Assembly (NCBI RefSeq): GCF_030269685.1
Contig: NZ_BSTT01000002.1
Coordinates: 372,001-436,000, forward strand
Source: Actinomycetospora sp. NBRC 106378
GTDB lineage: Bacteria > Actinomycetota > Actinomycetes > Mycobacteriales > Pseudonocardiaceae
Length of the DNA: 64,000 nt
Reading direction: 5' to 3'
Below the pieces are notes generated by a model, which was given only the letters and a program-made list of their open reading frames with translations, did not search any database and was not told the DNA's origin. The position numbers and the translations under genes were made by a program. This document shows, piece after piece, positions 1 to 64,000 of the stretch (its first letter is position 1; the number at the start of each line of letters is the position of its first letter).

Positions 1-99
1 CCGTCGTCGAGCGTCCCCAGCTCGGGCCCCGCCGCCCCCGCCGCGCCCTCGGACGCAGCCAGGACCGCGTGGGCGTGGACGTCGAGGACGTCAGACATG
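1..99 (-). CDS. Amidohydrolase-2-family protein, N-terminal fragment
   Basis: Only the first 33 codons are present; the gene runs off the left edge. The protein begins MSDVLDVHAHAVLAASEG. The Asp-Val-His-Ala-His pattern is the first metal-binding HxH of amidohydrolase-2 (ACMSD-like) TIM-barrel hydrolases and decarboxylases. The ATG lies inside the 3' end of the upstream amidohydrolase gene (9-base overlap), so the two are probably translationally coupled and act in one pathway. The specific reaction cannot be told from the fragment. The family call rests on this motif and the neighbour. Confidence 0.6.
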
Positions 100-1443
100 C
101 GACAACCGCTCCAGGTCGTCCTCGGTGAGGGCGAGCGACCGGGTCAGCGGGCAGGCGGCGAGGAAGCGGACCTGGTCGGACGCGCGCTGCCTGCGCTCGG
201 GGATCGGGGTCGTGATGTCGACGCGGCGCCCGTCCTTGATCACCTCGACGATCCGCTCGCGGTCCTGGAGGACCCGGACGTCGCGCAGCGGGTCGCCGTC
301 GACGACGAGCACGTCGGCGATCCGGCCGACCTCGAGCGTCCCGAGCTCGCCCTCGGCGCGCATCGCGAAGGCGCCGTTGCGGGTGGCCGCGACGATGGCC
401 TCCATCGGCGTCATGCCCATGTACTCGACGAACATCTCGAGCTCACGCGCGTGCCACTCGCCGACCGGGGTCACGGCGAAGCCCGTCTCCGAGCCCGCCA
501 GGAACGGGACGCCCGCCGCGTGCGCCTTCGCCAACTGGCGGGCCGTCACCTCGATCTCGGCCCGGAACACGTCGAGCAGCTCGGGAGCGGTGCCGATCTT
601 CGCGCCGTAGTCGGCGAGGTTGCCCAGCAGCGTGAAGGTGGGGCAGAGCGCGCTGCCCGCCTCGACGACGGCCTCGAGCGCCTCGTCGTCGACGTAGGAG
701 GCGTGGTAGATCAGGTCGACGCCGGCGCGGGCGGCGTCACGGGTGGAGTCGGAGTTGCGGCAGTGCGCGACGACCTTGGTGTTGAGCTCGTGGGCGGTGT
801 CGCAGACGGTGCGCAGCTCGTCGATGTTCCAGACCTTGACCTCGGGGCCCTTCATGGACGGGATCAGCCCGGTGACCATGATCTTGATCCAGTCGACCCC
901 GTACTTGATCTGCCGGCGGATCTCGTTGACCATCACGTCCCGCCCGGTGACCACCGTGGCGTAGCCGGTGCGGCCCTCGTCGGCGATCATCCGGCCCGCC
1001 GTGCCGCCCAGCATCGTCATGAGCGCCTGGCCGCCCGCGCGCATCCGCGGGCCCTCGACGATGCCGGACTCGATCGCGTCGCGGAGCTCCACGCCGATGT
1101 TCCACAGGCAGTCGGCGTCGAGCACGCTCGTGACGCCGGCGCGGAGGACCTTCCGGGCGTTGTAGGCCGAGAGCATCGAGCTGTAGGCCTCGGTGCGGTG
1201 GTTGAACAGCTCGTCGTTGCCGGTCGGCTCGCCGAAGGTGAGGTGGGTGTGCGCGTCGATCAGCCCCGGCATCACGGTGCGGCCGGCTGCCTCGACGATC
1301 TCGGTGTCGGGATCGGTCGATGCCGCCGCCTCGGACCCGAGCACGGCGACACGACCGTCGCGCAGCAGCACGTCCTCGCCCGGACGCGCCGCCGACCCGG
1401 TCCCGTCGATCAGGGTGCCGCCCCGGATGAGGATGCTCGTCAT
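91..1443 (-). CDS. Imidazolonepropionase-like metal-dependent amidohydrolase
   Basis: A 450-residue cytoplasmic metallohydrolase. After an N-terminal composite beta domain (MTSILIRGGTLIDGTG) comes the metal motif DAHTHL. A Lys in WIKIMVTG is the likely carbamylated bridging residue, followed by the His in VVAHCRN and in IYHAS. The C-terminal GRIADVLVVDGDPL segment closes the composite domain. The barrel-strand-8 position that is usually Asp (GTD) reads GSETG here. Start chosen at the ATG with a GGGAGG ribosome site four bases upstream; a 25-codon upstream extension has no such site. Family members hydrolyse cyclic amides, dipeptides or carbamates; the substrate is unknown. It overlaps the next hydrolase gene. 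Confidence 0.85.
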   Translation of the reverse strand: MTSILIRGGTLIDGTGSAARPGEDVLLRDGRVAVLGSEAAASTDPDTEIVEAAGRTVMPGLIDAHTHLTFGEPTGNDELFNHRTEAYSSMLSAYNARKVLRAGVTSVLDADCLWNIGVELRDAIESGIVEGPRMRAGGQALMTMLGGTAGRMIADEGRTGYATVVTGRDVMVNEIRRQIKYGVDWIKIMVTGLIPSMKGPEVKVWNIDELRTVCDTAHELNTKVVAHCRNSDSTRDAARAGVDLIYHASYVDDEALEAVVEAGSALCPTFTLLGNLADYGAKIGTAPELLDVFRAEIEVTARQLAKAHAAGVPFLAGSETGFAVTPVGEWHARELEMFVEYMGMTPMEAIVAATRNGAFAMRAEGELGTLEVGRIADVLVVDGDPLRDVRVLQDRERIVEVIKDGRRVDITTPIPERRQRASDQVRFLAACPLTRSLALTEDDLERLSHV

Positions 1444-1455
1444 CGTGCCTCCCGC

Positions 1456-1475
1456 GTCGTGCTGTGACTGACGAC
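1456..1475. promoter_or_regulatory. Putative operator GTCGT-N10-ACGAC (copy 1)
   Basis: A 20-base interrupted palindrome, 12 bases upstream of the amidohydrolase ATG. The same spacing, and an identical CTGACGACTAC right half, occurs 11 bases upstream of the ThuA gene (5454-5473). The two minus-strand transcription units are probably co-regulated. The TrmB-like regulator encoded between them (2374-3246) is the obvious candidate binder. That link is inference. Confidence 0.5.
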
Positions 1476-1584
1476 TACCGCCAGGACGTGCGTCTCCCTG
1501 CACCATAGACGGGAGCATCGTCGCTCACTAGCGTCGTTACCCCGACCACTACGCTTCCAGGGCACGACGACGAGAGGGGCAGCC

Positions 1585-2352
1585 GTGACGAGGTGGGCCG
1601 TGATCACCGGCGCGGGCAGCGGGATCGGCGCGGTGCTCGCGCGGCACGCGGCCAAGGAGGGCTACCGGGTCGCGGCCTGGGACGTCGACGAGGAGGCGGT
1701 CTCCTCCGTCGCCGCGGCGATCGGCGAGGCCTGCGTCCCGTCGCGCGTCGACGTCACCGACGACGGGGCCGTCGTCGCCGCGATCGCGGACCTGCCCGAG
1801 GCGCCCGCCCTCGTCGTGAACAACGCCGGGGTCGTGCGGTTCGGACCGCTGCTGGAGCTCGCGGCGCAGGACTGGCGCACCGCCCTCGACGTGAACCTCA
1901 CCGGCACGTTCCTCGTCGCCCGCGCCGCCGCCGCCCGCATGATCGCCGAGGGCCTCGGGGGAGCGATCGTCAACATCTCCTCCATCAACGGGCTGGCGGC
2001 CGCGCCGGGGGCGGGCGCCTACACCGCGTCCAAGGCCGGCGTGGTGATGCTGACCGAGCACATGGCGCTGGAGTGGGGCGCCCACGGGATCCGGGTGAAC
2101 ACCGTCGCGCCCGGCCTCATCGACGCCGGCATGTCGGACGCGATCTACGCCGACCCCGAGGTGCGTCGTCTGCGCTCGGGCCGCGTCCCGCTCGGCCGGC
2201 TGGGCACGGCGCAGGACGTGGCCGACACGGTCCTGTTCCTCGCCTCCGACCGCGCGGCGTACGTCACCGGGCAGATGCTGGCGGTCGACGGGGGCATCAC
2301 CCGCGCCGCGCTGAACGCCATGCCGCGGGCGCGGTCCCAGATCGACGGGTAA
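1585..2352 (+). CDS. SDR family NAD(P)-dependent oxidoreductase
   Basis: A 255-residue classical short-chain dehydrogenase/reductase. It shows the cofactor motif TGAGSGIG near the N terminus, NNAGV, the catalytic Ser region NISSINGL and the YTASK Tyr/Lys pair. The C terminus has the usual YVTGQMLAVDGG. The Asp in AWDVDE after the second beta strand suggests NAD(H) preference. The GTG start follows a GAGAGGGG ribosome site. The gene diverges from the amidohydrolase across 141 bases and is followed 21 bases later by the TrmB-like regulator, so it probably belongs to the same catabolic set. Substrate unknown. Confidence 0.88.
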   Translation: MTRWAVITGAGSGIGAVLARHAAKEGYRVAAWDVDEEAVSSVAAAIGEACVPSRVDVTDDGAVVAAIADLPEAPALVVNNAGVVRFGPLLELAAQDWRTALDVNLTGTFLVARAAAARMIAEGLGGAIVNISSINGLAAAPGAGAYTASKAGVVMLTEHMALEWGAHGIRVNTVAPGLIDAGMSDAIYADPEVRRLRSGRVPLGRLGTAQDVADTVLFLASDRAAYVTGQMLAVDGGITRAALNAMPRARSQIDG

Positions 2353-2373
2353 CGACCTGGGACGATGGGAGCC

Positions 2374-3246
2374 ATGTCGCAGCAGAGCGTCATCGACGAG
2401 CTGGGCCGCCTCGGCATGTCGGGGTACGAGGCGAAGGCCTACGTCGCGCTGGTCGCCGCCGGGACACCCCTGAACGGCTACGAGGTGGCCAAGCGCTCGG
2501 GGGTCCCGCGCAGCACCGTCTACGAGACGCTCGGCAAGCTGGTGGCGCGCGGCGCCGCCTACGAGGTGCGGGCCGGGGAAGCGAGCGTCGGCTACCTGTC
2601 GTTGCCGCCCTCGGCGCTGCTCGACCGGATGCGCCGCGAGTTCGACGCCTCCATCGACGTCCTCTCCGACGCGCTGCCGCAGATCGCCGCGCCGACCGAG
2701 GTGCGCATCGTCCACAACCTCACCGACCGGGAGTCGCTGCTCGCCCGCGCCGAGGACGTCGTCGCCGCGGCCCGCGACGACCTCTTCGTCTCCGGCTGGC
2801 CCGGCGAGATCGCACCGCTCAAGGCGTCGGCCCGCCGCGCCGAGTCCGAGGGCGTCGACGTGTCGGTGGTGAGCTTCGGCGAGGACGAGGAGCCGGTCGG
2901 GCGCACCACGGTGCACCGCTACTCCAGCCCCGAGGTCGTGCTCGAGAACCTCGGGTGCCGCCTGCTCGTCGTCGCGGCGGACCGCGAGCAGGCCGTGATC
3001 GGCGGCGTGGTCGGCGACGACGCGTGGGGCGTCTACACCGACGACCCGGCCGTCGTCCTCGTCGCCGTCGAGTACGTCCGCCACGACATCGCCCTGCACC
3101 TCGTCGCCGAGAAGCTCGCCCCCGACGACTTCGAGCACTTCTGGGAGAACGAGCCCGCCCTGCGCCGGCTGCGCGACGACCACGGCATCCCGGCGGCGCT
3201 GCTCCAGCTGGGTACCGCGCGGCCGCAGAGACGACGGAGGCGGTAG
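2374..3246 (+). CDS. TrmB-like winged-helix transcriptional regulator
   Basis: A 290-residue protein. The N-terminal TrmB-type winged helix has the typical LGMSGYEAKAYVALV start followed by the recognition region SGVPRSTVYETLGKLV. The C-terminal part (about residue 110 onward: VRIVHNLTDRESLLARAEDVV, then LFVSGWPGEI) is the PLD-like effector-sensing domain common in bacterial TrmB relatives, which usually bind sugars or related ligands. An ATG three codons upstream (2365) is possible. The gene lies between the amidohydrolase/SDR pair and the ThuA operon, both headed by the same GTCGT-N10-ACGAC element, and is their likely regulator. Confidence 0.82.
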   Translation: MSQQSVIDELGRLGMSGYEAKAYVALVAAGTPLNGYEVAKRSGVPRSTVYETLGKLVARGAAYEVRAGEASVGYLSLPPSALLDRMRREFDASIDVLSDALPQIAAPTEVRIVHNLTDRESLLARAEDVVAAARDDLFVSGWPGEIAPLKASARRAESEGVDVSVVSFGEDEEPVGRTTVHRYSSPEVVLENLGCRLLVVAADREQAVIGGVVGDDAWGVYTDDPAVVLVAVEYVRHDIALHLVAEKLAPDDFEHFWENEPALRRLRDDHGIPAALLQLGTARPQRRRRR

Positions 3247-3249
3247 GCC

Positions 3250-4008
3250 TCAGGCCTGCGTCACCCCGAGCCCGAGGCCGCCGTCGACGGTGAGCACGTT
3301 CCCGGTGACCCACTCGGCGGTGAGCAGGTACTCCACGGCCTCGGCCACCTCCTCGACGGTGCCGGGCCGCCCGAGCGCGTGCGCCGGGCCGAGCGACTCC
3401 ATCCGCTCGGCGGCCGTCGCGTCGTCGAAGAGGCCGGCGCGCTGGTTGATCTCGGTGAGCACCCCGCCGGGACGCACGCAGCTGACCCGGACGCCCTGCG
3501 GTCCCAGTTCCGCCGCGAGCACCCCCGTCAGGGTCTCCAGGGCGCCCTTCGTCGCGGCGTAGGGGGAGGCCCCGGGGAAGGCCCGCTGCGTGTGGACCGA
3601 ACCGAAGAACACGACGGCGCCCCGTGCCTCGACGAGCGGGGGGAGGGCGAGCCCGGTGAGCAGCATCGGGGCGATGGTGTTCGAGGCGAACACGTCGTGC
3701 AGGCCCTCCGCGGTCAGCTCCGCCAGCGGCCCGCGGTACATGTTCCCCGCGGCGTGCACCACGGCCCCGAGCCCGCCGCCGTGCTCCACCGCGGCGTCGA
3801 CCATCGCGTGGCGGTCGGCCTCGACGGTCACGTCCCCGACGACGCCGCGGGCTCCCGTCCTCGCCGCCACGGCCTCCACGCGTTCCCGACGACGGCCGGT
3901 GAGGGTCACGTGGGCCCCGAGCGCCGACAGCCTCGCCACCACGCCCTCGCCGATCCCCGAGCCACCGCCCGTGACCAGCACGGACATTCCCTCGATCGCG
4001 CGTCCCAC
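3250..4008 (-). CDS. SDR family oxidoreductase
   Basis: A 252-residue short-chain dehydrogenase. It has TGGGSGIGEGV for cofactor binding, the Arg-rich LTGRRRERVE turn that suggests NADP(H), HAAGN in place of NNAG, a FFGSVHT Ser region, YAATK as the active-site Tyr/Lys, and a C-terminal WVTGNVLTVDGG. The GTG start has GAGGAG six bases upstream, inside the end of the preceding gene; an ATG seven codons later is an alternative. It is the last gene of the ThuA / isomerase / SDR operon (two-base gap) and so probably oxidises or reduces a sugar-derived intermediate. Confidence 0.85.
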   Translation of the reverse strand: MGRAIEGMSVLVTGGGSGIGEGVVARLSALGAHVTLTGRRRERVEAVAARTGARGVVGDVTVEADRHAMVDAAVEHGGGLGAVVHAAGNMYRGPLAELTAEGLHDVFASNTIAPMLLTGLALPPLVEARGAVVFFGSVHTQRAFPGASPYAATKGALETLTGVLAAELGPQGVRVSCVRPGGVLTEINQRAGLFDDATAAERMESLGPAHALGRPGTVEEVAEAVEYLLTAEWVTGNVLTVDGGLGLGVTQA

Positions 4009-4010
4009 CG

Positions 4011-4760
4011 TCAGCTCCTCCCGTCCAGCACGCCCTGCGCCGCCGCCCGCAGCGCCCCGGCCCGTTCCCGCGGCGCCGTGTCCAGCAGCTCGTCCGACTG
4101 CACCTCGACCGCGAGCGGGAGGTCGGCCGGCAGTGCGCCCAGGAAGCGGGCGAGGTCGAGTCCGCCCTGGCCCGGCGGCAGTCGCAGATGCCGTGCCTCG
4201 AACGCCGGATCCGGCTCGGACGGCCGGTCGGGGGCATCGGTGAGCTGCGCGTAGCCGACGACGTCGGGGTCGGCCGGTGCGCCCAGGTCGTCGCCCGCGC
4301 GGTGCAGGTGCAGCGGGTCGAGCAGCACCTGCGCGCCGGCGGCCCGGGCCACGCGCTCGGCGTCGGCCCGCCGGCGCAGGCCGGTGAACACCATCGACTC
4401 CAGGGCGACCCGCGTGCCCGACCCGCGCAGGTGGTCGACCAGCGCCGCGACCTGGTCGACGGCGAGGGCCTCGTCGTCGTGGTCGGCGACCGTGAGGAGG
4501 AAGCGCGCGCCGAGCGTGGCGGCCGCGTCCGCGAGCGCCCGGTGGTCGTCGGTCCGGGGGCCGGCCGCGAGGCGCACGACCTCGACGTCGAGCAGGCCGA
4601 GCCCGGTCCGCGCGAGGGCCGTCCCGACGCCGGGTGCCTCGCGCCGCGGGTCGGCGAGCCGGACCCCGGCCCAGGCGAAGCCGGCCGCGGCCGCGCACTC
4701 CACGACGTCGGACGGCGCCAGGTCGAGCACGCTCCCGGCGCTCAGCGACAGATCACGCAC
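4011..4760 (-). CDS. Sugar phosphate isomerase/epimerase-like TIM-barrel protein
   Basis: A 249-residue protein of the xylose-isomerase-like / AP-endonuclease-2 TIM-barrel superfamily. It contains the strand-end acidic and His positions typical of the fold: LDVEVVRLA, RVALESMVF, QVLLDPLHLHRAGDD and a terminal PLAVEVQSDEL. The GTG start overlaps the stop of the ThuA gene by eight bases, indicating coupling. In such operons these proteins isomerise, epimerise or dehydrate keto-sugars after ThuA-type proteins. The actual substrate is not determinable. Confidence 0.78.
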   Translation of the reverse strand: MRDLSLSAGSVLDLAPSDVVECAAAAGFAWAGVRLADPRREAPGVGTALARTGLGLLDVEVVRLAAGPRTDDHRALADAAATLGARFLLTVADHDDEALAVDQVAALVDHLRGSGTRVALESMVFTGLRRRADAERVARAAGAQVLLDPLHLHRAGDDLGAPADPDVVGYAQLTDAPDRPSEPDPAFEARHLRLPPGQGGLDLARFLGALPADLPLAVEVQSDELLDTAPRERAGALRAAAQGVLDGRS

Positions 4761-5442
4761 GGCCGGCCCACCGGATCGCGCGACGCACGATCCCGGCGTG
4801 CTCCGGGACGGCGTACGACGCCGGGTGGTGGCCGAGCGCGTCGTAGACCACCCGGGCGGCGCCGTGCTCCCGGGCCCAGAGCAGCGGCATGACCCGGCGC
4901 CTCTCGTCGGGCTGGGCGGCCTGCAGCAGCGGGTCGACGGCGGCGGTGAACTCCAGGTCGCCGTAGACCTCGTCGACGATCGTGAACCCCTCGACCCCGG
5001 CGACGATCTCGTGCTGCCCGCACACGGCCACCTCGACGGGCGGTCCGAGCGGCGGGTGCTGCGAGTGCCCCCACACCCAGCGGGCGCCGAGCGCGTCGGC
5101 CCACTCGGGCCAGTCGTCGAAGCAGATCGGCGCGGTGTGCATCGCGAGCAGACCACCGCCGCCCGCGAGGTGGGCGTCGAAGGCGGCACGCTCTCCCGAC
5201 GACGGGCTCGCCCCCTCGACGGCGGCCTGCACGCGGTAACGTTCGGGGACCTCCGGGGCGGTCATCGTCCAGCGCAGCGCGTTCACGACCAGGAGTGCGG
5301 CGCCCGGGAGAGCGCCCAGGGCGGCGTCGACGTCGGTGTGCACCTCGGAGGTCAGGCCGACCGCGTCGAGTTCGGCGACCAGGCAGGCGGTCGTCGCCGG
5401 GAAGTCGTGCGTCAGCCCACCGGAGAGCACGACCGCGTGCAT
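4753..5442 (-). CDS. ThuA-like domain protein (trehalose-utilisation type)
   Basis: A 229-residue cytosolic protein of the ThuA family, a class-I glutamine-amidotransferase-like flavodoxin fold. It opens MHAVVLSGGLTHDFPATT, with GGGLLAMHTAPICFDDWPEW in the middle. The W(V)WGHSQHPP loop and LGHHPASYAVPEHAGIVRRAI end match the family's GHD and C-terminal patterns. ThuA proteins act in disaccharide catabolism, often on 3-keto-glycosides. It is the first gene of a three-gene operon with an isomerase and an SDR, which fits oxidative sugar breakdown. Confidence 0.8.
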   Translation of the reverse strand: MHAVVLSGGLTHDFPATTACLVAELDAVGLTSEVHTDVDAALGALPGAALLVVNALRWTMTAPEVPERYRVQAAVEGASPSSGERAAFDAHLAGGGGLLAMHTAPICFDDWPEWADALGARWVWGHSQHPPLGPPVEVAVCGQHEIVAGVEGFTIVDEVYGDLEFTAAVDPLLQAAQPDERRRVMPLLWAREHGAARVVYDALGHHPASYAVPEHAGIVRRAIRWAGRA

Positions 5443-5453
5443 GGACCACTCCC

Positions 5454-5473
5454 GTCGTCAGGAAGCTGACGAC
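5454..5473. promoter_or_regulatory. Putative operator GTCGT-N10-ACGAC (copy 2)
   Basis: Here the palindrome is extended and perfect: GTCGTCAG-gaag-CTGACGAC, starting 11 bases upstream of the ThuA ATG. Copy 1 sits at the same distance from the amidohydrolase ATG. The position would overlap the transcription start, which fits repression by the nearby TrmB-like regulator (inference). Confidence 0.55.
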
Positions 5474-5522
5474 TACGGAGGTTACCCGGCTCCGGCCACC
5501 GTGCCGAGCGAGCGGCCGTGAC

Positions 5523-6554
5523 CTACCGCCGCGCCAGCCGCGCCAACGCCGGGGCGACCAGCAGCATCAGGATCACCCGGACGACCTGCACCGCCACGAC
5601 GAAGGTGACGTCCCCGCCGGCGGAGATCGCGGTGGCGAGCACGGCGTAGATGCCGCCGGGGTTGGTGGCGAGGTAGCCCTCGAGCGGGGTGACGCCGGTG
5701 ATCGCGGAGAGCAGCAGCCCGAGCGCCGCGCACACGACCATGATCAGCAGGATCAGCCCGGTCGCGAGCGGGAGCACCCGCAGCACCGTCCGGACCGCCT
5801 CGCGGGTGAACCGCACCCCGGCCTGCCAGCCGATCACGGCGTAGGCGAGGTCGACGAGCAGGTCGGGGGCCGAGCCGCCGAAGGTCAGCCCGGTCACCGA
5901 CAGCACGATCGCGACGGCCATCGGCCCGAGCAGCGCCCCCGCCGGCACCTTCAGCTTCTCGGCCGGCCACGCCGCGAGGGCGCACACCGCGACCAGGGCG
6001 AGCCCCACGTACCAGGGCGCCGTGCCCTCCGCGGAGCCGCCCGCCCCCGCGTGGGAGGCCCCGAACACCGCCGCCGCGACCACCGGCATCGTCGCCGTGA
6101 CCAGCCCGACCCGCAGGTACTGGATCACCGACACGATCCGCTCGTCGCCGCCGATGTCGCGCGCGATCGCGGTGAGGCCGGAGGCGCCGCCGGCGGTCAG
6201 CGCGAGCATCCCGGTCAGCGGCGACACCCCGCGCTGCACCCCGAGCAGCAGGCCCGCGCCCATGCTCGCCGCGAGCGTCCCGAGGCTGACCAGCAGCACC
6301 GGCAGCCACTGCGACGCCACGGCCGTCAGCGTGTCCGGCCGGGCCAGCAGCCCGATGACCACCCCGATCACGGCCTGCGCCCCGCCCACGGCGGGGCGGG
6401 CGACGGTGCGCGGTCCGAGCCCGAGCAGCGCCAGCACGGTCGCGACCCCGAGCCCGGCGAACAGCGCGGCCGACGGCACGCCCACCGCCTGCAGGGCGAC
6501 GGTGGCCACCAGCGTCAGGGCCGCCAGGACCGCCCACCGCTGCCACGTCCTCAT
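5523..6554 (-). CDS. AbrB family (PF05145-type) integral membrane protein
   Basis: A 343-residue hydrophobic protein with about ten membrane segments in two similar halves. Family hallmarks are the LLGLGPRTVARPAVGGAQAVIGVVIGLL helix, a conserved TAGGASGLTAIARDIGGDERIVSVIQYLRVG segment after the first half, and TNPGGIYAVLATAIS in the second. The family was once annotated as ammonia monooxygenase but is now regarded as a transporter-like membrane protein of unknown substrate. The ATG at 6554 directly precedes the first hydrophobic helix. Upstream is a small Thr-rich membrane protein. Confidence 0.82.
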   Translation of the reverse strand: MRTWQRWAVLAALTLVATVALQAVGVPSAALFAGLGVATVLALLGLGPRTVARPAVGGAQAVIGVVIGLLARPDTLTAVASQWLPVLLVSLGTLAASMGAGLLLGVQRGVSPLTGMLALTAGGASGLTAIARDIGGDERIVSVIQYLRVGLVTATMPVVAAAVFGASHAGAGGSAEGTAPWYVGLALVAVCALAAWPAEKLKVPAGALLGPMAVAIVLSVTGLTFGGSAPDLLVDLAYAVIGWQAGVRFTREAVRTVLRVLPLATGLILLIMVVCAALGLLLSAITGVTPLEGYLATNPGGIYAVLATAISAGGDVTFVVAVQVVRVILMLLVAPALARLARR

Positions 6555-6610
6555 CGCCGTCGACCCTTCCGCAGCCACGGCGGGCCGTCGAGCGGATGTG
6601 GTGCGGGGGA

Positions 6611-6934
6611 CTACTCCTCGGAGTCGGCCGTGGTCGTCGTCGTGCGCGGCGCCTTCGTCCTGGTCGGCGCCGAGGTCGTGGTGGTCGGCCGCGTGGTGGT
6701 CCGTGGTGCGCTCGTCCGGGCGGCGGACGGGGCCGGGCCCGCCACGGCCGGGGCGTCGAGCAACGCGACCGGACCCGCCGTCGTGCCGAGGGCACCGGGC
6801 TCGCGCCCCGGCGACGGTGAGGTCAGCGTGGAGCCGAGGACCATCAGCCCGACCACGGCGAGCGCGGTCGCGATCGCGGTCAGCGCGGTGGTGCGCCGTT
6901 GCCGTGGTGATGACGGTGCGCTGTGAGCCGCCAT
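6611..6934 (-). CDS. Small Thr-rich membrane-anchored or secreted protein
   Basis: A 107-residue protein, not recognised. Residues 1-14 are basic and Ser-rich, about 15-37 form one membrane or signal segment (TALTAIATALAVVGLMVLGSTL), and the rest is an extracellular Thr/Pro/Ala-rich stalk with repeated TTT runs ending TTTTADSEE. The ATG is preceded by GGGGAGG 11 bases away. Such tails are typical of short surface proteins in actinomycetes and of genes near class E sortases, but no sortase is visible. It may share a transcript with the AbrB-type gene 56 bases downstream. Confidence 0.6.
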   Translation of the reverse strand: MAAHSAPSSPRQRRTTALTAIATALAVVGLMVLGSTLTSPSPGREPGALGTTAGPVALLDAPAVAGPAPSAARTSAPRTTTRPTTTTSAPTRTKAPRTTTTTADSEE

Positions 6935-7064
6935 GGTGCGGTCGCCTCCCCGGAGGTGTCGGCCGTCGTCGGCCGTCACCACGGGGCAACGAGCGTGGCG
7001 CGTCCCGGACCACGCCTGTCGTCCGGATCGCCCGGATCGGGCGAGGCCTTTTCCGGACGACGGG

Positions 7065-8939
7065 TCAGGCGGTCGCGTAGGTGAACACGGCGCCGTCGGG
7101 GTGGCGGGCGACGAGGCCGGCGCTCGTCTCCTCGAGGACGGACCCGCCCGCGGCGACGACCGCGGTCGCGGCCACCCGCAGGTCGTCGACGACGAGGGTG
7201 ACGCCCTCGCGCGCGCCCCGGGGGACCAGCACGAAGGTGCCGACGTCGACGGACCCGTCGTCGCGACGCACCGGCTCGGCCCCGGTGAGCGCGCGGTAGA
7301 GGGGCAGGGCGGCGACGACGTCGTCGACGGCGACCCGCACCCGCGACCCGCTGACCACGGGGCCCGTGCGTGGCACGAGGAGCACCGGGGATCCCGCGGC
7401 CGCCGAGCCCCGCAGGGCCGTCACCAGGGCCGAGCCGACCGGGACGCCGAGCCCGGTGCACGCGTCCCAGCCCGGCCCGGCGGAGTAGGCGCCGTTGGTC
7501 CCGGCGGTGATGTCACGGAAGCCCGGGGCGACCGCCCCCGCCGTCGTGGACCCGTAGAGCCGCGGCTGGAGCAGGCCCAGCGGCGTGCCGAGGGCCTGCG
7601 TCAGGCGGGTGGCGAGCGCGGCCCAGAGCGGCGCGACCGCGCTGGTGCCGCCGATGACGGCGTCCTTCCCGTCGACGCGGACCTGGTAGCCCGTGGTCGG
7701 GTCGGCGACCGCGGCGACGTCCGGGACGCCGCGACCGGCCTTCCCGCTCCCGCTCGCCGTCGGGACCCCGATGCCCGCCTGCCACGACGGCACCGGGAAG
7801 GCGTCGGAGACGCCGCCGCCGGTGGCGCCCTTCCCGACGCCGTTGTTCCACACGGTCTCGCTCGTCACCGTTCCCGACGACGGGTCCGCGACCAGGTTGG
7901 TCCCGCCGCAGGCCAGGGCGTGCGGGCTGGAGGCCGGGAAGTCGGCGTGGACGCCCTGGTCGGTCGCGCGGTCGGTGCTGCCGTCGTCGCCCGCGGCGGC
8001 GGTGACGACGACGCCGAGCGTGGCCGCGTCGGCCATCGCCTGGTCGAGCGCCGTGCGGGCCTGCTCGCTCCACTCGTCCTCGCTCTGGCCCCAGCTGATG
8101 CTGATCGCCGCGGGCGTGGGGGAGGCGTGCGCGGCCTGGGAGACGGCGTCGAGGAATCCCGCGTCGGTGTTCGGCGCGAAGTAGACGACCACGGCCGCCT
8201 TCGGGGCGAGGGCGCCGGCGACCTCGATGTCGAGCAGCACCTCGCCGTCGGCGCCGTCCGGATCCTTCCCCGGGACGTTGGCCGCCCCGTCGACGCCGAC
8301 CGCGGTGACGGTCGGGCCGGTGATGCCGAGGCCGGAGAAGTAGGCGTCGAGGTCGTCCTGGCCGAACCCGCCGCCGAGCTCGACGATCGCGATCGTGCGG
8401 CCGGTGCCGTCCGTGCCGGCGGGGAAGTCGTAGACCTTCGCGAGGTCGAGCGGGGAGTAGCTGGTCGACACCGCGCGCGGGTCGGCGGTGCTCGTGCGGG
8501 TGCGGGCCTGGGGCCGGTCGTCGAGGCCGAGCACGGCGGTGACCACGTCGCCGAGCGCCGCGGGCACCGCGAGGTCGCCGCGGCGCACCCGGAACCCGGT
8601 CGCCGGGTCGACGGCGAGGTCGGCGCCGAAGACCGACGCGAGGACGTCCGCCCGCCCGGCGACCCGCACGAGCCGGGCGGCGGGCTGCACCCAGAGCACC
8701 TGCACGCCGAGCCCGACGAGGGTGGAGGTCACGAGCGCGACGTCGTCGGGCGCCGCGCCGTGGGCGGCGGCGAAGTCGGCGGCGGGCAGCACGGCGGTCG
8801 GGTCGGGCGCGGCACCCGGGCGGCGCAGCACGACCGTCGCCTCGATCCGGGTGTCCGGCGCCAGGGCGGTGGTGGCGGCGGGCGCGGTGCCGGCGACCGC
8901 GCTCCCCGCGAGAGCCGACAGGGTCAGGCCGTTGTGCAT
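7065..8939 (-). CDS. Sedolisin (S53) serine-carboxyl peptidase with fused C-terminal VOC domain
   Basis: A 624-residue protein. Residues about 25-140 resemble the Pro-kumamolisin activation domain (VVLRRPGAAPDP…FGADLAVDPATGFRVRRGDLAVP). Residues 160-510 are the sedolisin catalytic domain: Glu233/Asp237 in GEVLLDIEVAG, oxyanion Asp318 in AAAGDDGS, Ser433 in GGTSAVAP, and the calcium loop at FRDITAG. Residues about 528-624 look like a glyoxalase/VOC domain (VRVAVDDVVAALPLYRALTG … FTYATA), which is not a normal sedolisin part. No clear signal peptide is present, although most sedolisins are secreted. A GTG two codons upstream is an alternative start. The enzyme probably degrades protein at acid pH; the VOC role is unknown. 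Confidence 0.85.
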   Translation of the reverse strand: MHNGLTLSALAGSAVAGTAPAATTALAPDTRIEATVVLRRPGAAPDPTAVLPAADFAAAHGAAPDDVALVTSTLVGLGVQVLWVQPAARLVRVAGRADVLASVFGADLAVDPATGFRVRRGDLAVPAALGDVVTAVLGLDDRPQARTRTSTADPRAVSTSYSPLDLAKVYDFPAGTDGTGRTIAIVELGGGFGQDDLDAYFSGLGITGPTVTAVGVDGAANVPGKDPDGADGEVLLDIEVAGALAPKAAVVVYFAPNTDAGFLDAVSQAAHASPTPAAISISWGQSEDEWSEQARTALDQAMADAATLGVVVTAAAGDDGSTDRATDQGVHADFPASSPHALACGGTNLVADPSSGTVTSETVWNNGVGKGATGGGVSDAFPVPSWQAGIGVPTASGSGKAGRGVPDVAAVADPTTGYQVRVDGKDAVIGGTSAVAPLWAALATRLTQALGTPLGLLQPRLYGSTTAGAVAPGFRDITAGTNGAYSAGPGWDACTGLGVPVGSALVTALRGSAAAGSPVLLVPRTGPVVSGSRVRVAVDDVVAALPLYRALTGAEPVRRDDGSVDVGTFVLVPRGAREGVTLVVDDLRVAATAVVAAGGSVLEETSAGLVARHPDGAVFTYATA

Positions 8940-9064
8940 GCTCACGACAGCCTGTACCCGGCCTTCACGCCGGACCCACCGCCGCCACCACGACACGGCC
9001 GCAGAGTCCCACGAACGGCCGCAGGTCAGCCGTCGGTTCACGCGCGCGGCCGTACCGTGGGGCC

Positions 9065-9247
9065 ATGACGGCGTTCGGCGGGGTGTTCCGGTCTCCGAAG
9101 CTCGAGGGTGTCGAGGAGGGCGAGGACTCCGGGCAGCGCGCCCGGGTGGTCGGACTGGACCTGGAGAGCGGCGTCGTCCGGGTGCAGGCGTCGCGGCCGA
9201 CCCCCGAGCCGGCCGAGCCCGTCGAGGAGGACCTCCCGGAGACCTGA
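9065..9247 (+). CDS. Small acidic hypothetical protein
   Basis: A 60-residue reading frame starting MTAFGGVFRSPKLEG and ending with a Pro/Glu-rich acidic tail (PEPAEPVEEDLPET). Codon third positions are overwhelmingly G or C, as in real genes here, and the ORF is not a shadow of a gene on the other strand. The ribosome site is weak (GTGGGG before the ATG). No domain is recognised. It diverges from the S53 peptidase across 125 bases. Confidence 0.5.
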   Translation: MTAFGGVFRSPKLEGVEEGEDSGQRARVVGLDLESGVVRVQASRPTPEPAEPVEEDLPET

Positions 9248-9283
9248 GCGGTCGCGGGTTCGAGGGCCGGGCGTCCGAATCCG

Positions 9284-10027
9284 CTACCTCTGACGGGAGC
9301 CGAGCCGGCGTTGCACCAGCGGGTGGTGCCACACCACCCGGGCCAGGTCCCGCGCGACGTGCTTGGCCGGACGCCGCGGGATCCGCACCAGGAGTTCTCC
9401 CCGCTCGTGGGCGTCGAGTGCGGCGCGGGCGACCTCCTCGGGGGTGTTCCACACCGTCACGTCGCTGACGTCCTGCCCGGAGCGGGCGTGGAAGTCCGTG
9501 CCGGTCGAGTCGGGGCGGACGGTGGTCACGACGACGCCGCTCCCACGGACCTCGGCGCGCAGGCTGCGGTCGAGGCTCTCCAGGAACGCCTTCGACGCCC
9601 CGTAGGCGGCCGCACCGGCCTTCGGCCCGACGGCCGCCGGGCTCGACACGGTGACGATCCCGCCGCGCCCGGCCGCGAGCATGCCCGGCAGGACCGCTCG
9701 TGCCAGCGACGACGCGGCGACGACGTTCACGGCGAGGACCGCCTCGAGGTCCTCGACGGGCATCGTCGCGAACGGGCCGAAGGCCCCGCCCAGCGCGGCG
9801 TTGTTCACCAGGAGCCCGACGCCCTCGGCCGCCTCGACGACGGCTGCACGGCCGGCCGCCGTCGCCAGGTCCGCGACGACCGTGCGGGCGCCGAGGTCCT
9901 CGCCGAGGACCGCGAGCGCGGGCGCCGACCGCCCCGTCAGGACGAGCGACCAGCCCCGGGCGGCCAGCTCGTGGGCGAACGCGGCGCCGATACCCGACGT
10001 GGCGCCGGTGACGAGGGCGAGGTCCAC
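9284..10027 (-). CDS. SDR family oxidoreductase
   Basis: A 247-residue short-chain dehydrogenase: TGATSGIGAAF, LTGRS after the second strand (NADP-type Arg), NNAALGG, VSSPAAV and YGASK. It resembles the DltE / YqjQ-like subgroup of unspecified specificity, with a basic tail (WHHPLVQRRLGSRQR). The start is a GTG with no strong ribosome site. It diverges from the LysE-type exporter. Reaction unknown. Confidence 0.83.
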   Translation of the reverse strand: MDLALVTGATSGIGAAFAHELAARGWSLVLTGRSAPALAVLGEDLGARTVVADLATAAGRAAVVEAAEGVGLLVNNAALGGAFGPFATMPVEDLEAVLAVNVVAASSLARAVLPGMLAAGRGGIVTVSSPAAVGPKAGAAAYGASKAFLESLDRSLRAEVRGSGVVVTTVRPDSTGTDFHARSGQDVSDVTVWNTPEEVARAALDAHERGELLVRIPRRPAKHVARDLARVVWHHPLVQRRLGSRQR

Positions 10028-10116
10028 GGCGGGAGTCTGACATGCAGCCGGGTAGGAGCCACCCGTCGTCGGGAAACCTGTCGCTGCCCGGACCCGTTCC
10101 GTGCTCGACTGCCGAG

Positions 10117-10752
10117 GTGGATTCCCGTCTCGTCGCCTTCCTCGCCGCGGCCGCGCTGGTCATCGTGATCCCGGGCCCGAGCGTGGTCTTCGCGATCAGC
10201 CGGGCGCTGGCGGTGGGGCGGCGGAGCGCGCTCGCCTCCGTCGTCGGGAACGCGCTCGGGGTGCTGCTGCAGGTCGCGGGGCTGGCGATCGGGCTCGGGG
10301 AGCTGATCGAGCGGTCGGTCGTCGCGTTCACGGTGATCAAGCTCGTCGGCGCGGCCTACCTGGTCTGGCTCGGCGTGCAGGCGATCCGGCACCGCCACGA
10401 TGCGTCCGAACAGCTGGCTGTGGCGGCGCCGGAGGCCGCGACCGGGCTCGTCCGCAGCGTCCTGCGCGGGGTGCCGGTCGGGCTGTTCAACCCGAAGACC
10501 GTGGTGTTCTTCGCGGCCTTCCTGCCGTTGTTCGTCGACCCAGCTCGCAGCGTTCCGCGACAGCTCCTCGTGCTCGGAGCGCTCTTCGCGGGCATCGCGG
10601 TGGTGCTGGACAGCATCTGGGCGATGACCGCGGCCTCGGCCCGCGCCTGGTTCAGCCGGTCACCGCGGCGCCTGGCCGGACTCGGGGCCGTCGGCGGGGT
10701 GGCGATGATCGGGCTCGGCGCAGGCGTGGCGACGGCGCAGCGGGCCACGTAG
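10117..10752 (+). CDS. LysE family amino-acid exporter
   Basis: A 211-residue inner-membrane transporter of the LysE/RhtB family with about six membrane helices. The family signature is clear: VIPGPSVVFAISRALAVGRRSALASVVGNALGV near the N terminus, YLVWLGVQAIRH after helix 3, and GLFNPKTVVFFAAFLPLFVDP mid-protein. Members export basic amino acids, homoserine lactones or other small metabolites. The GTG start gives the usual family length; an in-frame ATG 25 codons upstream (10042) would add an unusual polar leader. It converges with the IclR-type regulator gene. Confidence 0.88.
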   Translation: MDSRLVAFLAAAALVIVIPGPSVVFAISRALAVGRRSALASVVGNALGVLLQVAGLAIGLGELIERSVVAFTVIKLVGAAYLVWLGVQAIRHRHDASEQLAVAAPEAATGLVRSVLRGVPVGLFNPKTVVFFAAFLPLFVDPARSVPRQLLVLGALFAGIAVVLDSIWAMTAASARAWFSRSPRRLAGLGAVGGVAMIGLGAGVATAQRAT

Positions 10753-10757
10753 CGGGG

Positions 10758-11534
10758 TCACGGCCCGCCGCGGTACCCCAGGGCCCTCGACGCCGAGCGC
10801 GCCGCGTCGAACAGCACGCGGAGCTGGTCCGGCCGCTCCTCGGACGGCAGGTGCGCGCTGAGCCCCGAGAGGCTCAGCGCGGCCACGACCGAGCCGGTGT
10901 GGTCGCGCACCGCGGCGCTGAGGGCGGACACCCCGGTCTCCACGTCGTCCTCGCTGAACGCGTAGCCGTCCTCGAGGATGCGGTCGACCTGGGCGCGGAG
11001 GGCGTCCTCGCGCAGCCCCGGGACGACCCGGCGGGCGAAGGGGCCCGCGAAGTACGCCTCGCGCTGCTCCGCGGGCAACGACGCGAGGAGCAGCCGCGGA
11101 CCGGCACCGAGGTGCAGCGGCAGCACCCCGCCGACGCGCAGCGTGTGGGTGGCGGCGTAGCGCCCGTCGAGGCGCTCCACGCACACCGCCTCGTCCCCGT
11201 GCGGGACGAGCAGGAAGACCGTCTCGCCGGTGGCCCGGTACAGGTCCTGCATCGCGGGGAGGGCCCGTTCGCGGACCCCCATCCGCCGGGCCATGGCACT
11301 GCCGATGCGGAACGCCCCGACCCCGAGCCGGTAGGTCCCGGCCGAGGGTCGTTCGACGAAGTCCTCGGAGGCCAGGGTGCTCAGGATGCGGTGGCAGGTG
11401 CTCTTGTTGAGATCGAGGCGCGCGGCGATGTCGCCCAGGGACATCTGCTCGTTCGACTCGGCCAGCAGGTCGAGCACGGCCATCGCCTTGACGAGGACGC
11501 GCACGGGCTCGCCACCCGCGGTCCGGTCCGTCAT
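10758..11534 (-). CDS. IclR family transcriptional regulator
   Basis: A 258-residue regulator. Residues about 10-70 form the winged helix (VRVLVKAMAVLDLLAESNEQMSLGDIAARL, then NKSTCHRILSTL). The rest is the GAF-like IclR effector domain (LRVGGVLPLHLGAGPRLLLASL, RRVVPGLREDAL, YAFSEDDVETGVSALSAAV). It is the last gene in the minus-strand half of the catabolic island, after the PfkB kinase. It is the probable binder of the three GTTTC-type palindromes at 16034-16214 between the permease and solute-binding genes (inference). Confidence 0.9.
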   Translation of the reverse strand: MTDRTAGGEPVRVLVKAMAVLDLLAESNEQMSLGDIAARLDLNKSTCHRILSTLASEDFVERPSAGTYRLGVGAFRIGSAMARRMGVRERALPAMQDLYRATGETVFLLVPHGDEAVCVERLDGRYAATHTLRVGGVLPLHLGAGPRLLLASLPAEQREAYFAGPFARRVVPGLREDALRAQVDRILEDGYAFSEDDVETGVSALSAAVRDHTGSVVAALSLSGLSAHLPSEERPDQLRVLFDAARSASRALGYRGGP

Positions 11535-11595
11535 CCGTCGCCCCCTGCGCGCCCGCCGCCCGTCCCGCCTCTACCGCCCCTGCCGTCGCCCATCC

Positions 11596-12540
11596 TCACA
11601 CCGGGACCCCGCGACCCCCGTGCTCGGCCAGGAACGCGAGCGTCGTGTCGAGGTCGGCGATGCCGGCGTCCGACCCGAGACCGCCCGCCACGAGCGCCGC
11701 GGTCGCCGTGCCCAGCCGCGCCGCGCCCGGCGGCGCGAGGCCGCGGTCGAGCCCCACGAGGAAGCCCGCGCAGAACGCGTCGCCGCATCCCGTCGTGTCC
11801 ACCACGTCCACGGCCAGGGCCGGGACCCGCTCGACGGCGCCGTCGACCAGCAGGGCGCCGTCGGCGCCGCACGTGACCACCACGCCCCCGACCCCGGCCG
11901 CCCGCAGTTCCCCGGCCGCGTCCTCGAGGTCGTGCCGGCCGGTGAGGGCCCGCAGCTGGTCGTCGTTCGGCAGGAACCAGTCCACGTGCTCCCACAGCGC
12001 GCCGAGCTCGTCGAGCAGCCCGGCCCGCCCGACGCTGAGCAGGTCCATCGAGACGGTCGTGCCGTGCGCGACGGCGTGGCGCAGGATGCCGGGCAGGTCC
12101 GCCGTCGCGAACCCGCCCAGGACGTCGGGCCCGCCGACGTGCAGCACGTCGGCGCGGGCGACGAGGTCCGGGTCGACGTCGTCGGCGGTCAGCGTCGCCA
12201 TCACCCCCGGTGCGTGCAGGGCGGGCCGGGAGCCGTCCGGGCGGATCGGCAGGATCGTCGACGGCGTCGCCCCGCCCGGCCGCACGACGAGCCGGGAGGC
12301 GTCGACGCCGTGGTCGGTCAGCAGGGAGCGCAGCATCCGGCCCGCACCGTCGTCGCCGACCGCTCCGATGCCGACCACCTCCGCGCCGAGCTTGGCCAGG
12401 TCGACCGCGGTGCCGCCGGCGGTCCCGGCCGCGGTCAACCGGATCTCGTCGAGGACCCGGCGCCCCTGGCCGGCGGGGATGTCGGTGACGGGCCGCCCGA
12501 GGACGTCGAGGATGTGGGCGCCCAGGCAGACCACCCTCAC
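11596..12540 (-). CDS. PfkB family carbohydrate kinase
   Basis: A 314-residue ribokinase-like sugar kinase. The N-terminal GGTAVDLAKLGAEVVGIGAVGDDGAGRML is PfkB signature 1. The C-terminal DTTGCGDAFCAGFLVGL is signature 2 with the catalytic Asp. It phosphorylates a hydroxyl of a sugar-like substrate with ATP. The GTG start forms a GTGA overlap with the class II aldolase stop, so kinase and aldolase are coupled. This pairing suggests phosphorylation followed by retro-aldol cleavage of an imported compound. The substrate is unknown. Confidence 0.88.
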   Translation of the reverse strand: MRVVCLGAHILDVLGRPVTDIPAGQGRRVLDEIRLTAAGTAGGTAVDLAKLGAEVVGIGAVGDDGAGRMLRSLLTDHGVDASRLVVRPGGATPSTILPIRPDGSRPALHAPGVMATLTADDVDPDLVARADVLHVGGPDVLGGFATADLPGILRHAVAHGTTVSMDLLSVGRAGLLDELGALWEHVDWFLPNDDQLRALTGRHDLEDAAGELRAAGVGGVVVTCGADGALLVDGAVERVPALAVDVVDTTGCGDAFCAGFLVGLDRGLAPPGAARLGTATAALVAGGLGSDAGIADLDTTLAFLAEHGGRGVPV

Positions 12541-13169
12541 GGCCGCGACCTCCGGGCGACGACGGCGTCGAGCTCGTCGGCGTGCAGCACCCGGGGCTGA
12601 CCGAGCCGGGCGGCCGTGGTGTGCAGCTCGCACAGCCACTCCACGAGCCGTGCGCGGTCGTAGGCCTCCTCCAGGTCGGAGCCGTAGGCGACCGCGCCGT
12701 GGTTCTGCATGAGCGCCGCCGTCCGGTCCGCCAACGCCGCCTGCACCGACGCCGCCAGCTCGGGGGTGCCGTAGGTGGCGTAGGGCGCGACCCGCGGGGG
12801 GCCGCCGAGCCGGACCACGTAGTAGTGCAGGGCGGGCAGCTCGTCGTGCACCACCGAGACGGCGGTGCTGTGCATGCCGTGGTGGTGCACCACCGCGCCC
12901 GCGTCGGTGCTCGCGTAGACGGCCAGGTGCAGCGGCGTCTCCGACGACGGGCGGTGGGGCCCCTCGACGACGGCGCCGTCGAGGTCGACCACGCACACGT
13001 CCGCTCCGGTGACCGCGGCGTACGGCATGCCTGACGGCGACACGGCGACCAGGTCGCCGACCCGCACGCTCACGTTGCCGGCCGTGCCGGTGACGAGACC
13101 GTCGGCGAGCATCGCCCGGCCCGCGTCGGCGACCGCCTCCCGGGCGGCCTCGAGCTCGGCCGCCGTCAT
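12537..13169 (-). CDS. Class II aldolase/adducin family protein
   Basis: A 210-residue zinc aldolase of the L-fuculose-1-phosphate / L-ribulose-5-phosphate 4-epimerase type. Visible features are GTAGNVSVRVGDLVAVSPSG (phosphate and substrate loop), the acidic residue in PSSETPLHLAVY, the metal pair in VVHHHGMHS and the third His in LMQNHGAVAYG. It cleaves or epimerises a phosphorylated ketose, giving DHAP or a related fragment. It overlaps the ATPase gene (ATGA) upstream and the kinase gene downstream, all in one operon. Confidence 0.86.
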   Translation of the reverse strand: MTAAELEAAREAVADAGRAMLADGLVTGTAGNVSVRVGDLVAVSPSGMPYAAVTGADVCVVDLDGAVVEGPHRPSSETPLHLAVYASTDAGAVVHHHGMHSTAVSVVHDELPALHYYVVRLGGPPRVAPYATYGTPELAASVQAALADRTAALMQNHGAVAYGSDLEEAYDRARLVEWLCELHTTAARLGQPRVLHADELDAVVARRSRP

Positions 13170-14299
13170 GCCCCGACCCCGACGCCGGCCCCGACGCCGA
13201 CCCCGCTGCCGGATCCGACGCCCGCCCCGACCCGCTCCGCGGCGGTCTCGGGCACGAGCACCCCGGCCGCGGCCGGCCACGAGACCTCGACGCGGTCGCC
13301 GCGCGTGGTCGTCGCCGCGTCCCCGGCGTCGCGGACGAGGCCGGTGGACCCGTCGTCGAACCGGACCAGGATGCGGCGGAACGCCCCCTGGTACACGACG
13401 TCGCTGACGGTCGCGGACAGGCGGTTGGCGCCGTCGGCGGGCGCAGCACCGATCCGGAGCCGTTCGGGGCGCACGACCAGGCAGCCCGGCCCGTCGGGGC
13501 CGTCGCAGTGCAGCTGCGCGGACCCGGTGTCGAGCAGGCCCCCGTGGACCGTGCCGGTGAAGACGTTCGAGTCGCCGAGGAAGGTGGCGACGAAGCGGGA
13601 CGCCGGCGTCTCGTAGAGCTCCGTCGGGGTGCCCACCTGCTCGATGCGGCCGTCGCGGAAGACCGCGATGCGGTCGGAGAGCGCGAGGGCCTCCTCCTGG
13701 TCGTGGGTCACGAAGACGAAGGTGATGCCGAGCTCCGAGTGCAGCCGCGAGATCTCGAGCTGCAGGGACTCCCGCAGCTTCTTGTCCAGCGCACCCAGGG
13801 GCTCGTCGAGCAGCAGCGCGCGCGGGGAGAAGACGACGGCGCGCGCGAGGGCGACGCGTTGCTGCTGCCCGCCCGAGAGCTGGGAGGGCAGGCGGTCGCC
13901 GTGGCCGCCGAGGTGGACGAGTTCGAGCGCCTCGGCGACCCGGCGGGCCGTCTCCGCCTTCCCGACCTTGCGCTGGCGCAACGGGAACGCGACGTTCTGC
14001 GCCGCGGTCATGTGGGGGAACAGCGCGTAGCTCTGGAACACCATGCCGAGGTTGCGGCGGTGGGCGGGCAGGCGGGCGATGTCGTCGTCGTCGAGCAGGA
14101 TGCGCCCGGAGGTGACCTCCTCGAAGCCCGCGATCATGTTGAGCGTCGTCGTCTTGCCCGACCCGCTCGGGCCGAGCAGCGTCATGAACTCCCCGGCCGC
14201 CACGTGCAGGTCGACGGCGTCGACCGCGGGAGCGGACGCGCCCGGGAAGCGTTTGGTCAGGGCCTCGGCGCGGATGGTGGCGCCTGCGCGGTCGGTCAT
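13166..14299 (-). CDS. ABC transporter ATP-binding protein, PotA/polyamine type
   Basis: A 377-residue ATPase. Walker A is GPSGSGKTT, then GMVFQSYALFPHMTAAQNVAFPL, signature LSGGQQQR, Walker B ALLLDEPLGALD and the H-loop VFVTHDQEEALALSDRI. The C-terminal half is a TOBE-type regulatory domain (LVVRPERLRIG … VSDVVYQGAFRRILVRFDDG). The last 25 residues are an odd Gly/Val/Ala low-complexity tail. It energises the importer formed with the two permeases and the solute-binding lipoprotein. It overlaps its neighbours by four bases on both sides. Confidence 0.93.
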   Translation of the reverse strand: MTDRAGATIRAEALTKRFPGASAPAVDAVDLHVAAGEFMTLLGPSGSGKTTTLNMIAGFEEVTSGRILLDDDDIARLPAHRRNLGMVFQSYALFPHMTAAQNVAFPLRQRKVGKAETARRVAEALELVHLGGHGDRLPSQLSGGQQQRVALARAVVFSPRALLLDEPLGALDKKLRESLQLEISRLHSELGITFVFVTHDQEEALALSDRIAVFRDGRIEQVGTPTELYETPASRFVATFLGDSNVFTGTVHGGLLDTGSAQLHCDGPDGPGCLVVRPERLRIGAAPADGANRLSATVSDVVYQGAFRRILVRFDDGSTGLVRDAGDAATTTRGDRVEVSWPAAAGVLVPETAAERVGAGVGSGSGVGVGAGVGVGA

Positions 14300-15084
14300 G
14301 GGGTGGACTTCCTCCGGGTCAGCGCGACGAGCCCGAGCAGGGCGGTGGAGACGACGAGGACGACGGTCGACGCCGCGGCGATGGTGGGGTCGACCTCGTT
14401 GGTGACCGAGGTGAACATCCGCACCGGCAGGGTCTGCAGCTGCGGGGACTGGACGAACAGGGAGACGACGACCTCGTCGAACGAGGTGACGAACGCGAAG
14501 AGCGCCCCCGCCAGCACGCCCGGCCGGATGATCGGCAGGGTGACCTGGCGGAACGTCGCCCAGCCCGAGGCGCCGAGCCCCGCGGCCGCGCGCCCGAGCA
14601 CCGGGTCGACGTTCTGCAGCGCGGCGGCCACGTTCACCACCACGAACGGCAGGGCGAGCACGGTGTGCGCGACGACGAACCCGAGCGGTGTCCCGATCAG
14701 CCCCCACCCGAGGAACGCGGCGTAGAGCGCCACCGCCACGACGATGCCGGGGATGATCAGCGGCGCCATGAACAGCCCGTCGAGCGCGCCCCGGCCGCGG
14801 AACGAGGTGCGGTCGAGGGCCAGGGCGGCCGCCGTGCCGAGCAGCGTGGCGACCACCGTGACGATGAGCGCGATCTGCAGCGACACCAGCAGCGAGGTCA
14901 GCCAGCTCGACTCGGTGAAGAACGTGGCGTAGTGCTCGAGGCCCCAGCTGCTCGGCGGGAACGCGAAGCTGTCCTCGCCCGAGAAGCTGATGGGGACGAC
15001 GACGAGGGTCGGCACCACCAGCCAGACGCCGACGAGGATCCCGATCCCGACGAGGACGCGGCGCAGCGTCGGCCCGCCGGTCAC
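14296..15084 (-). CDS. ABC transporter permease, PotC-like
   Basis: A 262-residue inner-membrane permease with six helices: an N-terminal helix (ILVGVWLVVPTLVVVPISF), a periplasmic SFAFPPSSWGLEHYATFF segment, then the binding-protein-dependent transport fold. The EAA-type loop for ATPase contact is GLGASGWATFRQVTLPIIRPGV. The GTG start overlaps the stop of the first permease (GTGA). PotC-type permeases carry polyamines, thiamine, iron complexes or similar cations; here the substrate is undefined. Confidence 0.92.
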   Translation of the reverse strand: MTGGPTLRRVLVGIGILVGVWLVVPTLVVVPISFSGEDSFAFPPSSWGLEHYATFFTESSWLTSLLVSLQIALIVTVVATLLGTAAALALDRTSFRGRGALDGLFMAPLIIPGIVVAVALYAAFLGWGLIGTPLGFVVAHTVLALPFVVVNVAAALQNVDPVLGRAAAGLGASGWATFRQVTLPIIRPGVLAGALFAFVTSFDEVVVSLFVQSPQLQTLPVRMFTSVTNEVDPTIAAASTVVLVVSTALLGLVALTRRKSTP

Positions 15085-15998
15085 GTGAGCCCCCCGGCGA
15101 TCCCGCTGCCGGTCGCGCCTCGGGTGCGGGTCAGCATCCGGACCCCGCCGAGCAGCAGCAGCGTCACGACGAGCAGCGTCACCGCGAGCGCACCGGCCGC
15201 GCCGAAGTCCACGAGCTGGTTGACCTGCACCGAGATGAACTGCGCGAGCATCGACTGCTGCGGCGAGCCCACGAGCGAGGGCGTCACGTAGAAGCCGAGC
15301 GAGAGGACCATGACCAGCGTCGCGCCGGCGGCCACCCCCGGCAGCGAGAGCGGCAGGTAGACCCGGGTGAAGGCGGTGACCGGCCGCGCGCCGAGGGAGA
15401 GCGCCGCGTCGACCAGGCGCCGGTCGATGCCGCGCATGGCCGTGTACACCGGCAGCACGACGAAGGGCAGCATGACCTGGGCCATCGCGAGCGTGACCCC
15501 CGCCGTCGTGCCGAGCAGCCGCACCGGGCCGAGGCCGACCGCCCCGAGCACCTGGTTGACCACGCCGTTGTCCTGCAGGAGCACCACCCAGGCGAACGTG
15601 CGGGCCATGAGCGAGGTCCAGAAGGGGACGAGCACGACCGCGAGGAGCACCCCGCGCCACCGTCCCGACACGATCGTCATCAGGTACGCGTAGGGATAGG
15701 CGACGAGCACGCAGACGACGGTGACGACGGCGGCCATGAGCAGGGTCCGCAGGACGATCGTCGTGGTGACGTCGTCGGCGACCAGCGCGGTGTAGTTGCC
15801 GAAGCCCGGTTCCGGCGTGGTCACGGAGAGCCAGAGCAGGCGCAGCGCCGGGACCACGAAGAACACCAGCAGGACCAGCAGGGCGGGGACCGCGAGCAGC
15901 AGCGACACCCGTCGGGCGAGGCGCCGTCCCGGGGGCGGGTCGGGGGCGCGGGGCGGGGCGGGCGCGGCCGCTCCCGCCACGGGCGACGTCACGGTCAT
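15081..15998 (-). CDS. ABC transporter permease, PotB-like
   Basis: A 305-residue permease. A Pro/Ala-rich cytosolic head (residues 1-32) precedes helix 1 (VSLLLAVPALLVLLVFFVVP). The EAA loop is LSLGARPVTAFTRVYLPLSLPGV and the ends of the fold carry QFISVQVNQLVDFG. The ATG has a GGAGG site seven bases upstream. It is the first gene of the minus-strand half (permease, permease, ATPase, aldolase, kinase, probably IclR). Its promoter faces that of the solute-binding gene. Confidence 0.92.
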   Translation of the reverse strand: MTVTSPVAGAAAPAPPRAPDPPPGRRLARRVSLLLAVPALLVLLVFFVVPALRLLWLSVTTPEPGFGNYTALVADDVTTTIVLRTLLMAAVVTVVCVLVAYPYAYLMTIVSGRWRGVLLAVVLVPFWTSLMARTFAWVVLLQDNGVVNQVLGAVGLGPVRLLGTTAGVTLAMAQVMLPFVVLPVYTAMRGIDRRLVDAALSLGARPVTAFTRVYLPLSLPGVAAGATLVMVLSLGFYVTPSLVGSPQQSMLAQFISVQVNQLVDFGAAGALAVTLLVVTLLLLGGVRMLTRTRGATGSGIAGGLT

Positions 15999-16033
15999 CG
16001 ACGGGCCTCCAGAGCTCGCAGCAGCCGATATGC

Positions 16034-16050
16034 GTTTCACGAAGTGGAAT
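16034..16050. promoter_or_regulatory. Operator-like palindrome 1 (GTTTCAC-N3-GTGGAAT)
   Basis: First of three related sites in the 236-base divergent region. Five of seven arm positions pair. It lies where the transcription start of the minus-strand permease operon should be, given a minus-strand TTGACA at 16081-16076. It is probably bound by the local IclR-type regulator. Confidence 0.5.
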
Positions 16051-16075
16051 GACGGTGTCGGGTCGCCGTGGTCGC

Positions 16076-16081
16076 TGTCAA
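16076..16081 (-). promoter_or_regulatory. Putative -35 box of the permease operon
   Basis: A perfect TTGACA on the minus strand. Eighteen bases further is CACCGT (16057-16052), an acceptable -10. Transcription would start around 16046, inside palindrome 1. Confidence 0.4.
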
Positions 16082-16095
16082 GCCTGGATGCTGGT

Positions 16096-16111
16096 GTTTC
16101 GCGGGCGAAAC
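16096..16111. promoter_or_regulatory. Operator-like palindrome 2 (GTTTCGC-GG-GCGAAAC)
   Basis: A perfect 7-base inverted repeat with a 2-base spacer. It sits between the two divergent TTGACA boxes and matches the sites at 16034-16050 and 16198-16214. It is the strongest of the three candidate IclR-type sites. Confidence 0.6.
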
Positions 16112-16149
16112 TCGGACGTAACGCCCTGAGTGGGCCATCTGCCACCGCC

Positions 16150-16155
16150 TTGACA
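16150..16155 (+). promoter_or_regulatory. Putative -35 box of the solute-binding gene
   Basis: A perfect TTGACA, with CATTCT 18 bases downstream (16174-16179) as a possible -10. The start site would fall just before palindrome 3, which therefore could block transcription. Confidence 0.4.
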
Positions 16156-16197
16156 GTGCGAACTCGACATGGCCATTCTTTTCTAGATGCGAACACC

Positions 16198-16214
16198 GTT
16201 TCGCAATACGAAAT
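16198..16214. promoter_or_regulatory. Operator-like palindrome 3 (GTTTCGC-N3-ACGAAAT)
   Basis: Third member of the set; the left arm is identical to palindrome 2 and five of seven right-arm bases pair. It lies 20 bases before the GTG of the solute-binding gene, within the predicted 5' leader. Confidence 0.5.
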
Positions 16215-16234
16215 CTACGACAGAGGGAGGCCCC

Positions 16235-17284
16235 GTGCGCACCAGGAGGAGCACGCTCGTCGCCGCCGCGTTCGCCGGCGTCGTCGCGATGACCACCGCC
16301 GGCTGTTTCGGCCCGGCCGGCAGCCAGGGTGCGGGCGGAGCGACGGTGGTGTTCGCCAACACCGGGGGAGCGCTCGCGGAGGTGTTCAAGGCCAACGCCT
16401 ACGCCGACCTGTCGGCCCAGGGCGTCACCGTGGCCGACGAGTCGCCCAACAACGAGGCCAAGCTGACCGCGATGGTGCAGGGCGGCAACCCGACGTGGGA
16501 CGTCTTCTACTCGACGCCGTACACCGCGATGGGCAAGTGCGGCACCCTCTTCGAGCCGATCGACTGGAACCGCGTCGACCGTTCCGGGCTCGACCCCGCG
16601 CAGACCTCGGAGTGCGGCGTCCCGGTCATCAACTCGTCGTTCCTGCTCGTCTACAACAAGGACAGGTACGGCGCGAACCCGCCGACGAGCTGGGCCGACT
16701 TCTACGACACGGCCCGCTTCCCCGGCACCCGCGGGATCATGAACTACGCCAAGGACGCCGGGATGGAGACCGCGCTGCTCGCCGACGGCGTGCCGGGCGA
16801 CCAGCTCTACCCGCTCGACTACGACCGCGCGTTCCGCAAGCTCGACACCATCCGCGCGTCGACCCGCTTCTACGACACGGGCGCGCAGCAGACGCAGGCG
16901 CTGCAGTCCGGCGAGGTCGACATGATGCTCGCCTGGCCCGGCCGCGCCTACGACGCGGTGAAGAGCGGCGCGCCCCTGGGTGTCGCCTGGAACCAGCCCC
17001 TGAGCTACTTCGACACGCTGACCGTGGTCAAGGGCGCCCCGCACCGTGACCAGGCCTACCAGCTGATCAACGCGCTCATCGGCCAGAAGAACCAGAAGGC
17101 CATCACCGACCGCATGCCCTACCTGCCCACCAACACCGCGGCCGCGCCGAGTGCCGACCCGACCATCCGCGAGTTCATCGACGGCCCGCAGTCGAACGGC
17201 ACCACCGTGGTCCGGGACAACGCCTGGTGGGCGCAGAACCTCGACCAGGCCACGCAGCGCTGGACCTCGTGGGTCAACCGGTGA
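16235..17284 (+). CDS. ABC transporter solute-binding lipoprotein, PotD-like
   Basis: A 349-residue lipoprotein. The signal peptide VRTRRSTLVAAAFAGVVAMT ends in lipobox TAGC (Cys24). The mature part has the extracellular-binding-protein fold seen in PotD/FbpA-like proteins (ATVVFANTGGALAEVF, then NPTWDVFYSTPYTAMG; INSSFLLVYNKDRYG; DMMLAWPGRAYDAV). It delivers the substrate to the two PotB/PotC-type permeases. The GTG follows GAGGGAGG closely; an ATG 16 codons upstream lacks such a site and would spoil the signal peptide. Its stop overlaps the next gene. Confidence 0.92.
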   Translation: MRTRRSTLVAAAFAGVVAMTTAGCFGPAGSQGAGGATVVFANTGGALAEVFKANAYADLSAQGVTVADESPNNEAKLTAMVQGGNPTWDVFYSTPYTAMGKCGTLFEPIDWNRVDRSGLDPAQTSECGVPVINSSFLLVYNKDRYGANPPTSWADFYDTARFPGTRGIMNYAKDAGMETALLADGVPGDQLYPLDYDRAFRKLDTIRASTRFYDTGAQQTQALQSGEVDMMLAWPGRAYDAVKSGAPLGVAWNQPLSYFDTLTVVKGAPHRDQAYQLINALIGQKNQKAITDRMPYLPTNTAAAPSADPTIREFIDGPQSNGTTVVRDNAWWAQNLDQATQRWTSWVNR

Positions 17285-19446
17285 GGCTGCTCGGCTACGC
17301 CGACCGCCTCTCGGTACCCGCGGGCGGGCAGGTCGCGGTGCACGTGTCGAGCGAGCACGCCGAGGTCGCGGTGTCGCTGGTGCGGCTGCGCCGCGGTGGG
17401 TCGCCCCGCCACCACGTGGACCTCGTCGAGGAGCCGGTCGGCTCGGACCTGCCGCCGCGCATCGCCGGCCGCGTGCAGCGGACGTGTTCGGGCTCGTTCG
17501 CCGCGGCGGAGGTGCGGGCGGACCTTCCCGACGTCGGGTGCGCGCTCTGGTTCCGCCCGACCGCGCCCACCACCGAGCCGCGCCCGCTGCTCGTCGTCGG
17601 GACGCTCGGTCTCTGGTGCTCGGCCGAGGCCCTGGAGCTCCGCGACGGTGGTTCGGTCCTCGCCCGCCTCGACGTCGACGCGGTGCGCGGGCGGTGGGCG
17701 TTCGCGGCGGCGACGGTCGACGGGCAGGGACGGGTGCGGCTCACGCTGCACCGCCCCGGCCTTCCCGACGAGGCCGTCGGGACCACCGCCGTCGTCGCCC
17801 CGGTGTCGGGGCGACTGCTGCTCGGCTCCGACGGGACCGTGCGGCCCGGGCTCGGCGCGACGTTCAACGGCGGCGTCGCCCGCCCCGTGGTCTCGCGGGC
17901 CTGGACCGCCGAGGTGACCGACGCGCTGCGCGCCGGCGCCGACCCGCTCACCCTGCTCGACGCGGCGCACACGAGCGTCCTCGACCTCGCGGCCGACCCG
18001 GGCGGGGTCCGGGTGCCCGACCGCGGCGGCCTCACCGGGGGCGCGGCCGTGCACCACCTGCCCGCGCGCGGCGTCCCCGGCCCGTTCTGGTCCGGCGCCG
18101 AGCGCGACTTCCGGGCCGCGCCGGCCGAGTTCGACGCGCTGCACCTGCACGACGACGACCTCGCCGACGCCGGCTGGGACGTCGACGCCACGTGGACCGT
18201 GCCGGCGGACCTGCCGAGCGGGGTGTACGCCGTGCGCCTGGCCGCGGGCGACGACGTGGACCGCGTGCCCGTCGTCGTCACCCCCGCCCGGCACACCGCC
18301 CGCGTGCTGCTCGTGCTGCCGACCTGGACCTACCTGGCCTACGCGAACTGGCGGACCTACGCGGAGTACGAGACCGAGCGCCTCGGGCTCTACGGCGAGG
18401 ACCGCGGGATCGACGACCGCGACCGCTGGCTCGCGGCACACCCGGAGTTCGGGCGCTCGCTCTACGACGTGCACTCCGACGGCAGCGGAGTCTGCTACTC
18501 GACCCGTCGGCGGCCGATCCTCAACCTCCGGCCCGACTACTACACGCCCACCACCCGCGGGTTCCGGCACTACGCCCAGGACCTGCTGCTGCTCGACTGG
18601 CTCGAGCGGCGCGGCGAGGACCACGCCGTGGTCACCGACGACGAGGTCGAGCAGCAGGGCACGGCGCTGCTCGACCGCTACCGGGTGGTGCTCACCGGCG
18701 GCCACCCGGAGTACTGCTCGGCCGGGATGCTCGACGCCTACGCCGCGTACACCGCGACCGGCGGGCGGCTGATGTACCTGGGCGGCAACGGCTTCTACCA
18801 GGTCACGGCCCGCCACCCGGGCCGTCCGGACGCCCTGGAGATCCGTCGCGGGCACGCCGGCGTCGCCACCTGGGTGTCCGACCCGGGGGAGGAGCACCTG
18901 TCCGCGACCGGGGAGCCCGGGGGGCTGTGGCGCATGCGCGGACGGGCGCCGAACCGGCTCGTCGGGGTCGGGTTCACCGCCCAGGGATTCGACCGCGGGC
19001 ACGGGTACCGGCGCAGCGCCCGGAGCGCCGAGCCGGACGTGTCGTGGGTGTTCGACGGGGTGAAGGCGGGGATCGGCGAGGTCGTCGGCGCCGAGGGCCC
19101 GGGGCTCGGGGGAGCGGCGGCCGACGAGTTCGACCGGGCCGACGTCGGGCTCGGCACCCCGCCCACCGCGGCGGTGCTCGGCTCGTCGGTCGGGCACTCG
19201 CACAAGATCGGGCTCGCGCCCGAGGAGATCGACCACGGCTACGCCGCCCCGCCGCCCGGGGTGCACCCGAACGTCCGCGCCGACCTCGTGCTGTTCGGCC
19301 TGCCCGGCGGCGGCGCCGTCTTCTCCGTCGGCTCGATCGGCTGGTCGACCGCGATGAGCCACGACGGCGGCGACAACGACACCGCCCGTATCACCGGCAC
19401 CGTGCTCGACCGCTTCCGCGACCACGAGGGGCCGGTGGCCCCGTGA
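17281..19446 (+). CDS. N,N-dimethylformamidase beta-subunit-like enzyme
   Basis: A 721-residue protein related to the large (beta) subunit of N,N-dimethylformamidase. An N-terminal beta-sandwich region (about 1-300, including FWSGAERDFRAAP and YAVRL near 315) is followed by the DMFA2 C-terminal alpha/beta domain. The latter shows VLLVLPTWTYLAYANW (342-357) and RTYAEYE, GGHPEYCS (473-480), LMYLGGNGFYQV and SVGSIGWSTAMSHDGGDND near the end. In the known enzyme two Tyr and one Glu bind a single iron; Glu477 in the HPE motif and Tyr residues near 351-363 are candidates. No small alpha subunit is seen. It likely hydrolyses an amide or related bond of the imported compound. The GTG start overlaps the solute-binding gene stop. 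Confidence 0.82.
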   Translation: MRLLGYADRLSVPAGGQVAVHVSSEHAEVAVSLVRLRRGGSPRHHVDLVEEPVGSDLPPRIAGRVQRTCSGSFAAAEVRADLPDVGCALWFRPTAPTTEPRPLLVVGTLGLWCSAEALELRDGGSVLARLDVDAVRGRWAFAAATVDGQGRVRLTLHRPGLPDEAVGTTAVVAPVSGRLLLGSDGTVRPGLGATFNGGVARPVVSRAWTAEVTDALRAGADPLTLLDAAHTSVLDLAADPGGVRVPDRGGLTGGAAVHHLPARGVPGPFWSGAERDFRAAPAEFDALHLHDDDLADAGWDVDATWTVPADLPSGVYAVRLAAGDDVDRVPVVVTPARHTARVLLVLPTWTYLAYANWRTYAEYETERLGLYGEDRGIDDRDRWLAAHPEFGRSLYDVHSDGSGVCYSTRRRPILNLRPDYYTPTTRGFRHYAQDLLLLDWLERRGEDHAVVTDDEVEQQGTALLDRYRVVLTGGHPEYCSAGMLDAYAAYTATGGRLMYLGGNGFYQVTARHPGRPDALEIRRGHAGVATWVSDPGEEHLSATGEPGGLWRMRGRAPNRLVGVGFTAQGFDRGHGYRRSARSAEPDVSWVFDGVKAGIGEVVGAEGPGLGGAAADEFDRADVGLGTPPTAAVLGSSVGHSHKIGLAPEEIDHGYAAPPPGVHPNVRADLVLFGLPGGGAVFSVGSIGWSTAMSHDGGDNDTARITGTVLDRFRDHEGPVAP

Positions 19447-19466
19447 GCACCTCCCGAGGAGGACCG

Positions 19467-20273
19467 ATGGACCTCGCCGACCGCGCCCGCTTCGTGCGCA
19501 CCGAGACCGTGCGCCTCACCCGGATCGCCGGCGCCGGGCACTACAGCGCCGTATTCTCGTGCGCCGAGATCCTCGCGGCGCTGTACTACGGCGAACTGCG
19601 GCTCGACCCGGCCCGGCCCGACTGGCCGGACCGCGACCGCTTCGTCATGAGCAAGGGCCACGCCGCGATCGGGCTCTACCCGGTGCTCGCCGACCTCGGC
19701 TTCTACGACCCGTCCGAGCTCGACACCTACACCCGGCTCGGCAGCGCCTTCGGCGACCATCCCGACGCCAAGCGCATCCCCGGCGTCGACTTCTCCTCCG
19801 GTTCGCTCGGGCACGGCCTGTCGATCTGCGTCGGCATGGCGTGGGCAGGCCGGCTGCGGGGGAGCGACCACCGCACGTGGTGCCTGCTCGGTGACGGCGA
19901 GCTCGCCGAAGGTCAGGTGTGGGAGGCCGCGATGGCGGCCGCGCACTACGGGCTGGGGAACCTCGTCGCGGTCGTGGACGCCAACCAGCTCGGCATCGAC
20001 GGGTTCGTCGCCGACGTCATGGCCGCGGAGCCGATCGAGGACCGCTTCGCCGCGTTCGGCTGGGACACCCACCGCGTCGACGGGCACGACCTCGACGCCC
20101 TGCTCGCGACCTTCGACGCGCTGCCCGCCCGGGGCGGCGACCGGCCGCAGGTGATCGTCGCCGACACCGTCAAGGGCAAGGGCGTCGCGCGCATGGAGCT
20201 GAGCCCGGACTGGCACGTCGGCAACCTCGTCGGCGCCGACTACGACGACGTGATGGCGGAGCTGACCGCATGA
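19467..20273 (+). CDS. Transketolase, N-terminal (thiamine-diphosphate) subunit
   Basis: A 268-residue half-transketolase. It contains the substrate/cofactor His in FVMSKGHAAIGLYP, GSLGHGLSICVGMAWA and the ThDP-binding motif that starts at GDGELAEGQVWEAA and ends with NQLGIDG. Full-length transketolases are about 650 residues; here the C-terminal half is the next gene. The ATG has a perfect GAGGAGG site; a GTG at 19443 overlapping the upstream stop is an alternative. It transfers two-carbon ketol units and probably links the island's product to pentose-phosphate intermediates. Confidence 0.93.
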   Translation: MDLADRARFVRTETVRLTRIAGAGHYSAVFSCAEILAALYYGELRLDPARPDWPDRDRFVMSKGHAAIGLYPVLADLGFYDPSELDTYTRLGSAFGDHPDAKRIPGVDFSSGSLGHGLSICVGMAWAGRLRGSDHRTWCLLGDGELAEGQVWEAAMAAAHYGLGNLVAVVDANQLGIDGFVADVMAAEPIEDRFAAFGWDTHRVDGHDLDALLATFDALPARGGDRPQVIVADTVKGKGVARMELSPDWHVGNLVGADYDDVMAELTA

Positions 20274-21298
20274 CCACCACCCAGGACCAGACACAGGACC
20301 AGGCGGCCATCTTCAACGGCACCGCCACCTTCAAGGACTCCCGGTCGGTCGACGGGACCGACACCCGCGCGATGCCGGCGTTCGTGCTCGGCGAGGAGCT
20401 GGCCGAGCTCGCCGAGGTCGACCCGCGCATCGTCGTGCTGACCGCCGACCTCGGGCGGTCCAACCGCACCACCGACTTCGCCGCGCGGCACCCCGACCGG
20501 TTCGTCAACGCCGGGATCGCCGAGAAGAACATGATCACTATGGCCGCGGGGATGGCGGCGAGCGGGCTCGTGCCGTTCGCCGCGACCTTCGGGTCGTTCG
20601 CGGCGCTGCTGTGCGCCGAGCAGATCCGCACCGACTGCGCCTACCCCGACCTGCCCGTGCGCGTCGTCGGACACCACTCGGGGATGTCGATGGGGTTCTA
20701 CGGGACGAGCCACCACAGCCTCGAGGACCTGGCGATGATGCGGTCGATCGCCGATCTCACGGTGGTGTCCGCGACGGACGCGAACCACCTGCGGGCGCTG
20801 CTCCGCCTCTCGCTCGACCACCCGCACGCGATGTACCTGCGGCTCGGCCGGGGGCGCGACCCGGAGGTGTACGCGGAGGTGCCCGAGCTCGTCGTCGGGA
20901 AGGCCCTGACCCTGCGGGAGGGCACCGACCTGACGATCGTCACGACCGGTTCCGAGGTCGCGCCGGCGATGCAGGCCGCGGACGACCTCGCGGCGGCGGG
21001 GGTCGAGGCGCGGGTCGTCGACATGTGGACGATCTCGCCGCTCGACCGCGACGCCGTGCTCGCCGCGGCGCGCGAGACCGGTGCCGTGCTGACCGTCGAG
21101 GAGGCCAACGGGACCGGCGGGCTCGGCTCGGCGGTCGCGGAGTGCCTGCTCGACGCCGGGCTCGCGCCCCGGTTCCGCCGCCACGGGGTGCCCGACCAGC
21201 ACGTGCCCGTCGGCCCGCCCGCCGCGCTGTACGCCCACTACCGGCTCGACGGTGCGGGGATCGCCGCCGTCGCGCGGGAGCTCCTGGAGGGGAATTGA
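20270..21298 (+). CDS. Transketolase, C-terminal (pyrimidine-binding) subunit
   Basis: A 342-residue partner of the preceding subunit, coupled by an ATGA overlap. The pyrimidine domain has the activating Glu in NAGIAEKNMITMAAGMA; the aromatic pocket region ATFGSFAALLCAEQIRTDCAYPDLPV is typical. The C-terminal domain is TGSEVAPAMQAADDLA … VVDMWTISPLD. The first 30 residues are a polar extension with DQTQDQ repeats that standard subunits lack. Split transketolases of this kind usually sit in dedicated catabolic or biosynthetic operons rather than central metabolism. Confidence 0.92.
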   Translation: MTTTQDQTQDQAAIFNGTATFKDSRSVDGTDTRAMPAFVLGEELAELAEVDPRIVVLTADLGRSNRTTDFAARHPDRFVNAGIAEKNMITMAAGMAASGLVPFAATFGSFAALLCAEQIRTDCAYPDLPVRVVGHHSGMSMGFYGTSHHSLEDLAMMRSIADLTVVSATDANHLRALLRLSLDHPHAMYLRLGRGRDPEVYAEVPELVVGKALTLREGTDLTIVTTGSEVAPAMQAADDLAAAGVEARVVDMWTISPLDRDAVLAAARETGAVLTVEEANGTGGLGSAVAECLLDAGLAPRFRRHGVPDQHVPVGPPAALYAHYRLDGAGIAAVARELLEGN

Positions 21299-21300
21299 CG

Positions 21301-22530
21301 ATGACCACACTCGAGATCGGACTGGGCGAGCAGGAGCTGGCGCTGCGGGAGCGCGCGGGCCGGGTGATCCCGGGCGGGATGTACGGGCACATGTCGGTGT
21401 CGGCGTTCTCCACCGCGCACCCGCAGTTCGTGGTGTCGGGGGAGGGCGCACGGGTGTGGGACGCCGACGGGCGCGAGTACCTCGACCTGATGTGCAGCTG
21501 GGGCCCGATGATCCTCGGGCACCGCCACCCCGCGGTGACGGCGGCGATCGTCGACCAGCTCGGGCGCGGCGACTGCCTCGACGGCATCAGCCCGACCGCG
21601 GTGGAGTACGCGGAGCTGCTCGTCGACACCGTGGCCGCCGCGGACTGGGCGCTGTTCTGCAAGAACGGCACCGACGCGATGACCACCGCCATGACGACGG
21701 CCCGCGCGGCGACCGGGCGCCGCAAGGTGCTCGTCGCACGCGGTGCCTACCACGGCGCGGTGCCGGGCTTCGCCGTGCGCGGCGGCGGCGTCACCCCGGA
21801 GGACCAGGCCCACCTGATCCGCTACGAGTACAACGACCTCGCCTCCGTGCGAGCCGCGGCGGACGAGGCGGGCTCCGACCTCGCCGCCATCCTCGTCACG
21901 CCGTTCCGGCACGACATCAAGCGCGACCAGGAGCTGGTCGACCCGGCCTTCGCGCGCGGGCTCCGGGACCTGGCCGACCGGACCGGCGCGGTGCTCGTCC
22001 TTGACGACGTGCGCGCCACCCACCGGCTCGACCTCGCCGGCTCGTGGGAGTCCCTCGGCGTGCGCCCTGACCTGTCGGCGTGGTCGAAGCCGTTGGCCAA
22101 CGGGCAGCCCCTCGGCGCCGTGACCGGCATCGACGCGCTGCGCGAGGCGGTCGGCACGATCTACGTGACGGGGTCGTTCTGGACGGGTGCGGTGCCGCTG
22201 GCGGCGGGGTTGGCGACGCTGACCGAGCTGCGTCGCGGCGAGGCCCTCCCGGCGATGGAGCGGGCGGGGACGCGGTTGCGCTCCGGCCTCGCGGCCCAGG
22301 CCGCCGCGCACGGGGTGACGATCCGGCAGACCGGGCCGGTGCAGATGCCGATGCTGTCGTTCGACGACGACCCGGACTTCCGGCGCGTCACGGCGTGGGC
22401 GGAGGCCGCCGTGCAGCGCGGGGTGTACCTGCACCCCTGGCACAACTGGTTCCTGTCCTCGGCCCACACCGACGAGGTGATCGACGCGATCCTCGAGCGC
22501 ACCGACGGGGCGTTCGCGGCGGTCGCGTAG
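21301..22530 (+). CDS. Class III aminotransferase, glutamate-1-semialdehyde-aminomutase-like
   Basis: A 409-residue PLP enzyme. Features are the N-terminal RVIPGGMYGH, VWDADGREYLDLMCSWGPMILGHRHP, FCKNGTDAMTTAM (phosphate/aromatic pocket), LVLDDVRATHR with Asp235 for the pyridine nitrogen, and the Schiff-base Lys263 in AWSKPLANGQPLGAV. The usual DEV(M/Q/I) reads DDVR. It is too divergent, and in the wrong context, for haem synthesis; it more likely transaminates or shifts the amino group of a catabolic intermediate. It is last in the plus-strand half of the island, two bases after the transketolase gene. Confidence 0.88.
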   Translation: MTTLEIGLGEQELALRERAGRVIPGGMYGHMSVSAFSTAHPQFVVSGEGARVWDADGREYLDLMCSWGPMILGHRHPAVTAAIVDQLGRGDCLDGISPTAVEYAELLVDTVAAADWALFCKNGTDAMTTAMTTARAATGRRKVLVARGAYHGAVPGFAVRGGGVTPEDQAHLIRYEYNDLASVRAAADEAGSDLAAILVTPFRHDIKRDQELVDPAFARGLRDLADRTGAVLVLDDVRATHRLDLAGSWESLGVRPDLSAWSKPLANGQPLGAVTGIDALREAVGTIYVTGSFWTGAVPLAAGLATLTELRRGEALPAMERAGTRLRSGLAAQAAAHGVTIRQTGPVQMPMLSFDDDPDFRRVTAWAEAAVQRGVYLHPWHNWFLSSAHTDEVIDAILERTDGAFAAVA

Positions 22531-22551
22531 GAAACCGCGCGCGGCACGTGG

Positions 22552-22584
22552 GCATCACGATGCATGATCTGTGCATCGTGATGC
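22552..22584. promoter_or_regulatory. VapBC operator: perfect 13-base inverted repeat
   Basis: GCATCACGATGCA and its exact reverse complement are separated by seven bases, ending 21 bases before the vapB ATG. Arc/MetJ-type antitoxins bind such repeats with their toxin to repress their own operon. A TATCGT at 22593-22598, seven bases before the ATG, could be the -10 of a leaderless transcript. Confidence 0.7.
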
Positions 22585-22605
22585 AGCTGGCGTATCGTTC
22601 GGTGC

Positions 22606-22842
22606 ATGCGCACAACGATCACGATCGACGACGGTCTGCTCGACCAGGTGCGCCGACGGGCGGCCGAGCTCGGCCGGACGGTCAGTCAGGTGATCGAGGA
22701 CGGCGTCCGCGAATCGCTCCTGCGCCGGGAGGAGGGCCCGGCTTCCGCCTTCCGCGTCCGCCCCTTCCACGGCGGGCGGGTGCGGGCCGGGGTCGACCTC
22801 GACGACAACGCGGCGCTGCTCGACGCGATGGACGACCGGTGA
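22606..22842 (+). CDS. vapB: VapB-type ribbon-helix-helix antitoxin
   Basis: A 78-residue antitoxin. Residues 1-45 form a ribbon-helix-helix DNA-binding domain (MRTTITIDDGLLDQVRRRAAE, then SQVIEDGVRESLLRR). The tail (AFRVRPFHGGRVRAGVDLDDNAALLDAM) is the toxin-binding arm seen in VapB partners of PIN toxins. No Shine-Dalgarno sequence precedes the ATG, consistent with leaderless translation. It neutralises the downstream VapC and probably represses the operon at the inverted repeat upstream. Confidence 0.88.
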   Translation: MRTTITIDDGLLDQVRRRAAELGRTVSQVIEDGVRESLLRREEGPASAFRVRPFHGGRVRAGVDLDDNAALLDAMDDR

Positions 22843-23270
22843 TCGCCTGCGACGTGAACGTCCTCGTCCACGCCTTCAACGCCGACGACGAGCAGCATGA
22901 GCCGTACCGCCACTGGTTGGAGGCGGCCGCCGGCGGGCACGAGCCGTTCGGGCTGTCGGCCGTGGTGGCGAGCGGGTTCATCCGGGTGGTGACCCACCCG
23001 AAGGTGCTCGACGAGCCGCTGGCCGTATCGGCGGCACTGGACCTGCTGGCCGCTCTCCGGTCGGCTCCGGCGGTCGTACCCCTCGAACCGGGCCCGCGGC
23101 ACTGGGTCCTGTTCGACGACCTGTGTCGGCGCGCGGGCGCGCGAGGCAACGCCGTCCCGGACGCCTTCCTGGCGGCCCTCGCGATCGAACACGGCTGCAC
23201 GTGGGTGACCGCCGATCGCGGATTCGCGCGCTATCCCGGTCTCCGGGTGCGGCACCCGCTGGAGTCGTGA
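22839..23270 (+). CDS. vapC: VapC-type PIN-domain ribonuclease toxin
   Basis: A 143-residue PIN toxin coupled to vapB by a GTGA overlap. The Mg-binding acidic residues are Asp5 (IACDVNVLVHAF), Asp108 (NAVPDAFLAALA) and Asp126 (TWVTADRGFARYPGL). The middle segment SGFIRVVTHPKVL is typical of the mycobacterial PIN subfamily, members of which cut tRNA or rRNA at specific sites. The pair is complete and probably functional. It sits between two unrelated catabolic islands, where such modules often settle. Confidence 0.9.
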   Translation: MIACDVNVLVHAFNADDEQHEPYRHWLEAAAGGHEPFGLSAVVASGFIRVVTHPKVLDEPLAVSAALDLLAALRSAPAVVPLEPGPRHWVLFDDLCRRAGARGNAVPDAFLAALAIEHGCTWVTADRGFARYPGLRVRHPLES

Positions 23271-23316
23271 CGCCTCTCGGTTCCGCCCGGAGGTGCTCGG
23301 GCCATGAGTAGTATCC

Positions 23317-23330
23317 CTAGTCACACCTAG
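23317..23330. promoter_or_regulatory. Putative LuxR-family site CTAG-N6-CTAG (copy 1)
   Basis: CTAG-TCACAC-CTAG, followed by AACA, lies 18 bases before the regulator ATG and just after a possible -10 TAGTAT (23309-23314). Its reverse complement matches copy 2 (26436-26449) at 12 of 14 positions. The position suggests autorepression (inference). Confidence 0.5.
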
Positions 23331-23348
23331 AACATCGAGGTGGTGGCG

Positions 23349-24143
23349 ATGGCGGCGACGGGCACGGCCGGGGCGGACCCGCAGCTCGAACGCGCGGTGC
23401 GGGCGGTGGCGGCCCTCGACGTCGTCGACATGGCGTTCGCCGCGTCGATGCCCTCCCCGCGGACCTTCCGCCTCGGGTACATGCGGGGTCACCGCGTCGG
23501 CTCGATGGACGGTCTCGAGACGTCCGTCGGGGCCGGACTCGGGGGGAAGGTGCTGGCGCTGGACCGGCCGCTGGCCGTGGCCGACTACGCGCGGGACCCC
23601 GGCATCACCCACCAGTTCGACCAGGCCGTGGCCGCCGAGGGGCTGCACGCCGTGTTCGCCCTGCCCGTCCGGGTGGGGACCGACCTGCGCGGCGCGGTGT
23701 ACGGCGCCGTGCGCCGACCGCTGGACCTCGGGGAGCGGTTCCTGCGGGGCGCGGTCCGGGCCGTGCGGGCCGCGACGCGGGTGACCGCACCGCACCCGGC
23801 CGGCGTGGTCCTCGGCGCGGACGAGGTCGCTGAGCTGCTGGCGATCCTGGCGGCGACGCGGCCCGCCGTCCCCGACGCCGACGTCCGCGACCGGCTGGAC
23901 CGGCTCACGACGCGCCTGGACCGGCCGTCCCACGAGGCCACCGCCCGCGCCGCGCTCTCCGCCCGCGAGCTCGAGGTGCTCGGCGTCGTCGCGCTCGGGT
24001 GTGGCAACGCCGAGGTCGCCCGGCGGCTCTTCCTCAGCGTCGAGACGGTCAAGTCGTACCTGAAGTCGGCGATGGCCAAGCTCGACAGCCACACCCGCAG
24101 CGAGGCGGTCCACCGGGCGCGTGCCGCAGGACTGCTCCCGTGA
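23349..24143 (+). CDS. LuxR-type HTH regulator with GAF-like sensor
   Basis: A 264-residue regulator. Residues about 10-150 look like a GAF-like sensor domain (GLETSVGAGLGGKVLALDRPLAVADYARD, HAVFALPVRVG). Residues about 200-264 form the NarL/LuxR helix-turn-helix (LSARELEVLGVVALGCGNAEVARRLFLSVETVKSYLKSAMAKL). Similar regulators stand at the head of acyl-CoA catabolic operons in actinomycetes. The ATG is nine bases after GAGG; a GTG three codons earlier is possible. It overlaps the TetR gene and probably controls the following operons via CTAG-N6-CTAG sites. Confidence 0.87.
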   Translation: MAATGTAGADPQLERAVRAVAALDVVDMAFAASMPSPRTFRLGYMRGHRVGSMDGLETSVGAGLGGKVLALDRPLAVADYARDPGITHQFDQAVAAEGLHAVFALPVRVGTDLRGAVYGAVRRPLDLGERFLRGAVRAVRAATRVTAPHPAGVVLGADEVAELLAILAATRPAVPDADVRDRLDRLTTRLDRPSHEATARAALSARELEVLGVVALGCGNAEVARRLFLSVETVKSYLKSAMAKLDSHTRSEAVHRARAAGLLP

Positions 24144-24748
24144 CGGACGCACCGGCCCCGCCGAGTCGGATCGAGCGCAAGCGCGCGCAGCGGGTGGCCG
24201 AGCTGGAACGGGCCGCGGCGCGACTGTTCGCGCAGCGCGGGTACGACCGCACGAACTTCGAGGACGTCGCGGCCGAGCTGGACCTGCGCGGACCCAGCCT
24301 CTACCACTACTTCTCCTCCAAGGAGGACCTGCTCCGCCGCTGCCTGCAGAGCTCCTCCGAGGAGGTCCTCGGACGCCTGCGGGCGATCGTGGACGCCTCG
24401 GGTCCTCCCTCCGCGGTGCTGCGCTCCCTGTTCCGCGAGCAGGTGCTCATCGAGGTCCGCGACTTCCCGGAGTTCGCGCCGCTCTTCCTGACGATGCCGG
24501 TGTCGGTCCCCGAGATCCGCGCGATCGTCCTCGAGGTGCGGCGCGCGCACGCGGCGATCTTCGAGGAGGTCGCCGAGCGGGTCGTCGACGCTCCGGGCCC
24601 CGAGACGATGCGGGTCCGGATGTCGGTGGTCTTCGGCGCCCTGGCCTACATCCCGGAGTGGTACGACCCGGCGGGGCGGCTCGCTCCGGACGCCCTCGCC
24701 GACGAGATGGCCGACACGCTCCTCGCGCTCTTCACCGCACGCGGCTGA
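24140..24748 (+). CDS. TetR family transcriptional regulator
   Basis: A 202-residue TetR repressor coupled to the LuxR-type gene by a GTGA overlap. The helix-turn-helix is in RAAARLFAQRGYDRTNFEDVAAEL, followed by GPSLYHYFSSKEDLLRRCL. The ligand domain resembles that of fatty-acid-responsive regulators of the KstR/FadR kind (TetR_C_33-like, with LIEVRDFPEFAPLFL). It likely responds to an acyl-CoA of the downstream pathway and regulates the acyl-CoA ligase gene 104 bases later. Confidence 0.87.
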   Translation: MTDAPAPPSRIERKRAQRVAELERAAARLFAQRGYDRTNFEDVAAELDLRGPSLYHYFSSKEDLLRRCLQSSSEEVLGRLRAIVDASGPPSAVLRSLFREQVLIEVRDFPEFAPLFLTMPVSVPEIRAIVLEVRRAHAAIFEEVAERVVDAPGPETMRVRMSVVFGALAYIPEWYDPAGRLAPDALADEMADTLLALFTARG

Positions 24749-24852
24749 CCCGCCCACCCCTCGATCGTGGGTATCGGGGGTGTGACCCGGGCCATAGCGT
24801 CGGGCGCCCAACGGCCAGCGCCGGCCGCGCCCGACGACGAGGAGCCCCGCCC

Positions 24853-26391
24853 GTGGACGTCCCGAGCCTCATGCGCCAGTCCATGACCCTCTACCGCGAC
24901 CGGACCGCCCTGGTCACCGAGACCGCGACCTTCACCTTCGCGCAGGCCTGGGAGCGCGGGGTCCGGCTCGCCAACGGGCTGCGGGCGCTGGGAGTCCGGC
25001 CGGGCGACCGCGTCGCCGGGCTCGAGGACAACAACCTGGGCGCCGCGGACCTGTTCCTCGGCGCCGCCATCGCGGGCGCGGTCCGGGTGCCGCTCTACGC
25101 CCGCAACGCGCGGCAGTCCCACCGCCACATGATCGAGCAGACCCAGACGCGGGTCGTGCTCGTCGACGCCGTGCACGCCGCCGAGGTCGAGGGCCTCGAC
25201 GCCGAGATCGAGGGACTGTCGCGCATCTTCGTGCGCGACGACGGCTACGAGTCCTGGCTCGCCGGGCAGTCCGACGTCGATCCGGAACTGGAGGTCGACG
25301 GCGACGACTGGTACATCATCCGCCACTCGGCCGGGACCACGGGACGTCCGAAGGGCATCGGCTACACCCAGCACGACTGGCTGGTCAACTGCCGGAACTG
25401 GTACTACCGGCTCCCGAACCTGCAGACCCACAGCGTGGTCGGCCACGCCGGACCCATCTCCCACGCCTCGGGCTACCTGTTCCTCCCCGCCTGGCTGCAC
25501 GGCAGCGTCAACCTGCTCTTCGGGGCGTTCGACGCGGCGAAGGTGCTCGCGATGATGGAGCGCCACGGGGTGACGCACATGTTCGCGCCGCCGTCGATGG
25601 TCCAGATGCTCACCGCGGAGCCGTCACGTACCGAGCGCGACGTGTCCGCGCTGGAGTGCCTCCTCGTGGGCGGTGCCCCGATCACCGACGCCACCGCGCT
25701 GGCCGGCCGCGCCGCGTTCGGGGACGTGCTCCACCAGGTGTTCGGGCAGACCGAGGCCGTGCCGCTCACCGTGATGACCCCGCAGGAGTGGTTCTCCGAG
25801 GTCCCGGGGTCGCAGCCCCTGCGGGCGGCGGGCAAGGTCCTGCCGTTCGCGCGGCTCGAGGTGCGCGACGAGGAGGGCACCGTCCTCCCGCTCGGCGCCG
25901 AGGGCGAGCTGTTCGCGCGGGTCGAGTCGCAGATGACGGGCTTCTGGAACGACGACGAGCTCACGGCCACGCGGCTGGTCGACGGCTGGATCCGCACCCG
26001 GGACATCGGGCGGATCGACGAGAACGGCTACGTCTACATCCTCGACCGGGCCGACGACATGATCGTCTCGGGTGGCTTCAACATCTGGCCCGCCGAGCTC
26101 GAGTCGGCCATCGCCGACCACCCCGCCGTCATCGAGGTCGCGGTCTTCGCCGTCCCGCACGAGAAGTGGGGCGAGACCCCCATGGCCGTCTGCCACGTCG
26201 CGCCCGACGCCGAGGTGACCGCCGACGAGGTGATCGACCTGGTCCGCCGCCGCCTCGGCTCGTACAAGAAGCCCGGCGGCGTCACGTTCACCCACGAGCC
26301 GCTGCCGAAGAACGTCGTCGGGAAGCTGCTGCGCAAGACGCTGCGGGAGCCCTACTGGGCCGATCAGGGGCGCCGGGTCGCCGGCGCCTGA
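24853..26391 (+). CDS. AMP-binding acyl-CoA ligase/synthetase
   Basis: A 512-residue adenylate-forming enzyme. Motif A3 is SAGTTGRPKG (159-168) and the A5-like motif is FGQTEAVPLTVM. The hinge region is WIRTRDIGRIDENGYVYILDRADDMIVSGGFNIWPAELE, and the catalytic Lys491 lies in PKNVVGKLLRK. It activates a carboxylic acid to its CoA ester at the entry of the pathway. The GTG start follows GAGGAG. The next gene (acyl-CoA dehydrogenase) has its own CTAG-type site. Substrate unknown; branched-chain or terpenoid acids fit the neighbours. Confidence 0.9.
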   Translation: MDVPSLMRQSMTLYRDRTALVTETATFTFAQAWERGVRLANGLRALGVRPGDRVAGLEDNNLGAADLFLGAAIAGAVRVPLYARNARQSHRHMIEQTQTRVVLVDAVHAAEVEGLDAEIEGLSRIFVRDDGYESWLAGQSDVDPELEVDGDDWYIIRHSAGTTGRPKGIGYTQHDWLVNCRNWYYRLPNLQTHSVVGHAGPISHASGYLFLPAWLHGSVNLLFGAFDAAKVLAMMERHGVTHMFAPPSMVQMLTAEPSRTERDVSALECLLVGGAPITDATALAGRAAFGDVLHQVFGQTEAVPLTVMTPQEWFSEVPGSQPLRAAGKVLPFARLEVRDEEGTVLPLGAEGELFARVESQMTGFWNDDELTATRLVDGWIRTRDIGRIDENGYVYILDRADDMIVSGGFNIWPAELESAIADHPAVIEVAVFAVPHEKWGETPMAVCHVAPDAEVTADEVIDLVRRRLGSYKKPGGVTFTHEPLPKNVVGKLLRKTLREPYWADQGRRVAGA

Positions 26392-26435
26392 GCCGCCGCG
26401 CGGGACATGGTCGCCTCGATGCGTGCCCCGAAAAT

Positions 26436-26449
26436 CTAGGCATGACTAG
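26436..26449. promoter_or_regulatory. Putative LuxR-family site CTAG-N6-CTAG (copy 2)
   Basis: CTAG-GCATGA-CTAG, followed by AACA, lies 48 bases before the acyl-CoA dehydrogenase ATG. It matches the reverse complement of copy 1 before the LuxR-type gene. The larger distance to the gene would suit activation from the -35 region. Confidence 0.5.
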
Positions 26450-26497
26450 AACAATGAGCGTACTGTCGAGATCCGCCGACCACCCCGGGAGCCAGCG

Positions 26498-27742
26498 ATG
26501 ACCCAGACCACCGACCGGCCCGTCGACCAGGCGGCCGACGCGCTGCTCGAGGAGGACTACGGCGTGCCGTGGGCCCTCGAGGACCACCACCGGGAGTGGC
26601 AGCGGGCGATGCGCGACTTCTGCACCCGGGAGGTCGCGCCGGGCGCGGCCGAGCGCAGCATCGAGGGGCGGTTCGACGCCGACCTCGCACGGGCCGCCGG
26701 ACGTCTCGGCGCCTACGGCCTGCTCGCCCCGGAGCGCTTCGGCGGCGGGGGAGCGGACCTCCGCACGCTGTGCGTCGCGGCCGAGGAGCTGGCCCGCGTC
26801 GACTCCTCGCTCGCCGTGACCGTGCACGTGCAGGCGATCAGCGTCGCCCTGCTCGCCCACCTCGCCCAGGGCCGGGACGACCTGCTGGAGGAGGTGCTGC
26901 CGTCCGCCTGCACGGGCGAGACGTTCGTGTCGTTCGGGCTCACCGAGCCGACCGGGGGCTCGGACGCCGGCAACATCGCGACGACCGCCCGCCGCGACGG
27001 CGACGGCTGGGTGCTCAACGGCGCGAAGCAGTTCATCACCAACTCCGGCACGCCGTTCTCCCGCTACGTGATCCTCTTCGCCGCGACCGGCGACGCGATC
27101 ACCCCGGAGACCGTGGCCGCCCGCGGGCGCCGCCCGGTGTCGGCGTTCCTCGTGCCGCTGGACGCGCCCGGGGTCACCGTGGGCGGCCCCTACGCGAAGA
27201 TGGGGTGGCGCGCCTCGGACACCCACCCGCTGTTCTTCGACGAGGTCCGGCTCCCGGCGGAGGCGCTGCTGGGCGAGGAGGGCCGCGGGTACCGCGAGGC
27301 CCTGGGCTTCCTGACGTGGGCCCGCCTCCCGATCGCGGCGATGAGCACCGGCCTCGCGCTCGGCTGCCTCGACGACGTCCGGCGCTTCGTCGCGGACCGC
27401 ACCTCCTTCGGCGCCCCGCTCGGCGGCCACCAGGGCGTGGCCTTCCAGCTCGCGGACATCGCTGCTCTTGCCTCGACGGCGCGGGTGATGACCTACGACG
27501 GCGCCTGGAAGTACGACCGCGGGATGCCGATCGCGAAGGAGGCGGCGACGGCGAAGCTGGTGGCGTCCGAGGCCGCGAACAAGGCGGCCTACATCGCGAC
27601 GCAGCTCGAGGGCGGCTACGGGTTCGTCCAGGAGAGCGCGGCGACGCGGCACTACCAGGACGCCCGCATCCTCACGATCGGCGAGGGGACCTCCGAGGTG
27701 CAGCGCCTGCTCCTGGCCCGCGGACTCGGGCTGCCGGTCTGA
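26498..27742 (+). CDS. Acyl-CoA dehydrogenase
   Basis: A 414-residue FAD-dependent dehydrogenase: FGLTEPTGGSDAGNI (flavin contact), a middle beta domain, YAKMGWRASDTHPLFFDEVRLP, and the C-terminal helical bundle ending with the catalytic Glu396 in IGEGTSEVQRLLLARGLGL. It introduces a 2,3-double bond into an acyl-CoA. Directly followed by a biotin carboxylase pair and a hydratase, it resembles isovaleryl-CoA or citronellyl-CoA dehydrogenase (Liu/Atu pathways). The GGGAG ribosome site is seven bases before the ATG. Confidence 0.92.
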   Translation: MTQTTDRPVDQAADALLEEDYGVPWALEDHHREWQRAMRDFCTREVAPGAAERSIEGRFDADLARAAGRLGAYGLLAPERFGGGGADLRTLCVAAEELARVDSSLAVTVHVQAISVALLAHLAQGRDDLLEEVLPSACTGETFVSFGLTEPTGGSDAGNIATTARRDGDGWVLNGAKQFITNSGTPFSRYVILFAATGDAITPETVAARGRRPVSAFLVPLDAPGVTVGGPYAKMGWRASDTHPLFFDEVRLPAEALLGEEGRGYREALGFLTWARLPIAAMSTGLALGCLDDVRRFVADRTSFGAPLGGHQGVAFQLADIAALASTARVMTYDGAWKYDRGMPIAKEAATAKLVASEAANKAAYIATQLEGGYGFVQESAATRHYQDARILTIGEGTSEVQRLLLARGLGLPV

Positions 27743-27744
27743 GG

Positions 27745-29274
27745 ATGACGACGCTCGAGCGCCGCGACGACGCGGACGACCTGAGGACGGCCACGGAGCG
27801 GGCGCGCGCCGGCGGTGACCCCTCGCGGTGGCCGACGAAGCTCCCGGTGCGCGACCGGCTCGCCGTCCTGCTCGACCCGGGCAGCTTCGTCGAGGACGGG
27901 CTGCTCGCCGACGCCCACGCCGACGGCCTGCCCGCCGACGGCGTCGTCACCGGGGTCGGGCGGGTCGACGGCCGCCCGGTCGCGGTCATCGCGCACGACT
28001 TCACGGTGAAGGCGGGCTCCTGGGGCGAGCTGACCTGCGAGAAGCAGATCCGCATCCTGGAGCGGGCCGACCGGGACCTGCTCCCGGTGTTCTACCTGGT
28101 CGACTCCGCGGGCGGGCGCCTGAGCGACCAGATGGGCTTCTTCCCCGGACGACGCGGGGCCTCCCGGATCTTCGCCCTGCAGGTGCGGCTCTCCGGGCGG
28201 GTCCCACAGATCTGCTGCCTGCACGGGCCCTCGGCGGCGGGCGGCGCCTACATGCCGGCCTTCACCGACTGGGTGGGGATGGTCGAGGGCCACGCCTCGA
28301 TGTACCTGGCGTCGCCCCGGATCGCGGAGAAGGTGACCGGGGAGCGGACGACGCTCGAGGAGATGGGCGGCGCGGTCATGCACGCCACGGTCTCGGGGTG
28401 CGGGGACGAGGTCTTCACCGAGGACTGGGAGGCCGTCGCGGCCGCGCGGCTGCTGTTCTCCTACCTGCCCGACCACTGGGAGGCGCGACCCCCCGTGGCG
28501 GAGCCCGTGCCGCCGGCCCGGGAGGACTGGGACGGAGCGGTCCCGTCCGACCCGAACGTCTCCTACGACGTCCGGGAGGTGATCGACCGGTTCGTCGACG
28601 GGGACAGCTTCTTCGAGATCAAGGCGGGGTGGGCCGAGGAGATGGTGGTCGGCCTCGCGCGCCTCGACGGGCAGGTGGTCGGCCTAGTCGCGAACCAGCC
28701 GATGGTGCGCAGCGGGGCGATCTTCGTCGACTCGGCGGACAAGGCCACCCGCTTCATCACGATGTGCGACGCCTTCAACGTCCCGATCGTCTTCCTCCAC
28801 GACGTCCCGGGCTTCATGGTCGGCGTCGCCGTGGAGCGGCAGGGGATCATCCGGCACGGCGCGAAGCTGGTCAGCGCGATGGCGAGCGCGGAGGTGCCCG
28901 TCATCAGCGTGGTGCTGCGCAAGTCCTACGCGGCGGGCTTCTACGCGATGTGCGCTCCCGGCTTCGCGCCGCGGGCGACGCTGGCGCTGCCCACCGCCAC
29001 GATCGGCACGATGGCGGCCGAGGCGTCGGTCAACGCGATGTACGCCGGCCGGGTCGCGGCGATCGAGGACGAGGCCGAGCGGGCCGCGTTCGTCGCCGCC
29101 CGGGTCGCCGAGCAGGAGGCCGACGTGAACCTGCTGCGGATGGCGAGCGACCTCGTCGTCGACGCGGTGGTCGAGCCGACCGACCTGCGCGGTGAGCTCG
29201 CCCGTCGCCTCGCGGACGCAGCGCGTTGGACCCGGGGACCGAAGTCCCGCCACCGACCCAACACCCCGGTGTGA
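27745..29274 (+). CDS. Acyl-CoA carboxylase carboxyltransferase (beta) subunit
   Basis: A 509-residue carboxyltransferase of the methylcrotonyl-/propionyl-CoA carboxylase type. It contains [24 protein letters not shown] (acyl-CoA site), [14 protein letters not shown] and the C-terminal carboxybiotin site [25 protein letters not shown] followed by SYAAGFYAM. Transcarboxylation from biotin to the acyl-CoA is the expected role. It starts two bases after the dehydrogenase stop and overlaps the alpha subunit (GTGA). In leucine catabolism this pair carboxylates methylcrotonyl-CoA; no HMG-CoA-lyase gene is visible. Confidence 0.92.
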
Positions 29275-31031
29275 CCGTGCTGCACAGCGTGCTGATCGCC
29301 AACCGTGGCGAGATCGCCGTGCGTGTGGCGCGGGCGTGCAGGGACGCAGGCCTGACGAGTGTCGCGGTGTACGCCGACCCGGACCGCGACGCCCCGCACG
29401 TGCGGATCGCCGACCAGGCCTTCGGCCTCGGCGGGCAGACCGCGGCGGAGTCGTACCTGAACATCGAGAAGATCATCGACGCCGCGCGCCAGTCCGGCGC
29501 GAACGGTATTCACCCCGGCTACGGGTTCCTCTCGGAGAACTCCGACTTCGCCCAGGCCGTCATCGACGCCGGCCTGATCTGGATCGGCCCGTCCCCGCAG
29601 GCCATCCGCGACCTCGGCGACAAGGTCACCGCCCGCAAGATCGCCGAACGCGCCGGCGCCCCGCTCGTGCCCGGCACCAAGGACCCCGTCGCCGACGCCG
29701 ACGAGGTCATCGCCTTCGCCGACGAACACGGCCTGCCGGTCGCGATCAAGGCCGCGTTCGGCGGCGGCGGCCGCGGCATGCGCGTCGCCCGCGAACGCGC
29801 CGAGATCGCCGACATGTTCGACGCCGCCGTCCGCGAGGCCGTCTCGGCGTTCGGGCGCGGCGAATCCTTCGTCGAGCGCTACCTCGATCGGCCCCGCCAC
29901 GTCGAGGCCCAGGTCCTGGCCGACCAGCACGGCACCTGCATCGTCGTCGGCACCCGCGACTGCTCGCTGCAGCGCCGCCACCAGAAACTCGTCGAGGAGG
30001 CCCCCGCGCCGTTCCTGACCGACGAGCAGCGCAAACGCATCCACACCTCCGCCCGCGACATCTGCCTCGAGGCCGGCTACTCCGGTGCCGGGACCGTGGA
30101 GTTCCTCGTCGGCGAGGACGGCACCATCTCCTTCCTCGAGGTCAACACCCGCCTGCAGGTCGAACACCCCGTCTCCGAGGAGACCTCCGGCCTCGACCTC
30201 GTGCGCGAGCAGTTCCGCATCGCCAACGGCGAACACCTGCGCATCACCGAAGACCCCGAACCCCGCGGGCACTCCATCGAGTTCCGGCTCAACGGCGAGG
30301 ACGCCGGCCGCGGCTTCCTCCCCGCCCCCGGCACCGTCACCCGCTTCGTCGCCCCCTCCGGGCCCGGGGTGCGCGTCGACGCCGGGGTGGAGTCCGGATC
30401 GGTGATCGGCGGCCAGTTCGACTCCATGGTCGGCAAGCTCATCGTCACCGGCGAGGACCGCCAACAGGCCCTGGAACGCTCCCGCCGCGCCCTGTCCGAG
30501 ATCGTCGTCGAGGGCCTGCCCACCGTCATCCCGTTCCACCGCCTCGTCGTCACCGACCCCGCCTTCACCGCCCCCGACGGCGCCTCCTCCTTCACCGTCC
30601 ACACCCGCTGGATCGAGACCGAGTGGAACAACACCGTCGAGCCCCACGAGGACCGCGGTGCCGCAGGAGCGTTGGTGCGCATCGGGAAGCGGTGGCTGCC
30701 GGTCGCGGTGCCGGGCCTGTCCGCGGCGGTGGGGGAGCGGGCCGCGGCCGCCGCCACCCGGCCCCGCGGCGGCGGGGCGTCGGCCTCGCCGTCGTCGGTG
30801 GCGGCGCCGATGCAGGGCACCGTCGTGAAGATCGCCGTCGCCGCGGGCGACACCGTCTCCGCGGGCGACCAGATCGTCGTCGTCGAGGCCATGAAGATGG
30901 AGAACCCCGTCACCGCCCACCAGGACGGCGTCGTCGTCGGGCTCGACCTCGCGGTCGGCGCCTCGGTGTCGCAGGGGCAGGTCCTGTGCCGGATCGACGC
31001 CGTCCCCCCGAACGCAGAGGAGCAGCAGTGA
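29271..31031 (+). CDS. Acyl-CoA carboxylase alpha subunit (biotin carboxylase + BCCP)
   Basis: A 586-residue two-domain subunit. Residues 1-450 are biotin carboxylase: [58 protein letters not shown] and the [17 protein letters not shown] active site. The C-terminal 75 residues are a biotinyl domain ([10 protein letters not shown]) with biotinylated Lys542 in EAMKMENP. It uses ATP and bicarbonate to charge biotin. Codon third positions are strikingly C-rich in the middle, compared with neighbours. The GTG start overlaps the beta subunit stop. Confidence 0.93.
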
Positions 31032-31513
31032 CCGAGCAGGTGGACCGGCCGGTGTCCGGGCGCTGGTTCGAGGAGCTCGAGGTCGGCGACGTCGTCCGGC
31101 ACGCGACCCGGCGGACGGTGACCGAGACCGACAACGTCCTGTTCACCACGATGACCATGAACCCGGCCCCGATGCACCTCGACGCGGAGTACGCGGGCGC
31201 GAGCGAGTTCGGCCGGCCGCTGGTCAACAGCATGTTCACGCTCGGGCTCGTCGTCGGGCTGTCGGTCCCGGAGCTGACGCTGGGGACCATCGTCGCCCAG
31301 CTCGGGCTCACCGACGTCGCCTTCCCCGCCCCGGTGTTCCACGGCGACACGATCGCGGTGGAGACCACCGTCGTCTCCCGGCGGGAGTCCCGCTCGCGGC
31401 CCGACGCCGGGCTGGTCGAGTTCGAGCACCGGGCCACGAAGCAGGACGGCACGCTGGTCTGCCGGGCGACGCGGACCGGGCTCATGTCCAAGCGGCCGCA
31501 GGGGCGGTCGTGA
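31028..31513 (+). CDS. MaoC family acyl-CoA (de)hydratase
   Basis: A 161-residue hot-dog-fold hydratase. It shows [40 protein letters not shown] for the usual catalytic NxxPxHxD motif, and [16 protein letters not shown]-specific enoyl-CoA hydratases and mesaconyl-CoA hydratase-like proteins belong here. It would hydrate the carboxylated enoyl-CoA made by the upstream enzymes. GTGA overlaps at both ends show tight coupling within the operon. Confidence 0.9.
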
Positions 31514-32583
31514 ACGCTCCGCACGCCACGGAGGTCGTGGGGGAGGCGGTGCTCGGCGCGCCGGAGGAGGCCGACCCGGCGTGGCCGTGGCACCGACCCG
31601 GCGTCTACGCGGTCGCGCCGGGCGTCTTCCGCATCCCGCTGCCGCTGCCCGACGCGGGGCTGCACTCGGTCAACGCCTACGTCCTCGACGGCCCGGACGG
31701 CGTGGTCGTCGTCGACCCGGGGCAGGCGACCCCGGAGGGGCGGGAGCACCTGGCGCGCGGGCTCGCGATGCTGGGCCGCCACCCGCGGGACGTCCGTCGG
31801 TGCCTCGTCACCCACGTGCACCGCGACCACTACACGCGGGCCGTCGAGCTGCGCCGTGAGTTCGGGCCCGGCATCGCGCTCGGCCGGGCGGAGCGGCGGT
31901 CGCTCGCGCTCATCGCGGACCCGGCCTACAGCATCGTCGGGACGCAGCTGGAGCTGCTCGTCCGCGCCGGTGCCGCCGACCTCGCCCGGGAGCTGGCCGA
32001 CGCCGACGACGGGGTGCCGCGCGACCTGTGGGAGCAGCCGGACACGTGGCTGGAGGACGAGGCGGTCGATCTCGGCTCCCGCGTCCTCGACGCGATCCCG
32101 ACGCCGGGCCACACCCGCGGCCACCTGGTCTTCCGGGACGACGCCGCCGGGCTGCTCCTCGCGGGCGACCACGTCCTCCCGCACATCACGCCGTCGATCG
32201 GCTTCGAGCCCGACGTGCCGGACCGTCCGCTCGGTGACTACCTGCGCTCGCTCGCCCGGGTCCGCGCGCTGCCCGACACCTGGCTGCTGCCGGCCCACGG
32301 CCACGTCACGAGCAGCGTCCACCGCCGGGTCGACGAGCTGCAGGAGCACCACGCGCACCGCCTGGAGGAGACGGTGGTGCCGCTGCTCGAGCGGACCTGC
32401 ACCGCGGCGGAGGTCGCCGGCCGGCTGCGGTGGACCCGCCGTCGTCGGGCCTTCGAGGAGCTCGGGCCGTTCGACCGGATGCTCGCCGTGCTGGAGACGC
32501 GCTCGCACCTGGACGTCCTCGTCGACCGGGGCCGCGCCCGCCGGGCGGAGGACGACGGGGTGGAGCGCTACGCCTCGACCTGA
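31510..32583 (+). CDS. Metallo-beta-lactamase fold hydrolase
   Basis: A 357-residue MBL-fold protein. The metal motif THVHRDHY is HxHxDH, followed by the third His in [12 protein letters not shown] and the Asp in [14 protein letters not shown]. The C-terminal region ([26 protein letters not shown]) is the winged-helix-like tail of LACTB2-type hydrolases. Its place at the end of the operon suggests thioester hydrolysis or removal of a toxic acyl-CoA (inference). It ends immediately next to the stop codon of the convergent reductase gene. Confidence 0.86.
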
Positions 32584-33624
32584 TCACGCCAGACCGAGCG
32601 CCCGCCGGAGCTCGTCGGCGGTGATCGACCCCGGCCGCAGCCCGTCCCGGGCGGCCCGCCGCGCGAGCGTGGTGAGCCCGGCGTTCAGCGGCGCCGGCCG
32701 TCCGACGCGGCGGGCGGTCAGCGCGATCTCGCCGTTGAGGTAGTCGGTCTCGATGCTGCCGGTGCCGCGCATCAACGACTGCCAGCTCGACCCGCCCAGC
32801 TGTTCCGGCTCGCCCGGCACGGGGAGGAACTCGAGGCCCTCGGGCTCCCACCCGGCGCGGGACTCCTCCTTCCCGACGACGGCGACGCCGGCGGCCTCGA
32901 GGACCTCCTCCGCCTCGACGCGGGTCGCCTTCGCGATGTCCTCGGCGCCGGTCGTGTCGCCGAGCAGGGCCTCCAGCGCGTTGCCGGTGTTGGCGATCAG
33001 CTTGCGGTACTTCCACGCCAGGACCGCGTCGGTCGGCCGGACGAGGCATCCGGCCGGGTCCCAGTCGGCGGCCATCGCGGCGAGCAGGTCCCGGTCGGCC
33101 GCCGGGTCGGGGGAGTGGCCGTAGCGCCCGACGTGGAAGACGCCGCGCAGCGGCGCACCGCGGACGATGACCTCGCCGGGTTCGATCAGCACCGTCGGGA
33201 ACCAGACGCACACGGCGAACACGCGGGCGGCGCGGCGCAGGGCGATCTCCTCGCCGGCCACGCCGTTGAGGGCGACGAGCACGGGCAGGACGTCGGCGGC
33301 CCGGCCGACCTCGGTCCCGTCGCGGTCGTGGACCGGGGCGTCGCCCCAGGTGTCGAGGATGGCGGCGGCCTGCGGGGTCTTCGCGGTGAGCACGAGGACG
33401 TCGTCGACGGTCAGTCGCGCCTGCTCGGGGGCGGTGGCCACCGGTACGGCGAGGGTCTCGGTGAGGTCGGGGCAGCGCAGCGTGAGGCCGCGCTCGGTCA
33501 TGACCCGCGCGTGCTCGCCGCGGGCGACGAGCAGGACCTGCCGTCCCTGCCGGGCGAGCAGGCCGCCGAGTGCGCTGCCGACCGCGCCGGCGCCGAGGAA
33601 GACGTACCGCGGGGAGTGATCCAC
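32584..33624 (-). CDS. 2-dehydropantoate 2-reductase-like oxidoreductase
   Basis: A 346-residue ApbA/PanE-family reductase. The Rossmann motif is FLGAGAVGSALGGLLARQG and the NADP-type VARGEHARVM follows. The C-terminal helical domain has AWKYRKLIANTGNALEALLG with the catalytic Lys and Asn. True PanE makes pantoate for CoA, but families with this fold also reduce other 2-keto acids, and the remote context makes the annotation tentative. A TetR gene precedes it by nine bases on the same strand. Confidence 0.82.
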   Translation of the reverse strand: MDHSPRYVFLGAGAVGSALGGLLARQGRQVLLVARGEHARVMTERGLTLRCPDLTETLAVPVATAPEQARLTVDDVLVLTAKTPQAAAILDTWGDAPVHDRDGTEVGRAADVLPVLVALNGVAGEEIALRRAARVFAVCVWFPTVLIEPGEVIVRGAPLRGVFHVGRYGHSPDPAADRDLLAAMAADWDPAGCLVRPTDAVLAWKYRKLIANTGNALEALLGDTTGAEDIAKATRVEAEEVLEAAGVAVVGKEESRAGWEPEGLEFLPVPGEPEQLGGSSWQSLMRGTGSIETDYLNGEIALTARRVGRPAPLNAGLTTLARRAARDGLRPGSITADELRRALGLA

Positions 33625-33633
33625 CGGCTCTTC

Positions 33634-34290
33634 CTACGCCCCTGCGGGGCCCGACGGGAGGCCGGGCCGGGGGCGCCCCTGGAGCCGTCGCACGGCCTCG
33701 TCGTCGGGCGTGTCCCCGGCGGGCGCCGCCCCGGGCCGCAGCCCCGCGAGGGCGAGGGCGAGGGCGCGGCGCCAGGTCCCGTCGTCGGGTGGGCCCGCGG
33801 CCTGGACGCCCGAGACCATGAGGTCGACGAGCACCAGGTCGCCCGGGCCGATCCCGGCATCGATCGTCCCCGCCGCGTGGGCGCGGGCGAGGAGGACCTC
33901 GATCGAGGGCGTGATCCGCTCCTGCGCCCGGCCGGCGAGTTCCGGGCCGAGCGGGCCCGACCGCAGGACCTGCGAGAGCCCGCCCTCCCCGGCCTGCTGC
34001 TCGGCGACCGTCGTGAGGAAGCGCTCGACCCCGTCTCCGTGCCGGTCGTCGGCGACCGCCGCCTCCGCGAGGGCGGCCACCGCGTCCACGTGACGCTCGA
34101 AGAGGGCCCGGACCAGGGCGTCCCGGTCGGGGAAGCGGCGGTACAGCGTCCCGATCCCGACGCCCGCGGCCGCGGCGACGTCCTCGAGCGGCACGCCGGG
34201 GCCGCGCTCGACGACGAGCCGGGCGGCCGCGTCGAGGAGCCGCTGCCGGTTGCGCTCCGCGTCCCGGCGCAGGGGCGTCCCGTCGGTCAC
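33634..34290 (-). CDS. TetR family transcriptional regulator
   Basis: A 218-residue regulator with the HTH in DAAARLVVERGPGVPLEDVAAAAG and GIGTLYRRFPDRDALVRALF. The C-terminal ligand-binding part is typical of the SACE_7040-like group in actinomycetes, which often regulate redox genes. The GTG start is preceded closely by the stop of the epoxide hydrolase gene (16-base gap). Its likely targets are the flanking reductase and epoxide hydrolase. Confidence 0.85.
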   Translation of the reverse strand: MTDGTPLRRDAERNRQRLLDAAARLVVERGPGVPLEDVAAAAGVGIGTLYRRFPDRDALVRALFERHVDAVAALAEAAVADDRHGDGVERFLTTVAEQQAGEGGLSQVLRSGPLGPELAGRAQERITPSIEVLLARAHAAGTIDAGIGPGDLVLVDLMVSGVQAAGPPDDGTWRRALALALAGLRPGAAPAGDTPDDEAVRRLQGRPRPGLPSGPAGA

Positions 34291-34306
34291 GGCCGGACGG
34301 TATCCC

Positions 34307-35449
34307 TCACCGCAGGCCGCGGAACGTGGCCCGGACGTCCTCGACGAGCGCGGCGGGCTGCTCCATCGCGGCGAAGTGCCCGCCCCGGTCGTGGCGACGG
34401 TGGTGGACGACCGTCGCGTACCGGGCCTCGATCCAGCGCTGCGAGGCCCGGACCGGTTCCTTCGGGAACACGCTGACCCCGAGCGGGGTGGGGTTCGGCC
34501 CGCCCGCGGCGGGCGCCTCGCGGGCGGCCTCCCAGTACAACCGCGCCGAGGACGCCCCGGCATTGGGCAGCCAGTAGAGCATCACGTCGTCGAGGATCGC
34601 GTCGGAGCCGAGCACCGCGGCGGGGTCGCCGTCGGTGTCGGAGACATCGGCGAACAGCGCGTGGATCCAGGCGGCGAGGCCCACGGGGTTGTCGGCGAGC
34701 AGGTACCCGACGGTCTGCGGCCGGGTCGACTGCACGGCGGCGTAGGCCGAGAGCTCGGCGGTGTACCGCCCGGCGGACGCGATCATCTCCTGCTCCTCGG
34801 GCGTCGCGGAGGCGACCTCGTCCGCCGTCGGGAAGGCCGGGACGAGGTTGAGGTGCATCCCGACGAGGCCGGGCGGGGCGTCGCGCCCCATCCGGTCCAC
34901 GACGGCGGCCCCCCAGTCGCCGCCCTGGGCCCCGAACCGGTCGCCGTAGCCGAGCCGGTCCATGAGCTCGGCCCAGGCGCCCGCGATGCGGCCGACGCCC
35001 CAGCCCGTCGTCGTGGGCCGGTCGGAGAAGCCGAAGCCGGGCATCGAGGGCACGACGACGTGGAAGGCGTCCTCGGCGGACCCGCCGTGGGCGACCGGGT
35101 CGGTGAGCGGCCCGATGACGTCGCGGAACTCGAGCACCGAGCCGGGCCAGCCGTGGCAGAGCAGCAGGGGGAGGGCGTCGGGCTCGGGGGAGCGGGTGTG
35201 CAGGAAGTGGACGCCGAGGCCGCCGACCTCGGTGCGGAACTGGCCGAACCCGTCGAGGACCTCCTCGGCGCGCCGCCAGTCGTAGCGCGTGCGCCAGTGC
35301 TCGACCAGCGCCTGCATCGCCCCGAGCTGCGGGCCCTGACCGGCGTCGTCCACCGTCTCCGCCTCCGGCCAGCGGACGTGGCCGAGCCGGGTCCGGAGGT
35401 CGTCGAGCACGGCGTCGGGGACGTCGGGGCGGAACGGGGTGATCGTCAC
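34307..35449 (-). CDS. Epoxide hydrolase, EHN-domain alpha/beta hydrolase
   Basis: A 380-residue microsomal-type epoxide hydrolase. Residues 1-95 form the EHN domain (ITPFRPDVPDAVLDDLRTRL, HVRWPEAE, DWRRAEEVLDGFGQF). The alpha/beta-hydrolase core has oxyanion motif HGWPGS (99-104), nucleophile Asp178 in GGDWG and the catalytic His in DRGGHFAAME. It opens epoxides to diols by an ester intermediate. The GTG gives the normal start of the EHN domain; upstream codons read through a promoter region. Confidence 0.89.
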   Translation of the reverse strand: MTITPFRPDVPDAVLDDLRTRLGHVRWPEAETVDDAGQGPQLGAMQALVEHWRTRYDWRRAEEVLDGFGQFRTEVGGLGVHFLHTRSPEPDALPLLLCHGWPGSVLEFRDVIGPLTDPVAHGGSAEDAFHVVVPSMPGFGFSDRPTTTGWGVGRIAGAWAELMDRLGYGDRFGAQGGDWGAAVVDRMGRDAPPGLVGMHLNLVPAFPTADEVASATPEEQEMIASAGRYTAELSAYAAVQSTRPQTVGYLLADNPVGLAAWIHALFADVSDTDGDPAAVLGSDAILDDVMLYWLPNAGASSARLYWEAAREAPAAGGPNPTPLGVSVFPKEPVRASQRWIEARYATVVHHRRHDRGGHFAAMEQPAALVEDVRATFRGLR

Positions 35450-35471
35450 GAGGCCAGAGTACCCATGAAAT

Positions 35472-35485
35472 GGAGGAAAACCTCC
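35472..35485. repeat. Small hairpin GGAGG-AAAA-CCTCC
   Basis: A perfect 5-base stem with an AAAA loop, between the divergent epoxide hydrolase and small membrane protein genes. It lies upstream of a TTGACT box (35497-35502). Function uncertain; it could be an operator. Confidence 0.35.
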
Positions 35486-35526
35486 TCTTTGGTACCTTGA
35501 CTTTCCAGGCGGGCAAGAAGACTCTG

Positions 35527-35541
35527 TTTCCACCTAGGAAA
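35527..35541. promoter_or_regulatory. Operator-like palindrome TTTCC-N5-GGAAA
   Basis: A perfect 5-base inverted repeat, located about 25 bases after a TTGACT -35-like box and 15 bases before the ATG of the small membrane protein. It is placed to be the autoregulatory site of the winged-helix protein encoded second in this operon (inference). Confidence 0.4.
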
Positions 35542-35555
35542 GAGAGGTGGTCGCC

Positions 35556-36020
35556 ATGGAGCGCATCACGAACGACCAGGCGCAGGCCGCGCTCGACCGG
35601 GCCGCCGTGGCGCGCGGCCGGGTCGCCGCCGAGGTCGGGCTGCCACGGTCTTACTGGTGGGGGCTGGCGGCAGGCTGGGTGGTGCTCGGCGCGCTCGGCG
35701 ACGTCGGGCCGTCGTGGCTGGCCACGATCGCGACCATCGTGTTCGGGATCGGCCACTCGATCTTCGCGACCCGCCTGCTCGACGGGCGGCGTCGCACCGG
35801 GAACCTGCAGGTCAGTGCGGCGGTCGCCGGACGCCGGACCGCTCCGCTCGTCGTGGGCATGCTGCTGGTGCTGGTCGCCCTCACGATCGGGATCGCGTTC
35901 GCGCTCCACGCCGACGGCGCCCGGCACGTCGGCCTCTGGGCGGGTCTGTTCGTCGGCGCCGTGGTGGGGCTGGGCGGCCCGGAGATCCTGTCGGCGCTGC
36001 GGTCGCGGCTCGAGCGGTGA
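35556..36020 (+). CDS. Small four-helix membrane protein
   Basis: A 154-residue protein with no recognised function. A polar N-terminal helix (residues 1-30, ERITNDQAQAALDRAAVARG) is followed by two pairs of membrane segments: YWWGLAAGWVVLGAL and WLATIATIVFGIGHSIF; then APLVVGMLLVLVALTIGIAFAL and GLWAGLFVGAVVGLGG. It overlaps the winged-helix regulator by GTGA. This pairing of a short membrane protein with a one-domain HTH protein is common in actinomycetes. Confidence 0.75.
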   Translation: MERITNDQAQAALDRAAVARGRVAAEVGLPRSYWWGLAAGWVVLGALGDVGPSWLATIATIVFGIGHSIFATRLLDGRRRTGNLQVSAAVAGRRTAPLVVGMLLVLVALTIGIAFALHADGARHVGLWAGLFVGAVVGLGGPEILSALRSRLER

Positions 36021-36343
36021 CCGTGCCGCGGTTCGACGACCTGATCCACCCGGCGACCCGGCTCTCCCTCGTCGCGACCCTCGCGGCGGCCGACTGGGCC
36101 GAGTTCGCCTTCCTCAGGAACGGCCTCGGGCTCTCGGACTCGGCGCTGTCCAAGCAGCTCACCACGCTCGAGGACGCCGGGTACGTGGCCACCGAGCGCC
36201 GCCTCGAGGGCAGCCGGCGCAAACTGCGGGCGCGCCTGACGGAGCAGGGGCGCGACGCCTTCGACGGCCATGTCGCCGCCCTGCGCGAGATCGTCGACGG
36301 CGCCGCTCGGGTGTCACTGGGCGCCGACGACACCTCGACCTGA
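36017..36343 (+). CDS. Winged-helix (MarR/ArsR-like) transcriptional regulator
   Basis: A 108-residue single-domain regulator of the YdfM-like winged-helix DNA-binding family. It has HPATRLSLVATLAAADWAEFAFL, LGLSDSALSKQLTTLEDAGYVATERR and the wing residues LEGSRRKLRARLTEQG. It probably represses its own operon and is coupled to the membrane protein upstream. Confidence 0.85.
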   Translation: MTVPRFDDLIHPATRLSLVATLAAADWAEFAFLRNGLGLSDSALSKQLTTLEDAGYVATERRLEGSRRKLRARLTEQGRDAFDGHVAALREIVDGAARVSLGADDTST

Positions 36344-36354
36344 CCCCGGTCGGC

Positions 36355-36699
36355 TCAGCTCGCGTCCTTCGGGCGCCAGACGCCGAACCGGTTGCCGTCG
36401 GGGTCGAGCAGGTGGGCGAACTCGATCGCCCCGCCGTCGACGAGGGGCACGGCGACCGTGGCGCCGAGGGACTCCGCCTGCCGCACGGTCGCCGCGACGT
36501 CGTCCACCTGCACGTAGAAGATCGCCCAGGTGCCGCCACCGAGCGACGTGGTGTCCCACAGCCCGCCCCGGTCGCCGTCCACCATCCGGTAGTCCTGCGG
36601 CGAGGGCTCCCCGACGGCCCAGCCGAACAGCCCGCCGTAGAAGCGCCGGGCCTCCTCGGCGTGCGGGGTGCCGATCTCGAAGTAGTTCACGGTGGCCAT
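36355..36699 (-). CDS. VOC (glyoxalase/bleomycin-resistance) family protein
   Basis: A 114-residue single-unit VOC protein: NYFEIGTPHAEEARRFYGGLFGW, FYVQVDDVAATVRQAESLGATV and the C-terminal LLDPDGNRFGVWRP. Family members dimerise and bind a metal; roles include glyoxalase, dioxygenase and antibiotic sequestration. GAGGAG precedes the ATG. A predicted ECF42-type promoter (36742-36768, minus strand) lies 43 bases upstream, so this gene is probably part of the regulon of the divergent sigma factor. Confidence 0.88.
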   Translation of the reverse strand: MATVNYFEIGTPHAEEARRFYGGLFGWAVGEPSPQDYRMVDGDRGGLWDTTSLGGGTWAIFYVQVDDVAATVRQAESLGATVAVPLVDGGAIEFAHLLDPDGNRFGVWRPKDAS

Positions 36700-36741
36700 C
36701 GCGGTCTCCTCGGGGTGGTTCGGGACTGCCCTCTCGTGCTC

Positions 36742-36768
36742 GACGCGCGAGCACTCGCAGAATCGACA
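36742..36768 (-). promoter_or_regulatory. Predicted ECF42 promoter, VOC gene
   Basis: On the minus strand TGTCGA (36768-36763) is followed after exactly 17 bases by CGTC (36745-36742). This is the -35/-10 pattern I recall for ECF42 sigma factors. The identical arrangement occurs on the plus strand ahead of the YCII-sigma operon. Part of it lies within a hairpin, GTGCTCG-N5-CGAGCAC (36736-36754). Confidence 0.65.
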
Positions 36769-36777
36769 GCCGCCGCG

Positions 36778-36804
36778 TGTCGATGTCGGGCAGGCTCGCG
36801 CGTC
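36778..36804 (+). promoter_or_regulatory. Predicted ECF42 promoter, YCII-sigma operon
   Basis: TGTCGA (36778-36783), 17 bases, CGTC (36801-36804), 51 bases before the ATG of the YCII gene. Together with the minus-strand copy it implies autoregulation by the ECF42-type sigma factor. Confidence 0.65.
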
Positions 36805-36855
36805 GGGATGGTGGACGACCCGAGCGGCGGGCCGCCGAGGGAGAGGACGGACGAC

Positions 36856-37203
36856 ATGGCCCAGTACCTGGTGCTGATCTACAACGACGAGGCCGCGATG
36901 GACGAGGCCCGCGAGGAGGACTCCCGGGCGGTCACGGTGGCGCACCAGCGGTTCGCCGCGGAGCACCGGGCGGCGCTGCGCGGCGGGAACGCGCTGGAGC
37001 GCTCGTCGACGGCGACGTCGGTCCGCCCCGACGGTGCCGGCGGGTTCACGGTCACCGACGCCCCGTTCGCCGAGACCAAGGAGGGCCTCGGCGGCTACTA
37101 CCTGATCGAGGCGGCCGACCTCGACGAGGCGGTGGCCGTCGCGAAGCAGGTGCCGACGATCGGCGGCGGGGTCGAGGTCCGGCCGGTCCGTGTCGTCGGC
37201 TGA
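36856..37203 (+). CDS. YCII/DGPF family protein linked to ECF42 sigma factor
   Basis: A 115-residue ferredoxin-like YCII protein: MAQYLVLIYNDEAAMDEA, RPDGAGGFTVTDAPFAETKEGLGGYYLIEA and DEAVAVAKQVPTIGGGVEVRPV. The DAPFAETKE segment corresponds to the DGPF motif by which this group is named, with Gly replaced by Ala. DGPF genes are the standard neighbours of ECF42 sigma factors; they may be targets rather than regulators. The sigma gene starts inside its last codons. Confidence 0.9.
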   Translation: MAQYLVLIYNDEAAMDEAREEDSRAVTVAHQRFAAEHRAALRGGNALERSSTATSVRPDGAGGFTVTDAPFAETKEGLGGYYLIEAADLDEAVAVAKQVPTIGGGVEVRPVRVVG

Positions 37204-38407
37204 GATCGCCGCGGCGGTCGCGGACGCGCATCGTCGGGAATGGGCCTCCGTGCTCGCCGCGACGGTGCGCGTCACCCGCGACCTCGACCTCGCCGAGGAG
37301 TGCGTGCAGGACGCCTACGCCCGGGCGCTCTCGGCCTGGGCCGCCGACGGCGTGCCGCGGAGCCCGGGGGCGTGGCTGACCACCACCGCCCGACGACGGG
37401 CGCTCGACCTGCTCCGCCGCGAGAGCACGGCCCGGCGGGCCCTGCCGCTGCTGGTCGAGGACGAACGGGTCGGCGCCCCCGAGGAGGACGACCGGCTCCG
37501 GCTCGTCTTCACCGCCTGCCACCCGGCGCTCGCCCGGGAGGCGCAGGTGGCCCTCGCGCTGCGGCTGCTGTGCGGGTGCTCGACGGCGGAGGTGGCCCGG
37601 GCGTTCCTGGTCGCCGAGCCGACGATGGCCGCCCGGATCACGCGCGCCAAGAAGAAGATCGCGGCGGCGCGCATCCCGTACCGGGTGCCGCCCGTGGACG
37701 AGCTCGGTGAGCGGGTGGAGGCGGTGTGCGAGGTGGTCCACCTGCTGTTCACCACCGGGCACGCCGCCCCGGCGGGCGCCGACCTGATCCGCCGCGACCT
37801 CGTCGAACGCGCGCTGGACCTCGCGCGGATGCTGCACGCCCTGCTCCCGCGCCGTCCCGAGGTCACCGGGTTGCTGGCGCTGATCCTGCTCACCGACGCC
37901 CGCCGGGAGGCGCGGCACGACGACGGGTCGCTGGTGCTGCTCGGCGACCAGGACCGCGGGCGGTGGGACCGGGCCGCGATCACGGAGGGCATCGCGTTGG
38001 TGCGGGAGGCGCTGCGCCACCGGCCGCCCGGGCGCTACGCGCTCATGGCCGCGATCGCCGCCGTGCACGACGAGGCGCCCTCGGCCGACGCGACCGACTG
38101 GCACGAGATCGTCGGCCTGTACGACCTGCTGGTCGCGCTGTGGCCCTCGCCGGTCGTGGCGCTGAACCGGGCGGTCGCGATCGGGTTCGCCGACGGGCCG
38201 GCCGCGGGGCTCGCGGCGCTCGAACCCCTCGGGGACGAGCCGCAGCTGGCGGGCTACCCCTATCTCGCCGTGGCCCGGGCCGAGTTCCTGCAGCGGCTCG
38301 GACGTGGCGCGGAGGCGCGGGACGCCTACGAGGAGGCGCTGCTGCTCACGGAGAACACGGTCGAGCGGGACCACCTCGCCGGGCGGCTGGCGCAGCTCGG
38401 ACCGTGA
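37190..38407 (+). CDS. ECF42-group RNA polymerase sigma factor with C-terminal extension
   Basis: A 405-residue sigma factor. Sigma-2 spans residues about 10-80 (DLDLAEECVQDAYARALSAW, SPGAWLTTTARRRALDLLRR). Sigma-4 covers about 105-160 (QVALALRLLCGCSTAEVARAFLVAEPTMAARITRAKKKI). Then follows a 240-residue helical extension of the DUF6596/TPR type characteristic of ECF42 (VVHLLFTTGHAAPAGADLIRRDLV, YALMAAIAAVHDEAPSADATDW, VVALNRAVAIGFADGPAAGL). ECF42 factors lack an anti-sigma factor; the extension is needed for activity. The GTG start overlaps the YCII gene by 14 bases. Two predicted target promoters lie just upstream of that gene. Confidence 0.93.
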   Translation: MSSAEIAAAVADAHRREWASVLAATVRVTRDLDLAEECVQDAYARALSAWAADGVPRSPGAWLTTTARRRALDLLRRESTARRALPLLVEDERVGAPEEDDRLRLVFTACHPALAREAQVALALRLLCGCSTAEVARAFLVAEPTMAARITRAKKKIAAARIPYRVPPVDELGERVEAVCEVVHLLFTTGHAAPAGADLIRRDLVERALDLARMLHALLPRRPEVTGLLALILLTDARREARHDDGSLVLLGDQDRGRWDRAAITEGIALVREALRHRPPGRYALMAAIAAVHDEAPSADATDWHEIVGLYDLLVALWPSPVVALNRAVAIGFADGPAAGLAALEPLGDEPQLAGYPYLAVARAEFLQRLGRGAEARDAYEEALLLTENTVERDHLAGRLAQLGP

Positions 38408-38434
38408 CCTCCCGAGCCCGGACCTCCCCTCCGC

Positions 38435-38488
38435 GAGGCGTCACCCATCGGGCTCCGGAGCCTTCGGCAGCCTGATCAGTGACGTCTC
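38435..38488. repeat. 54-base hairpin repeat, copy 1
   Basis: A 54-base element ends in GAGGCGTCAC and GTGACGTCTC, with inner arms ATCGGGCT / AGCCTGAT and a core GGCTCCGGAGCC. It follows the sigma-factor stop by 27 bases. A second copy (39841-39894, same strand) matches at 48 of 54 positions. It could act as a transcription terminator or be a REP-like dispersed element; no T-tract follows. Confidence 0.7.
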
Positions 38489-38566
38489 ACGTGTCCCCGA
38501 TGCGGTCGGGTAAGCCGTCCGTGAGATCCGGTCCGGCCTGCTCCATCGGCCCCTACCCTCGGCCTC

Positions 38567-39421
38567 GTGATCGACGACGGCGGCCGCCCCTTCCGCTTCG
38601 GCGTCGTCCTGCTCGGTGACGCGACGCCGACGTGGACGCAGCGGTGCCGGCGGGTCGAGGCCCTCGGCTTCGACACGCTGCTGGTCGCGGACCACTTGGG
38701 ACGGCCAGGCCCGTTCACCGCGCTCGGTGCCGCCGCGGGCGTCACCGAGCGGACGCGACTCGGCACCCTCGTGCTCAACGCGGCCTTCCACGACCCCGTG
38801 CTGCTCGCGCGCGAGATGGCGACCCTCGACACCCTGTCCGGCGGCCGCGTCGAGCTGGGCCTCGGCGCGGGGTACGTGCGGTCCGAGTTCGACGCCCTCG
38901 GCATCCCGTACGGCACGGCCGGTGAACGCCTCGACGGGCTGGAGCGCTGCCTCGATCGACTCGCGCCGCTGCTGACCATGCCGCTCTTCCTCGGCGGGAA
39001 CGGCGACCGCATGCTCCGGATCGCCGCGCAGCGGGCGCGGATCGTCGGCTTCAGTGGCACGACCACCGACCGGGAGGGTCGCCTCTCCCTGATCGCGGGC
39101 AGCTCCTACGCCGAGCGGGTCGACCATGCGCGCAGCGCCGCTGGGGACCGAGCGGGCGAGATCGAGTGGAACGCGCTGCTGCAGGTCGTCGAGATCACCG
39201 ACGACCGGGAGCGGACGGCCGAGGAGCTCCGGCGGGCCCGCGCTCCGCACCTGACCCTCGACGAGTTCCTCGCCGCCCCGACCGTCCTCGTCGGGACCGT
39301 GGACGAGATGGCCGCCGAGCTCGAGCGCCGTCGTCGGGACCTCGGCCTCAGCTACATCACCGTGCTCGAACCCGCGATGGAGTCGATGAGGGCGGTGCTC
39401 GCCCGGGTCCGGGCGGGGTAG
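38567..39421 (+). CDS. LLM-class F420-dependent oxidoreductase
   Basis: A 284-residue luciferase-like TIM-barrel oxidoreductase: RFGVVLLGDATPTWTQRCRRVEALGFDTLLVADHLG, TRLGTLVLNAAFHDPVLLAREMATLD, GGRVELGLGAGYVRSEFDALG. It matches the actinobacterial TIGR03621-like group annotated as F420-dependent, whose substrates are mostly unknown. The C-terminal part contains TVDEMAAELERRRRDLGLSYITV. The GTG start has no strong ribosome site. It converges with the coiled-coil gene four bases away; both lie between the two 54-base repeats. Confidence 0.87.
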   Translation: MIDDGGRPFRFGVVLLGDATPTWTQRCRRVEALGFDTLLVADHLGRPGPFTALGAAAGVTERTRLGTLVLNAAFHDPVLLAREMATLDTLSGGRVELGLGAGYVRSEFDALGIPYGTAGERLDGLERCLDRLAPLLTMPLFLGGNGDRMLRIAAQRARIVGFSGTTTDREGRLSLIAGSSYAERVDHARSAAGDRAGEIEWNALLQVVEITDDRERTAEELRRARAPHLTLDEFLAAPTVLVGTVDEMAAELERRRRDLGLSYITVLEPAMESMRAVLARVRAG

Positions 39422-39425
39422 CAGC

Positions 39426-39764
39426 TCAGCGCTCGAGCAGGCCGATCACACGGTCCAGCTTGGTGTCGATCGACGAAACTCTCTCGTCGAGCGAGGTGAC
39501 TTTGGTGTCGATCGCGGTCACTTTGGTGTCGAGCGAGGTCACTTTGGCGTCGAGCGAGGTGACCTTGGTGTCGAGCGCCGTGACGTCCGCGCGGAGGTCG
39601 GACACCTGGCCCCGGAGCTCGGTGAGGTCGGTACCCAGCTCCGCGAAGCGGTTGTCGTGGCGCCGCTGCGTGCCGTCGATGCGGGCGAGCATCTCGTAGA
39701 TCGCCTGGACCTCGTTGTCGAGCTGCCGGATCTTCCGATCCACGTCGGCAGGAGAGGCGCTCAT
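39426..39764 (-). CDS. Heptad-repeat coiled-coil protein
   Basis: A 112-residue, wholly helical protein of unknown function. Residues 1-50 are an irregular coiled coil (ADVDRKIRQLDNEVQAIYEML). Residues about 60-100 are consecutive 7-residue repeats of the form T-(A/S)-(L/I)-D-(T/A/E)-(K/R)-V. Hydrophobic a/d positions run unbroken to the C terminus (LDRVIGLLER), predicting a long oligomeric coiled coil. No membrane segment or other domain is present. It resembles the short apolipoprotein-like or tail-fibre-like coiled coils of unknown role in actinomycetes. Confidence 0.72.
   Translation of the reverse strand: MSASPADVDRKIRQLDNEVQAIYEMLARIDGTQRRHDNRFAELGTDLTELRGQVSDLRADVTALDTKVTSLDAKVTSLDTKVTAIDTKVTSLDERVSSIDTKLDRVIGLLER
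39478..39584. repeat. Tandem 21-base repeat inside the coiled-coil gene
   Basis: About five imperfect 21-base units of the type gtgtcgagcgaggtcacttt encode the heptads. The DNA is more alike than heptad selection requires, so the unit number probably varies between strains by slippage. Confidence 0.7.
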
Positions 39765-39840
39765 GGCGCTGATGCTACGACCTTCGCCTCGCGGGCAGGG
39801 GCCGATCCGGCCGGACGCGGTGTTCCGGGTCGAGGCCCGC

Positions 39841-39894
39841 GAGACGTCACCCATCGGGCTCCGGAGCCGCCGACGGCCCGATCAGTGACGTCTC
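39841..39894. repeat. 54-base hairpin repeat, copy 2
   Basis: Arms GAGACGTCAC / GTGACGTCTC are perfect, and the inner arms ATCGGGC / GCCCGAT also pair, so the sequence changes relative to copy 1 largely preserve base pairing. The last two bases overlap the stop codon of the BTAD regulator gene. It can serve as that gene's terminator. Confidence 0.7.
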
Positions 39895-42800
39895 ACGGCC
39901 CCAGCCGGCGCAGCCCGAACGGCAACGGACCCGCATCCGATTCGACGTACCGCCCGAGGGCAGCCGCCGCATCGGCCCACGGCGTCCAGCCGAGCCGCCC
40001 CGCGAGGTCGGCCGCGACCTTGAACGCCTGCCGGGCCGGCTCCGGCTCGCCCGCGGCCAGCAGCGCCAGCCCCTGGTAGGTCGAGACAGGGCCGAGGGTC
40101 CCGGCGCCGATCCCGATGATCAGGAGCGCCTCCGGGTCCGGCGGCAGCCCCGCGAGCACCTCCCGCGCGGCGCGCTCGTCGCCGAGCGCGAACGCCGCCA
40201 CCGCGGCGCAGCACAGTCCGGAGCGGTCGAAGAGCCGGTAGGGACGTCCTTCCCGACGGCGGCTCCACTCGGCCAGGTGGGTCCGCGCGGCCTCGGCGTC
40301 CCCGGCCTGGGCGGCGTCGGCGGCGGCGACGGCGGACCAGGCGGCCACGTGCGGGTAGAACTCGGCCGCGCCCGCCGGCAGCCCGTTCAACGAGGGCAAG
40401 GTGCCGGCGAGGACCCGGGTCGAGGCGAGGTGGACGCCGTAGGCGCCGAACGCGTCGGGGATGCCAAGGTCGAGGCCGCGGTCGCGGGCGCGCTCCGCCG
40501 CCGCGTCGGCCGCCTCCGCCTCGCCCCGGGCCGCGAGCAGCGTGGCCTCGACCAGCAGGCACGCCCAGATCGACCGGGAGTGCCGGTGGCGCGCGGCCGC
40601 CTCTCGCAGGCCCGTGCTGAGCGCCTCGGCGTCGTCCGTCCGCCCGGCGGCGAGCAGCGACGCGACGAGCAGCTCCTCCGCCTCCAGCCGCAGCTCCCGA
40701 TCGCCGGTCGCCACGGCGAGACCGTGGGCGCGCTCGCCGTGACGGATGCGCTCGCGGACCACGACGGGTTCGTCGGCCAGCTGGTTGCCGCGCAGCAGGG
40801 CGACCTCGGCCTGCAGGCGCGGGTCCTCCGGGCTCGCCGCGGCGAGGGCGAGCAGCTCGGGCACCGCGTCGGCCTCGGCGTCGCCGAGGAACTGCTGCTG
40901 CTCGACGATGAGGGCGCGCAGCACCCGCACCCGGTCGCGGCGGTCGAGGGGGAGGCCCCGCACCTGCTGCAGGCGGGCGAGCCGTCGGGGGCGTCCGGCG
41001 ACGGAGATGCCGACCGCGTCCGCCCCGACGGCGGCGTCCACCAGGGCGGGCACCGACGCGGCGGTGTCGGCGACGACGGCGTCGAGCACGTCGTCCGACT
41101 CGTCGATCCGCCCGAGCGCCTGCAGGACGAGACCGCGGGCGACCTGGACGGCGCACGGGTCGGACGCGGCGGAGGCGTCGCCGGCGGCGTCGAGCAGCGC
41201 GAGGGCCTCGACGAGGGCACCGCGTTCCCGCGCGGTCGTGGCGGCGGCGGCGCGTGCATCCGCGACGACACGCGGCGGCACCATGCTCGCGGCGCCGACC
41301 GCGTGCCGGAGCCGCTCGAACGGCTCGGCGTCGGCCGGGAGCTGGTCGAGCCGGGTCCGGTGGAGCTGGGCGCGCTCCGGGGCGGGCACCGGCTCTGCGG
41401 CCGCGGCCGCCGTGAGTTCGTGGCGGAAGGCGTAGCCGGCGCCGTCGGGAACGACGAGGCCGAGGTCGGCCGCGGGCCGCAGGGCCTGCAGCACCCGGCG
41501 CACCTCGAGGCCCAGCACCTCGGCGAGCGCGTCGACCGAGATCGGGGCGAGGACGGCGAGGGCCTCGAGCACCTCGCGGCAGTCGGCCGGGAGCCGGGCG
41601 AGCTGGTAGCCGAGCAGGGGCCGGAGCCGGTCGGGCACCGTCGGGCCGGACCCGTCGTCGTCCAGGGTGTCGAGCAGGGCCGCGAGGTGGAGCGGGTGGC
41701 CGGCGGAGCGGCTCCAGAGCGCGCTCGCGGCCTCGTCGTCGGGAAGTCCCCGCAGCGCGAGGAGTTCCGCGACCGCCGCCCGGTCGAGTTCCCGCACCGG
41801 GAGCTCGTGGACGCCGGGTAGCCGGGCGAGGTCGGCGCGGATCTCCTCCCACCGCGGATGGGCCACGGCGTCCGGCTCGCGGGCCGCCACCAGCACGACG
41901 ATGCCCGGGGGCAGCCCGCGGCGGGCGAGCGAGAGCAGGGTGCCGAGCGACGCGGAGTCGGCGCGGTGGGCGTCGTCGAGGGTGAGCAGCAGGGGAGCGT
42001 CGGCGGCGCGCAGGCGCAGCACGCGGTGCACGGCGCGGCCGAACTCGGGGTCGTGGGGCGGGACCGGCGTGCCGAGGTCGTGGAGGCCCTCCGACCAGCC
42101 CGTCAGCGGGGTGTCGGCCTCGTTCCAGGCGCCGGAGCCGACGACCGCTCCCCGCAGGCCCGCCTCGTCGCGCGCCGCGCGCAGGAGCGACGTCTTGCCG
42201 ATGCCGGCCTCGCCGAGGGCGAGGACGACCGCGCCGCGGTCGGGGTCGTCGAGCCGGGCCCGGACGGTCGCGAGGAGCTCGGCCCGCCCGACGACGGGTT
42301 CGTGACGGACGGGGAGGCGGCGCGGGGCGGCGAGCAGGGCCGCCTCGAGCTCCCGCAGTGCCGGTCCGGGGTCGACGCCGTGCTCGACCCGCAGCGCCCG
42401 CCGCGTCTCGGCGAAGGCGGCCAGTGCCTCGACGGTGCGCCCGAGCCGGTGCAGCGCGCGCATGGCGGCGCCGACGAGGCGTTCACGGTCGCGGTGGCTC
42501 GCGAGGTGGGGGAGGAGCGCCTCGACGGCGGCCTCCGCGTCGCCGGGGGCGTCGCGCTCGAGACGGGCGTCGGCGAGCCGTTCCAGGACGCGCAGGAAGC
42601 GTTCGTGGGCCTGGACCGACGCGGTGCCGAGCCGCTCCGAGGGCAGGCACCCGGGGAACGGCTCGCCCCACAGCTCAAGGGCGCGTTCGGCCGCGTCGAT
42701 GGTCGTGTCGTCGCCGTCGGGGTCGAGCGCATCGGCGGCCGCCCGGAGGAAACGGACGAGGTCGACCTCGTCGTCGTCGAGGTGCAGGACGTACCCGCCG

Positions 42801-43066
42801 GCCGAGGAGACGAGCGCCGTGGGCGCGTCGGTGAACCGCTTCCGCAGGCGGGTGACCAGGACCTGCAGCGCGGCGGCCGGGCGGCGTGGCAGATCGGTGC
42901 CGTAGCACCCGTCGACGAGGGTGCCGCCGGAGACCGCACGGCCCGGAGCGAGCGCCAGGTGCGCGAGCAACGTCCGCAGACGCACGCTACCGACGGTGAC
43001 ACCGTCGATCTCCACCGTGCCGAGTAGTACCACGCGCGGACGATCGGCTGCCGAGTTCTCGGCCAT
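39893..43066 (-). CDS. BTAD/SARP-like regulator with ATPase and helical repeats
   Basis: A 1057-residue AfsR/LuxR-MalT-like (STAND) regulator. Residues 1-90 are an OmpR-type winged helix (VEIDGVTVGSVRLRTLLAHLALAPGRAVSGGTLVDGCYG). Residues about 100-245 form the bacterial transcriptional activation domain (BTAD). Residues 258-500 form an AAA/STAND ATPase with Walker A GEAGIGKTS (285-293) and Walker B LLLTLDDAHRAD. The remaining half is TPR-like helical repeat. Such regulators switch on secondary metabolism or neighbouring genes after ligand binding. It diverges from the papain-like gene across 85 bases that contain the palindrome TTCAC-N5-GTGAA. Confidence 0.88.
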   Translation of the reverse strand: MAENSAADRPRVVLLGTVEIDGVTVGSVRLRTLLAHLALAPGRAVSGGTLVDGCYGTDLPRRPAAALQVLVTRLRKRFTDAPTALVSSAGGYVLHLDDDEVDLVRFLRAAADALDPDGDDTTIDAAERALELWGEPFPGCLPSERLGTASVQAHERFLRVLERLADARLERDAPGDAEAAVEALLPHLASHRDRERLVGAAMRALHRLGRTVEALAAFAETRRALRVEHGVDPGPALRELEAALLAAPRRLPVRHEPVVGRAELLATVRARLDDPDRGAVVLALGEAGIGKTSLLRAARDEAGLRGAVVGSGAWNEADTPLTGWSEGLHDLGTPVPPHDPEFGRAVHRVLRLRAADAPLLLTLDDAHRADSASLGTLLSLARRGLPPGIVVLVAAREPDAVAHPRWEEIRADLARLPGVHELPVRELDRAAVAELLALRGLPDDEAASALWSRSAGHPLHLAALLDTLDDDGSGPTVPDRLRPLLGYQLARLPADCREVLEALAVLAPISVDALAEVLGLEVRRVLQALRPAADLGLVVPDGAGYAFRHELTAAAAAEPVPAPERAQLHRTRLDQLPADAEPFERLRHAVGAASMVPPRVVADARAAAATTARERGALVEALALLDAAGDASAASDPCAVQVARGLVLQALGRIDESDDVLDAVVADTAASVPALVDAAVGADAVGISVAGRPRRLARLQQVRGLPLDRRDRVRVLRALIVEQQQFLGDAEADAVPELLALAAASPEDPRLQAEVALLRGNQLADEPVVVRERIRHGERAHGLAVATGDRELRLEAEELLVASLLAAGRTDDAEALSTGLREAAARHRHSRSIWACLLVEATLLAARGEAEAADAAAERARDRGLDLGIPDAFGAYGVHLASTRVLAGTLPSLNGLPAGAAEFYPHVAAWSAVAAADAAQAGDAEAARTHLAEWSRRREGRPYRLFDRSGLCCAAVAAFALGDERAAREVLAGLPPDPEALLIIGIGAGTLGPVSTYQGLALLAAGEPEPARQAFKVAADLAGRLGWTPWADAAAALGRYVESDAGPLPFGLRRLGP

Positions 43067-43080
43067 CTTCCCCCCAGGGC

Positions 43081-43095
43081 TTCACACTCAGTGAA
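43081..43095. promoter_or_regulatory. Palindrome TTCAC-N5-GTGAA
   Basis: A perfect 5-base inverted repeat in the 85-base region between the divergent BTAD regulator and papain-like genes, 15 bases before the regulator ATG. Possible binding site for the regulator itself (inference). Confidence 0.35.
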
Positions 43096-43151
43096 ACTGG
43101 CCTGAAGATACGTCCGGGGGCGTGACGAGGACAGTGCTGGGGGGCACGCAC

Positions 43152-44093
43152 GTGGACACGATCGCGACGACATCGGTCGAACCGGGCGAGATCCTGCTCG
43201 TGACGCAGCATCCGACGAACGCGCTGGCCGCGCTGATCGTCGAGCTAGACCGCTCGCCGAGCGGGTTCTCGCACGCCGGGATGGCCGACGACTACGGCAT
43301 GATCGTCAGTTCCTACCCGTACTACCAGCCCGACGACGTCCTCGACCTCGGCGGACTCCGCCACGATCCCTTCGAGCACTTCTGGGACGAGGGGCAGCGG
43401 GTCCACCGGCTGCGGTTGCCCGACGGTGTCTCGCCCGGCGGGCCGGCACGGCTGCTGCGGGACTACCCCGACGACCGGGAGGGTGCCTTCGGGTTCGCCA
43501 AGGTGGTCATCGTGGCGGCCGCCCTGCACGCGTTGCTCCCGGAGAACGTCCTCGAGCCGGAGGCGGAGTACGAGGTCGTCATGCGGGCCGTCGACGCCGG
43601 GTGGGCGTGGGCCTCCGAGGACGACTTCTACTGCGCCGAGTTCGTCGCGTACCTCTACGGCCGAGGGTTCACCCTGGGCGAGCTCCGCCCGCCGACGAAT
43701 CCCGTGATCGACGACGACGGCCCGGACGACTGCGTTCCGCTGCGGGGACCGACGGGGCTGACGCTGGCCACCATCAGGATGGGGGCCGCGTTCATGTCGC
43801 TGTTCGCGACGTCGGAGCAGCGCGAGACCCTCCGCGCGCTGAAGAGGGCCGTGTGGAGGTACGACCCGGCCTTCTTCGAGGAGAGCATCGACGTGGTGTT
43901 CGGCGACGAGCCGATCCACCACGATGCGCTCGCCCGCCGTCACGAGGCGTCCCGGCTGGAGGACGACCTGGTCCTCCCGCCCGCCCTGGTGACCCCGCGG
44001 ATGCTCGAAACGTGGGGGAGGGGCACCGACGTCTTGGCGGCTTCGACTCCGCTGCGCCCGCGAGAGGCTGATCAGGAGTTGGCCGCCGGCTGA
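43152..44093 (+). CDS. Permuted papain-like (NlpC/P60, YiiX-type) protein
   Basis: A 313-residue protein. The order His first (His41 in PSGFSHAGMADDYG), Cys later (Cys161 in DDFYCAEFVAYLYG) is that of circularly permuted NlpC/P60 hydrolases such as YiiX/YebB, which act on peptide or lipid amide bonds. N-terminal VEPGEILLVTQHP matches the family start. The last 120 residues are a helical, acidic region without known domain (LRALKRAVWRYDPAFFEESIDVVFG). The GTG at 43152 has GGGGGG seven bases before it; a GTG at 43122 is possible. Its 3' end overlaps the convergent RyR-domain gene by 22 bases. Confidence 0.7.
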   Translation: MDTIATTSVEPGEILLVTQHPTNALAALIVELDRSPSGFSHAGMADDYGMIVSSYPYYQPDDVLDLGGLRHDPFEHFWDEGQRVHRLRLPDGVSPGGPARLLRDYPDDREGAFGFAKVVIVAAALHALLPENVLEPEAEYEVVMRAVDAGWAWASEDDFYCAEFVAYLYGRGFTLGELRPPTNPVIDDDGPDDCVPLRGPTGLTLATIRMGAAFMSLFATSEQRETLRALKRAVWRYDPAFFEESIDVVFGDEPIHHDALARRHEASRLEDDLVLPPALVTPRMLETWGRGTDVLAASTPLRPREADQELAAG

Positions 44094-45682
44094 TCGCCCG
44101 GAGCGACCCGCACGACGCGGAGTCCGATCCGGCTGAGATGTCCTGGGATCGCGAGGACTGCGTCGCGGTCCTTCTGCCGAGCGGTCTCGTCGAGGTCGGA
44201 CCAGTCCACGAGATCGGGGTGCTTTTTCTCGACGTCGTTCCGCGCACCCGTCTTCCACCCGCGTGCTTCCTTGCTCTTGCGCCAGCGGACGTGCTCATCC
44301 TCGGCTCGGCGCTCCACTTCGCCGCCCGCGAAGGCGAACTCCTCCCCATGCCCGTCGTCGGGGACGACGACCGCGGGGAGGGTGCGGAGGTACCTCCCGA
44401 AGGCGTGGGCCTGTGCGAGGTTCTCCGTGCGCAGGTCTTCGTCGAGGTGCGACCAGGACACCGTCGACGGGTTGGTGTGCGTCGTCTCGCCTCGCGCCCG
44501 GGCCTGTTCGACGTACGACTCATGCGCGGCCCGGGCGAGCTCCTCGTACAGTCCGCGACGTAGGGCGGCGAGGGCATAGGCCTCCTCGGCCACGTTGAAC
44601 AGGTGGAGCTCCGCACCGCCGTATCCGGATGCTGCAACGTCCTGCGGGGTGATCCTCGCGCCCAGGGCGGTACTGGAGTGCGTCGCGACGACCACTCCGA
44701 CTGGCCTGCCCCTGACCTGACGCAGCACGCGGAGCCCCAACGCCACCGCCGACTCATCCCCGTCGACCACGACGACCACGAGATGCAGGCCCTCCGACGG
44801 CACGATCGAGCGGACCTCCGAGGGCGTCAGGTACGACGGCTTCATGTCACGGCCTGGACGCTCGCACCTGCGCCCGAGTTCGGTGCGCGCGGCGTCGTAC
44901 GTCTCGCCGCTACCGATGAGCACCACGTCGCCCCGAAGAGCGGTGAGGTGGCGGTCGAAGAGTCGGCGGACCGCCCGGGTGGTCGGGTCGAAGAACTCCA
45001 GGTGCACCGCCGACGGCGAGGTCAGTTCGTGCGCGGCGAGGGCGACCGCGAACTCCGGCGACCGCATCTCCAGGAAGCAGGCGGGCGCGTGAGAACCGCC
45101 GTCGAGCGCTTCGCGGACGGAAGCAGCGATGTCCACGTTCCGGGTGCTCTCGCCCGAGACGATCATGACCTCGCGCGCGGCGTCGATCCTGGCTTCCCGC
45201 AGGACCGCCGGGTCGCTCGGATCGCCCTCCACCGCGACGGCGCCCGCCACGGTCATCGCTTCCGTGCCCACGACGGCGCAGGAGGCCCCCTCGGCGACCA
45301 CGGCTCGAGCAATCAGTCGGGCCTGGGCGCCCTGACCGAGGACCACTGTGTGGTCGTGCAGCTGTCGGGAGCGCACGGCGTGGTAAGTCGAGCGGTAGAC
45401 AGTCCACGCACCGACCACCAGTCCGAACGCCGTGCTGGCGGGCGCGAGGAACCGCGCGATCTCGAGCGTCACTGGCAGGTTCGTCGCCGTCTGCAGGGGT
45501 GCGGCGTCGAGGAGGAAGAGTTGGAGCGTGTAGTAGACGAGATCGGTCGTTTTTGTGCCCGCCTGGATGGTCGAGGTGGGCAGGAACGTCGCGAAGCCCG
45601 CGTATCCGAGCAGGAATCCGGCGAGCGCCGCGAGCAGGCCGATGAGAGCCCGTGCGTTCTTGGTCAGCCAACCACCGGTCAC
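44072..45682 (-). CDS. Membrane TrkA-N/RCK-like protein with C-terminal RyR domain
   Basis: A 536-residue fusion. N-terminal membrane segments cover about 12-34, 48-62 and 73-96. A Rossmann/RCK-type domain starts at HTVVLGQGAQARLIARAVV (111-129) and continues with VEGDPSDPAVLREARIDAAREVMIVSG; a second, similar unit begins at GDVVLIGSGETYDAARTEL. The C-terminal region (about 375-515) carries ryanodine-receptor (RyR) domain features: HESYVEQARA, HVRWRKSKEARGWKTG (about 464-479) and KKHPDLVDWSDLDE. In prokaryotes RyR domains occur in predicted nucleotide-linked conflict and signalling systems. It diverges from the TIR operon across 242 bases. Role: ligand-gated channel or sensor (inference). Confidence 0.78.
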   Translation of the reverse strand: MTGGWLTKNARALIGLLAALAGFLLGYAGFATFLPTSTIQAGTKTTDLVYYTLQLFLLDAAPLQTATNLPVTLEIARFLAPASTAFGLVVGAWTVYRSTYHAVRSRQLHDHTVVLGQGAQARLIARAVVAEGASCAVVGTEAMTVAGAVAVEGDPSDPAVLREARIDAAREVMIVSGESTRNVDIAASVREALDGGSHAPACFLEMRSPEFAVALAAHELTSPSAVHLEFFDPTTRAVRRLFDRHLTALRGDVVLIGSGETYDAARTELGRRCERPGRDMKPSYLTPSEVRSIVPSEGLHLVVVVVDGDESAVALGLRVLRQVRGRPVGVVVATHSSTALGARITPQDVAASGYGGAELHLFNVAEEAYALAALRRGLYEELARAAHESYVEQARARGETTHTNPSTVSWSHLDEDLRTENLAQAHAFGRYLRTLPAVVVPDDGHGEEFAFAGGEVERRAEDEHVRWRKSKEARGWKTGARNDVEKKHPDLVDWSDLDETARQKDRDAVLAIPGHLSRIGLRVVRVAPGDQPAANS

Positions 45683-45924
45683 GAGCCCCCCTCGCCGTCC
45701 GAAGGACAGGACGATCTCCGAACGAGCGGAACGTCGCTACCGGCCGTTCGAGTGAGGTGTCGAGGCCGGCTCCAGTGCGCAACGCATATAACTCTCCGCG
45801 ACCTTCCAGAGATCGACGCCGGATCAACCCCCGTTTGGCGGATAGCACGTACTACCGACAGTTCACATGATATGTCCGTTCATGAGGACAGAGCGTCATG
45901 AACGGGGGCCTCCGGGGGGAGTGA
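45683..45924. promoter_or_regulatory. Divergent promoter region between RyR and TIR genes
   Basis: 242 bases without a gene, less GC-rich than its surroundings. It contains an AT-rich CATATAACT (45786-45794) usable as a -10 in either direction, and a perfect inverted repeat directly before the TIR gene. No clear paired -35/-10 was found. Confidence 0.5.
45876..45905. promoter_or_regulatory. Perfect inverted repeat CCGTTCATGA-N10-TCATGAACGG
   Basis: Ten-base perfect arms with a ten-base spacer, ending 19 bases before the TIR-gene ATG. Placement in the leader of the TIR/vWA/PP2C/kinase operon suggests a repressor site or an mRNA hairpin. A GGGGGGAG ribosome site follows the right arm. Confidence 0.6.
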
Positions 45925-46512
45925 ATGACGGCGAACAGCCGGTGGTGGGAGCAGGCTTTGGCCCGGCGCGGGGGCGCCCTCCCGATCCACCCCGCAGATT
46001 CCCACGCGGGGGCCGCGGTCCGGCAGCCCCCCGCGGCCGCCCCCCGGACCGCATTCCTGTCGCATTCCAGCGTCGACGGCGCCGTCGCTCGGGAGGTCTG
46101 CGCGGAACTGGAATCGCAGGGGATGTCGTGCTGGATGGCGCCGCGCGACATCGTTCCCGGGACGGAGTGGGCGTCGGCGATCGTGGACGGCATCGCCCGG
46201 TCGAGCCTGGCCGTCGTGCTGCTGTCCACGAGTTCGGTCGTCTCGCACGAGGTGCGTCGGGAGGTCGAGCGCGCCTACAAGGAGGGCAAGCCGGTCCTCC
46301 CGGTGAAGATCGACGCCTCGACGTTGGAGGGGACCCTGGCCTACTACCTGGCCGAGGTGCACTGGATCGACCTGACGCGGCGCCCCGTCCGTCGTCATCT
46401 CTCGCCGCTCGTGGCCCGGACCCGAGACCTGCTGGGAGTCGCCGCGCCCGCGGCGTACCCGGCCGTCGTGGCCGCGGAGATCCCCGAGGTCCGGCTCGAC
46501 CGGCTGTTCTGA
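45925..46512 (+). CDS. TIR-domain protein
   Basis: A 195-residue protein. After a Pro/Ala-rich head (1-40) comes a single TIR domain (41-155): box 1 RTAFLSHSSVDGAVAREVC, MAPRDIVPGTEWASAI, then the alpha-C segment LLSTSSVVSHEVRREVERA with Ser107 and Glu113 at the positions of the NADase catalytic Ser/Glu pattern. The C-terminal 40 residues are hydrophobic but not a clear membrane helix. TIR domains cleave NAD or make cyclic-ADP-ribose-type signals, or act as scaffolds. It is first in a seven-gene operon ending in vWA, PP2C and kinase genes. The role in signalling or defence is inferred. Confidence 0.88.
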   Translation: MTANSRWWEQALARRGGALPIHPADSHAGAAVRQPPAAAPRTAFLSHSSVDGAVAREVCAELESQGMSCWMAPRDIVPGTEWASAIVDGIARSSLAVVLLSTSSVVSHEVRREVERAYKEGKPVLPVKIDASTLEGTLAYYLAEVHWIDLTRRPVRRHLSPLVARTRDLLGVAAPAAYPAVVAAEIPEVRLDRLF

Positions 46513-46537
46513 CCCACTGCACATCTGGGGGAAGCAG

Positions 46538-47302
46538 ATGACCGACACCCGACCTGGGTCCCAGTTCTTCGGACACTCCTCGTCGTCCGCGCCGTCTCCG
46601 TCCGCGCCATCCTCTTCGGGAGCGTCCGCGGGTGGCGGGTGGCCGTCGCCGCCCGGACCGACCGCGACACCCGGTGCAGGGTCCCATCCCTCCGCGGCCG
46701 CGACGCTCGTGGCACCCGCCGCGCACAGCGTCGTGGACCAGGCAAAGCGGGGCGACCAGCAGGCGCTGCGCACCCTCTTCGGGCAGTTCATCCCGCCGGC
46801 CGAGGCGGTCGACGAGGCCCATTACCTCGGCGTCATGGGAATTCTGGGCTTCGGGACGCACAGCTTCGCGGCACTCACGCCCCGTCGGGTGGCGACCGTG
46901 CGGATCGGGATGTTCGGGGAGGTCAGCTACCAGGACGCCCCGTTGGAGTACCTGAACAGCACTGCGGTGTACCAGCCGTCCCGTCTCAAGCTCTACGCGT
47001 GGCCTGCTGGGTGGGTGCTCCTGATGCTGTACTTCTTCGCGCAGGGGATCGGCCTCATGGGGTACGACGTCACAGGACTCGGCTTCGCCGTCCTGGTGAT
47101 CTCGATCCTCGGGCTGCTCGCCACCCCGCTCGCGGTAAAGCTGAGCTACCGCTTCGTCAAAAGTGGTCTCGTCCTGTGGGTCCGCGAGGGACTGGCGGTC
47201 GACGTCTTCATGGACCGCCAGCGGATCACGCACGCAAACCGGTACTACCGCCTCCTGTCCGAATACCGCGACGAACGCATCCGCACCGTGGGGAACCCGT
47301 GA
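46538..47302 (+). CDS. Two-helix membrane protein with PH-like flanks
   Basis: A 254-residue protein, family not recognised. Residues 1-62 are a disordered Ser/Pro/Gly-rich region. Residues 100-145 form beta-strand-like segments (SFAALTPRRVATVRIGMFGEVSYQDAPLEYL) reminiscent of bacterial PH-like domains. Two membrane helices occupy about 155-175 and 181-201. More beta-like sequence follows (SGLVLWVREGLAVDVFMDRQ). A PH-like domain interrupted by a helical hairpin would fit (inference). It overlaps the next gene by GTGA. Confidence 0.6.
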   Translation: MTDTRPGSQFFGHSSSSAPSPSAPSSSGASAGGGWPSPPGPTATPGAGSHPSAAATLVAPAAHSVVDQAKRGDQQALRTLFGQFIPPAEAVDEAHYLGVMGILGFGTHSFAALTPRRVATVRIGMFGEVSYQDAPLEYLNSTAVYQPSRLKLYAWPAGWVLLMLYFFAQGIGLMGYDVTGLGFAVLVISILGLLATPLAVKLSYRFVKSGLVLWVREGLAVDVFMDRQRITHANRYYRLLSEYRDERIRTVGNP

Positions 47303-47778
47303 GCCCGGTCGTCCGGTCCACCGTCGGCCGTCTCGGCCCCGCTCTCTTCCCGCTCCTGGCGTTGGTGCTCGCCTTCGGCCTCACCACCCTGATCGGTTCC
47401 TTCTTCCCGGCGGCGGACCTGGCGCGTCCCCCCGTTCCGGCCCCGTCGGTCGGGACGGCGTTCGGACTCGAATCCCGCTCTCTCCCGGCCGGGTCGATCC
47501 GCTTCGTCGTCCTCGAGGGCGAGGCAGCCGCGCCCGACCCCGACGACCGGCGATGGGGACCGTGGCCGCAGGACGGGTCCCTGATCGTTCCCACCGAGCC
47601 GCTCTCGACCCACGAGGTGTGCGTGCAGGCGCCAGAGGGATGGCGGGTCGCGGTGCAGGCGCCCTCCCGTCCGGCTGCCGGGCCCACGAGCGAACGGACG
47701 AGGTGCTGGGGCCCCTGGACGTCCGGGAACCCCCTGCCGGAGCGCGTCCTCTTCACGGTCGACGGGACGGGCCGATGA
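47299..47778 (+). CDS. Single-pass membrane protein, extracytoplasmic domain
   Basis: A 159-residue protein, not recognised. One N-terminal membrane helix (GPALFPLLALVLAFGLTTLIG, about 13-33) is followed by a 120-residue region predicted outside the cytoplasm. This carries two related WGPW motifs (DDRRWGPWPQDGS and TRCWGPWTSGN) and two Cys (in THEVCVQAPEGW and RTRCWGPW) that could form a disulfide. GTGA and ATGA overlaps couple it to both neighbours, so it is probably part of the same membrane complex. Confidence 0.6.
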   Translation: MSPVVRSTVGRLGPALFPLLALVLAFGLTTLIGSFFPAADLARPPVPAPSVGTAFGLESRSLPAGSIRFVVLEGEAAAPDPDDRRWGPWPQDGSLIVPTEPLSTHEVCVQAPEGWRVAVQAPSRPAAGPTSERTRCWGPWTSGNPLPERVLFTVDGTGR

Positions 47779-48491
47779 GCGACCGGACTGCGGGAGCCAG
47801 GAGGTTTGTCCTGCTCAGCTGTGTGGCCGCGACGTTCGCCGGCGCGGTCCTCGGCCTGCTCGCCGTGCGCCCGGCGCTGATGCCCTACGTATCCCTCCTC
47901 CTGCTCGTCCTGCTCGGCTGCGCGGGTATCACCGGCTACCTCGGCATCGTGAGCCTCCACGGCACCGGGACCGGAGCCGGTCGAGGGAACCGGCCACGGT
48001 CCCCGCAGGAGCAGCATCGGCTACCGGGACCGCCCGCTCCGTCGGACGCACGGGGGCCGAAGGCGCGGGCCGGAGGTCTGTTCGAGGGCCACCCACAGGA
48101 TGTGCGTACGCCCGGCGACGACCAGCCTGCGCGACCAGGCAGCCAGACTCTGCGCCAGGTCCTGCCTGCCGGGGACGACTGGTGGAACCAGAAGAGAGCT
48201 CCGCGCTCCTCGGGCGCCCTGTCCGCCCCCACACGGCGCCCGGCCCCGCCGCCCGCACCCGCCGACCCGCGGGAGTACCTGGCCGACGCCCTCATCGCGC
48301 AGTGCCCGGCGTGCGGGTCGTTGTTCGTCGACGTCGCTCCCGTCGAGACCGGTTACGAGGTCCGGTGCCGATCGTGTGCCACCCCGATGTGGCTGTGGCG
48401 GCCGGACCGGCCGTGGCCTGGGGTGACCCTTCGGCCAGGGGCCGAACACGCCCCCGCTCCTGCCCGCGCCATCTCCCCGGAAGGGCTCTGA
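47775..48491 (+). CDS. Two-helix membrane protein with zinc ribbon
   Basis: A 238-residue protein. Two membrane helices (about 11-31 and 37-59) are followed by a 110-residue disordered Pro/Arg/Gly linker. Then comes a zinc ribbon with two CxxC pairs: Cys177/Cys180 (QCPACGS) and Cys198/Cys201 (VRCRSCATP). In TerY-P triads a zinc ribbon is usually attached to the kinase or vWA partner. Here it is on a separate membrane-bound chain immediately upstream of the vWA gene, with which it shares a TGATG stop/start. Confidence 0.65.
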   Translation: MSDRTAGARRFVLLSCVAATFAGAVLGLLAVRPALMPYVSLLLLVLLGCAGITGYLGIVSLHGTGTGAGRGNRPRSPQEQHRLPGPPAPSDARGPKARAGGLFEGHPQDVRTPGDDQPARPGSQTLRQVLPAGDDWWNQKRAPRSSGALSAPTRRPAPPPAPADPREYLADALIAQCPACGSLFVDVAPVETGYEVRCRSCATPMWLWRPDRPWPGVTLRPGAEHAPAPARAISPEGL

Positions 48492-49345
48492 TGTACCAGC
48501 GATCGATCTCCCGCCGGAACCCGGCCTGCATCGTCGTCCTCCTCGACCGGTCGGACTCCATGAAGGAGCCGTGGCGTCAATCCGGTACCTCTCTGGCCGA
48601 CGGCGCCACCCGGGCGGTGAACAGGCTGCTCCTCGATCTGTGCATGCGGTCGACGAAGGAGGTGGGCGGCGACGTCCGCGACTACTTCAACGTCATGGTC
48701 CTGGGCTACGGCGCGTGCCCGGTGGCGGGCGGCGAGGGAGTGGAGCCCGCGCTCGGCGGAGCGCTCGCCGGTCGTGGCATCGTATCCGTCCGGGACCTCG
48801 CGATGGCTCCCCTCGCGGTGCGGGACGAACCGTCCGCCGACCGGTTCTCCGGGCCGTCTCGCTCGCCCGTGTGGATCGAGTCGGTCCACGGATACCGAAC
48901 CCCGATGTGCCAGGCGATCGCCGAGGCCGGCCGGTACGTCTTCGAGTGGACGGGCGAGCACCCCGACTCGTTCCCACCGGCGATCATCAACATCACCGAC
49001 GGCTTCGTGACCGACAGCCCCTTCGACGGGGCGGACCTAGCGGAGTGGACGAAGCGCCTCACCACGATTGAGACCGATGATGGGCCGGCGCTCCTGTTCA
49101 ACGTCTTCCTGTCCCGGACCGGCGAACCCCGCTTCTTCCCGACGAGCGGTGCTCAGCTCCCCGACCCCGGACCACAGCTTTTCGAGATGAGCAGCTCGCT
49201 GCCGGACGTGATGGTCGCGAACGCCCGGGCCGCGGGCAAGACCGTGGAGCCGGGCGCCCGTGCCATGTGCTTCAACGCGGACATCGACGCCCTGACGGCC
49301 TTCCTCGAGATCGGGACGCGTGTCGCCGAGGTACGGGACCGGTGA
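48491..49345 (+). CDS. von Willebrand A domain protein, TerY-like
   Basis: A 284-residue vWA protein. The MIDAS motif DRSDS (19-23, in VVLLDRSDSM) opens the domain. The Thr/Ser position and the later Asp occur in GYRTPMCQAIAEAG and AIINITDGFVTDSPF. The features NRLLLDLCMRSTKE, DYFNVMVLGYG and SLPDVMVANARAAGK follow the TerY pattern. In Ter-type systems TerY binds metal and partners with a PP2C phosphatase and kinase, exactly the next two genes. Likely a metal-dependent scaffold or substrate of the phospho-switch (family knowledge plus inference). Confidence 0.87.
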   Translation: MYQRSISRRNPACIVVLLDRSDSMKEPWRQSGTSLADGATRAVNRLLLDLCMRSTKEVGGDVRDYFNVMVLGYGACPVAGGEGVEPALGGALAGRGIVSVRDLAMAPLAVRDEPSADRFSGPSRSPVWIESVHGYRTPMCQAIAEAGRYVFEWTGEHPDSFPPAIINITDGFVTDSPFDGADLAEWTKRLTTIETDDGPALLFNVFLSRTGEPRFFPTSGAQLPDPGPQLFEMSSSLPDVMVANARAAGKTVEPGARAMCFNADIDALTAFLEIGTRVAEVRDR

Positions 49346-49352
49346 GCCGACG

Positions 49353-50144
49353 ATGACCCTGGTCCCGCGGATGGTGGCATTCTCCGTGCCCAAAGCCGGG
49401 AACACCGACGCCGAGTGGGAGGACGGGGTTGCTACGGACCCCGGTCATCCGGGCTCCGGCCGACCGGTGCGGGTGGCGATTGCCGACGGTGCAACCGCCG
49501 CCTACGGGGCGCGTCGCTGGGCCGCCGAGCTCACCGCAGGCTTTGCGTCGCCGCGCACGGCACCCGCCGGGCTCGACCCGACAATGCTGACCCACTGGTT
49601 CGGCGACCGGCAGGCGGCGTGGAGCGAGGGCTGTCCCGCGGTGGGGACGGTGCTTGAGGAACTCAAGGTGGCCGAGGGGTCGTTCGCGACCTTCGCGGGC
49701 TGTGTCCTCGACGTCCTGGCCGGCCCGGGGGCCCGGTGGGAGGCGGCCACGCTGGGGGATTCCGTGCTCTTCCATGTGCGCTCCGGCGCCCTGGTCGCCC
49801 ACCTGCCGCCCCTCGGACCGGACGACTTCGGACGGGATCCGGCCGGTGCCTTCACTCGTCCCGACGCCCTGTTGCAGATGGCCCAGGACCTGGTGTGTGG
49901 CCGGGGTGAGCTCGTACCGGGTGACCACCTGTTCCTGGCCACGGACGCCCTCGCGCAGTGGATGGTCCGTCGCGCTGACAAGCCGGAGACGTGGGAGTTC
50001 CTGGCGCGCCTGAGCCATCCCGCCGAGTTCTCCCGCTTCGTCACCACCGAGCGCGACGCGGACGCGATGACCAACGACGACGTGACGCTGCTGCGCGTCT
50101 CACTCTCACCTACCGCTCCTCGCCGTCTGGTGGTGTGTCGATGA
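49353..50144 (+). CDS. PP2C (PPM) family protein phosphatase
   Basis: A 263-residue phosphatase: metal-binding Asp45-Gly46 in VAIADGATAAYGA, Gly135-Asp136 in AATLGDSVLFH, Asp198 in FLATDALAQW and Asn241-Asp242-Asp243 in MTNDDVTLL. All four acidic motifs expected of a PPM active site are present. It probably removes phosphates placed by the neighbouring kinase on a triad component. Coupled by ATGA to the kinase gene. Confidence 0.88.
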   Translation: MTLVPRMVAFSVPKAGNTDAEWEDGVATDPGHPGSGRPVRVAIADGATAAYGARRWAAELTAGFASPRTAPAGLDPTMLTHWFGDRQAAWSEGCPAVGTVLEELKVAEGSFATFAGCVLDVLAGPGARWEAATLGDSVLFHVRSGALVAHLPPLGPDDFGRDPAGAFTRPDALLQMAQDLVCGRGELVPGDHLFLATDALAQWMVRRADKPETWEFLARLSHPAEFSRFVTTERDADAMTNDDVTLLRVSLSPTAPRRLVVCR

Positions 50145-51469
50145 CCGAGTTCCCCACCGTCGAGGACTACCGGGTCGCGGTCCAGCATCCCGCCCGGGTG
50201 TTCTCCTCGGCCGACCTGCAGCGGGCGGAGTTCGCCGTCCACCCCGTCCTCGGGATCCCGATCCCAGCGACGGGCAGTACGGCAGCGGTCTTCCAGGCCA
50301 CCGTCGGAGGGCGCTCGCAGGCGCTGCGCTTCTTCACGCGGGAGGACCCGGCCGGCGCGTCGCGGTACGGGCGTCTGCGCGCCCATCTGGCGAACAGCGA
50401 GCTCGCGGGACAGGTGGCGCAGGCCGAGTGGCATGAAGCCTCGATCCGCATCCGGGATCGGTCGTGGCCGATCGTGCAGATGGAGTGGATCGAGGGGCGG
50501 ACGCTGGACCGCTACGTGGACCACCTGGTGGAGGAGGGCGACCGAACGGGCCTCTCCGCTCTGGCGACCGCGTGGCGGGACCTCGTGATCACCATGCAGG
50601 CCGACCACTTCGCCCACGGCGATCTTCAGCACGGCAACGTCCTCGTCGACCAGCACGGTCGGCTGCGGCTGGTCGACCTCGACGCCGTCTGGATCCCCGG
50701 GCTGGTCGGGCTCCCGGCGCCCGACGAGTCCGGCCACCCGAACTACCAGCGGCAGGACGCCCCGTGGAACGAGCACCGCGACACCTTCCCCGGCCTCGTC
50801 GTCTACCTGGCCCTTCGTATGTTGGCGCACAACCCTCAGCCTTGGGCCGTCCTACACAACGAGGACAACCTGCTCTTCACCCGCGAGGACTTCGAGGACC
50901 CCGCCCTCGGGCCGGCCTGGAAGCACCTCTCAGCCCTGCACGACCCGTCGCTCGACCGGCTCGGCGACCAATTGCGAGCGGCGTGCGACCCGTTGTGGCG
51001 GGCCGTCGACGACTTCGCGTCGATCATCGGACGCGCCGGGGACGTCGTCGGTGGTCCCGACTCGCGTCCCTGGTGGGTGCAGACGGCGGACCGTCGCGGC
51101 GAGGTTCCGGCCGGGACGACGTCGACAGGACCGCTTCGCCCACCGCCGCCAAAGGAGACGACGCAGCAGCCCACCGCGTCTCCGGCCGGTGCACGGTCCG
51201 CCTCGGATCGGCGTGCTGGCTCCGAATGGTGGGGCTGGCAGCCTGAGACCGAGATCGATGTGCCACCGCCGGACGGCCGACAGTGGAAGTCGCTGTGCCT
51301 CGCCGCGGTCATGGGGGTCGCGGCTGGTTTCATCGTTGCCGTCGTCGCGTCCCACGGCGGCGGAAACGGTGGGGAGGGCTTCGCTATCGCCTTCTTCTCG
51401 GTCGGGTTGATCACGTACCTGGTGAGCCTCGCGGTGTTCGCAACGCGGCCGCCGCCAGGCATGCCATAG
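50141..51469 (+). CDS. Membrane-anchored protein kinase of the TerY-P triad type
   Basis: A 442-residue kinase. The beta-3 lysine position appears as Arg in SQALRFF. The catalytic loop HGDLQHGNVLVD (159-170) has Asp161 and Asn166, and the Mg motif is DLD (179-181). The activation region GHPNYQRQDAPWNEHRDTF is as in TerY-P kinases, as is RLRLVDLDAVWIPGL. A Pro-rich linker (about 325-370) leads to two C-terminal membrane helices (about 385-403 and 414-433). It ends the operon; the vWA-phosphatase-kinase order matches known triads. Confidence 0.86.
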   Translation: MTEFPTVEDYRVAVQHPARVFSSADLQRAEFAVHPVLGIPIPATGSTAAVFQATVGGRSQALRFFTREDPAGASRYGRLRAHLANSELAGQVAQAEWHEASIRIRDRSWPIVQMEWIEGRTLDRYVDHLVEEGDRTGLSALATAWRDLVITMQADHFAHGDLQHGNVLVDQHGRLRLVDLDAVWIPGLVGLPAPDESGHPNYQRQDAPWNEHRDTFPGLVVYLALRMLAHNPQPWAVLHNEDNLLFTREDFEDPALGPAWKHLSALHDPSLDRLGDQLRAACDPLWRAVDDFASIIGRAGDVVGGPDSRPWWVQTADRRGEVPAGTTSTGPLRPPPPKETTQQPTASPAGARSASDRRAGSEWWGWQPETEIDVPPPDGRQWKSLCLAAVMGVAAGFIVAVVASHGGGNGGEGFAIAFFSVGLITYLVSLAVFATRPPPGMP

Positions 51470-51577
51470 GACAGGCCGCGGTACCAGAGAGGCGTCTGGC
51501 AGTGTCGTGGAATGCGTGCGCGATCCGCCGGACTTCGCGGCTCGGTGGACCTGTCGTAGGGTCCGGGCCGCCATGAC

Positions 51578-51613
51578 GAGGACGACTCGCCTCCGCGAGT
51601 GGGGTTCGTCCTC
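51578..51613. terminator. Hairpin between convergent kinase and TIR-propeller genes
   Basis: Outer arms GAGGACGA / TCGTCCTC (8 perfect pairs) enclose an inner CTCGC / GCGAG stem with loop ctcc. It lies in the 236-base gap between the convergent genes, 108 bases after the kinase stop, and may terminate both transcripts. No T-run follows. The rest of the gap shows nothing else. Confidence 0.5.
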
Positions 51614-51705
51614 AGCCGCACGGCCTGGCAAGATCTGAAGCGGGTCATCGTGGCCGAGCCGGCTGAGCGCGCTTCGAGCCGCCTCAAGCGCGCTTCAGTG
51701 TCGGC

Positions 51706-54564
51706 TCATCCGCATCCAGTGCCGTCCTGCGGCTCGACGCCCACGAACTGCATCCACTCCGCGCTCGTCAAACTCCGACCCGCCGTGGTGCAGGCGGCCC
51801 GCACCCAGTCGGTTTCACGAAGATCGAGGTCCTGGAGCATCGCGCCACCCGAGGCGACGAACATGTGATCCTGCCGGTGTCCTTCGACAATGACGGAGGC
51901 GGCGAAGGCGTTGTCACTGCCGGAGTTCGGCGCCGGCGTGGGATGACTGCCAAGGACGGCGCCCGACCGAGCGTCAATGATCTGAACGGTGCCGTCGGCG
52001 AGGAGCGCCACGACTACTGGCTGGAAGACGTCGACACCGATCCGAACGGTGGTGGGATTGAGCACCACGCTCCGTGCGGGGCTGCCGTCGAGGGGATGGC
52101 TCTCGATTTGTCCACTTCGGGTTAGAATATCTAGTTCGTCGCCCGCGAACTGCACGGTGCGGGCTGGGGTGGGCAGCACTGCAGGGAGGTTGGAGCCGGG
52201 ACCGTTGATGACCTGGACTGCTCCGTCTCCTCGGATGAAGGCCGCCGTGCCGGACACTGGATCGACATCGGCGGCGCCTGCCCCCGCGAGGTAGTCTCCT
52301 CCTGGGATGCCACCTGCGTCCGGGCGTACTGGCGGCCTATAGGAGCGGGTCACGGCGCCGTCGGTCACACGCCGCTCCTGGACCCTGCCGTTCGTGTCCA
52401 TGCTGATTACGCTCGAGCCGTCCGCCGACAATGCCGCGCTCAGGACCATGTACCCCGTACCTGGAGTCACGGCACGGGCGTCGACCACACGTGGCAGGCC
52501 CGAGGTGTCGACCTGTTCGTCCTGCTGGTTCGCGCCGCCTATGAGGAACAATCGGCGGCCGTCGGCCGACCAGACCGGGTAGCCGTAAAACCCTGAAGGA
52601 CCGGGCGGGGGCAGCGGCGTCAGCGTCTCGGTGGTGCGGTCATAGACGGCACCCTCGACGCTCCCGCGGTCGACGATGGCCATCTTTGTGTCATCGGGCG
52701 ATAGGGCCACCACAGGCGGTGCTCCGTCGTTCGGGGACACGCCGAACCGGAGCAGCCCATCGTCGGAGATGATGGTGTTGGGACCGGCGAGGTCCCACAT
52801 CGTGACTGTGTTCCCGGACGCTGAGACCAAGTGCGAGTCGTCGCCGAAGTCGAGAAGGTCCGGACTCACCGAGCTCACCCCCGTGAGGGTGATCGGTGCT
52901 GGCCCCGCCGACGTGTCGCCGCCAACTCCGACCGGGACGACGCTGATCCTGCCGCCATCGGCGAGCGCCGCCCGGTCTCCGACGGGGCTCAAGCTCAGAG
53001 CTGTCGCTCCGCGGGGCACGCCGACCGATCCTGCGAGAGTCGGAGCGGATGGGTCGGGGGGAAGGAGCTTGCTCCACGCCGAGATCTGCCCATTCTGCTC
53101 GAGCAGATAGAAGGCTCCGCCGGCTGCGCGACCGACGATGAAGCCTTCGGCGCGTGCCAGGTAGCGCGACGACCCGTAGGCCGGGCGCAGATCGGGCATG
53201 GAGAGTATTTGCCAGGCGCCTTCGATGGACTCGACTTGCACGCCGTTGTCTCCGAGGAACGTGACGCGGTCGGAGGACCGAACCGCCGTCGGCCCGGCGA
53301 TCTGCTTCCCATCCCCAGCGTAGCTCGCCAGAGGCTGTGTGCCCGTCAGCATCTTGGGGCCGCCGAGAACCACAACGGAGGTGCCGGTCGGGGAGACCGC
53401 GATGCTGAGCGGGTTGATCGCGCCCAGGACGAGCGGCGCGACCGAACCAGTGTCCGGATGCCATAAAACAGCTTGGTGCGGACCGGCGGCGGCACCGACG
53501 ACTGCGGCGTCATCGCTGACGGAGACGCTTGTGACGGCGGAGCCCACCGTCGTCGACCACCGCGCGCCGTCTGAGGTACGAATGCGAACGACCTCGCCGG
53601 AGGCGGTGCCGACGACGACCGCCGACCCGTCGCGCGATGCAGACAGGGCCGTGACCGGTGAGCTTAACGTCGCGAACCTGAGCGCGTTCGGGTTACCAGT
53701 CACTGCCTGGAAGAGTGCCGACGTGCTCTCGACCGTGGCGTCGAGCTGGTAGGCCGCGGCGGCGAGCATGTCCGATGCCTGAAGATTGGAGCTCAGATTG
53801 CTGACGGCGCTCGCGGCGAGTGATCGCGAGGCGGCCAATCTGGCCTCGTCGGTCTCCCTGCTGCGCGCATGGGACACCGCGACAACGAGGATGAGTGCGA
53901 CGACGAGGAGCAGCGCCATAGTCGTCGTACCCACCAGGGCGGTGGCGCGGGTGCGCCGCTGCCAGCGAATGTGCTCGCCTGTCAGTGCGTCTTTCTCCAC
54001 GCCCCGGATTGGTGCCGACAGAGCCGCTACAGCGTTACGCAGACGAGGGTCACGGCGGCCGCCCATCCCGACGTTGTGCATCCATCGAAGATCGACCCAC
54101 AAGGGTTCGGTCTCCAGAGCCTCCCTCAGGCTGGGAGGAAGCACGTCCGTAGCCGGAGCTATCGAGTCGGTTTCAGGGTCCCATTGCATGACCCCCTCGA
54201 TGACCACGAGCAGGAGCCGATCGGCCGACCTGTGCGCGATCCACCAGCTGACCTCCTGGTCGACCCACCGTGAGGACGCGGCAGCGGGGGAGACGAAGAC
54301 GATCAACCAGCGACTCGCCTGCAGCGCGTCCTCCAGCTTCGCCGGCAGGTCCGCGTCCGCCCCCAGATTCGTCGTGTCGCGAAAGACGCGCATTGCCCTC
54401 GCTCGATACCAGGGCTTTGCAAACCCCTCCATCTGTCGGTGGACGAGTGCCGCCACCTCGGCATCTAGGTGGCTGTAGGAGATAAAAGCCGCATAGTCGT
54501 CCAGCGCGTCGACGGATGACGAGCTCGGGTCGAGATCGGGCGAAGCGGACGCCTTGAAGTCCAT
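51706..54564 (-). CDS. TIR - transmembrane - WD40-type beta-propeller protein
   Basis: A 952-residue protein. A TIR domain covers about 20-165: AAFISYSHLDAEVAALVHRQ, FRDTTNLGADADL, then SSRWVDQEVSWW with Glu104 at the NADase position. A membrane helix lies at 208-231 (ATALVGTTTMALLLVVALIL). A helical linker (RLAASRSLAASAVSNL) leads to a WD40-like propeller (about 280-920) with blades such as PVTALSASRDGSAVVVGTASG. The end, CTTAGRSLTSAEWMQFVG, is a known tail of actinobacterial TIR/NTPase-WD40 proteins. Codon use is noticeably less GC-biased than around it, suggesting transfer. GGGGGG precedes the ATG. Confidence 0.88.
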   Translation of the reverse strand: MDFKASASPDLDPSSSSVDALDDYAAFISYSHLDAEVAALVHRQMEGFAKPWYRARAMRVFRDTTNLGADADLPAKLEDALQASRWLIVFVSPAAASSRWVDQEVSWWIAHRSADRLLLVVIEGVMQWDPETDSIAPATDVLPPSLREALETEPLWVDLRWMHNVGMGGRRDPRLRNAVAALSAPIRGVEKDALTGEHIRWQRRTRATALVGTTTMALLLVVALILVVAVSHARSRETDEARLAASRSLAASAVSNLSSNLQASDMLAAAAYQLDATVESTSALFQAVTGNPNALRFATLSSPVTALSASRDGSAVVVGTASGEVVRIRTSDGARWSTTVGSAVTSVSVSDDAAVVGAAAGPHQAVLWHPDTGSVAPLVLGAINPLSIAVSPTGTSVVVLGGPKMLTGTQPLASYAGDGKQIAGPTAVRSSDRVTFLGDNGVQVESIEGAWQILSMPDLRPAYGSSRYLARAEGFIVGRAAGGAFYLLEQNGQISAWSKLLPPDPSAPTLAGSVGVPRGATALSLSPVGDRAALADGGRISVVPVGVGGDTSAGPAPITLTGVSSVSPDLLDFGDDSHLVSASGNTVTMWDLAGPNTIISDDGLLRFGVSPNDGAPPVVALSPDDTKMAIVDRGSVEGAVYDRTTETLTPLPPPGPSGFYGYPVWSADGRRLFLIGGANQQDEQVDTSGLPRVVDARAVTPGTGYMVLSAALSADGSSVISMDTNGRVQERRVTDGAVTRSYRPPVRPDAGGIPGGDYLAGAGAADVDPVSGTAAFIRGDGAVQVINGPGSNLPAVLPTPARTVQFAGDELDILTRSGQIESHPLDGSPARSVVLNPTTVRIGVDVFQPVVVALLADGTVQIIDARSGAVLGSHPTPAPNSGSDNAFAASVIVEGHRQDHMFVASGGAMLQDLDLRETDWVRAACTTAGRSLTSAEWMQFVGVEPQDGTGCG

Positions 54565-54769
54565 CGGGCCCCCCGCTGGTCGGCATCGGCAGATGAGTGT
54601 CGACGATGGAGCCGGACGAGCCCGCAAGGCAAGAACACGGTTCACCTGATCAGAGCAGGAGTGTCTTGCCGCACGGCGTGGACTCGAGGTAGAAAGTCGG
54701 TCTTCAGCACCTCCTCGGGCCTGTTCGGCTCCGGATGCCGAGAGCGTCGGTCCCGCAGCGGCGCGGCGC

Positions 54770-55678
54770 TCACGCCATGTCCGGCGGACCCACCCAGAGT
54801 CCGCGGACGTAGGCCTCGTGCCATTCGGCCTTCCCGCTCCGCCGAAGCGCACGGTAGGCGAGGGCCCGCCCGCCGGCGCCCGCCGTGAGAATCATCCGGA
54901 TGGCCCTGGTCTCGAGGCGGGAATGGTGCCGCCCGACGTCGCGCATCATCGACGACCCGCGCAGTTGCGACATCCTGGTGGGGCGGTCGCCCGAACCGCC
55001 GGAACCGTGGGCGACGAGGAGATCGGTCCGGAAACCCTGCCGTAACCCGGCTCCCCGGATACGGCGCGAGAGGTCGACGTCCTCGTTGTAGACGAAGAAC
55101 TCCTCGTCGAAGGCGCCGAGTTCGAGGAACAGCGAGCGGCGGAGCGCGCAGACCGAGGCGCTCACCCAGTCGATCGCCGGCTCGGAATCGGGCTCCGGCC
55201 GCGCCCACAGGCCGGTGCGCGGGAACAGGTAGTGCCACCCGCTGGCGTGCGACAGCGCCCGCCACCAGGTCGGCTCCCAGCCGGCGGTGCCGAGCTCGAC
55301 CCGACCGTCGTGACCGACGGCCATCGGGCAGACCTGCACGCAGGCCGGGTCGTCGCGCACGTCGCCGGCCAGGGCGTCGAGCGTGGCGGGGGAGGGCCGG
55401 CTGTCCGGGCCGACCAGCATCACCAGGTCACTCCGAGCCGCCCGGATACCCAGGTTGGCCCCCGAGGCGAAGCCCCGGCCCGGCCCGTCGAGGACCCGCA
55501 CGTGGCGCAGTCCGCGGAGTCGGTCGGCCAGACCGTCCGCGCCCCGACAATTGTCGACCACAATGAAGGAGAAGTCGCTCCCGAGATCTCGTATCAATTC
55601 GGTCACGAGATCGGCGCTCCGGTAGGCGACCACCACGATCTCGTAGTCGCGCAGCGCGGTGGTCGCCGGAACGGACAT
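54770..55678 (-). CDS. Glycosyltransferase family 2 (rhamnosyltransferase-like)
   Basis: A 302-residue GT-A transferase: YEIVVVAYRSADLVTELIRDL, IVVDNCRGADG, GFASGANLGIRAARSDLVMLVGPDSRP (DxD-like nucleotide-sugar site), then EEFFVYNEDVDLSRRIRGAG with the ED catalytic motif. It resembles WbbL/RfbF-type enzymes that add rhamnose or similar sugars to a lipid-linked acceptor. GAGGAG precedes the ATG. It diverges from the WecG/TagA-type gene and belongs to the exopolysaccharide locus. Confidence 0.88.
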   Translation of the reverse strand: MSVPATTALRDYEIVVVAYRSADLVTELIRDLGSDFSFIVVDNCRGADGLADRLRGLRHVRVLDGPGRGFASGANLGIRAARSDLVMLVGPDSRPSPATLDALAGDVRDDPACVQVCPMAVGHDGRVELGTAGWEPTWWRALSHASGWHYLFPRTGLWARPEPDSEPAIDWVSASVCALRRSLFLELGAFDEEFFVYNEDVDLSRRIRGAGLRQGFRTDLLVAHGSGGSGDRPTRMSQLRGSSMMRDVGRHHSRLETRAIRMILTAGAGGRALAYRALRRSGKAEWHEAYVRGLWVGPPDMA

Positions 55679-55789
55679 CACAGGACTCCTCGGAACAGTT
55701 CGTGTGCCGACGGACGGAACCACGAACGAGCGGCGCAACCGACACGCCACGTGAGCGTCTACCACTCGAACGATGAGGTCAAGATCGCG

Positions 55790-55814
55790 AATGACTGACC
55801 CTGGTCAGATCATT
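55790..55814. promoter_or_regulatory. Operator-like palindrome between EPS genes
   Basis: AATGA-CTGACC-CT-GGTCAG-A-TCATT: 11 bases pair in each arm, with one unpaired A. It lies in the 207-base divergent region between the GT2 and WecG/TagA-type genes and could control both halves of the exopolysaccharide locus. Confidence 0.5.
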
Positions 55815-55885
55815 TGCGCCGTGCGTAGTGTTCCACTCCTTGCGCGCGGTGCTTGATCCATCGCGCATCGGCTGGGGGGACATCG

Positions 55886-56842
55886 GTGGGTATCGACGGG
55901 CGCGCGCGCCCACAGTTCGCGGGAGCCGGACCGAGAATGGTCCGGGCACGAAGAATTCTGGGACGGGTACCGCATCCGAGGAGCTCCGGGGAGAACGCGG
56001 AGAAGAACGAGATCTTCTCCGAGGGCACGGCCCGCCGATTGTTCGATCTCCCGATGCAGGTCTTCTCCACCCCGGAGGTGGCCGCACGCCGCCTGGTCGC
56101 CGCCCGGCGCCCGGACCGGGCGGTCGCGGCGTTCACCTGCAACGTCGACCACGTCATGCTGACCCGCGCCGACCGGTCGTTCCGCGAGGCCTACGGCCGC
56201 GCCGACGTCGTCACGATGGACGGGGCACCCGTCGCGCTGCTCTCCCGGTGGACCGGGACACCGGGGGCGGTGCGGGTGACCGGCGTCGACATCGTCGCGG
56301 CGCTCGGGTCGGTGGCGGCCGAGCAGCGGCTGCGGATGGCCATCGTCGGTGGGGCCCCGGGTCGTGCGGACCGGGCCGGGCGCGCCCTCGCGGACGCCAA
56401 CCCGGGCCTGCCCCGGGTGCTCGCCCTGTCGCCGTCGGCCGGCTTCCCGCTGGGCGGCCCCGAGGACGAGGCCCTCGTCCGCGCCCTGGCCGACCTCGCG
56501 CTCGACGTCGTGGTGGTCTGTTTCGGGGCGCCCAAGCAGGAGCTGTGGATCGACCTGCACCGCGACGAGCTGCCGGGCGCGGTGCTGATCGGCGCGGGCG
56601 CCACGGTCGACTACCTGTCCGGTGCGATCACCCGCGCGCCCGCGGTCTTCCAACGCACCGGCACCGAGGCGTTCTGGCGGCTCGGGACCGAGTTCCCCCG
56701 CCTCTGGCGTCGATATCTCCTCCGCGACAGCCCGTTCCTCGTGCTGTTCGCCGTGACCCTGGCTCGCCACCATGCCCGCACCGCACCCGCGGTCCCGACC
56801 CCCCGCCCCGCCGCCGACGACGTCCCGGAGGCCGCCTCATGA
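55886..56842 (+). CDS. WecG/TagA/CpsF family glycosyltransferase
   Basis: A 318-residue GT26 enzyme. Typical features are RAVAAFTCNVDHVMLTRADRSF, ADVVTMDGAPVALLSRWTG, LRMAIVGGAPGRADRAG, VVVVCFGAPKQELWID and GAVLIGAGATVDYLSG. It transfers ManNAcA or ManNAc-like sugars to polyprenyl-linked GlcNAc, an early step in EPS or teichoic-acid-like repeat assembly. GTG start with GGGGGGA five bases upstream. Overlaps the Wzz/BY-kinase gene by ATGA. The first 60 residues are poorly conserved. Confidence 0.88.
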   Translation: MGIDGRARPQFAGAGPRMVRARRILGRVPHPRSSGENAEKNEIFSEGTARRLFDLPMQVFSTPEVAARRLVAARRPDRAVAAFTCNVDHVMLTRADRSFREAYGRADVVTMDGAPVALLSRWTGTPGAVRVTGVDIVAALGSVAAEQRLRMAIVGGAPGRADRAGRALADANPGLPRVLALSPSAGFPLGGPEDEALVRALADLALDVVVVCFGAPKQELWIDLHRDELPGAVLIGAGATVDYLSGAITRAPAVFQRTGTEAFWRLGTEFPRLWRRYLLRDSPFLVLFAVTLARHHARTAPAVPTPRPAADDVPEAAS

Positions 56843-58593
56843 CCATCGACGACTTCCTGCGCATCGTGCGCGACCGCTGGGTGGCGGTCGTGGCCGGTCT
56901 CCTCGTCGGCGCTCTCGCCGGCCTCGCCTTCGGGTTGCTCAGCCCGGCGTACTACACGGCGTCGACCACGCTGTACGTGTACTCGCCGAGCGGCGACTCC
57001 ACCGACGCCGCCTACCAGGGCAGCCTCGTCTCCCAGCAGCGCGTGTCCTCCTACGCCGAGCTCGTCACGAGCGAGGAGGTCACCGACGACGTCGTCGCCC
57101 GGTTGAACCTCCCGGAGACTTCCCCGGAGCTCGCGAAGCAGCTCTCGGCGTCGAGCGCCAGCGACTCGGTGCTGATCGACCTGTCGGCCACCGACGGCGA
57201 CCCGCAACGTGCGGCCCTGATCGCCAACGCGGTCGCGACCTCGTTCATCGCGGTGGTCAACGACCTCGAGAAGCCGTCGACGCCGGGCGCGCAGCAGCAG
57301 GTCTTCGTCCGCCAGGTCCGCCCGGCCAAGGCGCCGGTGGAGGCAGGCAATCCCTCGTTCCTCGTGACCGGGGGAGTGGGCGCCGTGCTCGGGCTCGCGC
57401 TCGGGATCGTCGCGGCCGTCGTGCTCAGCGCGCTCGACAAGTCCGTCCGCTCGGTCGGGCAGCTCACCCGCCTCAGCGGCGTGCCCACCCTCGGCGCGGT
57501 GCCGATGGAGACCTCCGGGCTCGACGGACCGGTGGCCGAGTCGCTCGCCGGGGGCTCGGCGTACGCGGAGGCCCTGCGCTCGCTGCGGACCAACCTCGAG
57601 TTCGTCGACGTCGACCACGCGTCCTCGCTGATCGTCGTGACCAGCCCGCTCGAGGGAGAGGGGAAGACGACGACGGTGACCGGCCTCGCCGTCGCTCTCG
57701 CCTCCGCCGGCAAGCGGGTGATCATCGTCGACGCCGACCTGCGCCGCCCGCAGCTCGCCACCCGCCTCGGGTTCGACGGGGCGGTCGGGCTGTCCGGGGT
57801 CCTGGCCGGCAAGGTGACCCTCGACGAGGCGCTCCAGCCCTGGGGCCCCGGCCTGACCCGCGTGCTCACCAGCGGCGTCGTGCCGCCCAACCCGAGCGAG
57901 CTCCTGGCGAGCCGCCAGGCCCGCGACCTGTTCGCCGCGCTGCGGGAGCGCGCCGACGTCGTGCTGATCGACACCCCGCCGGTGCTCCCGGTGACAGACG
58001 CCGCGACGGTGTCCCGGCACGCCGACGCCACGGTGCTGCTCTGCCGGATCGGCCGGACCCGGGTCGCCCAGCTCGAGTCGGCGCTGACCGCACTCCGGGC
58101 CGCCTCGGCCACGGTCGTCGGCACGGTGGCCACGATGGTGCCGGCGACCGGGGACTCCTCCTACGTCGGGCGGTCGGCCTACCACCGGACGGGAACGCCG
58201 GTTCCCACCCCGAGCCCGACACCTCCGAGGCCGGCGCCGAACGGCTGGTCCCGCCCGGTCCCGCCGCCCGCCGCCCGCTCCGTCCCGGCGCCCGCGATCC
58301 CCGGCCCGCGACCCAGCCCCGGACCGCGCCCGGCTCCAGCGGCCCGGCGCAGCGTCCCGGCCTTCGACCCGGACGTCGACGACCCGACGCCCACCGTCGC
58401 CGTCGCGCCGGTCCGGCCACCCGAATCCGTTCCCGACGACGGGTCCGACGTCACCGAGGCCCGCGAGGAGCCCGAGGCACCTCCGGAGGACGCAGGAGAG
58501 GCCGAGTCGGCGAAGGACACGAACGAGGACGACGACCAGCACGACGACGTCGAGGCCACCGTCGTGACCACGGCGGAGAAGGCGTCGACGTGA
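56839..58593 (+). CDS. Wzz-type chain-length regulator fused to BY-kinase ATPase
   Basis: A 584-residue capsular-polysaccharide co-polymerase. A Wzz domain with membrane helices at about 14-36 and 175-197 flanks an extracellular segment. The cytosolic BY-kinase has Walker A SPLEGEGKTTT (269-279), Walker A' VIIVDADLRRP and Walker B VLIDTPPVLP. The usual C-terminal Tyr cluster is missing: only Tyr442 and Tyr448 remain, before a 135-residue Pro-rich then acidic tail. It controls polymer length and export together with the Wzy- and Wzx-like proteins. Confidence 0.9.
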   Translation: MTIDDFLRIVRDRWVAVVAGLLVGALAGLAFGLLSPAYYTASTTLYVYSPSGDSTDAAYQGSLVSQQRVSSYAELVTSEEVTDDVVARLNLPETSPELAKQLSASSASDSVLIDLSATDGDPQRAALIANAVATSFIAVVNDLEKPSTPGAQQQVFVRQVRPAKAPVEAGNPSFLVTGGVGAVLGLALGIVAAVVLSALDKSVRSVGQLTRLSGVPTLGAVPMETSGLDGPVAESLAGGSAYAEALRSLRTNLEFVDVDHASSLIVVTSPLEGEGKTTTVTGLAVALASAGKRVIIVDADLRRPQLATRLGFDGAVGLSGVLAGKVTLDEALQPWGPGLTRVLTSGVVPPNPSELLASRQARDLFAALRERADVVLIDTPPVLPVTDAATVSRHADATVLLCRIGRTRVAQLESALTALRAASATVVGTVATMVPATGDSSYVGRSAYHRTGTPVPTPSPTPPRPAPNGWSRPVPPPAARSVPAPAIPGPRPSPGPRPAPAARRSVPAFDPDVDDPTPTVAVAPVRPPESVPDDGSDVTEAREEPEAPPEDAGEAESAKDTNEDDDQHDDVEATVVTTAEKAST

Positions 58594-59594
58594 CGCGCGT
58601 GCTCGTCGACGCCCGCTCGGCGGGGTCGACGCGGCTCACCGGATGGGAGCGGTACGCCCGCGGGGTGGTCGGCCTGCTCGCGGACGTGCCGGAGGTGCAG
58701 CTGCGGATCACCGACCCCGGCCCGTTCCCGAAGCGGCTGGCCGAGGACCTCGTCGCGCTGCCGTTCGCGGGCCGGTCGGCCGACCTCGCGCACCACCTCA
58801 CCTTCCCGCCGGCCCGGATCGCCGGGCCGACGGTGATGACGCTGCACGACCTCGTCTGGTGGACCCATCCGGAGACCGCGAGCCGCGGCGGTCGTCACTA
58901 CTACACACGGCTCGCGGAGCGGGCTCTGCAGGACGAGCGGACGAGCGTGGCCACCGTGTCGCACACGGTCGCCCGCGAGATCGCCGACCGGTTCGGGAAG
59001 GAGGCCCACGTCGTGCACCCCGTCGTGGTCCCCCGGGTCGTACCGCCCGCGCGGCGTGAACGCCCGTACGTCCTCGCCGTCGGCAGCGTCGAGCCCCGCA
59101 AGAACCTGGCCCGGCTGGTCACCGCCTACGAGCGGTCCCGGCTGGGGGAGCACACCGACCTCGTCCTCGCCGGCCGGCGGGCGTGGGGGCAGCTCCCGCC
59201 GGGCGTGGACTTCGTCGAGGCCCCGGACGACGACGAGCTGTGGGCCCTCCTGCGCGGGGCGTCGGCCCTCGTCCTGCCGACGCTGTACGAGGGCTTCGGG
59301 ATGCCGGTCGTGGAGGCGCAGGCGGTCGGGGTGCCGGTGATCTGTTCCGACCTGCCGGTGCTGCGTGAGGTCTCCGGCGGCCACGCCTGCTTCGTCGACC
59401 CGTACGACGTCGACGACATCGCGGCGGCCCTCGCGGCTCTCGCGCCCGAGGCGCCGGCACCCGTCGTCGGGAAGGCCCTGGAGCTCGACCTCGACGCCGC
59501 GGAGTGCCACAGCACCCGGTACGGCCCGGCGACGGCGCTCGACCAGCTCGCCGACCTGTACCGCGCGCACGGGCTGGACCTGCATCTCCGATGA
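58590..59594 (+). CDS. Glycosyltransferase family 4
   Basis: A 334-residue GT-B enzyme: RVLVDARSAGSTRLTGWERYARG, MTLHDLVWWTHPE, YVLAVGSVEPRKNLARLVTAY for nucleotide-sugar binding, then the family motif LPTLYEGFGMPVVEAQAVGVPVI (E-x7-E). It adds a hexose such as mannose to the growing lipid-linked repeat. GTGA overlap with the BY-kinase gene and ATGA with the flippase gene. Confidence 0.9.
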   Translation: MTRVLVDARSAGSTRLTGWERYARGVVGLLADVPEVQLRITDPGPFPKRLAEDLVALPFAGRSADLAHHLTFPPARIAGPTVMTLHDLVWWTHPETASRGGRHYYTRLAERALQDERTSVATVSHTVAREIADRFGKEAHVVHPVVVPRVVPPARRERPYVLAVGSVEPRKNLARLVTAYERSRLGEHTDLVLAGRRAWGQLPPGVDFVEAPDDDELWALLRGASALVLPTLYEGFGMPVVEAQAVGVPVICSDLPVLREVSGGHACFVDPYDVDDIAAALAALAPEAPAPVVGKALELDLDAAECHSTRYGPATALDQLADLYRAHGLDLHLR

Positions 59595-60820
59595 CCGTGC
59601 ACCCGCTCGTCCGGCGCATCGGGGGCTTCGCCGCGGTCCCGTTCGTCGGGGCGATCACGCCGTTGCTGCTCCTGCCCGTGATCGCGCGGGTGACGAGCGT
59701 CGAGGGGTGGGCGGCCGTCGCCGTCGGGCAGTCGGTCGGGGCGGTCGCGATGATCGTCGTGACGTTCGGCTGGAACCTCTCGGGGCCGTCGCGGACCGCC
59801 CAGGCCGACGACGCCGGACGGCAGGCGCTCTACCGGGAGGCGCTCGCGAGCCGGCTCGCCGCGTTCCTCGTGGTCCTCCCGGTCGAGGGTGTGGTCGCGT
59901 GGCTGCTCGCCCCCGAGGGGTTCCGGGTGGTGGCGGTGCTGATGGCGCTGGCGGTGTCGGCCACCGGGCTGTCGCCGGCCTGGTACGCGATCGGTGCGGG
60001 CCAGGCACGGACGCTCCTGGTCTACGACGCGCTCCCGCGGGTCGGCGCCGCCGTCGTCGGGGCACCTCTGCTCGTCCTGGGCGCCCCGCTCGAGACCTAC
60101 CCGATCGCCCTGCTCGCCGCGTCGCTCGGGACGACGGCCGTCCATGCCCGGCACACGCTGGGCCGGTTCGGCCTCCGCGCGGCCCTGCGGCAGGTCGACC
60201 TGCGGATCCTCGTTCCCGACGCTGCCTCCGAGATCGCGTCGGGCTCCTACTCGGCCGGTGCCGTCGCGCTCGTGGGGCTGGGGACCGGGGTCCGCGAGCT
60301 CGCGGTGTTCGCCGCCGGCGACCGGCTGTTCCGGCTGTCGCTGTACGCGATCTCCAGCCTGTGCAACGCGCTGCAGGGATGGGTCGCCGAGCCGGCGGAC
60401 CGGGCCACCGTCAGGCGCCGCTTCCACACCTCGCTCACTCTGCACTCGTCCGTCGGCGTCCTCGGGGCCTTCGCGATCGGGGGAGCGGGCCCGTGGGTCA
60501 GCGGGGTCGTGTTCGGCTCCGACCTCGCGGTCGACCTCCCGACGGCAGCCGGCTTCGCGGTCGCGTTCCTCGTCATCTCCCTGGAGACGTCGGTGGGCCG
60601 GCACTACCTCATCCCGCGCGGCTACCGGCGCACCTACCTCGCCGCGGTGACCAGCGCGGTGGTCGTCGGCGTCCCCGCCCTCGTCGGCTTCGCGCACCTG
60701 TTCGGCGCCCCCGGCGGGGCGTGGGCGGTCGCGGCCGCGGAGGGGACGATCTGCGTGGTGGTCGTCGGTGCGGCGGGCGTGGTCGCGCGACGCACGGCGA
60801 TCCCGGAGCCGGCGCGATGA
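59591..60820 (+). CDS. Wzx-like polysaccharide flippase
   Basis: A 409-residue membrane protein with about twelve helices of the MATE/MOP exporter type. It opens RRIGGFAAVPFVGAITPLLLLPVIARVTSVEGW and carries VAVGQSVGAVAMIVVTFGWNLSGP, both resembling the RfbX/Wzx N terminus. It flips the undecaprenyl-linked repeat unit across the membrane. Next to it on the other strand is a beta-helix lipoprotein, five bases away. Confidence 0.85.
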   Translation: MTVHPLVRRIGGFAAVPFVGAITPLLLLPVIARVTSVEGWAAVAVGQSVGAVAMIVVTFGWNLSGPSRTAQADDAGRQALYREALASRLAAFLVVLPVEGVVAWLLAPEGFRVVAVLMALAVSATGLSPAWYAIGAGQARTLLVYDALPRVGAAVVGAPLLVLGAPLETYPIALLAASLGTTAVHARHTLGRFGLRAALRQVDLRILVPDAASEIASGSYSAGAVALVGLGTGVRELAVFAAGDRLFRLSLYAISSLCNALQGWVAEPADRATVRRRFHTSLTLHSSVGVLGAFAIGGAGPWVSGVVFGSDLAVDLPTAAGFAVAFLVISLETSVGRHYLIPRGYRRTYLAAVTSAVVVGVPALVGFAHLFGAPGGAWAVAAAEGTICVVVVGAAGVVARRTAIPEPAR

Positions 60821-60825
60821 GGACC

Positions 60826-62160
60826 TCAGGGCACCGTGGTGTCGGGCGCCGACCCGTAGGTGGGCGGGACGACGCGGCTCGTCGGGGCCAGGGTGGTCGA
60901 GCCCGGGCTGCGGAAGAGCCCGCGCCGCACGCCGTCAACGGTGCCGCACTCCAGCGTCGAGGCGACCAGCGACGCACTCGGGGCGTAGTAGATCGTATCG
61001 ACGCCGCTCACCCGCGGGTCCCGCACCACGATGCCCTGCAGCACGGCGTCGTCCGCCGCGTAGTTGAGGAAGAACGCCGTCGTCCAGTTGGTGACCGTCG
61101 CGTCCTGGACGGTCACGTCGTCGACCGCGCCCGTGAGGAAGGCCGAGCCCCGCGGTGCCTGCCCCGTGGCGGCCGACAGGGTCGCGCGGTCGACGGTGAC
61201 GCCGGCGCTGTCGGTGTAGAAGCCGGAGCGGGTGGCGTTCCCGATCACCGTGCAGTCGGTGAAGGTGCTCGACACCGGGGTGCCCGACGGCTGGGTCTGG
61301 GGGACCACGGCGTAGGCGTCGATGGTGGGGCCCGTGGTGGTGACGGTGCAGTTCTGCACCTGCACCCCGGTGCAGTCGCGCAGCAGGATGCCGGGGTTCT
61401 TCGCGGCGACCACCCGGTTGCCCCGGACCACCGTGTTGACGGTGTGGATGCCCGACTCGATGCCGGTGTCACCGACGTCGGAGATCACGTTGTCGAGGAT
61501 CTGATGGTCGCGCACCGAGGCCCGCGTGGGCGTGGAGCCCGACGACGCCGTCACGAAGATGGCGTTCTGCTCGTCGGTCCCGGCGACGGTGTTCCCGACG
61601 ATCACCGACGCGTCGGCGCCGGCGTTGCCCACGATCACACCGTTGTCGCGGCAGTTGGTGATCCGGCAGCCCTCGACCCGGGCCCGCGGCCGGCCGTAGA
61701 CGGCGATGCCGTTGGACGCGCTGTTCTGCAGCTCGAGGCCGGTGACCGTGACGTCGGCGGCGGCGACGCGCAGCACGTCGGAGCGCTCGGACGCCGCGGT
61801 GCGGTTGCCGTCGATCGCGCCGCCCGGGAAGCCGCGCACGGTGGCCCCGTCGCCGCGGATCGTCACGAGCACGCCCGACGCCTCGGGTTGGCGCACGATC
61901 GTGCCCCGGACGTCGAGACCGACGCCCGCCGGGACGACGATGCCCGCCGTCAGGAAGGTCTGGCCGGCGGGGATCTCGACGGTGCCACCGCCGCTGCGGG
62001 CGGTGCGGTCGATGAGGTCCTGCAGGTCGCTGCGGACGGCGACGCCGGAGAGGTCCCGCGACGGGTAGACCGGGCGGGGCGCGGTGGGCGCCGCCGCGGC
62101 GCAGGACGTCGCCGCGAGGGCCGAGAGGATCAGCAGCCGTCGGCGGTTCAGCCTGGTCAT
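60826..62160 (-). CDS. Right-handed parallel beta-helix lipoprotein
   Basis: A 444-residue protein. The signal MTRLNRRRLLILSALAATSC ends in lipobox ATSC (Cys20), with RR after the start. The rest is a pectate-lyase-like beta-helix: IDGNRTAASERSDVLRV, LELQNSASNGIAVYG, CRITNCRDNGVIVGN, NPGILLRDCTGVQVQNCTV, with repeated asparagine-rich coils. Inside an EPS locus such proteins are usually polysaccharide lyases, epimerases or tailspike-like binders. The catalytic residues could not be assigned. Confidence 0.82.
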   Translation of the reverse strand: MTRLNRRRLLILSALAATSCAAAAPTAPRPVYPSRDLSGVAVRSDLQDLIDRTARSGGGTVEIPAGQTFLTAGIVVPAGVGLDVRGTIVRQPEASGVLVTIRGDGATVRGFPGGAIDGNRTAASERSDVLRVAAADVTVTGLELQNSASNGIAVYGRPRARVEGCRITNCRDNGVIVGNAGADASVIVGNTVAGTDEQNAIFVTASSGSTPTRASVRDHQILDNVISDVGDTGIESGIHTVNTVVRGNRVVAAKNPGILLRDCTGVQVQNCTVTTTGPTIDAYAVVPQTQPSGTPVSSTFTDCTVIGNATRSGFYTDSAGVTVDRATLSAATGQAPRGSAFLTGAVDDVTVQDATVTNWTTAFFLNYAADDAVLQGIVVRDPRVSGVDTIYYAPSASLVASTLECGTVDGVRRGLFRSPGSTTLAPTSRVVPPTYGSAPDTTVP

Positions 62161-62261
62161 CGAGTCCTCCGGGCGTGGCACGGGGGCACCCCAGAAACCG
62201 ACCCGCCCCCCGCGAGTGATCGCATCATGCCCCACCCGGGGTCGTCCAGGGAGTCGATCGC

Positions 62262-63617
62262 ATGACCGTCGGCGTACTCGTCGTGATCGGGCTCCTCCTG
62301 GGGTGCGGTTGGATCGCCCTGTGCTGGCGGGCGGCGCACGCGGCGCTGCTGGTGATCCTCGTGGTGCTGATCGTCGGCAGTCACGTGCTCGCCCTGCTGC
62401 ACACGGCCGGGGTCGAGTCGGGGCCGCTGCGGGCGGCGCTGGCGCTCAAGGACGTGCTGGCCTGGTCGATGCTGCTCGTGCTGGTGCTGCGGGCCGTCGT
62501 GACCAAGACCCGGATCGGGCCGGCTCTCCTGGTCGTCGCCGCGGTGGCGGTGATCGTCGGCTTCCTGGTCTTCGGCACGTCCCCGGCTCCGATGAGCCCG
62601 CGCCTGGAGTCGATCCGCGGGGCCCTCGTCCCGTTCGTCTCGCTGGGCTGCGCGGCTTTCCTGACGGCGGGTGAGCGTGCCCGTGCCGCGGTCGGGTTCG
62701 TCGCGGTGACGGTGCCCGCGGCGGTGTACGCGCTGGTGGAGATGACGCTGCCGTCGTCGTTCCTGCTCAACACGATCGGCGTGGGCCGGTTCTGGGTCGA
62801 CGTGAAGGGCGTGCCGCTGTTCCTCGATCCCGCGACCGGGCTGCCCGGGAACTTCTTCGTGACGTCGGGCTTCCCCCGGCTGACGGGCACCTTCGGCGAC
62901 CCGCTCTCCGCGGGGACGATCCTCGCGGCGGCCCTCGTGGTCGCGCTGGTGCACCGGGCGCGCCTGCGGGCGCCGACGCTCTGCGCGGTGATCCTGACCG
63001 TCGCGCTGCTGCTGACGTTCACCCGCGGCGGCTGGGTCGTCGCCGCGTTCGGGGTGGTGGCCCTGCTCGTCGTGCGGCTGGGGCCGACGCGGGCGGCCGT
63101 GGTGGGGACCGCCGGCGCGGTCGTGGCCGGCGTCGTCGCGCTGGTGGTGACCCCGATCCGCACCTACCTGGCGACGATCCTCGCCGGCCGCGACTCCTCG
63201 ACCCTCGCCCACCAGGAGGCGCTCTCGGCGGCGGGTCGGCTGCGCTTCACGCTGTGGGGGCAGGGGTGGGGGACCGGCGGGACCGTGGCGCAGAGCAGCT
63301 TCGCCGAGGCGGTCACGGCGGAGAGCACGTATGTCGCGCTGTTGACCCAGATCGGCTACGTCGGGACGATCCTGCTCGGGCTGCTCGTGGTGGCCCTCGC
63401 GGCGTCCGGTCTGCGGCGCTCGCCGGTCGCGCCCGTCGGGGCGGCGATGCTCGTCGCCCTCGCCGTCGGCGGGATCGTCAGCGAGAATATGCTGACCTTC
63501 ACCGGCGCGTTCCCGGTGTTCGTGGGGGCGCTCCTGCTGACCGGCGTTCCTGACGAGGGACCGGTGCCGGATCCGGAGCCGGTTCCTGCCGCGGCGCGGG
63601 AGGCCGTTCCGGCCTGA
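62262..63617 (+). CDS. O-antigen ligase/Wzy-like polymerase
   Basis: A 451-residue integral membrane protein with about ten or eleven helices. A long outside loop between helices (PSSFLLNTIGVGRFWVDVKG to RLTGTFGDPLSAGTI) and LLLTFTRGGWVVAAFGVVALLVV are typical of the Wzy_C/O-antigen ligase family. A further loop has LWGQGWGTGGTVAQSSFAEAVTAESTYVALLTQIG with the conserved His/Arg region replaced by Glu/Ser. It polymerises or ligates repeats flipped by the Wzx-like protein. The start is 101 bases from the divergent lipoprotein. Confidence 0.83.
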   Translation: MTVGVLVVIGLLLGCGWIALCWRAAHAALLVILVVLIVGSHVLALLHTAGVESGPLRAALALKDVLAWSMLLVLVLRAVVTKTRIGPALLVVAAVAVIVGFLVFGTSPAPMSPRLESIRGALVPFVSLGCAAFLTAGERARAAVGFVAVTVPAAVYALVEMTLPSSFLLNTIGVGRFWVDVKGVPLFLDPATGLPGNFFVTSGFPRLTGTFGDPLSAGTILAAALVVALVHRARLRAPTLCAVILTVALLLTFTRGGWVVAAFGVVALLVVRLGPTRAAVVGTAGAVVAGVVALVVTPIRTYLATILAGRDSSTLAHQEALSAAGRLRFTLWGQGWGTGGTVAQSSFAEAVTAESTYVALLTQIGYVGTILLGLLVVALAASGLRRSPVAPVGAAMLVALAVGGIVSENMLTFTGAFPVFVGALLLTGVPDEGPVPDPEPVPAAAREAVPA

Positions 63618-63777
63618 CGTCGTCGGGCGCCTTCCGCGGAGCCGGGAGCACCGGCTCGCGCATCGCCTCGAGCGCCTGCTCGTCGAGCGTGCCGTGCCGT
63701 GCCATCGAGATCCACGGCGCGGCGACCCAGGCAATTCCGGCAGCAATCGCCGCGGCCCCCACAATCACCTTCACCAT
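63499..63777 (-). CDS. Small signal-anchored Pro-rich protein (overlapping the Wzy gene)
   Basis: A possible 92-residue protein: one hydrophobic helix (MVKVIVGAAAIAAGIAWVAAPW) and then a Pro/Arg-rich tail. The ATG has GGGGGG right before it. It overlaps the 3' end of the convergent polymerase gene by 119 bases, so the tail may be only an antisense shadow of that gene's acidic Pro-rich end. The first half lies outside and looks coding. The remaining 63778-64000 shows no gene. Confidence 0.4.
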   Translation of the reverse strand: MVKVIVGAAAIAAGIAWVAAPWISMARHGTLDEQALEAMREPVLPAPRKAPDDVRPERPPAPRQEPAPDPAPVPRQERRSAGAPPRTPGTRR

Positions 63778-64000
63778 GCCCCCCGGCAGTTCCCCTTGGC
63801 TGAACACCATAGGAGGAACGGTGGAGCCCGACTCGCACGATTTGATGACGATTCGTGAGATCGCCGAAGGAACTCGGTCGAGAGATCCGAAATCCGGCCA
63901 CCTGACGTCACGGAGAGCAAGAACGTTCGTCAGGGCAGACGGCTCCGGCCCGAAAGATGTTGTCCCGGTGCCAGGCGAAATATCCGTTGCTGGGCGGGCG

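Follow-up and report, generated by a model that had tools for sequence, protein, structure and literature searches.

In Actinomycetospora sp. NBRC 106378 we describe an inserted island in which, as we think fairly probable, two TIR units adjoin: a membrane-tied TerY-P switch with a TIR protein as its output (unit 1) and a signal-maker/receptor pair formed by a TIR-propeller protein and a RyR-TrkA membrane protein (unit 2). Unit 1 has a conserved core to which TIR genes have recurrently been attached, and the active-site residues of its vWA, phosphatase and TIR proteins are intact. Judged by its genes, it looks like a membrane-anchored variant of the known TerY-P defence signalling, with the TIR as partner and with a putative function.

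Results

The island (Table 1) has a G+C content of 0.68-0.72, compared with 0.72-0.79 in the remainder of the window (the whole stretch of 64,000 nucleotides that was analysed). Its two flanks are adjacent, without the island, in a same-genus genome (G042, locus L153); the right flank is also kept in G098 (L151) and the left flank in G075 (L152). From the joined flanks and the dip in G+C, 44072-54564 is an insertion. All nine genes lie where the earlier note had placed them, as gene positions and Pfam and PADLOC matches agree, and the RyR-TrkA and TIR-propeller genes flank a seven-gene operon on the opposite strand. With regard to plasmid carriage, PLSDB gave only two distant vWA matches, both cyanobacterial. 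The host is a soil actinomycete.

Table 1. Features of the island, with positions in the window and the basis of each assignment
Feature	Positions	Strand	Basis or context
Whole inserted island	44072..54564		Between the BTAD regulator/43152 gene pair and the exopolysaccharide cluster
RyR-TrkA membrane protein, 536 aa	44072..45682	-	Pfam RyR 6.5e-10, TrkA_N 6.8e-7
Soluble TIR protein, 195 aa	45925..46512	+	Pfam TIR_2 4.7e-23; Glu113 at catalytic position (alignment)
Gene C, TM-hairpin protein	46538..47302	+	52-59% identical in L061, L053, L054
Gene D, one TM helix; candidate sensor	47299..47778	+	TM prediction, homologue comparison
Gene E, TM hairpin, low-complexity linker, C-terminal zinc ribbon	47775..48491	+	17 sequences compared
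Gene F, TerY-type vWA	48491..49345	+	PADLOC TerY 1.2e-50
Gene G, PP2C phosphatase	49353..50144	+	PADLOC PP2C 1.9e-20
Gene H, Ser/Thr-kinase-like protein, C-terminal TM hairpin replacing the OB fold	50141..51469	+	PADLOC STK_OB 2.4e-40
TIR - TM - beta-propeller protein, 952 aa	51706..54564	-	Pfam TIR_2 1.7e-9

The seven genes from TIR to kinase (45925-51469) are, as had been proposed, a single tightly coupled operon: 25 bp separate TIR from C and 7 bp separate F from G, while C-D, D-E and G-H overlap by 4 bp and E-F by 1 bp. The catalytic Glu position is kept in all aligned TIRs, including both from the window, which in this respect resemble TIR NADases and signal-making enzymes; their activity is putative. 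Every locus with gene C also has a soluble TIR, unless the contig ends at the place expected for it. The PH-like fold ascribed to it earlier found no support, as gene C has no Pfam match and its AlphaFold2 model is of low confidence (pLDDT 55.7). The gene D protein has about 120 aa predicted to lie outside the membrane, with Cys 108 and 136 nearly invariant; it probably faces outside and likely carries a disulfide (its fold model is weak and of low confidence). The zinc ribbon reported for one of the three membrane proteins is borne out in gene E, where CxxC..CxxC falls below the Pfam cut-off by itself, yet is conserved in homologues (QCPxCG...C..C...WxW...WP in the 17 sequences).

Gene F has an intact MIDAS (D19-S21-S23-T137-D170) and gene G intact metal-binding Asp residues. 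Gene H matches only positions 2-267 of the 562 in the STK_OB model, that is, the kinase half, and has TM segments at 385-403 and 414-432; the canonical-triad kinase of locus L046 matches the model to position 437. HxD, N and DxD are kept in gene H, with Arg63 at the position of the usual VAIK Lys. The same Arg is found in 31/31 membrane-clade kinases versus 6/27 canonical ones, so kinases of this type may be weak or non-catalytic. The earlier description of the system as membrane-bound agrees with the TM segments that the kinase, D, E and either C or the TIR itself carry.

Five genes form a core conserved in actinomycetes: the 1TM protein, the 2TM-zinc ribbon protein, vWA, PP2C and the TM-kinase. 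The order vWA-PP2C-kinase was retained in essentially every triad locus examined; gene E stands upstream of vWA in the membrane clade only, and in a tree of F+G+H the membrane-core loci separate from canonical TerY-P. Triads of all types are patchy, being present in 33 of 272 good family genomes. A TIR gene adjoins 16/26 scorable membrane cores versus 1/28 canonical TerY-P triads of the same family (Fisher p 3e-6, relatedness ignored), with 0.67 of 27 expected by chance from the TIR counts per genome. The link between TIR and the vWA-PP2C-kinase trio therefore goes beyond chance, a TIR being present at most membrane cores and near-absent from canonical triads. The TIR-positive sample is clumped, 10 of its 16 loci belonging to one Saccharothrix/Lentzea/Umezawaea lineage; in the F+G+H tree, loci with a TIR belong to three or four separate lineages, with differing TIR forms, positions and orientations. 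In Geodermatophilus africanus (L053; TIR detected, like the RyR-TrkA of L088, by profile searches of all six frames) the gene order TIR-C-D-E-vWA-PP2C-kinase is identical. Loci have either a soluble TIR with gene C or a TIR with its own TM hairpin, and both together in none of the loci seen.

The TIR is missing at 10/26 scorable cores (Frankia-type loci, P. eucalypti, G098, L057, L075 and L090) and is thus not obligatory. Other partners of the core are GAP1/GTPase, dynamin-like, FHA-ABC and WXG100 genes, and a same-genus locus (L044) has a membrane core with GAP1, DO-GTPase2 and vWA genes, making TIR the commonest of several partners of the membrane TerY-P switch.

The RyR-TrkA protein of unit 2 consists of N-terminal membrane segment(s) with a conserved YYTLQLF loop, a TrkA-N Rossmann domain and a C-terminal RyR (R12-type) domain. 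RyR/R12 domains bind 2'/3'cADPR via H, W, H and D residues (PMC13232231), and alignment to RyR domains places all four cADPR contacts of phage RyDEP in the window protein (H464, W467, H488, D505), which would make it a putative binder. Relatives of the TIR-propeller protein occur in 26/249 family genomes. In the sister genome G098, RyR-TrkA lies between two TIR-propeller genes as an operon of its own, and the pairing rests on this one genome; G235 has RyR-TrkA without a TIR-propeller gene, and RyR adjoins TIR in L140/L141. A general RyR-propeller pairing was rejected, as there was no RyR near the TIR-propeller relatives at 20 loci. Also set aside was the idea that the arrival of unit 1 had split a TIR-propeller/RyR-TrkA operon. 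Of the two G098 propeller copies, the one downstream of RyR-TrkA is the nearer to the window propeller, so that gene order is no proof of such an insertion.

Comparison with known systems

Stand-alone TerY-P without ter genes is an anti-phage system (Gao et al. 2020; see PMC7699616 and PMC11090510). The earlier note had singled out the lack of ter genes in the island; terB/C/D/E/Z are indeed absent from the Pfam, NCBIfam and PADLOC matches of the nine genes, where the TerY-type vWA is the only ter gene, but this is already known for TerY-P and is nothing new (PMC7699616, PMC11090510, PMC7159879). Like the stand-alone system, the window encodes a vWA (TerY), a PP2C and a Ser/Thr kinase in a single operon, matching the PADLOC models TerY, PP2C and STK_OB in an order kept in homologues, and genes F and G have the vWA and PP2C metal sites expected of TerY-P. 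It differs in that the stand-alone kinase is C-terminally fused to an OB fold (or zinc ribbon) whereas gene H has a TM hairpin, in its added membrane proteins (one with a zinc ribbon) and TIR partner, and in its separate place on the tree.

Sets of kinase-TM, PP2C and vWA have been described beside GAP1-N2 systems as an actinobacterial theme (Kaur et al. 2020, PMC7159879); in the part of that account at hand, this theme shares the trio with the window and TIR is not listed for it. Those systems have GAP1 and Double-GTPase genes, of which there are none among the island's Pfam matches, with TIR and gene C in their place. CoCoNuT-linked TerY-P likewise combines vWA, PP2C and kinase with a zinc ribbon, there fused to the kinase (PMC11090510) and here on a separate TM-anchored protein; the island showed no CoCoNuT nuclease or GTPase genes.

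Thoeris combines a TIR signal maker with a receptor effector. The window resembles it in having TIRs with the catalytic Glu (which match ThsB_TIR weakly) and in unit 2, where a putative receptor for an ADPR signal accompanies a TIR; it differs in that the candidate receptor is RyR-TrkA, with no ThsA-like gene among the Pfam and PADLOC matches of the island, and in that one TIR goes with a kinase/phosphatase set and the other is part of a propeller protein. The RyR domain (PF02026) has its conserved ligand contacts in common with phage RyDEP proteins (PMC13232231), but shares its polypeptide with TrkA-N and a membrane segment and is host-encoded beside TIR genes.

Discussion

In unit 1, the membrane proteins D and E may sense an envelope or infection cue, and the kinase and phosphatase would control phosphorylation within a membrane complex that the vWA protein holds; once switched, the complex would activate the TIR at the membrane, and the active TIR would deplete NAD or make an ADP-ribose signal, stopping the infected cell. 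For this unit, the NADase activity of the TIR, its phosphorylation and a role in defence are all putative. In unit 2, the TIR of the propeller protein would make a cADPR-type signal, and ion flux would change once the RyR domain of RyR-TrkA has bound it.

The switch might instead serve envelope stress or cell differentiation, with the TIR as adaptor or regulator, which we regard as rather unlikely. The host lineages are mostly filamentous, the gene D protein probably faces outside with a likely disulfide, and TIR-less cores stand beside a kinase-FHA-ABC transporter in Frankia and beside WXG100-type genes; against this, the genes are patchily spread and arrived in the window as an island, conflict-type partners (TIR, GAP1/GTPase, dynamin-like, SLATT) have been exchanged repeatedly, and the canonical triad is anti-phage (PMC7699616).

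The earlier note had joined all nine genes in one circuit, with RyR-TrkA and the TIR-propeller protein as receptor or effector parts of the phospho-switch. They do share one inserted island, RyR-TrkA lies directly 3' of a PP2C gene in five Streptomyces-like loci, and about 11 kb of a locus from another family (L088) hold a TIR, the membrane core, SLATT and RyR-TrkA, so RyR-TrkA may be functionally linked to unit 1, and the two units may cross-talk. As a whole, however, this circuit is unlikely: RyR was found at none of the 26 scorable membrane cores besides the window and L088, no TIR-propeller homologue is among the genes shown beside other cores, the G098 operon is 78 kb from the G098 core, and both genes are transcribed separately, from the opposite strand, in the window. 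RyR-TrkA and the TIR-propeller gene are outside the conserved core unit and absent from almost all homologous loci.

That TIR and triad adjoin merely through clustering of defence genes in islands is very improbable, even though many of these genomes are rich in TIR genes (as many as 40 in one genome) and RyR, SLATT and TIR genes do cluster. Canonical triads of the same family nearly lack the TIR, and gene C tracks the soluble TIR. In six loci, from two or three lineages, the TIR lies upstream of the core and co-directional with it, and in most Saccharothrix-type loci it adjoins the kinase at a distance of -26 to 17 bp.

Two adjoining TIR units thus remain our preferred reading. A doubtful extension of it is that RyR-TrkA could be the receptor for ADP-ribose signals from the neighbouring TIRs, one of them under a membrane kinase/phosphatase switch, as a bacterial parallel to the action of cADPR on animal ryanodine receptors. 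With the cADPR contacts kept in a RyR-TrkA protein beside TIR genes, whether RyR domains read cADPR becomes testable in a small bacterial protein. TerY-P is a proven yet mechanistically opaque defence module; a membrane-tied clade of it that has repeatedly acquired TIR offers a concrete, testable output (NAD or an ADP-ribose signal) and, in its changing partners, a natural series of swaps for comparison.

Gene content and insertion of the island

All nine genes that the earlier note had grouped as a TIR/RyR island are present, and its coupled operon of seven genes, running from TIR to kinase on the + strand, is borne out, with neighboring genes overlapping by up to 4 bases or separated by up to 25. 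For all parts of the island, we infer the functional steps that go beyond gene identity.

Genes of the island (window coordinates)
Feature	Position	Strand	Remarks
RyR-TrkA	44072-45682	-	operon flank; family evidence
Soluble TIR	45925-46512	+	first operon gene; family evidence
Gene C, TM hairpin region	46538-47302	+	
Gene D, single TM helix	47299-47778	+	
Gene E, two TM helices and C-terminal zinc ribbon	47775-48491	+	
Gene F, TerY-type vWA	48491-49345	+	family evidence
Gene G, PP2C phosphatase	49353-50144	+	family evidence
Gene H, kinase, two C-terminal TM helices	50141-51469	+	family evidence
TIR-TM-propeller protein	51706-54564	-	operon flank; family evidence

The nine-gene stretch is an inserted island. 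In G042, a single-contig genome from this genus, the left-flank genes have counterparts 564 bases away from that of the exopolysaccharide gene (56839 in the window; identities: regulator 65%, 43152 gene 43%, exopolysaccharide gene 35%), and none of the nine island genes lies between the two flanks. Two further genomes of the genus each keep one side: G098 retains the right flank (74-88% identity) with other genes on the left, and G075 the left flank (69-93%) with other genes on the right. G+C drops to 0.68-0.72 across 44-56 kb of the window. The gene at 43152-44093, which is without a Pfam match, is convergent with RyR-TrkA (22-base overlap) and adjoins a BTAD/AAA regulator (39893-43066), as also in G042 and G075.

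A conserved membrane-type core

A vWA search of 297 genomes of the same family gave a match in 35, locus counts being subject to genome sampling and contig ends. The matches form a close group (50-59% identical) and a distant group (45% or less), which fall apart in a tree of vWA, PP2C and kinase. Both groups alike keep the order vWA-PP2C-kinase, but only in the close group does zinc-ribbon gene E stand directly upstream of vWA, usually with a D-like single-TM gene before it, and does the kinase bear TM helices. This membrane-type core occurs in Saccharothrix, Lentzea, Umezawaea, Pseudonocardia, Geodermatophilus, Modestobacter, Frankia, Parafrankia, Pseudofrankia and uncultured relatives.

The MIDAS residues of vWA are intact in all membrane-clade members covering them (30/30 or 31/31), and 31/31 members keep both the Asp residues that bind metal in PP2C and the HxD, N and DxD motifs of the kinase. 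The VAIK Lys position, however, is Arg in 31/31 membrane-clade kinases, including that of the window, and in 6/27 canonical kinases, so the membrane-type kinase may be weakly active or non-catalytic. The TIR Glu is present in every aligned TIR.

TIR and other partners of the core

By TIR profile in six frames, a TIR adjoins 16 of 26 scorable membrane-type loci versus 1 of 28 canonical loci, the ordinary TerY-P triads (Fisher p = 3e-6, relatedness ignored); 10 of the 16 represent one Saccharothrix-type lineage, six loci with short flanks were excluded, and a divergent TIR could escape the profile. Chance expectation, computed from the number of TIR domains per genome, is ~0.7 of 27. The proposed tie between TIR and the vWA-PP2C-kinase trio is supported for membrane-type cores, where TIR is nevertheless not obligatory.

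Three arrangements occur. A soluble TIR stands first in the operon, followed by gene C, in the window, in Geodermatophilus (L053) and in the MAG loci L033/L061, which carry a dynamin-like gene besides; a TIR ending in a TM hairpin of its own opens the operon in P. humida (L043/L074), G317 (L088) and G561 (L089); and in Saccharothrix, Lentzea, Umezawaea and relatives a hairpin-bearing TIR is convergent to the kinase and abuts it. Since gene C is found only with soluble TIR or, in Modestobacter L054, where the contig stops at the place expected for the TIR, it would serve the soluble TIR as the fused hairpin serves other TIRs.

Elsewhere the partner differs: GAP1, DO-GTPase2 and vWA take the place of TIR beside the G098 core, a dynamin-like GTPase accompanies that of a Nakamurella MAG, and the Geodermatophilus kinase has a DUF6777 extension. 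At Frankia-type loci (e.g., L059:11107-14508) a kinase-FHA-ABC transporter fusion adjoins the core instead of TIR. WXG100-type small genes follow the core at L075:7725-9962, which hints at a connection with ESX-type secretion.

RyR-TrkA and the TIR-propeller protein

RyR-TrkA and TIR-propeller are outside the conserved unit. Close relatives of RyR-TrkA (~50% identical, near full-length) occur in only two other genomes, both of the same genus, among 294 of the family: in G098 two TIR-propeller genes flank it within a single operon, 78 kb away from that genome's core, and in G235 it stands on its own, without a TIR-propeller partner. The single circuit envisaged in the earlier note is weakened by this separate operon and favored by L088:6946-17936, from another family, where one locus combines the five-gene core with TIR-TM, RyR-TrkA and a double SLATT protein. 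A four-TM RyR-domain gene, a distant relative, precedes a same-strand TIR gene at L140:7444-11394 and L141:8010-11341, the L140 TIR protein also bearing a PknH_C extracellular domain. In a Streptomyces-like family (f32; L143, L145, L146, L148, L149), whose RyR genes are likewise more distant, a membrane-anchored PP2C gene lies directly 5' of RyR-TrkA in the same orientation, and four of the five loci have a large unclassified gene upstream, similar in sequence among loci.

A 2026 preprint (PMC13232231) demonstrates binding or cleavage of 2'/3'cADPR by RyR domains of phages via an H, W, H, D set. Because H464, W467, H488 and D505 of the window protein match this contact set, RyR-TrkA is a plausible candidate receptor of a TIR-made signal. 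Neither this RyR-TrkA/TIR pairing nor a TIR as partner of the membrane-type core was found described in the literature examined, older key papers aside.

Relation to known systems

Stand-alone TerY-P, with an OB-fold kinase, protects against T7-like phages (PMC7699616, PMC11090510), whereas the window kinase ends in TM helices. The trio of kinase-TM, PP2C and vWA is shared with actinobacterial GAP1-N2 systems, alongside which it is described in PMC7159879. Given these two precedents, the absence of ter genes, presented earlier as remarkable, is ordinary. Since TIR is not obligatory and is replaced by other partner genes, the membrane-type core is, judged from its gene neighborhoods, a predicted switch with exchangeable partners.
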